From: a virus
DNA length: 29,702 nucleotides
IMG/VR virus record: IMGVR_UViG_3300032241_002402
Span: 1-29,702 of that record
Reading direction: 5' to 3' (one strand)
This document shows positions 1-29,702 of this stretch, one piece after another. Every line of letters begins with the position of its first letter. Positions within the stretch are counted from its first letter, which is position 1. A program made the position numbers and the translations under genes. The notes under the pieces are model-generated. The model ran no database searches. It saw only the letters and a program-made list of their open reading frames with translations, and was not told the origin of the DNA.

Positions 1-156
1 AGGACTTCGGAAATCCTCTTCATTGACAAATGGTATGAGCCCGACGGAAACAAAGTCGGGTTTAGAGAGTATGGCACTGAGGCCCGAGGTCTTGATCTGT
101 CTACCACCACCTGTCAATGCGCCCATCCTGGGCATCCGCTGATGCGCTCAGTATAG
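1..156 (+). CDS. C-terminal fragment of an unidentified protein (5' end outside window)
   Basis: Frame 1 is open from the first base to a TAG at 154-156, giving the last 51 residues of a protein whose start lies upstream. The fragment ends with a Cys/His-rich stretch (TTCQCAHPGHPLMRSV), which could bind a metal, but I do not recognise a family. Codon use and composition look like the rest of the window. It is followed after 16 bases, containing a good ribosome-binding site, by the cell-wall hydrolase gene, so it is probably the preceding gene of the same transcript. The assignment as coding is moderately sure; the function is unknown. Confidence 0.5.
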   Translation, partial: RTSEILFIDKWYEPDGNKVGFREYGTEARGLDLSTTTCQCAHPGHPLMRSV

Positions 157-172
157 CGCCAAGGAGAAGGCA

Positions 173-733
173 TTGAAATCAAATTCAATAACCAACTTAG
201 GTAACATAGCATTCAAGCTGTTGAGTTTTTGTTGTGTAGCAATGGTAATAACTACTGTGACCGTTCACAAGTTGGACGAGCTCAAAAGTACAAATGAAGT
301 ACAGCGTCAAGGATTCATCAGCGCCGCTGAACGCACTCGCCAGCTCGAGTGCTTGACTCGCAATATCTATTGGGAAAGCGCCAGCGAACCTTTTGAAGGC
401 AAAGTGGCAGTGGCCCAGGTCACTTTAAATCGTGTAGCTTCGGGCAAATTTGCTTCGGATGTTTGCGGTGTGGTCTATCAAAAGAACGTGGTGTATGACC
501 GGGTCATATGTCAGTTTTCGTGGATGTGTGATGGTTCAAGCAAGGTGCGACCCATCTATCCAGCACAGTGGAAAGAATCTGAGGAAGTGGCAAAGAAGGT
601 CTTACTGGAAGGTTTTAGACTGCCCAGTTTGAAAAATGCTCTGTACTTTCATGCAGATTATGTAAACACCCAATGGAATAAACCCCAAGTGGCCAAATTT
701 GGAAGGCACATCTTTTATGCGGACAAAATATGA
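173..733 (+). CDS. SleB-like cell wall hydrolase (Hydrolase_2 family), membrane-anchored
   Basis: This is probably a peptidoglycan-cleaving enzyme used in lysis or cell-wall remodelling. Residues about 10-31 form a hydrophobic N-terminal anchor or uncleaved signal. The SleB/Hydrolase_2 domain starts near residue 58 with NIYWESASEPFEGK, where E68 matches the family's catalytic glutamate. It continues with AVAQVTLNRV, the VCGVVYQ and CQFSWMCDG signatures, and the C-terminal ALYFHADY and H-FY blocks, so the domain is complete. The start is TTG; an AAGGAG site at 161-166 with 6-base spacing decides it, as no ATG lies nearby in frame. The gene overlaps the next small membrane protein by ATGA, an arrangement reminiscent of endolysin/holin pairs. 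The family assignment is strong; the role in lysis is inference. Confidence 0.85.
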   Translation: MKSNSITNLGNIAFKLLSFCCVAMVITTVTVHKLDELKSTNEVQRQGFISAAERTRQLECLTRNIYWESASEPFEGKVAVAQVTLNRVASGKFASDVCGVVYQKNVVYDRVICQFSWMCDGSSKVRPIYPAQWKESEEVAKKVLLEGFRLPSLKNALYFHADYVNTQWNKPQVAKFGRHIFYADKI

Positions 734-1044
734 TAATCAAATTAGAAGAATTATTGACATTTGCAAGGACCTGGTTAGAACAGCACTTGCCCAAAGTAAG
801 TGCTGAAACCCTAGGCTGGTTGGCCGTGATCCTGATACATGCGGCCACTATACCAACCCTGTTGGCACTCTTGACCGGACTTAGCGATCGTACACCCAAT
901 CTGGACTTGGTCTTGTTCATGTGGGCCGGTCTAGTGCTCTTGTTCATGCGGGCAGTGGTGCTGAAAGATGCACTCAACATCATCACAATTGGTGTGGGTT
1001 TTATCACACAGGCTGTGCTGATGGCCATGATCCTGTTCAAATAA
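730..1044 (+). CDS. Small integral membrane protein, possibly holin-like
   Basis: A 104-residue protein with a short amphipathic N-terminus followed by three likely membrane helices (about residues 27-48, 57-75 and 82-103). It has few charged residues inside them and ends LMAMILFK. Its ATG overlaps the stop of the cell-wall hydrolase gene (ATGA at 730-733), so the two are translationally coupled. A small multi-pass membrane protein beside a muralytic enzyme fits a holin or a membrane partner of the hydrolase. I see no family signature, so this role is inferred from topology and neighbourhood only. Confidence 0.65.
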   Translation: MIIKLEELLTFARTWLEQHLPKVSAETLGWLAVILIHAATIPTLLALLTGLSDRTPNLDLVLFMWAGLVLLFMRAVVLKDALNIITIGVGFITQAVLMAMILFK

Positions 1045-1048
1045 CAGG

Positions 1049-1077
1049 TTGACCCAAAACTCGTATTTTGTTATAAT
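1049..1077 (+). promoter_or_regulatory. Sigma70-type promoter upstream of the 1109 gene
   Basis: TTGACC at 1049-1054 and a perfect TATAAT at 1072-1077 are separated by 17 bases, the optimal spacing for host sigma70. The element follows directly after the stop of the membrane-protein gene. Expected initiation is about 7 bases past the -10 element, at 1084, which is the A of an ATG (see the 1084 mini-ORF). A near twin with the same GGTTGACC core is found at 21233-21261. It probably drives early or middle transcription by unmodified host RNA polymerase. Confidence 0.85.
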
Positions 1078-1083
1078 AGTAGT

Positions 1084-1125
1084 ATGAATAACAAATACGG
1101 GTTTTCTTATGACAATGCACCTTGA
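1084..1125 (+). CDS. Possible 13-codon leader peptide at the predicted transcription start
   Basis: An ATG sits exactly 7 bases after the -10 element and opens a 13-residue frame (MNNKYGFSYDNAP) ending in TGA at 1123-1125. It overlaps the start of the 1109 gene in another frame. If the transcript begins at 1084 this would be a leaderless mini-ORF, and ribosomes ending at 1125 could reinitiate at or near ATG 1109, which has no clear Shine-Dalgarno site. It could equally be chance. The spacing match with two other promoters in this window is the main argument. Confidence 0.3.
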   Translation: MNNKYGFSYDNAP

Positions 1126-1504
1126 AGGGCCATGGTTAAGTACTACCGGTAAAAAGCGTGGTCCAAAACGCTGGGCGTCAGCCGAGGCTAAAAAATTAGC
1201 ACAACAACGACAAGCCGAATGGGATCGCAAGCTGGTAGAGTTTGAGAAGCTAACTCCACGCTTCAGTACCGGCCCCTACAATGCACCCAAGAAAACCATG
1301 AAGGATTTTATGCCCCGAACACCCCCGGGTCGTGAAACTGTCGCAGTGCCCAGTCAGGACACTGGTTGGGTACCTTGTGTAAAAGTCAAGGACAATACCT
1401 ATACCGGTAGCAAGGTCAAAGGTATTGGTACCATGCACAAGTCAAATGGTGTTCCTATCTTTAGCGATGATGAAGCCAAAGATATTTCTAGTATGCGGAG
1501 ATAA
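1109..1504 (+). CDS. Conserved T4-like phage protein of unknown function
   Basis: A 131-residue, basic, probably soluble protein. The N-terminal half is Lys/Arg/Gln-rich and helical (residues about 15-50). The C-terminal half holds the segment YTGSKVKGIGTMHKSNGVPI followed by FSDDEAKDISSMRR. From memory, this ending is typical of a small protein common in T4-like phages of aquatic bacteria, for which I know no function. It follows a consensus sigma70 promoter and overlaps the 1084 mini-ORF. The stop is separated by one base from the next ATG (1506), so it is probably co-transcribed with the GIY-YIG-like gene. Confidence 0.75.
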   Translation: MTMHLEGPWLSTTGKKRGPKRWASAEAKKLAQQRQAEWDRKLVEFEKLTPRFSTGPYNAPKKTMKDFMPRTPPGRETVAVPSQDTGWVPCVKVKDNTYTGSKVKGIGTMHKSNGVPIFSDDEAKDISSMRR

Positions 1505-1505
1505 T

Positions 1506-2168
1506 ATGACTACCGTGGTCGCTGAATTGAATCTGGATTCATTAGGACTTACCTTAGAACAATTTGCTGAATTTGCCAAAGATAATTTTTGGTATATAAA
1601 GGAACCCAAGGAAGAATGGTCAGCCTACATTAGAGATTTAACAACTCCATGGAAAACTTTTGGACCATTAAGCACTTGGAAAGAAGCAACAGGCCCATTT
1701 AAACCAGGTGTGTATGCCTTGGTATATGATCCTGCCGGCACAATTGATAATCCTATTTTAAGTAATCAAACCATACTGTTTGGCGAATCTACTAGACCGG
1801 CTTATCATAGATTATATGCTCACGTGGGCGCACTTCGTGGCAAATCTACCAACATGAGCGACAAATATCGCAGACACCTGCCGGTGATCAATGAGCATTT
1901 TAAAATCGCCAATTTACGCAACGAATTAAAAAATGTTCGCATACTGTTCAGGCCGCACGAACTCACGGATCCAGACTGGGCCGAAGATCAGGATCACAGC
2001 CGTTTTATGGAAACACAGGCGCACGCCATGTATCATGCTCGATGGGGATATTTTGCACCCGGCAACACAAGAGACTTAGCTTCTGCTTATGAAGTTGACC
2101 GTTGCCGAGAATTTTTGCAAGAAAAAGGTTTTGAAGTATTTAAAAACCCTTCTCTTTTTCCTTTTTAA
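1506..2168 (+). CDS. GIY-YIG-like nuclease domain protein
   Basis: A 220-residue protein whose centre resembles the GIY-YIG nuclease fold. GVY (residues 68-70) replaces GIY, ILFG (90-93) replaces YIG, R102 lies about ten residues later in PAYHRLYAHV, and a candidate metal-binding glutamate is E169 in RFMETQAH. Such enzymes cut DNA as homing or repair nucleases. ATG 1506 is preferred over the longer in-frame start at 1425 because GGAG (1498-1501) lies just upstream and the longer form would run deep into the preceding gene. It sits immediately before an HNH nuclease gene. The family call rests on motif spacing alone; another small nuclease fold is possible. Confidence 0.5.
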   Translation: MTTVVAELNLDSLGLTLEQFAEFAKDNFWYIKEPKEEWSAYIRDLTTPWKTFGPLSTWKEATGPFKPGVYALVYDPAGTIDNPILSNQTILFGESTRPAYHRLYAHVGALRGKSTNMSDKYRRHLPVINEHFKIANLRNELKNVRILFRPHELTDPDWAEDQDHSRFMETQAHAMYHARWGYFAPGNTRDLASAYEVDRCREFLQEKGFEVFKNPSLFPF

Positions 2169-2188
2169 TTTAACTACATAGAAATAAT

Positions 2189-2698
2189 ATGAAAATAAGC
2201 ACATCCACTGATTATCGTATCAATCCACATATCCCGCATCCAGATGATCGTCCAAGATGCAACGTACGAGGCTGTAAGCATCCTGTAAGTATATCCTGTA
2301 CCAAAAAAGATGGAACACCATATTATCGTGCCAGTGGACTATGTGGAACTTGTCACGGAAAAGCTATTGCAAAAAAATATGGGGTTAAACATGCCGGTGA
2401 AATTACAGCTCAGCGCCAGGGATATAAAGGACTATCTGAATATCGAAACAGTACACATCCCTACAGGCAATACCGCAAAGATTATTGCGAAAATCGTGAC
2501 GGTAGGTTGGGCTACACCTGTCGTGTAAAAATACGTATTCCTTTACAATTAGAAGTGGATCATAAAAATGGAAATCCCAAGGATAATCGTCCGCGAAATC
2601 TACAAACTCTATGCTGTATGTGTCACAAGTATAAAACCCATACTCACGGTGATAGCACTACCCCTGGCAGAAAATCTTTAAACCTTAAAACGTACTAA
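2189..2698 (+). CDS. HNH endonuclease with zinc-binding Cys pairs
   Basis: A 169-residue protein with an HNH core in its C-terminal half: LEVDHKNGNPKDNRPRNLQT (D124-H125, N128, N137), then LCCMCHKYKTH carrying the last histidine (H146). Zinc-ligand Cys pairs are C24/C29, C52/C55 and the CCMC cluster at 142-145. This layout is typical of free-standing phage HNH homing endonucleases, which nick DNA and help their own spread between related phages. No strong ribosome-binding site is visible. The stop codon TAA (2696-2698) lies inside the late-promoter-like ACTAAATA that precedes infA. The family is confident; whether it is an active homing enzyme is not known. Confidence 0.85.
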   Translation: MKISTSTDYRINPHIPHPDDRPRCNVRGCKHPVSISCTKKDGTPYYRASGLCGTCHGKAIAKKYGVKHAGEITAQRQGYKGLSEYRNSTHPYRQYRKDYCENRDGRLGYTCRVKIRIPLQLEVDHKNGNPKDNRPRNLQTLCCMCHKYKTHTHGDSTTPGRKSLNLKTY

Positions 2699-2701
2699 AT
2701 A
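2694..2701 (+). promoter_or_regulatory. T4-late-type promoter (ACTAAATA) upstream of infA
   Basis: ACTAAATA matches the T4 late octamer TATAAATA at 6 of 8 positions. It overlaps the stop codon of the HNH gene. Predicted initiation near 2707 would give infA a leader of about 26 bases that includes AAAGGA (2714-2719). Confidence 0.5.
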
Positions 2702-2732
2702 AACTGAGCATATAAAGGAAACTGGTAACCAA

Positions 2733-2951
2733 TTGTCAAAAGAAGATGTAATAAAAATGGAGGGTGAAATTGTTGAAGTCTTGCCCAACACCCAATACCG
2801 AGTTCAAATTGAAAACTTTGAACGACCAATTTTAGCCAGCCTAAATGGTCGCATGCGTATGAATAATATCAAGGTTCTAGCCGGCGACTTTGTAGAAATA
2901 GAATTCAGTCCTTACGATCTCAACCGCGGCCGCATAGTGCGCCGCAGATAA
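2733..2951 (+). CDS. infA: Translation initiation factor IF-1
   Basis: A 72-residue protein, the same length as bacterial IF-1, colinear along its whole length: MSKEDVIKMEGEIVEVLPNT at the start, then a YRVQIEN beta strand, the NGRMRMNNIKVLAGD central block and the PYDLNRGRIVRR ending. IF-1 is an OB-fold protein that binds the 30S A site during initiation. The TTG start is chosen because it restores the canonical N-terminus; an AAGGA (2715-2719) lies 13 bases upstream. The next ATG (2757) would remove the first beta strand. A late-type promoter precedes it, so it may act late in infection. It ends one base before the convergent SGNH gene. The identification is strong. IF-1 in phage genomes is uncommon, and its benefit is unknown. 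Confidence 0.9.
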   Translation: MSKEDVIKMEGEIVEVLPNTQYRVQIENFERPILASLNGRMRMNNIKVLAGDFVEIEFSPYDLNRGRIVRRR

Positions 2952-2952
2952 A

Positions 2953-3564
2953 TTAAAACTCAAACGTTTCAATAAGATATTTGGCCGCTGAATCATGTGC
3001 GGCTTTTTCTGCATGGCCGCCATCAATGTTGAATTGTTTTTCTTTGGCCCAGTGCAGGAATCCGTGTCCTTCAAACAGCATCACTTTATTCCAGTTTATT
3101 AGATTTTTTAACGGACCAATGTACTCGTCTGGATCGCTCAACAAGGTACTGTGTATAACATCATCGTAGTCGAAGGTAAACACATAATCTATGCCTTGTG
3201 TTTTTAAAAATGTCTGCGTCAGTACTATTTCTTTCAAGGCCGAATATACCGGGGTATATTCCCAGCGGCCTGGACCCTGATACCATTGTTCTTCAAATCC
3301 GGCACCGGGCTTGTAGGTCGCCATGCTGGTGGTCATCCAACCATGTTCAGTTCTAAATTCTTGACGTATGGTGGTGGCCCAGTCAATCAAGACCAAATCG
3401 CCTGGTTCGTAGGTCTGGCTTATTACGGTACGAGCCAATTTGTGATTGGAATTAAGTGGCTTAACACGACTTACATATTCACGTCCTAGATATTGTGCTA
3501 TCTGTGCCGGAAATGCGAAATCATCTTTTATGGGACTAGAGCCGTAGGCAATTAATCTACTCAT
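2953..3564 (-). CDS. SGNH-hydrolase-like protein (paralogue 1 of 3)
   Basis: A 203-residue protein related to the products at 4675-5367 and 23942-24616. They share an N-terminal strand ending in a Ser-containing turn (here AYGSSP, S9/S10), then an LGREY-type segment, the LVLIDWATTIRQEF strand (compare the W-T/S-W-x-x-R block in the others), and a C-terminal DGGH (D-x-x-H) followed by AEKAAHDSAAKYL. These are the Ser and Asp/His positions of SGNH/GDSL esterases. It lies one base downstream of the ANL ligase stop (TAG-T-ATG), so the two are translationally coupled on the minus strand. This copy is the most diverged: the GDSF block and the FGSEL segment are not kept. Ester hydrolysis is inferred; the substrate is unknown. 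Confidence 0.6.
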   Translation of the reverse strand: MSRLIAYGSSPIKDDFAFPAQIAQYLGREYVSRVKPLNSNHKLARTVISQTYEPGDLVLIDWATTIRQEFRTEHGWMTTSMATYKPGAGFEEQWYQGPGRWEYTPVYSALKEIVLTQTFLKTQGIDYVFTFDYDDVIHSTLLSDPDEYIGPLKNLINWNKVMLFEGHGFLHWAKEKQFNIDGGHAEKAAHDSAAKYLIETFEF

Positions 3565-3565
3565 A

Positions 3566-4648
3566 CTAATACCTTTCGTTTAACCAGCTACGAGAAACTT
3601 TTCCAATTGGCGGGCTCACTGGAATATGTTCAACCTGTTGCAACAGTTGTGGCCAACAGTATTGACCCAAGCTCACTAGAAAATCTCTAACAGTGTGCGT
3701 ATCAGCTGTGCCAGTGTACAGGCATTTTACTGCGTTTGAGCCAAACACTACACAGTCGCCTATGTCCGGAACAGCCCTGCGCAGTTGACTTTCTAAACTG
3801 GCCGGATTCAGTTTGATACCGCGAACATTGATTTGATCCTTGCTACGCCCAAGAATACGATAATAACCAGCTTCATCCTGCTCGGCCAGATCGCCGGTGT
3901 CAAACCAATCAGTATGGCATACAGTGGGTCCACGCAACCACAAGTGTTGGCTACGAATTTCAGCTTCAACTCCATCTGGAAGACCCACGGTGCCTATGCG
4001 TTGCTCGCCCTCTAGCGGATTGGTAAAACAGTGACTTAGAGTTTCGGTCATGCCAAAGGATTCTACAACTGGTACACCAAACCGTTGTTTGAGATGCAGA
4101 TACAGTTCATTGCTCATGGGCGCACTGGCCGATCTTATAAATCTCAAATGCTCTAACGGCAGGCCGGATACGGTACGTAGAAAGTCAGGTATGGCCGTGA
4201 TAAAGGTGGGTGCATGGTCGGCCATGTGCTTGAGCTCTCGGACTGTGCTGAAGTGTGTTTCAAATCCTACAAATTTAGACAACCAGTACATGGTCTGCCC
4301 GTGTGCGTGCCACAAGGGCATGATGTTTACATAACGATCGTTGCTGGTAAGACTGTAGGTCGCTTGCATCTGGCTCAATTTTAAATCCAATTGTGCCTGA
4401 CTAAAACTACAGAACTTACTGTCGCCGGTGGTCCCAGAAGTGTACCAAAACAAGCGTTCATTGTCGTAGTCACTGCCGTCACGAAACTCTTCGCCCGAGT
4501 CGCGTATTAATAAACTCCAGTCTGCATTGTCCAATAAATATTTTAGTCGTGATTCAGTAGAATCAGGATTGACAATCATGACACTGTAATTTTCTAACTG
4601 ATCAATGTAGTTTTGTGGATTGCGAACGCACAGGACTGCTCGTTTCAT
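3566..4648 (-). CDS. Compact AMP-forming ligase of the ANL (acyl-CoA synthetase/NRPS adenylation) superfamily
   Basis: These enzymes activate a carboxylate with ATP to an acyl-adenylate and usually pass it to CoA or another acceptor. The core signatures are in order: A3 phosphate loop YTSGTTGDSK (residues 69-78), the PLWHAHGQTM region, ESFGMTET (A5), WFDTGDLAEQDEAGYY (A7), GRSKDQINVRGIKLNP (A8) and PPIGKVSR, where K350 is the expected catalytic lysine (A10). Both N- and C-terminal lobes are thus present and active-site residues look intact. At 360 residues it is well short of the usual 500-560, the loss being at the N-terminus. It forms a two-gene minus-strand operon with an SGNH-like gene and is divergent, 26 bases apart, from a second one. 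No carrier protein is visible. I could not predict the substrate. Confidence 0.85.
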   Translation of the reverse strand: MKRAVLCVRNPQNYIDQLENYSVMIVNPDSTESRLKYLLDNADWSLLIRDSGEEFRDGSDYDNERLFWYTSGTTGDSKFCSFSQAQLDLKLSQMQATYSLTSNDRYVNIMPLWHAHGQTMYWLSKFVGFETHFSTVRELKHMADHAPTFITAIPDFLRTVSGLPLEHLRFIRSASAPMSNELYLHLKQRFGVPVVESFGMTETLSHCFTNPLEGEQRIGTVGLPDGVEAEIRSQHLWLRGPTVCHTDWFDTGDLAEQDEAGYYRILGRSKDQINVRGIKLNPASLESQLRRAVPDIGDCVVFGSNAVKCLYTGTADTHTVRDFLVSLGQYCWPQLLQQVEHIPVSPPIGKVSRSWLNERY

Positions 4649-4674
4649 GGTGTACTTATTAACTCAATTTCTCA

Positions 4675-5367
4675 ATGGCAAAAATAGTATCGTTTGGTGA
4701 TAGCTTTGTGTTTGGCTCTGAACTGGCCCACAATGATGATGGTTCTCAGGCTTGGTGTGCCCTTGCGGCTCGTAAGCTAGGCGCTCAATACGAAACACAC
4801 GCAGTACCTGGGTGTGGAAACGATCACATAGCACGTCAGGTCTACAGTCATTTTTCCGCCAAATCAGCCGATACGACCCTGGCAGTTATCAACTGGACCT
4901 GGACACAGCGTTGGGATTTTTACATAGTAGAACACGAATCATGGATTACGTTGGGTCCAACTTGTGTGCCAGAAAAACTCCAGGACCTAGTCGACCGCAC
5001 ACAAGCTGAAGACTTGATTGAGTTTTATCGTGAACGAGCCAACAGCAGTTTACTCTGGAACAAATTTAGAAACTTACAAACTATCTGGGCTGTGCAGGGT
5101 TATTTGGAACGTCGAGGAGTGCGGACCATACAAACCTACATGGATTATCACCTGTTTGATCAAACTTGTCATGCGCCTGATTATATACGAGAGCTACAAG
5201 AACTATTACGACCCCGATTGGAACTGTTTGAAGGTCGTAATTTTGTTGACTGGAGCCGCGAGCGTGGGTTCGCTGTAACTGATCCGGGCTGGCATCCCTT
5301 AGAAGCGGCACATACAGCAGCGTGTGAGCTATGGCAAGATCGCTATGCTCAAGCCTTAAACCGATAA
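4675..5367 (+). CDS. SGNH-hydrolase-like protein (paralogue 2 of 3)
   Basis: A 230-residue protein starting MAKIVSFGDSFVFGSEL; GDSF carries the expected nucleophile S10. A GCGND segment (near residue 45) fits the Gly block, the INWTWTQRWDFY strand follows, and the C-terminal DPGWHPLEAAH supplies Asp and His, though with one more residue between them than the standard D-x-x-H. It is clearly a paralogue of 23942-24616 (shared FGSEL, W-T/S-W, WHPLEAAH). The likely activity is ester or acyl hydrolysis; the target is unknown. It is divergent from the ANL ligase gene with only 26 bases between starts, and I see no good promoter or ribosome-binding site there. Its stop TAA is embedded in the late promoter of the next gene. 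Confidence 0.65.
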   Translation: MAKIVSFGDSFVFGSELAHNDDGSQAWCALAARKLGAQYETHAVPGCGNDHIARQVYSHFSAKSADTTLAVINWTWTQRWDFYIVEHESWITLGPTCVPEKLQDLVDRTQAEDLIEFYRERANSSLLWNKFRNLQTIWAVQGYLERRGVRTIQTYMDYHLFDQTCHAPDYIRELQELLRPRLELFEGRNFVDWSRERGFAVTDPGWHPLEAAHTAACELWQDRYAQALNR

Positions 5368-5370
5368 ATA
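5363..5370 (+). promoter_or_regulatory. T4-late-type promoter (GATAAATA) upstream of superoxide dismutase
   Basis: GATAAATA matches the T4 late octamer at 7 of 8 positions. Its TAA doubles as the stop codon of the preceding gene. The start codon ATG at 5376 is exactly 6 bases past the octamer, where T4 late transcripts begin, so this predicts a leaderless mRNA. Confidence 0.7.
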
Positions 5371-5375
5371 TCTAC

Positions 5376-5918
5376 ATGCGTGAAATTATTGATCTAGTAG
5401 AAGCAACAACTCGTCCAGCCAAACTGGAAACTACTCCTTTGCCCTATACTCACAAGGACTTGGATCCTGTGATGAGTGCAGAAACCATTGAGTATCATTA
5501 TGAACACTTGGCCAAGGGCTATGCTAAAAAATACAATGCAGGTGAAGGTGATCCTGACTTCAACCGTGCTGGCAGTTTTTTACACAACAAATTTTTTCCA
5601 CAACTCAGGGCGCCCAAGGGTGCCAATCGACCCAAAGGTGCTGTACTAGAACTGATTGAATCCAACTTCAAAACCTATGAAGACTTTAAAGCAGCAGTTA
5701 AAGAAACTGCTATGAAAATTCAAGGAAGTGGGTGGGTATATCTCAGTACTGGTGGCGAAATTAAAACCATTCGCAATCATGCAGTCCGTACAGATATTTG
5801 TATGTTAATAGACTGGTGGGAGCATGCTTGGAGCCTAGATTACCAATGGGACAAAGAAAAATATCTAGATAATATCTGGCGCATTATTAACTGGGACGTG
5901 TGTAACGAACGATTATGA
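5376..5918 (+). CDS. Iron/manganese superoxide dismutase
   Basis: It converts superoxide to oxygen and hydrogen peroxide. The sequence is colinear with Fe-type Sod[21 protein letters not shown] near the start, H41 in EYHYEH, H70 in [13 protein letters not shown]-like QGSGWVYL (116-123), and D146/H150 in LIDWWEHAW. All four metal ligands (H41, H70, D146, H150) are therefore present. At 180 residues it is slightly short and carries about 20 extra residues at the N-terminus. ATG 5376 is chosen because it lies exactly at the predicted late transcription start and the longer in-frame ATG (5331) lies inside the preceding gene. It overlaps the Fe-S carrier gene by ATGA, suggesting a joint oxidative-stress function. 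Confidence 0.92.
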
Positions 5919-6241
5919 TAACAGTAACTGACAACGCAGTAGCAAAAATACAAGACATTTTGGCTGAAGAAAATAACCCTAATCTTAAACTTAGAGTTTT
6001 TGTTCAGGGCGGTGGATGCTCGGGCATGCAGTACGGTTTTACCTTGGATGAAGAACAGGCTGAGGATGACTGGGATCTTGACGTTAACGGTGTCAAAATC
6101 CTAGTGGATTCAATGTCGGGCCGATACCTTCAAGGTGCCGAAATAGACTACCGAGAAGATCCCATGGGATCAGCATTTAGCATCAAAAACCCCACGGCGC
6201 AGACCACCTGCGGTTGCGGATCCAGCTTTAGTCCCTACTAA
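5915..6241 (+). CDS. A-type iron-sulfur carrier (ErpA/IscA/HesB family)
   Basis: A 108-residue protein of normal family length that carries Fe-S clusters to apo-enzymes. The three conserved cysteines are C35 in [12 protein letters not shown] and C99/C101 in TTCGCGSSF, with the [17 protein letters not shown] block before the last pair. The first-cysteine block and C-terminal CGCGSSF are most like ErpA. It is translated from an ATG overlapping the superoxide dismutase stop (ATGA). Two radical SAM enzymes elsewhere in the window need 4Fe-4S clusters and could be clients, which is inference. The family call is very secure. Confidence 0.93.
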
Positions 6242-6269
6242 ACCCAATCAGGCCCTAGCAGTATCTTCT

Positions 6270-6277
6270 GGTAAATA
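6270..6277 (+). promoter_or_regulatory. T4-late-type promoter (GGTAAATA) for the first tail-fibre gene
   Basis: GGTAAATA matches TATAAATA at 6 of 8 positions in the 57-base gap between the Fe-S carrier and the 6299 gene. Predicted initiation near 6283 leaves a 16-base leader with an AGAGG ribosome-binding site at 6284-6288. Confidence 0.5.
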
Positions 6278-6298
6278 CAAGCCAGAGGATACACTTTT

Positions 6299-7321
6299 AT
6301 GAGCCAAATTAATATCAATATCGGAGCTGCACCCAACGATGGGTTAGGCGCACCGCTACGCACGGCTTTTGAAGAAACCAATCTTAATTTTGGTCAAGTA
6401 TTTGCAAGAGCACAGCCAAATCCGCCAGCAACAGTCTACGGCAAAATTGGTGATCAGGCTGGCTGGTATGCATACAGTCCTCAATACTTTTATTATTGCT
6501 TTCGCGACTATAGCGATGGCACACAACCAATTTGGGGCGAATTAGAACCTCTAGGAAACATTTCTGCTATTCAGCTGGTCAACGGATCATCCAGTGTGGT
6601 CATCCAAAGTCCAGGATCTAATGTAAACATCACAGTGGGCGGCGTAGCCAATGTAGGTCAATTTTGGACAGATGGATTTAATGTCAACGGAACAGCAAGT
6701 GCTACAGGATCTGTAATAGGTGAGTATGTAGTTGCCACTGCCAACGTCAGTGCCCTGGGCAATGTGATGGGTACTTACTTTTTTGGTAATGGTAGCCAAT
6801 TAACCGGCCTGCCAGCGTATGGCAACAGTGACGTTGCTAACTATATCGCGACCTATGATGGCAATGTATCTTCTGGTAATCTAGTTGTAAAATACGATGC
6901 CAGTGTTGCAGGTAATATCACAGCCAGTTATGTCATTGGTAATGGTAGTCAACTGACTGGGCTACCACAAAGTTATAGCAATGCCAATGTGGCCAACTAC
7001 CTGCCAACCTACAGTGGACAACTATCTGGTAGTTCATTGTCAGTGGCTGGCAATGTTATAGTTGATGGTACCGCCAACATTGCTGGTAATGTCACAGTTG
7101 ATTATCAACACCGAATCAATGGCACAGTCCAAGGTCAGTTGTTGGGACTGGTCAACAACGTAAACACCGCATACGGTACCTGGGATTTTGGATACATAGC
7201 GACCAACACCTACACAAATCCAACGCAGTGGATTTTTGCCCAGACACCGGCTGGCAACGTGAACATGGGAACCATTACGGCACCCACAGCTTTGAACATA
7301 GACATCGGAACAATATTCTAG
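6299..7321 (+). CDS. Phage tail/fibre structural protein with Gly-Asn repeats
   Basis: A 340-residue protein. The N-terminal segment MSQININIGAAPNDGLGAPL followed by RTAFEETNLNFGQVF is, from memory, a common capping or attachment module of T4-like tail proteins. From about residue 95 on it is Asn/Gly/Val/Ser-rich with short beta-strand repeats (GNV, AGN), including two copies of a module with FGNGSQLTGLP or IGNGSQLTGLP followed by a Y-S/G-N-x-x-VANY segment. Such repeats form elongated trimeric beta fibres. The C-terminus (IATNTYTNPTQWIFAQ onward) is non-repetitive. It is the first of five structural genes in a row and is followed nine bases later by the next fibre gene. The exact place in the virion is unknown. 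Confidence 0.75.
   Translation: MSQININIGAAPNDGLGAPLRTAFEETNLNFGQVFARAQPNPPATVYGKIGDQAGWYAYSPQYFYYCFRDYSDGTQPIWGELEPLGNISAIQLVNGSSSVVIQSPGSNVNITVGGVANVGQFWTDGFNVNGTASATGSVIGEYVVATANVSALGNVMGTYFFGNGSQLTGLPAYGNSDVANYIATYDGNVSSGNLVVKYDASVAGNITASYVIGNGSQLTGLPQSYSNANVANYLPTYSGQLSGSSLSVAGNVIVDGTANIAGNVTVDYQHRINGTVQGQLLGLVNNVNTAYGTWDFGYIATNTYTNPTQWIFAQTPAGNVNMGTITAPTALNIDIGTIF
6781..7010 (+). repeat. Intragenic module repeat (FGNGSQLTG)
   Basis: Two copies of a module start at about 6781 and 6937. The DNA core GGTAATGGTAG followed by CCAATT or TCAACT is nearly identical between them. Related copies lie at 7692 and 7833 in the next gene, so the module is shared between two adjacent fibre genes and may allow recombination or exchange. 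Confidence 0.7.
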
Positions 7322-7330
7322 GAGAATTAA

Positions 7331-9133
7331 ATGAGTTTGCAAATTAGACGCGGAACCTCCGCACAACTGGCCAATATAACACCTGTCATAGGTGAATTGA
7401 TCTATACCACAGATACCAATCAGGTATATGTTGGCGACGGAACTACGTCAGGTGGTATTCCAGTTGCAGTCGGCGGCGGTGGTAATCTCTCTGGCGTAAA
7501 CGTAATTGCAAGTGCCAATGTCAGCGCCGGCGGAAATGTCAGCGCCGGCAACGTTAGTGCGTCTGGTAGCATAGTCGGTAATAGTTTAGCTGTTGGCACA
7601 TCAGTAAGCGCAGGTGGTAATGTTCGCGGAGCCAACTTCAACACCAACGGTAATATCACTGCAACCGGTAATGTGTTTGGTGGCGCATTCATTGGCAACG
7701 GTAGTCAATTGACCGGTATTGTCAGTAGCTACAGCAATGCCAACGTGGCCTCATACATGGCCAGTGGCAACAGCCTGTCGATCAGTATTACTGGTAACAT
7801 CAGCGCAGTAGGTAACATTACCGGGTCGTATTATTTTGGTAATGGCTATTTCCTAACTGGTATCGTTAGCTATGCCAACTCATTGGTAGCAAGTTGGTTA
7901 GACAGTGGAAACGCAGCACCAATTAGTACCATCGGCACCGTGACTACCACAGCCAATATCACTGGTGGCAACTTGTTAACTGGTGGCCTAGCATCTGCGT
8001 CTGGTAACATATATTCTGGCGGTAAGGTATACGCAGCTGGTAACCTGGAATGTGGCGGCAATGTTGCAGCCGGCTATATTTTTGGTAGCGGTATCAGTGT
8101 AACAGGTAATTTATCAGCCGGCAACATTAATTCTACCAAGAATGTCAGTGTGTATGGCAACGTTGCTGCATCTTACTTTTTTGGCAATGCCAATACCACT
8201 ACAACCACAGCAATCACAGCAAACATTGTCACAGGTAACTTTGTTGATATAAGTGTAAGTGGCGGAATACAAACCGGCAATATACAAGCTACCTCATCGG
8301 ATATAAGCTCAATGGTTGCTGACACTGTCAGCACCACCGGCGATGTACAAATTGGTGGCGGCATATCTATTGCTGGCAATATTATTGCTGGTGGTGACGC
8401 AACTGTTGATGTATTGGTAACTGGTAACGTTTCTGCAAGTGGCAATATTAACTCTGCTGGAAATATTTCAGCCACAGGAGGCATCGTTTCTGTTGGTAGT
8501 TATAGTACCGCAGGTAATATAATTTCCAATACCTACATCAGTGCATTGGGCAATGTGTATGGTAATTTGCTTTTTGGTAATGTCTTTAGTGCCACTGGTA
8601 ATATCACAGGTGGTAATATTAGAACAGCTGGAGTTATCAACGTCAACAGTGGCAATGCTGTTACTGCCATTGTCAACGGTGGCGGTAGTGCAGTGGGCAA
8701 CATTGGCAGCAACATCAAACCATTCAACACTGTATTTGCTGTGGCATCCACAGCCCTGTATGCTGACTTGGCCGAACGTTATCTAGGCGATGACACCTAT
8801 GAACCGGGCACTGTGGTTTCCTTCGGCGGCGATCGTGAAATTACAATGACTGTAGTTGATTCTGATTCACGTGTAGCAGGTGTGGTCAGTACCAACCCGG
8901 CGTATGATATGAATTCTGGTTTAACAGGTGAACATGTAACGGCCGTGGCTTTGATGGGTCGTGTGCCGTGTCAAGTCCAAGGTATAGTAACCAAAGGTGC
9001 GCTTATGGTTGCAGCCGGTAATGGTCGTGCCAGAGCAGAATCGGCACCGGCGGTGGGCACAGTGATTGGTAAAGCTCTTGAAGATTTTACAGGCGATATT
9101 GGCACGATAGAGATTGTAGTCGGAAGAGTTTAA
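7331..9133 (+). CDS. Long tail-fibre protein: Mtd-like N-terminus, Gly-Asn repeats, C-terminal YADLAERY domain
   Basis: A 600-residue protein with three parts. Residues 1-50 (LQIRRGTSAQLANITPVIGE, LIYTTDTNQVYVGDGT) resemble the N-terminal domain of phage tropism/fibre proteins of the major-tropism-determinant type. Residues about 50-470 are almost entirely GN[VI]SA-type repeats predicted to form a beta-rich shaft, with FGNG-LTG modules at 7692 and 7833. Residues 477-600 form a distinct, non-repetitive domain starting YADLAERY with EPGTVVSFGG and VPCQVQG, a C-terminal domain I have seen in fibre proteins of T4-like aquatic phages. GGAGA at 7321-7325 is a good ribosome-binding site. It probably acts in host recognition; which end binds the host is not visible. 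Confidence 0.78.
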   Translation: MSLQIRRGTSAQLANITPVIGELIYTTDTNQVYVGDGTTSGGIPVAVGGGGNLSGVNVIASANVSAGGNVSAGNVSASGSIVGNSLAVGTSVSAGGNVRGANFNTNGNITATGNVFGGAFIGNGSQLTGIVSSYSNANVASYMASGNSLSISITGNISAVGNITGSYYFGNGYFLTGIVSYANSLVASWLDSGNAAPISTIGTVTTTANITGGNLLTGGLASASGNIYSGGKVYAAGNLECGGNVAAGYIFGSGISVTGNLSAGNINSTKNVSVYGNVAASYFFGNANTTTTTAITANIVTGNFVDISVSGGIQTGNIQATSSDISSMVADTVSTTGDVQIGGGISIAGNIIAGGDATVDVLVTGNVSASGNINSAGNISATGGIVSVGSYSTAGNIISNTYISALGNVYGNLLFGNVFSATGNITGGNIRTAGVINVNSGNAVTAIVNGGGSAVGNIGSNIKPFNTVFAVASTALYADLAERYLGDDTYEPGTVVSFGGDREITMTVVDSDSRVAGVVSTNPAYDMNSGLTGEHVTAVALMGRVPCQVQGIVTKGALMVAAGNGRARAESAPAVGTVIGKALEDFTGDIGTIEIVVGRV

Positions 9134-9137
9134 ACTC

Positions 9138-11786
9138 ATGACTCAACTTGTTTGGGAAACACCGGCTGGTAGTTTAGGAACCATACCTGAAGGTGTGTTC
9201 TATGCCATTCCTTTAACTGCATCCGCTACAGATGCGGTTGTCACTTATCAGGTTATCGCTGGCCAATTGCCGGCAGGTATAGAAGTAAATGAAGATGGAA
9301 TCCTGACCGGAGTACCCAAGGCCACTGCTCAATTTGAAGGTATAGCGGCTCCCACTGCTTTTGATCAGACTACTCGATTTGCTGTTCGTGCTTATGCCGG
9401 TACTGTCATTGCTGACCGGACCTTTGAACTCACAGTTACTCCGCAAAACACTCCTAGTTTTATTACTCCTCCTGGCCGTATTGGAACTTATATCGATGGC
9501 GATCAAATTTTTGATCTACAGATACAAACTTATAATCCTGACGTGTACGCTACCAGCGCACTGTCGGTTGTTTCTGGATCGTTGCCCCCAGGACTGACAA
9601 TCACGCCTGCTGGTGTGATATCAGGAGTAATACTTCCCAATCCAACTCCGGGTGGCACACCTGGATTCAGCACAGACAATCAAGGCTATGACGAGTATGC
9701 CTATGATTTTACCACAAACAGTTCTAGCTTAACTTATCAATTTACTTTAAAATTGACCAACGGACAAGACAGTGTGCTGAGAACTTTTAATATATTTGTC
9801 TACAGTCGCAACATCATGACTGCCGATACCACGTTAATCACAGCCGACAATACCTACATCACAGCCGACACCATTAATCAGCGTACACCAGTTATCTTGA
9901 CGCCGGCTGGTAGTTTAGGCTCCGTGCGTAGTGACAATTTTTTTGCTTATCAATTCACCGGCGAGGATCTAGATGGCGATCCATTTAAATTTACAATTGA
10001 TTCACCACCGCCTGGTCTGACCCTGGATCCAAATTCTGGATGGCTGTATGGATTTATTCCGGCCAGTGGACTTAGTACTACCAAATACACATTTAATGTT
10101 AGAGTCTACAAGGCCGGCAGTCCTCAAATTATCAGCAACGCCTATGCTTACAATCTGACCATAACCGGAGCGGTCAGTGCCGACACCACTTGGTTGGTAC
10201 CAAATTTCTTGGGCACAATTACCAATGGTGGAACCAGCACGTTCTATGTAGCAGCCAAAAACAAATCTGGACTGCCATTGGAATACAAACTGTTGTCTGG
10301 CAGTGATAGTCAATTGCCCAAAGGTCTACAACTAAGACCTTCCGGAAATATTGTAGGTCGTGTGGGCTTTGAAACCTTCGCCTTGGACAATGGTACTACT
10401 ACATTTGATAAACGTCTTGGTACTGCCTCTGGAATTACAACCGAAACATCATTTGACATGACCAAAACCTTTACAGTTGTGGCTTACAGCAGCAATGGTG
10501 TGGTCAATGTCAACAACACATTTTCGATACGTTTAGTACGAGCTTTCAATCAACCTTATGATAATCTCTACATCCAAGCCATGCCACCTGATAACGATCG
10601 CGCGATACTAAATGGTCTGTTGCAAAACAGCAATATATTTCCTCCTAGTTTGATCTATCGTTATGACGATCCCAACTTTGGTGTAGCTACTCGTGCAGTT
10701 TATCAACATGCTTTTGGACTCACAGCCGAAAATTTAGATGCTTATGTTGAAGCCTTGAATCTCAACCACTACTGGAAAAATCTAACCCTAGGCGAAGTCA
10801 AAGTAGCCCGTGCATTAGATGACTTGAACAATGTAATATACGAAGTGGTATACAGTCAGATCGTTGACGATTTGGTTAATAATCAAGGAGTCAGTGTGAG
10901 CAAAGTTGTAGATTTACCGTACACAGTCGATACCATCAACGGATTAACAGATCAAGTATATCCCAACAGCCTAGTTGACATGCGTACACAGGTGATCGAT
11001 CAAATCGGTCAAGTCAGTAATGTACTACCACGTTGGATGTTGAGCAAACAGGTTGATGGGCGTGTGTTGGGATATACTCCGGCCTGGGTCATTGCTTATA
11101 CTGTTCCAGGACAAGGCGGACAAATTGCCTACAATGTCAGCAGTCAATTTGGCGCTACTTTGAACTTGATTGATTTCAAAGCCGACCGGTACGAATTAGA
11201 CAATTTATTAACCTATAACTGGGATCGTGATGCTAAACATTGGATTCCAACTCCACCAACCAGTGAAAGTTTTGATGTCAATTGCCATTATCAGGTAACT
11301 GGGTATATTGGTGGTACAGGATACATTCCAGGAAGCGTGATAGAAATACCCGGGGAAAGTATTGGGGGTGTCACTCCTTTGAACAATGTACAAATCTACG
11401 TAAATTCAGTTGGACCATCTGGCGCCATCACTGGCTTTTTTGTATCAGGAACAGCACCATTTGATTCTGCGGGCAGTGTCTATGACAATATTTACGGTAC
11501 AACAGTTGTGGGCACCGGCGGTAGTTCTTTATGGAATCTAGAAGTAGTACCTGGTACACAAACCACGTTTGACGGCGGAAGTATGCACTTTACAGCACCA
11601 TCCATACAGTTTAACGACAATACCACAGACTATGACAAATATCTACTGTTCCCCAAACGCGATATCATTGATAATGTACCGCAGACCAGTGGAAGAACCA
11701 TTTATTGGTACAACAACTACAATGAGTTTGTGAATTGGGTAAACTTTAGCAATAACACAGTCCTATGGGTTGCTGAAAATCTATAA
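9138..11786 (+). CDS. Large structural protein with tandem Ig-like (putative-Ig/He_PIG) domains
   Basis: An 882-residue protein. The first half holds about four Ig-like repeats with the recurring signature G-x-LPxGL-x-(7-10)-G-x-(I/L)-x-G: QLPAGIEVNEDGILTGVPKA, SLPPGLTITPAGVISGV, PPPGLTLDPNSGWLYGF and QLPKGLQLRPSGNIVGRV. The second half, from about residue 475, is non-repetitive and includes DAYVEALNLNHYWKNLTLGE and a PRWMLSKQVDGRVLGYTPAW segment; similar C-terminal parts occur in very large structural proteins of T4-like marine phages. It is likely a virion surface, baseplate or tail protein, with Ig domains possibly binding cell-surface glycans. GGAAGAG at 9122 can serve as ribosome-binding site. 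The stop codon lies inside the TATAAATA promoter of the next gene. Confidence 0.75.
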   Translation: MTQLVWETPAGSLGTIPEGVFYAIPLTASATDAVVTYQVIAGQLPAGIEVNEDGILTGVPKATAQFEGIAAPTAFDQTTRFAVRAYAGTVIADRTFELTVTPQNTPSFITPPGRIGTYIDGDQIFDLQIQTYNPDVYATSALSVVSGSLPPGLTITPAGVISGVILPNPTPGGTPGFSTDNQGYDEYAYDFTTNSSSLTYQFTLKLTNGQDSVLRTFNIFVYSRNIMTADTTLITADNTYITADTINQRTPVILTPAGSLGSVRSDNFFAYQFTGEDLDGDPFKFTIDSPPPGLTLDPNSGWLYGFIPASGLSTTKYTFNVRVYKAGSPQIISNAYAYNLTITGAVSADTTWLVPNFLGTITNGGTSTFYVAAKNKSGLPLEYKLLSGSDSQLPKGLQLRPSGNIVGRVGFETFALDNGTTTFDKRLGTASGITTETSFDMTKTFTVVAYSSNGVVNVNNTFSIRLVRAFNQPYDNLYIQAMPPDNDRAILNGLLQNSNIFPPSLIYRYDDPNFGVATRAVYQHAFGLTAENLDAYVEALNLNHYWKNLTLGEVKVARALDDLNNVIYEVVYSQIVDDLVNNQGVSVSKVVDLPYTVDTINGLTDQVYPNSLVDMRTQVIDQIGQVSNVLPRWMLSKQVDGRVLGYTPAWVIAYTVPGQGGQIAYNVSSQFGATLNLIDFKADRYELDNLLTYNWDRDAKHWIPTPPTSESFDVNCHYQVTGYIGGTGYIPGSVIEIPGESIGGVTPLNNVQIYVNSVGPSGAITGFFVSGTAPFDSAGSVYDNIYGTTVVGTGGSSLWNLEVVPGTQTTFDGGSMHFTAPSIQFNDNTTDYDKYLLFPKRDIIDNVPQTSGRTIYWYNNYNEFVNWVNFSNNTVLWVAENL
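9162..9919 (+). repeat. 17-base direct repeat at two Ig-domain starts
   Basis: CCGGCTGGTAGTTTAGG occurs at 9162-9178 and again at 9903-9919. Both encode PAGSLG at the beginning of an Ig-like module. Third positions are identical as well, which suggests a fairly recent duplication or gene conversion of modules. Confidence 0.7.
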
Positions 11787-11789
11787 ATA
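11782..11789 (+). promoter_or_regulatory. Perfect T4-late promoter (TATAAATA)
   Basis: An 8 of 8 match to the T4 late octamer. Its TAA (11784-11786) is the stop codon of the Ig-repeat gene. Predicted initiation near 11795 gives a 14-base leader containing AGGAT (11800-11804) ahead of ATG 11809. Confidence 0.85.
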
Positions 11790-11808
11790 TTAAACTACTA
11801 GGATAAAC

Positions 11809-13023
11809 ATGACTGTTCCATATATTTTTGCTACCGCCACTGGAAATGTGGCACTTGTTGAGCTTGATGCTAATTTTGCTGCGGTCAATGCACATGTGGA
11901 AACAGCTGAATACGCCAATGTGGCCAATAGTGTGGCTGGTCCTAATGTGGTTGGCATTGTGGATCATGCTTATTATTCTGACAATGCTGCTTTGGCTAAC
12001 AGTGTGCTTGGCAGTCATGTAATTGGATCGGTTCAACAGGCCAACATAGCCAACGTAGCCAACAGTGTTTCTGGGCCCAATGTGGTAGGCACTGTTGAAT
12101 CTGCTATTTTTGCTTTCAGTGCCAATTTTGCCAACAGCAGTATACAATCTGTTTATGCTGACTACTGTAATACATTTACATCAAGCTCACTCAGTGTTTC
12201 AGGAAATATTGAAGCGCAATGGTTTATTGGAAATTTAAGAGGTTCCATTGCCAATGCAATCTATGCCGATGGTGCTGGAACTGCCAACTATGCTACCTTT
12301 GCTGGAACGGCATTTAGTGTTGCTGGTGCTAATGTTTCTGGTTATGTTGGTAATTCTGCACACGCCACAGTTGCCAATACAGCCAATACTATCACTGGTT
12401 CCAATGTATCAGGACAGGTTGCCAACGCCTTGGTTGCAGGAACAGTGTACGGCGGCGATCAACCATACATAACCTCGGTTGGAGCATTGACTACATTAAC
12501 AGCAGGAGATATTACAATCACTGGCAACAGTATTGCTCCGGGAACTGGACCGCTGGCCCTGTCATCTGATGTTAAAATTGACGGTAACTTACAGGTTGTA
12601 GGCAATGTGACCTATGTCAACTCCAACAGTGTCAGCACAGGTAATTTGATAATTAACCTGGCAGCAACAGCCAATACTCCGAGTGCGGCCAACGGCGCCG
12701 GAATTCAAGTTGGCAACACACGGTTCGCCAATGTTCTTTACAGCTCAACACAAAATGCCTGGGTATTGAGTAACGTTGCTGTTGCTCCAGGATTCAGTAC
12801 CACTGGTAATGTTACAGCCGGTAATATTTTAACAACCGGTGCAGGTGGCGATATTTCTGGATCTGGAAATGTTACAGCCGGTGCAGTAAAGTTAGGAGGG
12901 TGGAGTGTGACTCCAAGTGGCAACAAACTTTATTTTAGTTACGGTAGTTCTCAGGTTGGATCATTAGACGACGGCGGTAATTTTATTGTTACCGGTAACG
13001 TAACAGCGTTTGGAACACCATAA
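11809..13023 (+). CDS. Tail-fibre protein with Ala-Asn repeats, C-terminus ending TAFGTP
   Basis: A 404-residue protein. The N-terminal MTVPYIFATATGNVALVELD is a frequent start of fibre proteins in T4-like aquatic phages. Residues about 35-220 contain repeats of the type YANVANSVAGPNVVG with Y/H/A variations (five or more copies), then GN-rich strands. The C-terminal segment WSVTPSGNKLYFSYGSSQVG leads to GGNFIVTGNVTAFGTP and stops there. In many phage fibres a TAxGTP-like segment is followed by an S74-type intramolecular chaperone beginning with an SDxRLK motif; here TAA TGA TAA follows at once and no such motif is seen. The neighbouring fibre (13093) ends in the same way. It is probably a host-binding fibre. 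Confidence 0.75.
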   Translation: MTVPYIFATATGNVALVELDANFAAVNAHVETAEYANVANSVAGPNVVGIVDHAYYSDNAALANSVLGSHVIGSVQQANIANVANSVSGPNVVGTVESAIFAFSANFANSSIQSVYADYCNTFTSSSLSVSGNIEAQWFIGNLRGSIANAIYADGAGTANYATFAGTAFSVAGANVSGYVGNSAHATVANTANTITGSNVSGQVANALVAGTVYGGDQPYITSVGALTTLTAGDITITGNSIAPGTGPLALSSDVKIDGNLQVVGNVTYVNSNSVSTGNLIINLAATANTPSAANGAGIQVGNTRFANVLYSSTQNAWVLSNVAVAPGFSTTGNVTAGNILTTGAGGDISGSGNVTAGAVKLGGWSVTPSGNKLYFSYGSSQVGSLDDGGNFIVTGNVTAFGTP

Positions 13024-13052
13024 TGATAACAATTTTGCCGGTCGTTGCCAAC

Positions 13053-13060
13053 GATAAATA
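13053..13060 (+). promoter_or_regulatory. T4-late-type promoter (GATAAATA)
   Basis: A 7 of 8 match to the T4 late octamer in the 69-base gap between two fibre genes. Predicted initiation near 13066 gives a leader of about 27 bases before ATG 13093, with only a weak AAGATAA ribosome-binding site. Confidence 0.7.
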
Positions 13061-13092
13061 TTTGGTATTTCCAAAACTCACAATAAGATAAC

Positions 13093-13899
13093 ATGGCCAA
13101 CGTACGAATCAGTCAACTACCAAGTCTTAGCACGCTACAAGCGGCTGATTTGTTCCCTGTGGTGGATACCAACACCACCTACAACATCACGGCTGCAAAC
13201 ATACAGACATTCATGCTCAGTACCGCAGGTAATGTTACCTCGCAGATGTACTTGGGCAACGCTTATACCAATCCCAAAAGCTATCAATCAAATGTATCAG
13301 TCCTGGGCAATGTCAACGGATTCCTACAGGGTTTAATCACAGTTGGATCAGCTTATAATCTCTACGTACCAGATTCATCCACACTCAGCGTCCTGACCAG
13401 CTACGACGGACTGGGTAGCTCGTCTGGTAGTGGCGGTGGTGGTGGTAATAGTGGTGGCGGTGGTGGGGGCACTTCGTTTACCAACGTGGCAGTCAGTGGA
13501 TATCTTTCGGCCACCGGTAACATTTACGCTCAAACATTCAGCGCCACTGCTAATATCATAGGTGGTAATCTTAGTTTAACAGGTAATGTAAGCAGTAACC
13601 TACAAGTATCAGGCGGAGTGCTCAGCGTAGTTGGTAATGTGGTTGTAACCCAAGCTGTTTCAGTTGCTGGAAATGTATTGGCCGGCAACGTCAGTGCCAA
13701 AGGCAACGTTATTTTTGGCAATGCCAGTACCACTGGAAATGTATATCCCGGCAACGTGGTTTTTTCCACTATCGGATTTGCGTTCCAACAACAGGGTGGA
13801 AATTTGTATCTGACTTATAACGGTGCCAACATCATAGCTTTCAACAACAACGGTACCATCGTGGCCAGCAACAACATTACTGCCTACGGAACTCCGTAA
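13093..13899 (+). CDS. Tail-fibre protein with poly-glycine hinge, C-terminus ending TAYGTP
   Basis: A 268-residue protein with an N-terminal domain (MANVRISQLPSLSTLQAADL, FPVVDTNTTYNIT) typical of phage structural proteins. A striking Gly/Ser linker occupies residues 106-128 (two runs of five or six glycines), followed by GN-type fibre repeats. It ends FNNNGTIVASNNITAYGTP, parallel to the ending of the 11809 product. The glycine run probably works as a flexible hinge between the virion-attachment domain and the fibre shaft. As in its neighbour, the S74 chaperone that often follows a TAYGTP segment is absent. Its own late promoter lies at 13053. Confidence 0.72.
   Translation: MANVRISQLPSLSTLQAADLFPVVDTNTTYNITAANIQTFMLSTAGNVTSQMYLGNAYTNPKSYQSNVSVLGNVNGFLQGLITVGSAYNLYVPDSSTLSVLTSYDGLGSSSGSGGGGGNSGGGGGGTSFTNVAVSGYLSATGNIYAQTFSATANIIGGNLSLTGNVSSNLQVSGGVLSVVGNVVVTQAVSVAGNVLAGNVSAKGNVIFGNASTTGNVYPGNVVFSTIGFAFQQQGGNLYLTYNGANIIAFNNNGTIVASNNITAYGTP
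13423..13473 (+). repeat. GGN triplet tract encoding a poly-glycine hinge
   Basis: A run of GGT/GGC/GGG codons interrupted by AGT and AAT encodes the Gly-rich linker of the 13093 fibre. The triplet tract can change length in frame by slippage, which would alter hinge length. Confidence 0.7.
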
Positions 13900-13930
13900 T
13901 TTTGAGTTTTTGACAGCTCATTTACAAGCG

Positions 13931-13938
13931 TATAAATA
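13931..13938 (+). promoter_or_regulatory. Perfect T4-late promoter (TATAAATA)
   Basis: An 8 of 8 match to the late octamer. Predicted initiation near 13944 leaves a 19-base leader with AGGAA (13952-13956) before ATG 13963. A TTGACA lies at 13910-13915, 15 bases upstream, so the site might also be read weakly by host sigma70 polymerase. Confidence 0.85.
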
Positions 13939-13962
13939 CAGTCACTAAATTCAGGAACGAAT

Positions 13963-14877
13963 ATGACCAGTCAAATCAACCCAAACAACATCGACGGCGC
14001 TTACCCAGTTGCCGGGCAGGATAATAACTCGCAAGGTTTCCGCGATAATTTTACCAATACTGGTACCAATTTCCAGTATGCAGCCAACGAAATTACCGAT
14101 TTACAAAATAAAGCCATACTCAAGGCCGCGTTGACTGGTACCACGCTCAACAACGACATGGGCACCAACATACTCAGTAATGCTACCCTACAAAACATGG
14201 CCTATACCAGTACCAGTTTGGGTAGCCTTAGTAGCACAGTAACACTGGATTACAGTCTCGGACCCACATACAGTTTGACCACTAACGGTTCTGTACAGTT
14301 GGCCTTTACCAACTTGCCAGCACCGGGTCGTACAGGCACTTGGACCTTGGCAGTAACAGTGGCCAGTGTAGCTCACACACTTACATTCCCAGTTTCTGTT
14401 TCAGTCAACAACTCGGGTATCCAAGGTCTCGACCCAGCAACCAACATCATGACATTTGCTGCTACAGGTACCTATACCTTTGCATTCAGCACCAACAACG
14501 GTGGAACTACCATATCAATACAGCAAATCAATAACTTGTTGACACCGTTTAACAACAGTGCCGAAACAATTACAGCAAATGCCAACATTAACCTGGCCGT
14601 TACAACCAGCGTGTTCAGTATCACTGGCAATGTTACTGCCGTGCTTGGCCAAGGTGTTCCGGGACAAATTAAAACTTTCATTGCATCCAATATTGCTGCC
14701 AACACAGTTGCTACTATTACAACTCCAGAGGCCGGATGGAACCTGTCCGACAACGGCAATATCAATTTCACTGCTTCTGGGCAAACAGCCACAGTACAGT
14801 GTGTTTCGGTTGGTAACAGTTCTGTGACCAATTGGGATTGGTATGTGATTGGTAACTACGGCGCCACAATCAACTAA
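13963..14877 (+). CDS. Phage structural protein (tail/fibre associated), unknown position
   Basis: A 304-residue protein with N-terminal MTSQINPNNIDGAYPVAGQD and NNSQGFRDNF. From memory, this start is shared by a family of T4-like structural proteins in which the free N-terminus leads into a helical segment (residues about 25-60, FTNTGTNFQYAANEITDLQN). The rest is beta-rich (Thr/Ser/Asn), with strands such as TGTWTLAVTVASVAHTLTFP, and no long repeats. It has no cysteine-rich or enzymatic motif apart from VQCVSVG near the end. It is the last of five consecutive structural genes, behind its own perfect late promoter, and is followed by a sigma70 promoter that begins a different transcription unit. 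Confidence 0.7.
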   Translation: MTSQINPNNIDGAYPVAGQDNNSQGFRDNFTNTGTNFQYAANEITDLQNKAILKAALTGTTLNNDMGTNILSNATLQNMAYTSTSLGSLSSTVTLDYSLGPTYSLTTNGSVQLAFTNLPAPGRTGTWTLAVTVASVAHTLTFPVSVSVNNSGIQGLDPATNIMTFAATGTYTFAFSTNNGGTTISIQQINNLLTPFNNSAETITANANINLAVTTSVFSITGNVTAVLGQGVPGQIKTFIASNIAANTVATITTPEAGWNLSDNGNINFTASGQTATVQCVSVGNSSVTNWDWYVIGNYGATIN

Positions 14878-14886
14878 CCTAATTGG

Positions 14887-14915
14887 TTGACATGCACCGG
14901 TTCTGGCTGTAAAAT
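14887..14915 (+). promoter_or_regulatory. Sigma70-type promoter upstream of the 14922 gene
   Basis: TTGACA (14887-14892) and TAAAAT (14910-14915) are 17 bases apart. The ATG at 14922 is exactly 7 bases past the -10 element, where transcription should begin, and there is no room for a ribosome-binding site. It heads the block of small conserved genes running to about 21236. Confidence 0.8.
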
Positions 14916-14921
14916 ACAAGC

Positions 14922-15143
14922 ATGGAACATCCTTTAATTGCCAGTCTTGACGGCTTAAACGAACAAGAACTTTTAGATAAAGTGACCGAGCTTAACCGCA
15001 AGTTAAGCATTGCCATGAACACTGGTAACGGTTATCTATGCGATCAAATACGCATGGCCATTGAAAGTTATCAAAACAAATATCAAGACCTAATACGCAA
15101 AAACCCTGACAACGATTTTAATTCAGTAATTGATATTTCATGA
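14922..15143 (+). CDS. Small helical conserved phage protein
   Basis: A 73-residue protein, mostly helical (LDGLNEQELLDKVTELNRKL followed by an amphipathic helix to about residue 60), possibly a short coiled coil. I recognise no named family. It is the first gene after a consensus sigma70 promoter and its start coincides with the predicted transcription start, so its mRNA should be leaderless. The stop overlaps the next start (ATGA at 15140-15143), so translation is coupled to the following gene. Confidence 0.7.
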   Translation: MEHPLIASLDGLNEQELLDKVTELNRKLSIAMNTGNGYLCDQIRMAIESYQNKYQDLIRKNPDNDFNSVIDIS

Positions 15144-15736
15144 ACGTGAGAATAGCACAACTTTTATCTTTCACCGCTGGAACATGGTACGATGGTATCT
15201 TGGAAATGAACCAGTACACTATCAAGCTGTGGATGATTACTCAGACTCCTGACTCGGATGAACAGAACATTGCATTCCAACGCATGAAATGTTTTGTACA
15301 CACACAGCTAGACAGCACTGTATTTGTTGACGAAGAAGATCCTGCGGCTGAAAAATTCTCTCATCTGGGTTTAAGCGTTACGACCTTGCCAGGAGATCCT
15401 GCAGATCAGTTGATTGGCATCATGCTGTTTCATAAATTAAATGCCATTATGGAAGGGCGTATTGCGGTGGTCGAAGTAGAAATATCAGCTGGTGATGCTG
15501 TAGTTTATCTACACGGTGAAAATGAAACCAACGAAAACTTAGCACAACCCAACTGGTGGCACTCACCTGACCTGGTTCATTCTGACATTTGTACAGACCC
15601 AGATAATGTGGTCAGTCTACATCCCATGTCAGTCTGGCGTGATTTGAATCTGTCCTGGCCCAACGAAAATCCAAATCCAGACAATCCTACTGGAAATATT
15701 GTAGCATTTTCCGATATCAAACATGATACAAAATAA
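15140..15736 (+). CDS. Conserved phage protein of unknown function
   Basis: A 198-residue acidic, soluble protein with segments such as TAGTWYDGILEMNQYTIKLW and HLGLSVTTLPGDPADQLIGI. There is no transmembrane stretch, signal or catalytic motif I can name. The mixed alpha/beta pattern and the position inside a T4-like core block argue for a conserved phage gene. It is translationally coupled on both sides: ATGA overlap with the 14922 gene and a 14-base overlap with the polymerase-like stub at 15723. Confidence 0.6.
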   Translation: MNVRIAQLLSFTAGTWYDGILEMNQYTIKLWMITQTPDSDEQNIAFQRMKCFVHTQLDSTVFVDEEDPAAEKFSHLGLSVTTLPGDPADQLIGIMLFHKLNAIMEGRIAVVEVEISAGDAVVYLHGENETNENLAQPNWWHSPDLVHSDICTDPDNVVSLHPMSVWRDLNLSWPNENPNPDNPTGNIVAFSDIKHDTK

Positions 15737-16244
15737 ATTTGGTCAGATGGTGTTTAATGAGTCTGATGTGTGCGACCTAATCATGCAAGGACGTACAGTT
15801 GACTCCTTACACAATCTTGTAATTGACGACTCGATCAATTTAGAAGAACTGGTTAGACATGTTGAACGCCCTGACTCGTTATTGACCTGGACATTTCCGT
15901 ACCATCAAGAAACATCAGTACCGGAATTTCATCTAACACAACAAAGCAACTGGCACATGCCCCAAACGTATAAAGATCTAGATATTGCCGAGTACATTTT
16001 AAGTTTGTGTACCAGTGATCCTGAACTGCAACGATGCGGAGCAGAGTTACTGTTGTATCAAGAACGCAACCTGTTTGATCTGTTGCGCTACCTAAAATAT
16101 CTAGTGGATGTCATGATTGAACATCGTATAATTTGGGGTGTAGGGCGTGGATCTAGTGTGGCCAGTTTTGTCTTGTATAAATTGGGTGTGCATCGCATTG
16201 ACAGCATGTATTATAATTTAGATATCAGCGAATTCTTACGATAA
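15723..16244 (+). CDS. DNA polymerase III alpha (DnaE/PolC)-like stub lacking the catalytic aspartates
   Basis: A 173-residue protein whose last 60 residues match a short, distinctive part of bacterial DNA polymerase III alpha. The match comprises a YQERNLFDLLRYLKYLVDVM helix, then GVGRGSSVASFVLYKLGVHR and IDSMYYNLDISEFLR. This corresponds to the PolIII segment with GRGSAAGSLVAY, the Ile-Asp-Pro turn and FERFL; GRGS is at 141-144. The protein ends exactly after FLR, so the palm motif with the catalytic aspartates (PDIDTDF type) that follows in polymerases is missing. It cannot be a polymerase on its own. It might bind nucleotides, the host polymerase or its partners. The similarity is visible by eye; the function is open. 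Confidence 0.6.
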   Translation: MIQNKFGQMVFNESDVCDLIMQGRTVDSLHNLVIDDSINLEELVRHVERPDSLLTWTFPYHQETSVPEFHLTQQSNWHMPQTYKDLDIAEYILSLCTSDPELQRCGAELLLYQERNLFDLLRYLKYLVDVMIEHRIIWGVGRGSSVASFVLYKLGVHRIDSMYYNLDISEFLR

Positions 16245-16249
16245 GTACC

Positions 16250-16257
16250 TATATATT
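16250..16257 (+). promoter_or_regulatory. Weak late-type promoter candidate (TATATATT)
   Basis: TATATATT matches the late octamer at 6 of 8 positions in the 28-base gap before ATG 16273. The predicted start near 16263 would remove part of the AAGGA site at 16261-16265, so this call is tentative. Confidence 0.3.
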
Positions 16258-16272
16258 TCAAAGGAAGTGATC

Positions 16273-16824
16273 ATGACCAAACAAGTTTACCAAACAGCTC
16301 AAGGACAAAGCGTGGACCTTGGTGCTATTGTGTTAAAAAATGAACATGTACGAGCAGTAGGCAATATGAATGTTAATGCTCGTGGTGATAAAATTGATGG
16401 CGATAATCGTGTGGTTGATGAGCGTAGCCAGCAAACACAACGACAGGCCGAACGTACCACTGTCAAGGCCACTAATGTAGCAGCCACTCAGGTACACACC
16501 AGTAATTCACATGCCAAACGTACTCGTGAACAGGCCTTGGCACAGGCCTTGATTGACCAACAGGCACAACCAGTTGATGACCCGGTTATAGAAGTCGAAG
16601 ATCCTGCACCAGTGGAAGCAGAACCAGTGGAAGCAACTCCAGAACCCGAAGTAACGGCAACCCCTGCAGAACCACCGCCGCCACCAAAAACAATCACAGT
16701 TGACGACACATCCGGACAAGGTGGTCTGGCTTCGGCCATTGCTCGTAGCAAGGTAATTGAACAAGAAAAATTAAAAACTCCCAAACAAATTGCAAAAGCC
16801 AAACCTGGAGTAACTCGTATATGA
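16273..16824 (+). CDS. Conserved T4-like phage protein with a Pro/Glu-rich middle
   Basis: A 183-residue protein. The first 60 residues (YQTAQGQSVDLGAIVLKNEH, VRAVGNMNVNARGDKID) look conserved among T4-like aquatic phages from memory. A Gln/Arg/Ala-rich helical part follows, then a low-complexity acidic Pro/Glu/Val tract of about 40 residues with six prolines in PPPPPKT-type context, and a short conserved tail (QGGLASAIARSKVIEQEKLK). The disordered middle suggests a linker or scaffold. ATG 16273 is chosen because AAGGA (16261-16265) has ideal spacing to it; an in-frame GTG at 16267 would lie too close. The stop overlaps the GroES-like gene by ATGA. Confidence 0.65.
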   Translation: MTKQVYQTAQGQSVDLGAIVLKNEHVRAVGNMNVNARGDKIDGDNRVVDERSQQTQRQAERTTVKATNVAATQVHTSNSHAKRTREQALAQALIDQQAQPVDDPVIEVEDPAPVEAEPVEATPEPEVTATPAEPPPPPKTITVDDTSGQGGLASAIARSKVIEQEKLKTPKQIAKAKPGVTRI

Positions 16825-17225
16825 CCAAGGCAGCATTTGCACCACATCAAATCACTCAAGAACAGATCAAGGCCCTGCATGACAATATCATAGTGGCCGA
16901 CATGGAATTTGATACACGCATTACATCAACTGGTTTAATTTTACCCAACGACAACGGCACCGGCGCAGGTATTCGCCCACGTTGGGGCCGTGTATATGCA
17001 GTAGGGTCTGAGCAGACTGATGTACGAGTAGGACAATGGATCATGGTCGCACACGGTCGTTGGACACGTGGTATTGATATCGAGGACGGCCAAGTCGAAC
17101 ACAAACGCACTATTCGAAAGATCGATCCCAAAGATATTTTGTTAATCTCTGACAGCCTAGAACGTCCCGAAGATGATACTCAAAGTGATGCAGTTCATAT
17201 ACAGAAAAAAGTAGCAAGCGAATAG
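16821..17225 (+). CDS. GroES-like co-chaperonin (gp31-type)
   Basis: A 134-residue protein with the GroES beta-barrel pattern. LHDNIIVADMEFDTRITSTG opens the barrel, where the Thr/Gly-rich part corresponds to the mobile loop that touches GroEL. GLILPNDNG, RPRWGRVYAVGSEQTDVRVG and QWIMVAHGRWTRGIDIEDGQ follow, then KIDPKDILLIS as the closing strand. In T4-like phages gp31 replaces host GroES so that GroEL can fold the major capsid protein. This product is longer than GroES (about 97), with extra N- and C-terminal tails. The family call is fairly good; the capsid role is inferred from T4. Confidence 0.75.
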   Translation: MTKAAFAPHQITQEQIKALHDNIIVADMEFDTRITSTGLILPNDNGTGAGIRPRWGRVYAVGSEQTDVRVGQWIMVAHGRWTRGIDIEDGQVEHKRTIRKIDPKDILLISDSLERPEDDTQSDAVHIQKKVASE

Positions 17226-17227
17226 TC

Positions 17228-17377
17228 ATGCCCATGTATGAAACAACTGTAAAAACTCCTTCTGGGGAAACCAAAGATCGTGTGTTTGCCGCAAACGCAC
17301 AAGAAGCAAAACGTCTTTTGGAACAACGTCATGGTCCTAGAAATGTTCCTTATATTCCACACATGATTCCAAGCTGA
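17228..17377 (+). CDS. Tiny conserved-looking ORF, 49 residues
   Basis: A 49-codon gene encoding a basic protein (MPMYETTVKTPSGETKDRVF, ANAQEAKRLLEQRHGP, NVPYIPHMIPS). The pattern of a beta hairpin, a helix and a Pro-rich tail looks like a folded small domain. It starts two bases after the GroES-like stop and ends by TGATG overlap with the next gene, so it fits the operon perfectly. No function is recognised. Confidence 0.6.
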   Translation: MPMYETTVKTPSGETKDRVFAANAQEAKRLLEQRHGPRNVPYIPHMIPS

Positions 17378-17598
17378 TGGGATTTCGAAAACCTGATTAC
17401 GCAGTAATCAAAGATGCCCTTAGAAAAATTATGGGCGAAATACATAGTCCATATAACGATGGTTGGACGAGTTCCTCTTGCAAACAAGAATTGTATATGT
17501 TAAAATGTTGGTTAGAGGACGAATATACGAAGCTACCAACATTTGTCGGGGAAGAACTATGGGAACAAAACCGAATGCTAGAACTACTCAAAAGATAG
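17377..17598 (+). CDS. Small conserved phage protein, 73 residues
   Basis: A 73-residue, mostly helical protein with two cysteines and several tryptophans (PYNDGWTSSSCKQELYMLKC, WLEDEYTKLPTFVGEELWEQ). The start ATG overlaps the preceding stop (TGATG), so it is translationally coupled. Its 3' end overlaps the zinc-ribbon gene at 17559 in another frame by 40 bases. The function is unknown. Confidence 0.65.
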   Translation: MGFRKPDYAVIKDALRKIMGEIHSPYNDGWTSSSCKQELYMLKCWLEDEYTKLPTFVGEELWEQNRMLELLKR

Positions 17599-17738
17599 CC
17601 TGCTCCGCATGTGGTCGAGAGTATACACCCGCATGCAACTTCATGCAGGGTCGTTGCCCATACCATCCAGCCATGCTCAACACAGCAACAATAAAAACAA
17701 GATTTACCAATCTAATTAATTTTTTACGAGGAAAATAA
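17559..17738 (+). CDS. Small zinc-ribbon-like protein
   Basis: A 59-residue protein with C15-x2-C18, C26 and C33-P-Y-H36 (KIACSACGREYTPACNFMQG, RCPYHP). This is a plausible four-ligand zinc site of a kind common in short T4-like phage proteins. ATG 17559 is preferred over the longer frame from 17463 because GGGGAAG (17548-17554) precedes it and the extra residues would overlap the previous gene almost entirely. One base separates the stop from the next gene's start. It may bind DNA, RNA or protein. Confidence 0.6.
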   Translation: MGTKPNARTTQKIACSACGREYTPACNFMQGRCPYHPAMLNTATIKTRFTNLINFLRGK

Positions 17739-17739
17739 A

Positions 17740-17928
17740 ATGGCATTAACCAAACCAAAACATACACAAGTAGCACACCCAAATCCAGTCAAACACAAGG
17801 CCATTAGCCTGGTCAAAAGCGCAATTCGCATTGCCGCTTGCTATTTCTTGGCATATTACGATTTACAAATTGCAGCCGGTTTACTGGCCTTGGCTGAAAT
17901 TTTAGGAATTGCCGAAGAGTTGGTATGA
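17740..17928 (+). CDS. Small membrane protein, 62 residues
   Basis: A 62-residue protein with a basic, His/Lys-rich N-terminus (about 25 residues) followed by a hydrophobic stretch, ISLVKSAIRIAACYFLAYYD and LQIAAGLLALAEILGIAEEL, that can form one or two short membrane helices. It is translated from an ATG one base after the zinc-ribbon stop. ACGAGGAAAA (17726-17735) gives a ribosome-binding site. It could be a membrane effector, but no family is evident. Confidence 0.55.
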   Translation: MALTKPKHTQVAHPNPVKHKAISLVKSAIRIAACYFLAYYDLQIAAGLLALAEILGIAEELV

Positions 17929-18080
17929 TGACGCCTAAGTGGTTGCAAAAACTCAAAGAACAACGTAAAATCAAAGAACAAGAAGAATTAATCAAGGTGT
18001 TAAAACGCCCTGAGAATCAACAACGCCGCCCAGCGGCAAAATTTGCATCAAACAGAACAAGAGGAACAGGACCAGGATGA
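17925..18080 (+). CDS. Small basic protein, 51 residues, coupled to the clamp loader
   Basis: A 51-codon gene (MMTPKWLQKLKEQRKIKEQE) rich in Lys, Gln and Arg. It has a charged helix in the N-terminal half and a disordered basic tail. The first ATG forms an ATGA overlap with the membrane-protein gene and the stop forms another ATGA overlap with the clamp-loader gene, so it is embedded in a continuous translational chain. A nucleic-acid-binding role is possible but unproven. Confidence 0.55.
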   Translation: MMTPKWLQKLKEQRKIKEQEELIKVLKRPENQQRRPAAKFASNRTRGTGPG

Positions 18081-18997
18081 AAGAACTTTGGGTAGAAAAA
18101 TACAGACCAAACACAATAGATGGCTATGTGTTTGTAGATGACGCACAGCGAGAACAAGTTGGTGCATGGATACGTGACAAAAGTATTCCGCATCTGCTAT
18201 TCTCAGGCAGTCCGGGCACAGGTAAAACCACTCTTGCCAAGATGTTGGTCAATGAGCTGGGCGTGGATGAATATGATGTGTTGTATGCTAACGGATCTAA
18301 GGAAGCACGTAAAATTGAATGGGTGGACAAGCTGATCAGCTTCTGTCAGACCATGCCCTACGGTGATTTCAAAGTGGTCATGATTGACGAAGCTGACTAC
18401 ATGAATCCTACCAGTGTACAACCAGCCTTGCGAAACTTGATGGAAGACTACAGTGCCACTGTACGTTTTATTTTAACCTGCAACTATCCCAACAAGATTA
18501 TTCCACCTATCCATAGTCGTTGTCAACAACTACATATCGTCAAGACAGACTTAACAGAATTCACAGCCCGTGTGGCCACAGTCCTGGTTACAGAAACAGT
18601 AGAATTTGACTTAGATACTCTAGACAGTTATGTTCGTGCTACCTATCCAGATCTGCGCAAGTGCCTAAATCTGGTACAACAAAACAGTACCGCAGGACAA
18701 TTAGTAGCCCCATCCAGCGCAGATAAAAGTGTTCGAGACTGGAAACTGGATTGTGTAGACCTGTTCAAGCATGGTAAGATTCGCGAAGCCCGTACCTTAC
18801 TGTGTCAACAGAGCACTCCAGAAGAAGCTGATGAAATATTTCGCTGGATGTACGACAACTTGGATCTATGGTCAAAGGATCCAGAGAAACAGGATCGTGC
18901 TATTATTATCATACGCAATGGTCTAGTAAATGTACCAATGGTCGCAGATCAAGAAATTAATCTCAGCGCAACCTTGTGTGAGCTCAGTGGCCTTTGA
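18077..18997 (+). CDS. 44: Sliding-clamp loader ATPase subunit (T4 gp44-like)
   Basis: An AAA+ ATPase of the RFC-small/gp44 type that loads the sliding clamp at primer ends during phage DNA replication. The N-terminal WVEKYRPNTIDGYV is the hallmark start. Walker A is GSPGTGKT (44-51), Walker B is VVMIDEAD (DEAD at 104-107), the sensor region is FILTCNYPNKII, and HSRCQQL (SRC at 147-149) is the clamp-loader motif. At 306 residues it is close to T4 gp44 (319). The gene starts in an ATGA overlap with a tiny basic ORF. In T4 the partner gene 62 follows; here a radical SAM gene follows and I see no gp62 within the window. Confidence 0.93.
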   Translation: MKELWVEKYRPNTIDGYVFVDDAQREQVGAWIRDKSIPHLLFSGSPGTGKTTLAKMLVNELGVDEYDVLYANGSKEARKIEWVDKLISFCQTMPYGDFKVVMIDEADYMNPTSVQPALRNLMEDYSATVRFILTCNYPNKIIPPIHSRCQQLHIVKTDLTEFTARVATVLVTETVEFDLDTLDSYVRATYPDLRKCLNLVQQNSTAGQLVAPSSADKSVRDWKLDCVDLFKHGKIREARTLLCQQSTPEEADEIFRWMYDNLDLWSKDPEKQDRAIIIIRNGLVNVPMVADQEINLSATLCELSGL

Positions 18998-20063
18998 AAC
19001 TCTTGAACCTGCCGTAGATCCCAACAATAGAATTAGCTTTCTGTTGGATTGGGAATTGACCTTAAAGTGTAACCTGGATTGTAGCTACTGCGGTCCAGGC
19101 CACGATAACTCAACTCGCCATCCTGATCTAGCAACCTGCTTAGAATCAATTGATTTTATGTTTGAGTACGTGGACCTATACATGTCCACTAAACCATCAG
19201 GATTACAATATGTAATACTGAATGTGTATGGCGGCGAAAGCCTATACCATCCTGATATCATAACAGTGTTAGAGCAGGTACATGAACGTTACAAGCCATA
19301 TCAAGAGCATTGGCACCTGACTGTAACCACCACAACTAATGCTATTATTAGTCCGCGGCAATTAGAAAAAATTATTCCGTTGATCGACGAGTTTACAGTA
19401 AGCTATCATACCGAAGCCACAGATCGGCAAAAACAACAATTCCGTGACAATCTTATAACCATTAGAGATTCTGGGCGGAGGCAAAAATGCATTGTGTTAA
19501 TGCATCAACAGACAGAATTGTTTGAGGATGCCAATCGCATGATTGCCTGGCTGACTGAGAACAACATTGGGTTTATACCTAAACAGTTAGATGGCGATTA
19601 TAAGTACAGCAACCAGCAGATTGTTTGGTTTGATCGGTTAAATGAATCAAAGACCTTTGGTACAACTGTAAACGAGCAACCCAATCGAAGAGCATGTTGT
19701 GGTGGGCGCCAACTGTGTACCAATCAAAATTATAAAGAACGGTACCATTATGCAACAAATCAATTTCCTGATTGGTATTGTAGTGTAAATCATTTTTTCC
19801 TACATGTCAAACAGGTCACAGGAGAAATATTTGTCAACAAAGATTGTCGTATGAATTATGAAGCACAGGTTGGGCCAATTGGACATTTGGGCAACACTGA
19901 TTTAATGTTATCAAAATTAAAGATACAACTTGACAACGGCACACTACCTGTTATACAATGTAAAAAATCTCAGTGTGTTTGCGGATTGTGTGCTCCTAAA
20001 GCCAAAGATTTAGAAACATACCAAGTTATAATGAAAAAATATCAGAAAGGTGTTGCCCAGTGA
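18930..20063 (+). CDS. Radical SAM enzyme with C-terminal Cys cluster (first of two)
   Basis: A radical SAM protein with the 4Fe-4S motif C-x3-C-x2-C at C47-C51-C54 (LTLKCNLDCSYCGPGH). The GGE-type SAM-binding motif lies in NVYGGESLYHPD (near residue 101) and a VTTTTNA strand follows. The last 36 residues hold C344, C348, C350 and C353, with further cysteines in RRACCGGRQLC, suggesting an auxiliary cluster as in SPASM/twitch enzymes that modify peptides. The frame is open from ATG 18930, but this overlaps the clamp-loader gene by 68 bases; GTG 18978 or GTG 18987 are alternative starts that keep all motifs. The stop overlaps the next gene's GTG (GTGA). The substrate is unknown. Confidence 0.82.
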   Translation: MYQWSQIKKLISAQPCVSSVAFETLEPAVDPNNRISFLLDWELTLKCNLDCSYCGPGHDNSTRHPDLATCLESIDFMFEYVDLYMSTKPSGLQYVILNVYGGESLYHPDIITVLEQVHERYKPYQEHWHLTVTTTTNAIISPRQLEKIIPLIDEFTVSYHTEATDRQKQQFRDNLITIRDSGRRQKCIVLMHQQTELFEDANRMIAWLTENNIGFIPKQLDGDYKYSNQQIVWFDRLNESKTFGTTVNEQPNRRACCGGRQLCTNQNYKERYHYATNQFPDWYCSVNHFFLHVKQVTGEIFVNKDCRMNYEAQVGPIGHLGNTDLMLSKLKIQLDNGTLPVIQCKKSQCVCGLCAPKAKDLETYQVIMKKYQKGVAQ

Positions 20064-20341
20064 GATACTTATTACTGACTTATATTACCAAACCAAATGG
20101 CAAGATCGATGAGATGATGACCTTGTCTACCAAGATTAAACGCAAGGACTGGCAAACAACCAATGTAATTTTGGATTTTAAAGAACAAAAAGTGTTATTG
20201 TGTAGTGTAGGCGGTATCACAGCCAAACGAGATTGGGATACCATTGTGAGCTATTACTATCAACATTATGCTGCAACCATCGAACGTTTATTTACAGAAA
20301 ACGGGCACGCAATTGATATCAAGGTGCCTGTTGCTGAATAA
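20060..20341 (+). CDS. Conserved T4-like phage protein, 93 residues
   Basis: A 93-residue protein starting with GTG that overlaps the previous stop (GTGA at 20060-20063). The sequence MRYLLLTYITKPNGKIDEMM, then NVILDFKEQKVLLCSVGG and DWDTIVSYYYQHYAATIERL, is, from memory, of a type found near the clamp-loader genes in T4-like phages of aquatic bacteria. No function is known to me. It sits between two radical SAM genes and could be an ancestral neighbour of gene 44 around which these inserted, or a carrier or partner protein. The 3' end overlaps the next gene by 11 bases. Confidence 0.65.
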   Translation: MRYLLLTYITKPNGKIDEMMTLSTKIKRKDWQTTNVILDFKEQKVLLCSVGGITAKRDWDTIVSYYYQHYAATIERLFTENGHAIDIKVPVAE

Positions 20342-21236
20342 TATCACTGGGTTACATATTGAACCTACTAATATTTGTACTTTAAAATGCCCGGGTTGTG
20401 CTCGAACTGACCTGATAGAACAATGGCCGCAACATTGGAAAAATCACAGCATTGACATTGGTCAGTTAATGCAGTTCCTGGATGTGGATTTAGCAGGTAA
20501 ATTTGTTCAACTGTGTGGTAACTACGGTGATCCTATATATCATCCTAATTTCATTGAGCTGGTGACAGCGTTAAAGGATCGTCGGGCTCAGATAAAAATT
20601 GTGACCAATGGCAGTTATAAAACAGCCGTGTGGTGGACAGAATTGAATGATATTCTTGACTGCGAAGATACCATCACTTTCAGCATCGACGGAATTCCAG
20701 ATAACTTTACAACTTACAGAATAAATGCTGATTGGCCCAGCATCGAGCAAGGTATAAAAATATCTGCCGCAAGTCATTGCAAGACTGAATGGAAATACAT
20801 ACCATTTTCGTATAATCAAAACAATGTTGAACAGGCCAAACAGCTCAGTGAAAGTTTAGGAATTGATAAATTTCTTGTAGAGCCCAGCAACCGATTTAAT
20901 GAAAAAACCGCACATTTTAAACCAACCGATACATTGATCAATTTCAAATATCAAGCACAAACTGAATGGAAAATCGGTAGTCAATTAGACATAGATCCTC
21001 TGTGTGACAATGGATATCAGCATTTTATTTCAGCCGACGGTCATTATGTGCCCTGTTGCATGCTGTCCGATTATAGATTTTATTATAAAAACATTTTTGG
21101 CAAACACAAAACGGAATACAACATTGCCAACACCACACTGACCACTATATTAAGCGGGCCCAAAGTGGTAGAATTTTATAATACGCTGGACCAGCAACGT
21201 GGTTGCCAGTATTTTTGCCCAAAAAACGCCGGTTGA
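20331..21236 (+). CDS. Radical SAM enzyme (second of two), SPASM/twitch-like
   Basis: A 301-residue radical SAM protein with C16-x3-C20-x2-C23 (TNICTLKCPGCARTD). A CGNYGDPIYHP segment takes the place of the GGE motif, an IKIVTNGS strand and a SIDGIPDNF strand follow, and the C-terminal part holds ISADGHYVPCCMLSD and QYFCPKNAG, cysteines typical of an added cluster. The TTG start at 20331 is chosen because AAGG (20321-20324) precedes it at 6 bases and it begins just before the conserved IEPTNIC strand. The open frame from ATG 20268 would overlap the previous gene by 74 bases. The family is secure; a peptide-modifying role is inferred from the SPASM-like end. Confidence 0.82.
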   Translation: MLNNITGLHIEPTNICTLKCPGCARTDLIEQWPQHWKNHSIDIGQLMQFLDVDLAGKFVQLCGNYGDPIYHPNFIELVTALKDRRAQIKIVTNGSYKTAVWWTELNDILDCEDTITFSIDGIPDNFTTYRINADWPSIEQGIKISAASHCKTEWKYIPFSYNQNNVEQAKQLSESLGIDKFLVEPSNRFNEKTAHFKPTDTLINFKYQAQTEWKIGSQLDIDPLCDNGYQHFISADGHYVPCCMLSDYRFYYKNIFGKHKTEYNIANTTLTTILSGPKVVEFYNTLDQQRGCQYFCPKNAG

Positions 21237-21261
21237 CCAAAAAGTGGTTTTGTAGTATAAT
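21233..21261 (+). promoter_or_regulatory. Sigma70-type promoter upstream of the HAD phosphatase gene
   Basis: TTGACC (21233-21238), a 17-base spacer and TATAAT (21256-21261). It shares GGTTGACC with the promoter at 1049. ATG 21268 lies exactly 7 bases past the -10 element, so the mRNA is predicted to be leaderless; no ribosome-binding site is present. The -35 overlaps the end of the second radical SAM gene. Confidence 0.85.
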
Positions 21262-21267
21262 ATTACT

Positions 21268-21879
21268 ATGAAATCGAAATTTAAGAACTTAAAAAAACTA
21301 ATCCTAACCGACTGCGATGGCGTATGCTTGGATTGGGAATGGGCATTCAACGTCTGGATGCAGGAGCACGGATTTGTCGAAATAGAAGGTAGCAAGTTCA
21401 GCTATGACATGGCTCAACGCTACGGTATCAGCCGAGAGCAGGTAATCAAACTGATCAAGGTGTTTAATGAAAGTGCCGCGATTGGATTCTTGCCGGCACA
21501 ACGTGATGCCATGTTCTATATCAAACGTCTACACGAAGAACATGGATTCAGATTCCATGCCATCACTTCGGTAAGTTTAGATCCCAATGCGATCAAACTG
21601 CGTGAAATGAATATCCATAAACTGTTTGGTCCTACGGCATTTGAACGTATCTTGTGCTTGGATACCGGCGCACATAAAGACGAGGCCTTGGAAGAATACG
21701 AAGGCACCGGTTGCTGGTGGATCGAAGACAAGCCCGAAAATGCTGAAGCCGGGTATAAAGCCGGCCTCAAGTGTTTGTTAGTAGAGCATGGACATAACAT
21801 GCACTACTACCATCCTGATATTACCCTCGTAAAGAACTGGAAGCACATTTACGAGGTCATAACAGGTCAGTCAGCATAA
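21268..21879 (+). CDS. HAD-superfamily phosphatase, possibly 5'(3')-deoxyribonucleotidase-like
   Basis: A 203-residue HAD hydrolase. Motif I is LTDCDGVCLDW (nucleophile D15, acid/base D17) and motif II is probably TSVSLD in a FHAITSV strand. Motif IV is WWIEDKPENAEAGYKAG (from about residue 150), where the acidic pair binds magnesium. HAD proteins of this shape occur in marine T4-like phages and some are nucleotidases, which would fit recycling of host nucleotides, but the substrate cannot be read from the sequence. It is expressed from a consensus promoter with a predicted leaderless transcript, and its last 13 bases overlap the convergent phoH gene. Confidence 0.82.
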   Translation: MKSKFKNLKKLILTDCDGVCLDWEWAFNVWMQEHGFVEIEGSKFSYDMAQRYGISREQVIKLIKVFNESAAIGFLPAQRDAMFYIKRLHEEHGFRFHAITSVSLDPNAIKLREMNIHKLFGPTAFERILCLDTGAHKDEALEEYEGTGCWWIEDKPENAEAGYKAGLKCLLVEHGHNMHYYHPDITLVKNWKHIYEVITGQSA

Positions 21880-22604
21880 AGGCGTAACACGCTGTCAATG
21901 ATAGCATGCCGCTGAATGTCGCGATTGTCCAAATGACACACAGCTATACCCTTTACACCCCCTTCCCCTAATCGTGAACAAAGGTCCATTAGGCCATTGT
22001 TGCCGCGATTACGATCGGCCTGTTCTACGTCGCCCGTGATTACAATTTTTGAGCCTTCGCCAATACGGGTCATCAGCATTTTGCACTGACTTGGAGTTGC
22101 GTTCTGCATTTCGTCAGCAATAATATACGCACTTTTGAAAGTACGACCTCGCATGAAAGCTAGAGGTGCTATTTCAATTGTTTGTTCTTCCAACATGGCG
22201 GCAATGTCTGGTTGCCTGTAATACTCCCTTAAAATATCAGTTAATGGGCGAACCCATGGATCCATTTTTTGATTCAAGTCTCCGGGCAAGAACCCGTGCC
22301 GTTCATCTTCAACTCCCACTGCTGGTCTAGTTAAAACTATTCGATCTACTGCTCCTTCTCTAAAGGCTTTGACAGCGGCCAACATGGCTAGATAGGTTTT
22401 ACCTGTGCCGGCTGGACCTGCTGTAATCACTATGGGTTGATCGTCATTCTGCAAGGCCAACACAAGGCGTTCTTGATTTCTTGTGCGGGGCACAATATCA
22501 ATTGGTCTTTGTTTGATTGGTTTCGCTTGATCAAAGCGTATAGTGTTTTCTTGTTGTGTCATAGATTGACGTCGTTGTGCTCGTACTGCTGATTTTCTAC
22601 TCAA
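21867..22604 (-). CDS. phoH: PhoH-like ATPase
   Basis: A 245-residue P-loop ATPase of the PhoH family, widespread in marine phages. Walker A is GPAGTGKT (63-70), VLTRPAVGVEDERHGFLPGD is the family signature, FMRGRTFKSAYIIADEMQNA holds Walker B (D164-E165), and ITGDVEQADR is sensor-like. PhoH binds and hydrolyses ATP and is linked to RNA metabolism; its role in phage infection is unsettled. The TTG start is supported by GGAG (22611-22614 on the plus coordinates) six bases upstream; the next ATG would cost 14 residues. A predicted late promoter and a 5'-terminal hairpin lie upstream. The first 35 residues are basic and variable, as usual for this family. Confidence 0.92.
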   Translation of the reverse strand: MSRKSAVRAQRRQSMTQQENTIRFDQAKPIKQRPIDIVPRTRNQERLVLALQNDDQPIVITAGPAGTGKTYLAMLAAVKAFREGAVDRIVLTRPAVGVEDERHGFLPGDLNQKMDPWVRPLTDILREYYRQPDIAAMLEEQTIEIAPLAFMRGRTFKSAYIIADEMQNATPSQCKMLMTRIGEGSKIVITGDVEQADRNRGNNGLMDLCSRLGEGGVKGIAVCHLDNRDIQRHAIIDSVLRLYAD

Positions 22605-22635
22605 GGTTGACTCCGTTTGTAGTTAAGGGTGCTAC

Positions 22636-22658
22636 AACAACGACCCAGTGTCGTTGTT
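22636..22658 (-). promoter_or_regulatory. Hairpin at the predicted 5' end of phoH mRNA
   Basis: AACAACGAC and GTCGTTGTT form a perfect 9-base stem with a 5-base loop. On the minus strand the stem begins at 22658, exactly the start predicted from the CGTAAATA octamer at 22664-22671. The hairpin would thus be 5'-terminal in the phoH transcript, where it may protect the mRNA from decay. There is no U run, so a terminator is less likely. Confidence 0.55.
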
Positions 22659-22663
22659 ATAGA

Positions 22664-22671
22664 TATTTACG
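22664..22671 (-). promoter_or_regulatory. T4-late-type promoter (CGTAAATA) for phoH
   Basis: On the minus strand CGTAAATA matches the late octamer at 6 of 8 positions. Predicted initiation at 22658 gives a leader of about 54 bases with the hairpin first and GGAG before the TTG start. Confidence 0.5.
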
Positions 22672-22706
22672 GTGTCTGTAAGCTGGATTTAGTGTGGGTA
22701 CTTAAT

Positions 22707-22721
22707 TGCCGTATAACGGCA
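22707..22721. repeat. Palindrome TGCCGT-ATA-ACGGCA between divergent promoters
   Basis: A perfect 6-base inverted repeat with a 3-base centre in the 184-base gap between phoH and the 22789 gene, between their predicted late promoters. It could be an operator for a dimeric regulator or a small hairpin. Apart from this palindrome, the phoH hairpin and the two promoters, I see nothing in the gap. Confidence 0.4.
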
Positions 22722-22775
22722 TAAGTATTAGACTGTCCTCCTTAGTTTCCAAACCCAACCCGTACTAACAACTGC

Positions 22776-22783
22776 CATAAATA
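22776..22783 (+). promoter_or_regulatory. T4-late-type promoter (CATAAATA)
   Basis: A 7 of 8 match to the late octamer. ATG 22789 is exactly 6 bases past it, coinciding with the expected transcription start, so a leaderless mRNA is predicted. No ribosome-binding site is present. Confidence 0.7.
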
Positions 22784-22788
22784 TTCAT

Positions 22789-23382
22789 ATGAGCAAAAAA
22801 GACTTTGATCAGCCGATCTTTAAAGATGGTGCTGACTACTGGCAAGTAGCACAAAATATCCAGGATATCTATCTTAGTGAAGGTAGCCTGTTGACTCTCC
22901 TGGACTTTGAACGAGTCATGGACGAGCTAGATGTTTTTGCGTTTAAAAACTGGGCCATTGGTGAATTGGTTTCGGGCCCAGACATTGGCAAATACCGTGT
23001 GACCTGTATATTCATGTGGCCTGAAGAACTCATGCCAGATCCACGTGGTGGACGCAGATTGTTGCCATTTGACTGTGTGGTCAAATACAAGCGTACCACC
23101 ATGAAAATTCCAATTAAAATTGAAGATCCTAGCGACTACAAGCCGGGAACTAAAAAAGCCCGCATTACTGAAAAGAAAGTATGGCTGGTAGAAATCACCA
23201 TACCCAAGGCCTTGATGAGCGATATCCGCACAGGCTCAGTAGAATTAGAAGATCAAGATATTGATCTAGAGGACCTGGATGATGCCTACGAGCAGGATCT
23301 AGATCAAGAAAGTTATCAAAGCGATGAACAGGCAGACGATGCACAACAAAACTTACAAGCACCCACAGCGGCACCTTTCTGA
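22789..23382 (+). CDS. Conserved T4-like phage protein with acidic C-terminal tail
   Basis: A 197-residue protein. The first 145 residues are alpha/beta (LLTLLDFERVMDELDVFAFK, NWAIGELVSGPDIGKYRVTC, IFMWPEELMPDPRGGRRLLP, FDCVVKYKRTTMKIPIKIED) with the look of a conserved folded domain. The last 45 are very acidic and Gln-rich (ELEDQDIDLEDLDDAYEQDL), probably disordered. I do not recognise the function; similar pairs of proteins (this and the next gene) appear in T4-like phages of cyanobacteria and other aquatic hosts from memory. The start is at the predicted late transcription start. Confidence 0.7.
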   Translation: MSKKDFDQPIFKDGADYWQVAQNIQDIYLSEGSLLTLLDFERVMDELDVFAFKNWAIGELVSGPDIGKYRVTCIFMWPEELMPDPRGGRRLLPFDCVVKYKRTTMKIPIKIEDPSDYKPGTKKARITEKKVWLVEITIPKALMSDIRTGSVELEDQDIDLEDLDDAYEQDLDQESYQSDEQADDAQQNLQAPTAAPF

Positions 23383-23413
23383 GAGTCTAGGATTCCAGGA
23401 CCTGGAAGGCCTG

Positions 23414-23908
23414 ATGAAGCCCACTATCCATGTGGACGAATTTAGCTCCAAGATGGGCGATGACGATGATGTTATCGTAGTCAGTTTCTTTGTACGTGAC
23501 CCTGTTGCGGCCAAAGATCTCATGAACTGGTTTGAAAAAGGTTATGACTTTGTGATTGATGCAGACAAGAGCCCTGGTGAAATCAAACCCAATAGATACC
23601 TAGTATATGTAGAAATACGTCGCCGTAGCACAGCTGGCAGCCATGTAGAAACCCTACTCAACGATCTCAACACACTTACTGAATTCAAAGATTCTTCTGA
23701 ATGGACCATGCATTATCAAGGCAACGAAACACCCTTCACCAGGGACGGATTTGATAGTCAAGTTCCTCTAAGCCCAAAAGCCTATCGCGAACGTGTGGAG
23801 AAAGATCTAAACGAAATGCGTACGGCAGCAGGCCTGCCAGTCAACAGTTACTACAATCCCAAGGATCGTGCCATACAAGCTATACAAAGTGCCGCTGGTA
23901 TAATTTAA
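23414..23908 (+). CDS. Conserved T4-like phage protein, partner of the 22789 product
   Basis: A 164-residue protein (MKPTIHVDEFSSKMGDDDDV, VSFFVRDPVAAKDLMNWFEK, GYDFVIDADKSPGEIKPNRY, LVYVEIRRRS). ATG 23414 is chosen because GGAAGG (23404-23409) precedes it and the sequence from here looks like the conserved start. The longer open frame from 23324 would overlap the previous gene. It is mixed alpha/beta, without membrane or catalytic motifs I can name. It lies 31 bases after the 22789 gene and is probably co-transcribed. The function is unknown; a structural or DNA-metabolism accessory role is equally possible. Confidence 0.68.
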   Translation: MKPTIHVDEFSSKMGDDDDVIVVSFFVRDPVAAKDLMNWFEKGYDFVIDADKSPGEIKPNRYLVYVEIRRRSTAGSHVETLLNDLNTLTEFKDSSEWTMHYQGNETPFTRDGFDSQVPLSPKAYRERVEKDLNEMRTAAGLPVNSYYNPKDRAIQAIQSAAGII

Positions 23909-23928
23909 TCACCCTTGCAGTACCTTGG

Positions 23929-23936
23929 TATATATG
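23929..23936 (+). promoter_or_regulatory. Weak late-type promoter (TATATATG)
   Basis: TATATATG matches the late octamer at 6 of 8 positions. ATG 23942 is again exactly 6 bases past it, and no ribosome-binding site lies between. The positional match with 5363, 22776 and 25134 raises its credibility. Confidence 0.4.
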
Positions 23937-23941
23937 TACCT

Positions 23942-24616
23942 ATGAAACTAAAAAGTTTTGGTTGTAGTTTTATCTTTGGCTCTGAATTAGCCGACGATAA
24001 TTCAGATAAACCGTATGCTACCGCCAGTCAATTGACTTGGCCTGCGCACCTGGCTCGACATCTAGGGTATGAATACGAATGCTATGCCAGACCCGGTGCC
24101 GGTAATCTACAAATTGCTGAAGCAGTCTTGAATCAGCTGGCCAATCCTGAACCGGCCTTGTATGTGATTGGATGGAGTTGGATCGATCGGTTTGATTATT
24201 ATCCGGCCACTCCTAAGACTCCTAGCCGAAGTCCTTGGCGCACCATTATGCCCATAGATGAGGATCCAGTGGCTCAAGTCTACTACAGAGATCTACACTC
24301 AGAATACAGAGACAAGCTGACCACTCTGATACACATGCAGACCGTGTTGGACGCTCTAAATAAACACGATCATCGCTATATCATGACCTACATGGATGAA
24401 CTGACCTTTGATCAGCAGTGGCATACTACTCCGGCCGTAGTAAAACTACAGGCTCAGATCCAACCACATACTACACAGTTTGCAGATATGAGTTTTTTAG
24501 AATGGAGTCGCGCTAACGGCTATCCCGAAACCGACATGTGGCATCCATTGGAAGCAGCACACAAAGCAGGGGCTGCTTATCTAATTGCAAATTACAGTTT
24601 GATCCACTCAGCATAG
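23942..24616 (+). CDS. SGNH-hydrolase-like protein (paralogue 3 of 3)
   Basis: A 224-residue protein starting MKLKSFGCSFIFGSELADDN. The serine of the SGNH nucleophile turn is kept but the Asp of GDS is Cys. A PGAGNLQIAEAV segment fits the Gly block, VIGWSWIDRFDYY matches the paralogue at 4675, and TDMWHPLEAAHKAGA supplies D-x-x-H. A serine-esterase-type activity on an ester or acyl group is likely; the target is unknown. ATG 23942 is preferred over TTG 23915 because the homology begins at MKLKSFG and the late-type octamer predicts initiation there. The last 25 bases overlap the convergent methyltransferase gene. Confidence 0.65.
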   Translation: MKLKSFGCSFIFGSELADDNSDKPYATASQLTWPAHLARHLGYEYECYARPGAGNLQIAEAVLNQLANPEPALYVIGWSWIDRFDYYPATPKTPSRSPWRTIMPIDEDPVAQVYYRDLHSEYRDKLTTLIHMQTVLDALNKHDHRYIMTYMDELTFDQQWHTTPAVVKLQAQIQPHTTQFADMSFLEWSRANGYPETDMWHPLEAAHKAGAAYLIANYSLIHSA

Positions 24617-25128
24617 ATTCTGTTGCCATCCCAACTCAGTTCAACCAATCTATAACCAAATTGGTCAGTGAGTCTGATGTGTTCATCAAAGCTCCAGGCA
24701 TAAAACGGAATTGATTCACATTCACTATTGCCGTGATCCGCTTGCCCAGGATTACACCGCCAGTAGATTCTGCTGCCAGGGCCTAATAATAAACGGTCAA
24801 CTAGACTGATCTGATGTTCAATATCCTCGCGTGTACCAAAGTTGATACTACCGAGACAAAATGCTACATTAAATCCACTGTGTCCTTGTTCGTAATATTC
24901 CTCTAGAGTGCAACGATGGTCAGCTTCAGGAAAAGCTGGGTCAATACCAATCAAATTGTCAATACAACCCCGAAATGGATTGTCACCGCAACCAACATCG
25001 ATTACCCGTTCACCTGGTTGAATCTTGTTGATTAAGGCCCAACCGGTCTGGTTGTACTGGTCCAGGTTGCGATTTCTTGCACGCCAGGCACCGCTAAAAT
25101 AAGTATTGAGTGCTGATTGATCTATCAT
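24592..25128 (-). CDS. SAM-dependent methyltransferase (class I)
   Basis: A 178-residue class I methyltransferase. Motif I is ERVIDVGCGDNPF (42-52), which binds SAM, with an acidic end of the second strand in LIGIDPAF. NVAFCLGSINFGTREDIEHQ occupies the motif IV region and LLLGPGSRIYWRCNPG the motif V/VI region. These enzymes methylate small molecules, sugars or other acceptors, and the acceptor cannot be read here. An upstream TTTAAATA on the minus strand with its end 6 bases before ATG predicts a leaderless late transcript. It is divergent from the TctC-type gene and convergent with the SGNH gene. Confidence 0.8.
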   Translation of the reverse strand: MIDQSALNTYFSGAWRARNRNLDQYNQTGWALINKIQPGERVIDVGCGDNPFRGCIDNLIGIDPAFPEADHRCTLEEYYEQGHSGFNVAFCLGSINFGTREDIEHQISLVDRLLLGPGSRIYWRCNPGQADHGNSECESIPFYAWSFDEHIRLTDQFGYRLVELSWDGNRIYAEWIKL

Positions 25129-25133
25129 GCAAC

Positions 25134-25141
25134 TATTTAAA
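25134..25141 (-). promoter_or_regulatory. T4-late-type promoter (TTTAAATA, minus strand)
   Basis: On the minus strand TTTAAATA matches the late octamer at 7 of 8 positions and ends 6 bases before the methyltransferase ATG (A at 25128). This is the same leaderless geometry as on the plus strand at 5376, 22789 and 23942. Confidence 0.6.
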
Positions 25142-25154
25142 CTCTAAGGAACAT

Positions 25155-26126
25155 ATGAAAAAATTATTGCTACTCTTGCTTTTACCCATGTCAGTCTGGG
25201 CCTGGGAACCTACAAAACCTGTTACAGTTATTATAGGCAACACGCCTGGGGCTGGTAACGAAATTGCATTTAGAAAATTAGCAGAAATCATACAAAAAAA
25301 CAATCCCAAATTCAATTGTGTTGTCAGTAACATACCCGGTGCCGACAGCACAGTTGCCAACAACAAGTTCATGGAAGCCACTCCGGACGGCTACACAATT
25401 AATATTCCTAGCCACATGAGTAGCTATGTTACCAACGACATTTGGGAAGCCAAAATTAAAAAGTACCAATGGGATACATTTGTTGACGTGTTGACCATTG
25501 GCAAAAGTCCACTGGTATTGGTAGCCAGTCCTAAGTCTACGGTCAGCACACCGGTTGACTTTGTTCGATATATTGCCAAATCAACTCGCCCTGTGAACGT
25601 AGCTATTGGTGGTGGAGCACATAGAACTGCCTATGAGTATCTAATGACCAAGGCACATGCCGATCGCGAAATTGTTAAACCTATCAAGTTCAACGGTCCA
25701 CAACCTGCGGTTCTTAGTGTAGCCAGCTATGATGGTAAAACTGGAACAGAGTTTGGAATCATGCCGATCGCCGTAGCCAAACCCTTGGTCGATGCCGGCA
25801 AGGTCAAGGCCATTGGATTTACTGGAACCAAGACCATGCCACAGTATCCCACAGTGCCTTTGCTCAACACAGTAGCACCTGGCATCAATGTATATGCAGC
25901 CTGGTCAATTGAGTTGCCAGCCAATACCCCGAGCGACATTGTTGCCTGGTATCAAAAGACCTTTGCGGCAGCAATTCGTAGCCAAGAATACAAAGAATGG
26001 CGCGATCAAAATGTTGTGTTTTATGAAGAGTTAGAACTTACTCCGGCTGGCCTAAAACATCAAATGATCACGTTACGTGAAACATTCTTACCTGTGTTAC
26101 AACGGATTGATCTAGCCAAAGAATAA
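25155..26126 (+). CDS. TctC/Bug-family periplasmic solute-binding receptor
   Basis: A 323-residue secreted protein of the tripartite tricarboxylate transporter receptor (Bug) family. The signal peptide is MKKLLLLLLLPMSVWA with likely cleavage before WEP. The mature protein has the Bug features: KPVTVIIGNTPGAGNEIAFR, a SNIPGADSTVANNKFMEATP segment, DGYTINIPS, DVLTIGKSPLVLVAS, VNVAIGGGAHRTAYEY and the TMPQYPTVPLLNTVAPGINV ending. Bug proteins capture carboxylates or similar solutes and present them to TctAB. ATG 25155 with AAGGA (25146-25150) is preferred over the longer frame. No TctA or TctB is present, so it would need the host's transporter. This is a rare auxiliary metabolic gene for a phage. 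Confidence 0.9.
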   Translation: MKKLLLLLLLPMSVWAWEPTKPVTVIIGNTPGAGNEIAFRKLAEIIQKNNPKFNCVVSNIPGADSTVANNKFMEATPDGYTINIPSHMSSYVTNDIWEAKIKKYQWDTFVDVLTIGKSPLVLVASPKSTVSTPVDFVRYIAKSTRPVNVAIGGGAHRTAYEYLMTKAHADREIVKPIKFNGPQPAVLSVASYDGKTGTEFGIMPIAVAKPLVDAGKVKAIGFTGTKTMPQYPTVPLLNTVAPGINVYAAWSIELPANTPSDIVAWYQKTFAAAIRSQEYKEWRDQNVVFYEELELTPAGLKHQMITLRETFLPVLQRIDLAKE

Positions 26127-26734
26127 TGTTACTAATTGTAACCGGGCCGCAAGGCTCGGGCAATCATCTTTTTAGTAAAATCTTTGCGCTACATGCAGAT
26201 GTAGTTGGATGGAAACAGTTAAATCAACAATACTGGATTGGGCATGACCTGGAACCCTTTGCCAACTACTGGAAAAATCCTAAGTTACTAGAATCATTCT
26301 CTTGGGATCAAGACTATTACGTAACCAGCATCAGTTGTCCATATGTTTATCGCGGAGAAACAGTTGTTCCTGAGTATGATGAATTTATCAGTCGCTGTAC
26401 AGTTCCGGTTCGGTTGGCCATAATAGGTAGAGATCAAACTATATTACAGTATCAGCAGTCAAGAGTTCGTGGTAAGGAAACCAAACAAGAATTTTTAAAC
26501 ATAGTTGATGGTCTAATGAAATACAATCCGGTGTTTATCAGCCAAGAATTGTTGTATTTGTATGGTGCTAACTACGTTCAATCTCTAGGACAACAGTTGG
26601 GATTTCCAGTTAGTCAAGACGCAACAGCAATACAAGAAATATTACGAGAAGATGCAAATCGAAAGTATATCGAACCAGTGATTGCTCATTGGCTTGATGA
26701 AGAAGTTAAACGAGCAAGTAGAAAGCCTAAATGA
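26126..26734 (+). CDS. P-loop protein, sulfotransferase-like (first of two)
   Basis: A 202-residue protein starting LLIVTGPQGSGNHLFSKIFA, a P-loop-like turn of the sort that binds the 5'-phosphosulfate end of PAPS in sulfotransferases. A second candidate block, VRLAIIGRDQTILQYQQSRV, resembles the 3'-phosphate site (Arg then Ser in the next helix). Sulfotransferases transfer sulfate from PAPS to hydroxyl or amino groups. Its ATG overlaps the TctC-type gene stop by one base and its stop overlaps the next gene by ATGA. It could instead be a nucleotide kinase-like P-loop protein. The APS-kinase domain downstream in the same operon supports sulfotransfer. Confidence 0.5.
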   Translation: MLLIVTGPQGSGNHLFSKIFALHADVVGWKQLNQQYWIGHDLEPFANYWKNPKLLESFSWDQDYYVTSISCPYVYRGETVVPEYDEFISRCTVPVRLAIIGRDQTILQYQQSRVRGKETKQEFLNIVDGLMKYNPVFISQELLYLYGANYVQSLGQQLGFPVSQDATAIQEILREDANRKYIEPVIAHWLDEEVKRASRKPK

Positions 26735-27342
26735 AATATATCTTTATAGCCGGTGCTCCTGGCTCAAAATGGAGCAGTGTAGCAAAAAACATTTATTACA
26801 GTCCTGATGTGGACCGCACTGATCACACCAAAGCCCGCACCTATTATCATGATGCTTCGGGCGAAATGTTGCTGATGCATCAAGGTGCTTATTTTGATCC
26901 CGGCATGGAGTTTGACCTACCAGTAGATCTTACTACACTAAGTCGAGCAGAACTAGAACACCGCTTTGACGAGCCGTTTAGCGGTACAGGTGTGCGCATT
27001 ATCAAAAGCCATATATTTTGTCATAATATAGCGTTTCTTCGTTATACCTGGCCAGATACACCTATCATACTGGTGCACCGCGGGGACGACGCCTGCTTGG
27101 GTTGGTGGGTCAAGTGTGGCCATTTTAACATTACCTATCCCAGCTACACTAAGTATTACAAAGATTTACGTCAAATGGCAGTAGAAATCAAGCGACAAAA
27201 TAGTGACATGCGAGCACACTGGGATTTTGCCAGTTTTGTTTATGACAACGTTGGCCTGTGTGATCGGTTAGGCATAGCCGCGCCACCAGAACCATACAGA
27301 CAAACGTATGCCGACCACAAAGTAAGGGTAAAAGTATTATGA
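26731..27342 (+). CDS. P-loop protein, sulfotransferase-like (second of two)
   Basis: A 203-residue protein with FIAGAPGSKWSSVAKNIY at the N-terminus (P-loop-like turn) and IIKSHIFCHNIAFLRYTWPD and PIILVHRGDDACLGWW later, the latter resembling the 3'-phosphate-binding strand-helix of sulfotransferases. It is probably a divergent relative of the preceding product, though identity between them is low. It lies in a continuous chain of overlapping genes with the oxygenase (ATGA at 27339). The acceptor cannot be inferred. The call is based on motif shape and neighbourhood. Confidence 0.48.
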   Translation: MKYIFIAGAPGSKWSSVAKNIYYSPDVDRTDHTKARTYYHDASGEMLLMHQGAYFDPGMEFDLPVDLTTLSRAELEHRFDEPFSGTGVRIIKSHIFCHNIAFLRYTWPDTPIILVHRGDDACLGWWVKCGHFNITYPSYTKYYKDLRQMAVEIKRQNSDMRAHWDFASFVYDNVGLCDRLGIAAPPEPYRQTYADHKVRVKVL

Positions 27343-28001
27343 GTCAAAGTAGTTGGGAAATAACAAAGCAACGCAGCACATATCATTTTGATAATTTTAG
27401 ATTTGATCCAGATCAGGACAAAGTCACATCCTTAGGAAGTTTAGTGCCGTTTTGGCAAGCAGAACTAGACCATATAGTACAATTGGCCCAGCCCAAGACC
27501 TGGCGCACTCGCGGACGCGGTGCTGACCGTCCAGCAGAAGAATACGATCAAGAAGACTACGACCTTGAACAGTTTGGTTACGGCAAAGATCACGTCGTGG
27601 CTGATCTGACCTGGGACGTGCCTGCGATATTTGAAAAACTTGTCTTGTGGTTTGGTATGGACAACTGTAAGATGCGTCTGCATGTTCAACAACCTGGACA
27701 GGTTTGGAACTTGCACCTGGACAAATTGGAAAAATGGAATCCTGATGATCCATCTAAAGTCATGCGAGTCATGGTTGCTCTCAACGATTGGGAACCTGGA
27801 CACTTTTTTAGCTACGGCAACTATGTTCACGCAGGCTGGCGTGCCGGCGATGTTCACACGTTTGACTGGCAAAACATTCCACACTCTACTGCCAACGCAG
27901 GACATGGTCCTAGGATTACCTTACAGATAACTGGAGTAGTAACCGATCGTACCAGAGAGTTTTTAAGGCAACTCAGAAGTCGTTCACCATTTGCATTTTA
28001 A
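27339..28001 (+). CDS. 2-oxoglutarate/Fe(II)-dependent oxygenase, aspartyl/asparaginyl hydroxylase-like
   Basis: A 220-residue protein with the facial triad H-x-D (H126-D128 in WNLHLDKLEKW) and the distal H182 in NIPHSTANAGHG. R192 in GPRITLQITG is placed to bind the 2-oxoglutarate carboxylate. PGHFFSYGN and WRAGDVHTFDWQN lie between. This is the double-stranded beta-helix arrangement of prolyl/aspartyl hydroxylase-type oxygenases. It likely hydroxylates a protein residue or small molecule, perhaps creating or adjusting an acceptor for the neighbouring sulfotransferase-like enzymes. Operon spacing: ATGA overlap upstream, and the following start is only 9 bases after its stop. Confidence 0.75.
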   Translation: MSQSSWEITKQRSTYHFDNFRFDPDQDKVTSLGSLVPFWQAELDHIVQLAQPKTWRTRGRGADRPAEEYDQEDYDLEQFGYGKDHVVADLTWDVPAIFEKLVLWFGMDNCKMRLHVQQPGQVWNLHLDKLEKWNPDDPSKVMRVMVALNDWEPGHFFSYGNYVHAGWRAGDVHTFDWQNIPHSTANAGHGPRITLQITGVVTDRTREFLRQLRSRSPFAF

Positions 28002-28010
28002 GGAAATTAT

Positions 28011-28847
28011 ATGACACAACGCATTTTAATCATGGGCTTGCCAGGCGCAGGCAAAACAACCTTGGCTGGCGCACTCAAACGATATTTGGAGGAGCACGGC
28101 GATATCACTTATAGTCGAGCTCTGCAAGAGTTAATAAATCCCCGAGTCGAGGTCACGTGGTTCAATGCCGACGACATTCGCCGCAAGTACAACGATTGGG
28201 ATTTTAGTCAAGATGGGCGTATCCGTCAAAGTTTGCGTATGTTCCAGTTCAGTATGGAAGCCGGCGGCGACTATGTTATCTGCGACTTTGTTGCACCCTT
28301 AGTCGAACAGCGTAACAACTTCAAAGCAGACTGGACCATCTGGATGGATACTATCCGCGAAGGGCGATATGCTGATACTAATGCGGCCTTTGTTGAACCC
28401 GAACAATATGACTTCCGTGTCACAGAACAAAACGCAGAAAAATGGGCCGAGTTTATTGGCGAACACATTGTGGCCAATCGCCGTAGACCCACGTTCAACT
28501 GGCAGGCTGAAAGTGCTTTATTATTAGGAAGATATCAACCCTGGCACGATGGTCACAGAGCGTTATTTGACCGCGCTATTGCTAAATCTGGACAGGTAAT
28601 TATACAGGTCCGTGATTGCCAAGGTTGGAACGGATCTAATCCATTCGAATTTGAAAAAGTTAAAACATTTATCAAACGAGACCTTGATCCATTGTATCAA
28701 GGGCAATATGAAATAATGTTAGTTCCTAATATAACTGAAATCGTTTATGGAAGAGATGTTGGGTACAAAATAACACAAGAAACATTTGATGATAAAATTC
28801 ACTCTATTTCGGCTACCAAAATTAGAAAGACTCTGGGCCTTGAGTGA
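28011..28847 (+). CDS. Fusion of APS-kinase-like and nucleotidyltransferase (HxGH) domains
   Basis: A 278-residue two-domain protein. Residues 1-155 resemble adenylylsulfate (APS) kinase: Walker A GLPGAGKT (9-16), FNADDIRRKYNDWDFS (DxxR-type substrate site), a CDFVAPLVEQR strand and IWMDTIREGRYADTNAAF. APS kinase makes PAPS from APS and ATP. Residues 165-278 are a small nucleotidyltransferase: LLLGRYQPWHDGHRAL with HxGH at 179-182 and the terminal SISATKIRKTL (the ISxTxIR motif), as in NMN or pantetheine-phosphate adenylyltransferases. It is too short to be a standard ATP sulfurylase, so the second activity is open. AAGGA (28000-28004) overlaps the previous stop. It sits just after two sulfotransferase-like genes. 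Confidence 0.8.
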   Translation: MTQRILIMGLPGAGKTTLAGALKRYLEEHGDITYSRALQELINPRVEVTWFNADDIRRKYNDWDFSQDGRIRQSLRMFQFSMEAGGDYVICDFVAPLVEQRNNFKADWTIWMDTIREGRYADTNAAFVEPEQYDFRVTEQNAEKWAEFIGEHIVANRRRPTFNWQAESALLLGRYQPWHDGHRALFDRAIAKSGQVIIQVRDCQGWNGSNPFEFEKVKTFIKRDLDPLYQGQYEIMLVPNITEIVYGRDVGYKITQETFDDKIHSISATKIRKTLGLE

Positions 28848-29043
28848 TACTGCTGTGCGTAGCTTGGCCAAGGCCATCAGCTGGCGTATAACCGGAACCA
28901 TAGATACCTTTGTGATTAGCTGGATTATCACTGGCGAGCCTTTGCTGGCCAGTGGTATTGCTCTCACAGAAATCATGACCAAAGTAGGACTATATTGGCT
29001 ACATGAACGAGTCTGGACTAGAATCTCCTGGGGGCGACTGTAA
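28840..29043 (+). CDS. DUF2061 membrane protein
   Basis: A 67-residue membrane protein with the DUF2061 signature: LAKAISWRITGTIDTFVISW, an ITGEPLLASGIALTEIMTK helix and the ending GLYWLHERVWTRISWG. Two membrane helices are expected. The TTG start at 28840 overlaps the previous stop by 8 bases and places the domain start correctly; the open frame extends further upstream but inside the fusion gene. The function of DUF2061 is unknown. Its place behind the APS-kinase fusion suggests a link to the same sulfur-related unit, which is inference. Confidence 0.8.
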   Translation: MSDTAVRSLAKAISWRITGTIDTFVISWIITGEPLLASGIALTEIMTKVGLYWLHERVWTRISWGRL

Positions 29044-29053
29044 CATTTGATCT

Positions 29054-29061
29054 GCTAAATA
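29054..29061 (+). promoter_or_regulatory. T4-late-type promoter (GCTAAATA) for the GH19 gene
   Basis: GCTAAATA matches the late octamer at 6 of 8 positions. Predicted initiation near 29067 leaves a 22-base leader with AAGAGG (29073-29078) before ATG 29089. Confidence 0.55.
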
Positions 29062-29088
29062 TTGGTATCAACAAGAGGTATCAATACA

Positions 29089-29700
29089 ATGCAAATTACA
29101 CAAGAACAACTAAGTCAGATTCTGCCAGGCAATCCCTACATCGAACACTGGTGTGATGCCCTGAACAAAATCTTACCAGATTATGATATCACTACACCCC
29201 AGCGTGTAGCGGCATTTTTAGGTGAAACCTATGTGGAGTCAGCTGGTTATACAGCCCTACACGAAAACTTGAACTACACAGCACAGAGTCTTTGCCGTGT
29301 ATGGACCAGTCATTTTACTCCAGATATTGCAGACCAGTATGCTCACAATCCCGAACGGATTGCCAATCGTGCCTATGCTGGACGTATGGGCAACGGTGAC
29401 GAAGCATCGGGTGATGGCTGGAAATTTTGCGGCCGCGGATTAATTCAAGTTACCGGTCGTTCTAACTATCAAGCATTTGCTGATTCACTACAAATGAATA
29501 TTGACGATGTTCCTGCATTCTTAGCTACATTTGAAGGTGCTGTTCAGTCAGCTTGCTGGTTCTGGGAAAACAACAACTTAAATCAATATGCCGATTCGGG
29601 CAATATCAAAGAACTTAGTATTAAAATCAACGGTGGCGAATTAGGGTTACCTGAACGTGAACAACATTGTACACGTGCTTATCAGATCTTGAGTGCATAA
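29089..29700 (+). CDS. Glycoside hydrolase family 19 (chitinase/lysozyme-like) endolysin
   Basis: A 203-residue GH19 enzyme that cuts beta-1,4 glycosidic bonds; in phages of Gram-negative hosts these serve as peptidoglycan-degrading endolysins. FLGETYVESAGYTALHENLN carries the candidate catalytic glutamates (E50 and E59), followed by NRAYAGRMGNGDEASGDGWK, FCGRGLIQVTGRSNYQAFA, and a SACWFWENNNLNQYAD segment typical of the family. It has no signal peptide, so it would need a holin or another export route. ATG 29089 with AAGAGG (29073-29078) is preferred over TTG 29062. It is the second muralytic gene in the window and lies near the right edge. Confidence 0.9.
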   Translation: MQITQEQLSQILPGNPYIEHWCDALNKILPDYDITTPQRVAAFLGETYVESAGYTALHENLNYTAQSLCRVWTSHFTPDIADQYAHNPERIANRAYAGRMGNGDEASGDGWKFCGRGLIQVTGRSNYQAFADSLQMNIDDVPAFLATFEGAVQSACWFWENNNLNQYADSGNIKELSIKINGGELGLPEREQHCTRAYQILSA

Positions 29701-29702
29701 TG

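Follow-up and report, generated by a model that had tools for sequence, protein, structure and literature searches.

Background

The nearest known counterparts of the enzyme considered here, a phage-encoded AMP-forming acyl-activating (ANL) ligase, are the oxalyl-/malonyl-CoA synthetases AAE3 (5ie0-5ie3), Pcs60p (8aff) and MatB (4fut, 3nyq), with which it has its fold and the order of its motifs in common. The relationship is recovered both by profile comparison (E 3.6e-39) and by structural comparison (Foldseek 4e-27; TM 0.76-0.84 by query length). However, the phage ligase lacks about 100-150 of their residues, most of them N-terminal, shows 20-23% identity to these enzymes, and reaches 97.5 bits where the malonyl-CoA synthase family requires 558; the position of AAE3 His319 is occupied by Ser205, followed by His206. 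Certain short bacterial ANL proteins, namely the 362-aa MenE-type PRK07824 and 4gs5 (358 aa), resemble it in length and N-terminal loss but are only weakly similar (47.7 versus 345 bits for PRK07824; E 7e-7 for 4gs5). A member of the same family from an uncultured Caudovirales phage is present in UniProt as 'Acs' (A0A6J7WHT9; 359 aa, 56% identity, TM 0.90), with a generic annotation only, and we found no account of what it does or of the genes around it.

A second set of comparable systems comes from glycan biosynthesis. Bacterial routes to N-acyl 4-amino sugars are established, and the NeuD, PglD, VioB and PerB enzymes acylate amino sugars. Homologues of PglD, VioB and PerB, and of the PseC/LegC aminotransferases of these pathways, are encoded near the phage ligase, and phages appear to have added a dedicated acyl-activating ligase to them. 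Phages alter host surface sugars by means of glycosyltransferases and acetyltransferases that use host donors. Pelagimyophages, which like the viruses discussed here are large phages with sugar-modifying genes, carry LPS O-chain modification genes in variable regions and provide a precedent in that these genes have been proposed to alter the host surface; the terms acyl-CoA, SGNH, GDSL and aminotransferase are absent from the main text of that report (PMC7029224).

Organization of the locus

The ligase was encountered in a 29,702-base IMG/VR virus record (IMGVR_UViG_3300032241_002402; hereafter the window), probably a fragment, in which phage structural and T4-like replication genes are recognizable by sequence. 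The three ORFs delineated by the first-pass annotation, the ligase and two SGNH-like genes (Table 1), have the correct boundaries. So does the TAG-T-ATG junction it described, where the ligase stop codon TAG is separated by a single T from the ATG of the 2953-3564 gene, as well as the 26-base gap (4649-4674) that separates the ligase start from the divergent plus-strand 4675-5367 gene.

Table 1. Coordinates of the locus and of related genes in the window
Feature	Position	Strand	Evidence or remark
IF-1-like gene, left flank	2733-2951	+	PF01176 1.9e-20
SGNH-like gene, 203 aa, coupled to ligase	2953-3564	-	1-base gap
AMP-forming acyl-activating (ANL) ligase, 360 aa	3566-4648	-	Pfam AMP-binding 3.4e-27
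Two-gene insert (ligase and coupled SGNH-like gene)	2952-4674	-	Empty sites in relatives
Resident SGNH-like gene, 230 aa	4675-5367	+	IF-1/SGNH/SOD/IscA gene order
Fe/Mn superoxide dismutase, right flank	5331-5918	+	PF02777 3e-21; probable start ATG at 5376
Third SGNH-like paralogue	23915-24616	+	Profile match 5.8e-59 and alignment
TctC periplasmic carboxylate-binding protein	25110-26126	+	PF03401 4.5e-18; ligase-linked TctC profile 5e-85

Six related phages (L006, L007, L014, L017, L029 and L044) provide the corresponding empty sites: in them a 4675-type SGNH-like gene lies 0-10 bases after IF-1, with SOD and IscA following in most of these relatives. In the window, this IF-1/SGNH-like junction is filled on the opposite strand by the ligase and the 2953 gene, which ends 1 base from the IF-1 stop. 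As IF-1 abuts the 4675-type gene in relatives devoid of the ligase, the 4675-5367 gene is a resident of the locus; the 50 IMG/VR relatives of this gene include only five whose loci contain the ligase. Thus, the minus-strand insert proposed earlier is real for the ligase and its coupled SGNH-like gene but does not extend to the divergent gene, and a three-gene cassette was rejected. Conservation of the ligase-SGNH pair among relatives divides along the same line. A search for the 2953-type subgroup that did not use the ligase as a criterion recovered 12 loci, and in all 12 contigs the ligase is the adjacent upstream neighbor on the same strand, at the IF-1 site and also beside DNA polymerase; the 4675-5367 gene has no such association. 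A second, separate SGNH-like subgroup is likewise mostly ligase-adjacent, with start-stop overlaps in many loci.

The flanking genes have some features of their own. The homologue of translation initiation factor IF-1 is a phage gene that occupies the same site in many relatives, and the Fe/Mn superoxide dismutase gene is kept together with one for an IscA-type Fe-S protein (5331-6241, plus strand) in related phages. Elsewhere in the window, near the TctC gene, the product of 26731-27342 (plus strand) gives a weak sulfotransferase-like match (PF13469, E 0.013). In two other phages (L070 and L071), the ligase and an SGNH-like gene (DUF6071, above cut-off) lie between genes for gp47- and gp46-like recombination nuclease subunits.

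A shortened but intact ANL ligase

The window protein contains the motifs A3 (YTSGTTGDSK, residues 69-78), A5 (FGMTE, 198-202), A7 (DTGDL, 250-254), A8 (GRSKDQI..G, 267-277) and A10 (GK350..SR), of which A3, A5, A7 and A8 are invariant or nearly so among 52 non-redundant members of the family, while the A10 lysine K350 is present in 52/52. This bears out its earlier description as an intact, shortened ANL ligase. Motifs A1 and A2 are absent and the N-terminal domain is incomplete, with the usual ~100 N-terminal residues missing; the Pfam match begins at profile position 166. Because the members start only ~65-70 residues before A3, the short N-terminus is a feature of the family rather than a sign of a broken gene. 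Comparison with the nearest relative yields a dN of 0.175 and a dS of 1.78, the latter near saturation, and hence a dN/dS of about 0.1; taken with the conserved motifs, this marks the ligase as a real gene under purifying selection, which also acts on the coupled SGNH-like gene.

An AlphaFold2 model built from the 52-sequence alignment has a pLDDT of 90.6 and replaced one made from four sequences (pLDDT 55). The adenylation fold, on whose presence the first-pass annotation had made its proposal depend, is found in this confident model: there are 633 PDB matches at E <= 0.001, and those listed at the top are all ANL enzymes, the best being the oxalyl-CoA synthetases 5ie3 and 8aff and MatB 4fut. 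Sequence profiles agree, in that most of their top matches are these same enzymes, and the window ligase falls far under every NCBIfam cut-off listed. The family conserves His114, Arg172 and Ser175, which, with positions counted from alignments, coincide with His214, Arg286 and Ser289 of AAE3. We take these AAE3 residues to be part of its oxalate pocket, and the correspondence would point to a small polar acid as the substrate.

A profile search of IMG/VR recovered 92 relatives, so that the family comprises at least this number of loci; the 80 kept are 51-74% identical, and match end to end in almost all cases. The counts given here refer to 52 non-redundant members. No close relative was detected among the 50,697 records of a cultured-phage collection, where identities of the matches are only 22-27% and several of the records bear bacterial metabolic gene names. 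Nor did two scans of 84,980 species genomes yield a cellular member, but as these were based on patterns of short exact peptides they could miss distant cellular relatives. The best plasmid-borne matches are 26-31% identical, and the annotated ones are ordinary malonyl-CoA synthases. The notion that such enzymes are rare in phages accordingly holds for cultured phages and fails for uncultured ones. A literature search found neither a description of the family nor a paper giving the pocket residues of AAE3 or MatB, and we conclude that this is a real and undescribed phage family. Such a shortened acid-activating enzyme, probably one that makes acyl-CoA, is encoded by many large uncultured phages. 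One phage has two divergent paralogues of the ligase on either side of a single DegT gene (L103:7944-10812).

The SGNH-like proteins

The 'SGNH-like' identity of the window genes is partly, and weakly, supported by their sequences, which fall under the Pfam cut-offs. In the coupled-gene subgroup, Ser10 of block I and His184 of block V are invariant, while the Asp181 of the DxxH motif is not conserved (D/N/Q at this position), the block III Asn is absent with a Thr in the region, and none of the seven members gives a Pfam match. The 4675-type proteins preserve Ser10, Asn49 and His207 (4675 numbering) without exception. Phage homologues of the SGNH-like proteins, the coupled gene's product included, match PF13472 at about 1e-5 to 1e-7 only. 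Comparison of an SGNH-like profile with solved structures returned no significant match. The acyl-ester hydrolysis ascribed to these genes at first is not established. On inspection, no obvious signal peptide is seen at the start of the SGNH-like proteins or of the ligase, suggesting a cytosolic role.

Gene-neighborhoods across the family

Table 2. Neighbors of 52 ligases compared with random centers in the same loci (2000 draws; shared descent uncorrected)
Neighbor	Within three genes (random)	Directly adjacent (random)	Adjacency relative to draws	Changes on ligase tree, at least
DegT sugar aminotransferase	25/52 (8.9)	14/52 (2.9)	above all 2000	13
LbH (NeuD/PglD-type) acyltransferase	21/52 (9.8)	9/52 (4.3)	not above all 2000	9
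SGNH-like	17/52 (8.3)	15/52 (3.0)	0 of 2000 as high	10
TctC carboxylate-binding protein	14/52 (7.0)	13/52 (1.8)	above all 2000	8
NMO/FabK-like oxidoreductase	11/52 (6.9)	11/52 (1.3)	above all 2000	3

Judged by these counts and by the profiles of the neighbors, the family sits in a recurring context resembling that of sugar acylation (Table 2). Part of the linkage is due to shared descent at a DNA-polymerase locus, and the enrichment of LbH proteins is weak at one gene on either side and clear only at three. The LbH protein is NeuD/PglD/VioB-like (TIGR03570, 1.6e-36; 125.8 bits, below the cut-off of 160.8), with PglD, VioB and PerB as its nearest PDB structures, and the DegT protein is nearest to LegC/PseC. 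In cluster c4 (e.g. L067) the latter is about 218 aa long as against about 370 aa normally and in the bacterial pathways, and is shortened like the ligase; it keeps the N-terminal and lysine-region motifs. SGNH-like and LbH genes never occur together near the ligase (0/52, Fisher 1.3e-5). Substitution of one for the other was rejected, as tree-independent pairs were not significant and one record (L056) has both, far apart.

In L072 (7992-12476) and L093 an SDR gene and one for a beta-keto acid cleavage enzyme (BKACE; PF05853 1.2e-91), which produces acyl-CoA, come after the ligase, so that this branch of the family belongs to a gene set for acyl-CoA. TctC, ligase and SGNH-like genes form operons with overlapping starts and stops in L134, L160, L164-L171, L183 and L185-L187, although TctA/TctB transporter genes were not seen among the recurring neighbors. 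Radical SAM genes also recur near the ligase.

Genes for LbH and DegT proteins and a matching glycosyltransferase-like gene are absent from the window itself, and DegT is also missing from the window-type relatives G001/G002. The record of L056, a close relative in which the ligase and two SGNH-like genes occupy the same site as in the window, additionally has a NeuD-type acyltransferase (L217:18718-19299) and a c16-type protein beside DNA polymerase; the latter, a type linked to the ligase family, is glycosyltransferase-like by inspection, with no family match. The window TctC protein has a signal-like N-terminus and belongs to the same family as the TctC adjoining the ligase in other phages. 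Neither the window nor 13 of 14 related records contain an acyl-carrier protein (ACP), in agreement with what was noted at the outset. An ACP-like gene (G016:C1:240632-240808; PF00550 2.5e-8) is present in the L130 record, a 265-kb phage with the ligase, far from the ligase gene.

Functional implications

The DegT, sugar-acyltransferase and esterase-like neighbors suggest that unusual acyl groups are put on sugars during infection, and we give about even credence to the ligase being an acyl-CoA ligase that provides the small acyl group with which sugars are acylated. Such an enzyme would use ATP to adenylate a carboxylic acid that is small and probably polar, and pass the acyl group from the adenylate to host CoA, and the acyl-CoA would then feed phage sugar-modifying enzymes. 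In many relatives an amino sugar would come from the DegT aminotransferase, to be N-acylated by the NeuD/PglD-type acyltransferase and used in a glycan of the surface or the virion. The coupled SGNH-like product may be a small and probably cytosolic serine enzyme whose substrate is this same acyl group, acting as a transferase, thioesterase or deacylase. We infer which acid is activated, which acceptor takes it up, which sugar is modified, in which direction the SGNH-like reaction runs and how the phage benefits; CoA is favored as acceptor given that an ACP is lacking from the window and from 13 of 14 related records, that the nearest enzymes form CoA thioesters and that CoA-using enzymes are encoded nearby. 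Of the acyl-modification system first suggested for a lipid, glycan or protein, it is the glycan version that is supported, by the sugar 4-aminotransferases and NeuD/PglD-type N-acyltransferases found across the family, without the hydrolytic step. More tentatively, this might constitute a virus-restricted pathway, in which the ligase activates an unusual small acid, and sugars of the host surface or the virion receive an acyl group other than acetyl from the phage's own aminotransferase, NeuD-type acyltransferase and SGNH-like enzymes. The lack of DegT, NeuD-type acyltransferase and glycosyltransferase-like genes in the window counts against sugar acylation, though the window is a fragment. 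So do the absence of DegT from G001/G002, the weakness of the LbH enrichment next to the ligase, the share of the linkage owed to common descent, and the sub-threshold Pfam scores and missing Asp and Asn of the coupled SGNH-like subgroup.

The main rival to sugar acylation is carboxylate scavenging, with which the TctC linkage is equally compatible. Here TctC would capture an external small (di)carboxylate, the ligase would trap it as a CoA thioester destined for host carbon or lipid metabolism, and an SGNH-like thioesterase would control the pool. The adjacency of TctC, its overlapping operons with the ligase in several loci, the TctC gene in the window, the oxalyl- and malonyl-CoA synthetases as best structural matches and the BKACE and SDR genes of L072/L093 are all in keeping with it. 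We nevertheless consider it unlikely, as most ligase loci have sugar-modification neighbors rather than a complete catabolic route, the TctA/TctB partners are not seen, and in the DNA-polymerase context the TctC slot is shared with an unrelated DUF2061-like gene.

The shortened N-terminal domain, the recurrent radical SAM genes, the dearth of ACPs and the NRPS-like 'RG' that the window ligase has within A8 would also be consistent with direct transfer of the acyl-adenylate to a non-CoA acceptor of the phage or host, such as a protein, an RNA, a modified base in DNA or a small metabolite, with the SGNH-like protein as transferase or eraser. This appears improbable: the closest folds are CoA ligases, CoA-using enzymes (NeuD-type acyltransferase, BKACE) are linked to the gene, and the A8 glycine is conserved but the arginine preceding it is not family-wide. 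It is hardly probable, moreover, that the ligase and the SGNH-like gene travel as passengers with no joint pathway, brought together by cassette shuffling in hypervariable phage loci. The clean insert boundaries, the differing neighbors from phage to phage and the several linkages that track genome lineage could be read in this way, but the exclusive pairing with the coupled SGNH subgroup, the overlapping reading frames of many pairs, the neighbor enrichment above random positions and the selective constraint on both genes argue otherwise.

If sugar acylation by way of a phage-borne acid-activating enzyme is true, phages would not only modify sugars but also make the acyl donor. Their own acyl supply would allow a phage-made glycan decoration, with a wider chemistry available for receptor masking, superinfection exclusion and virion glycans. 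The family is large and, by its motifs, catalytically intact, and its repeated gene partners offer direct hypotheses for the next step.
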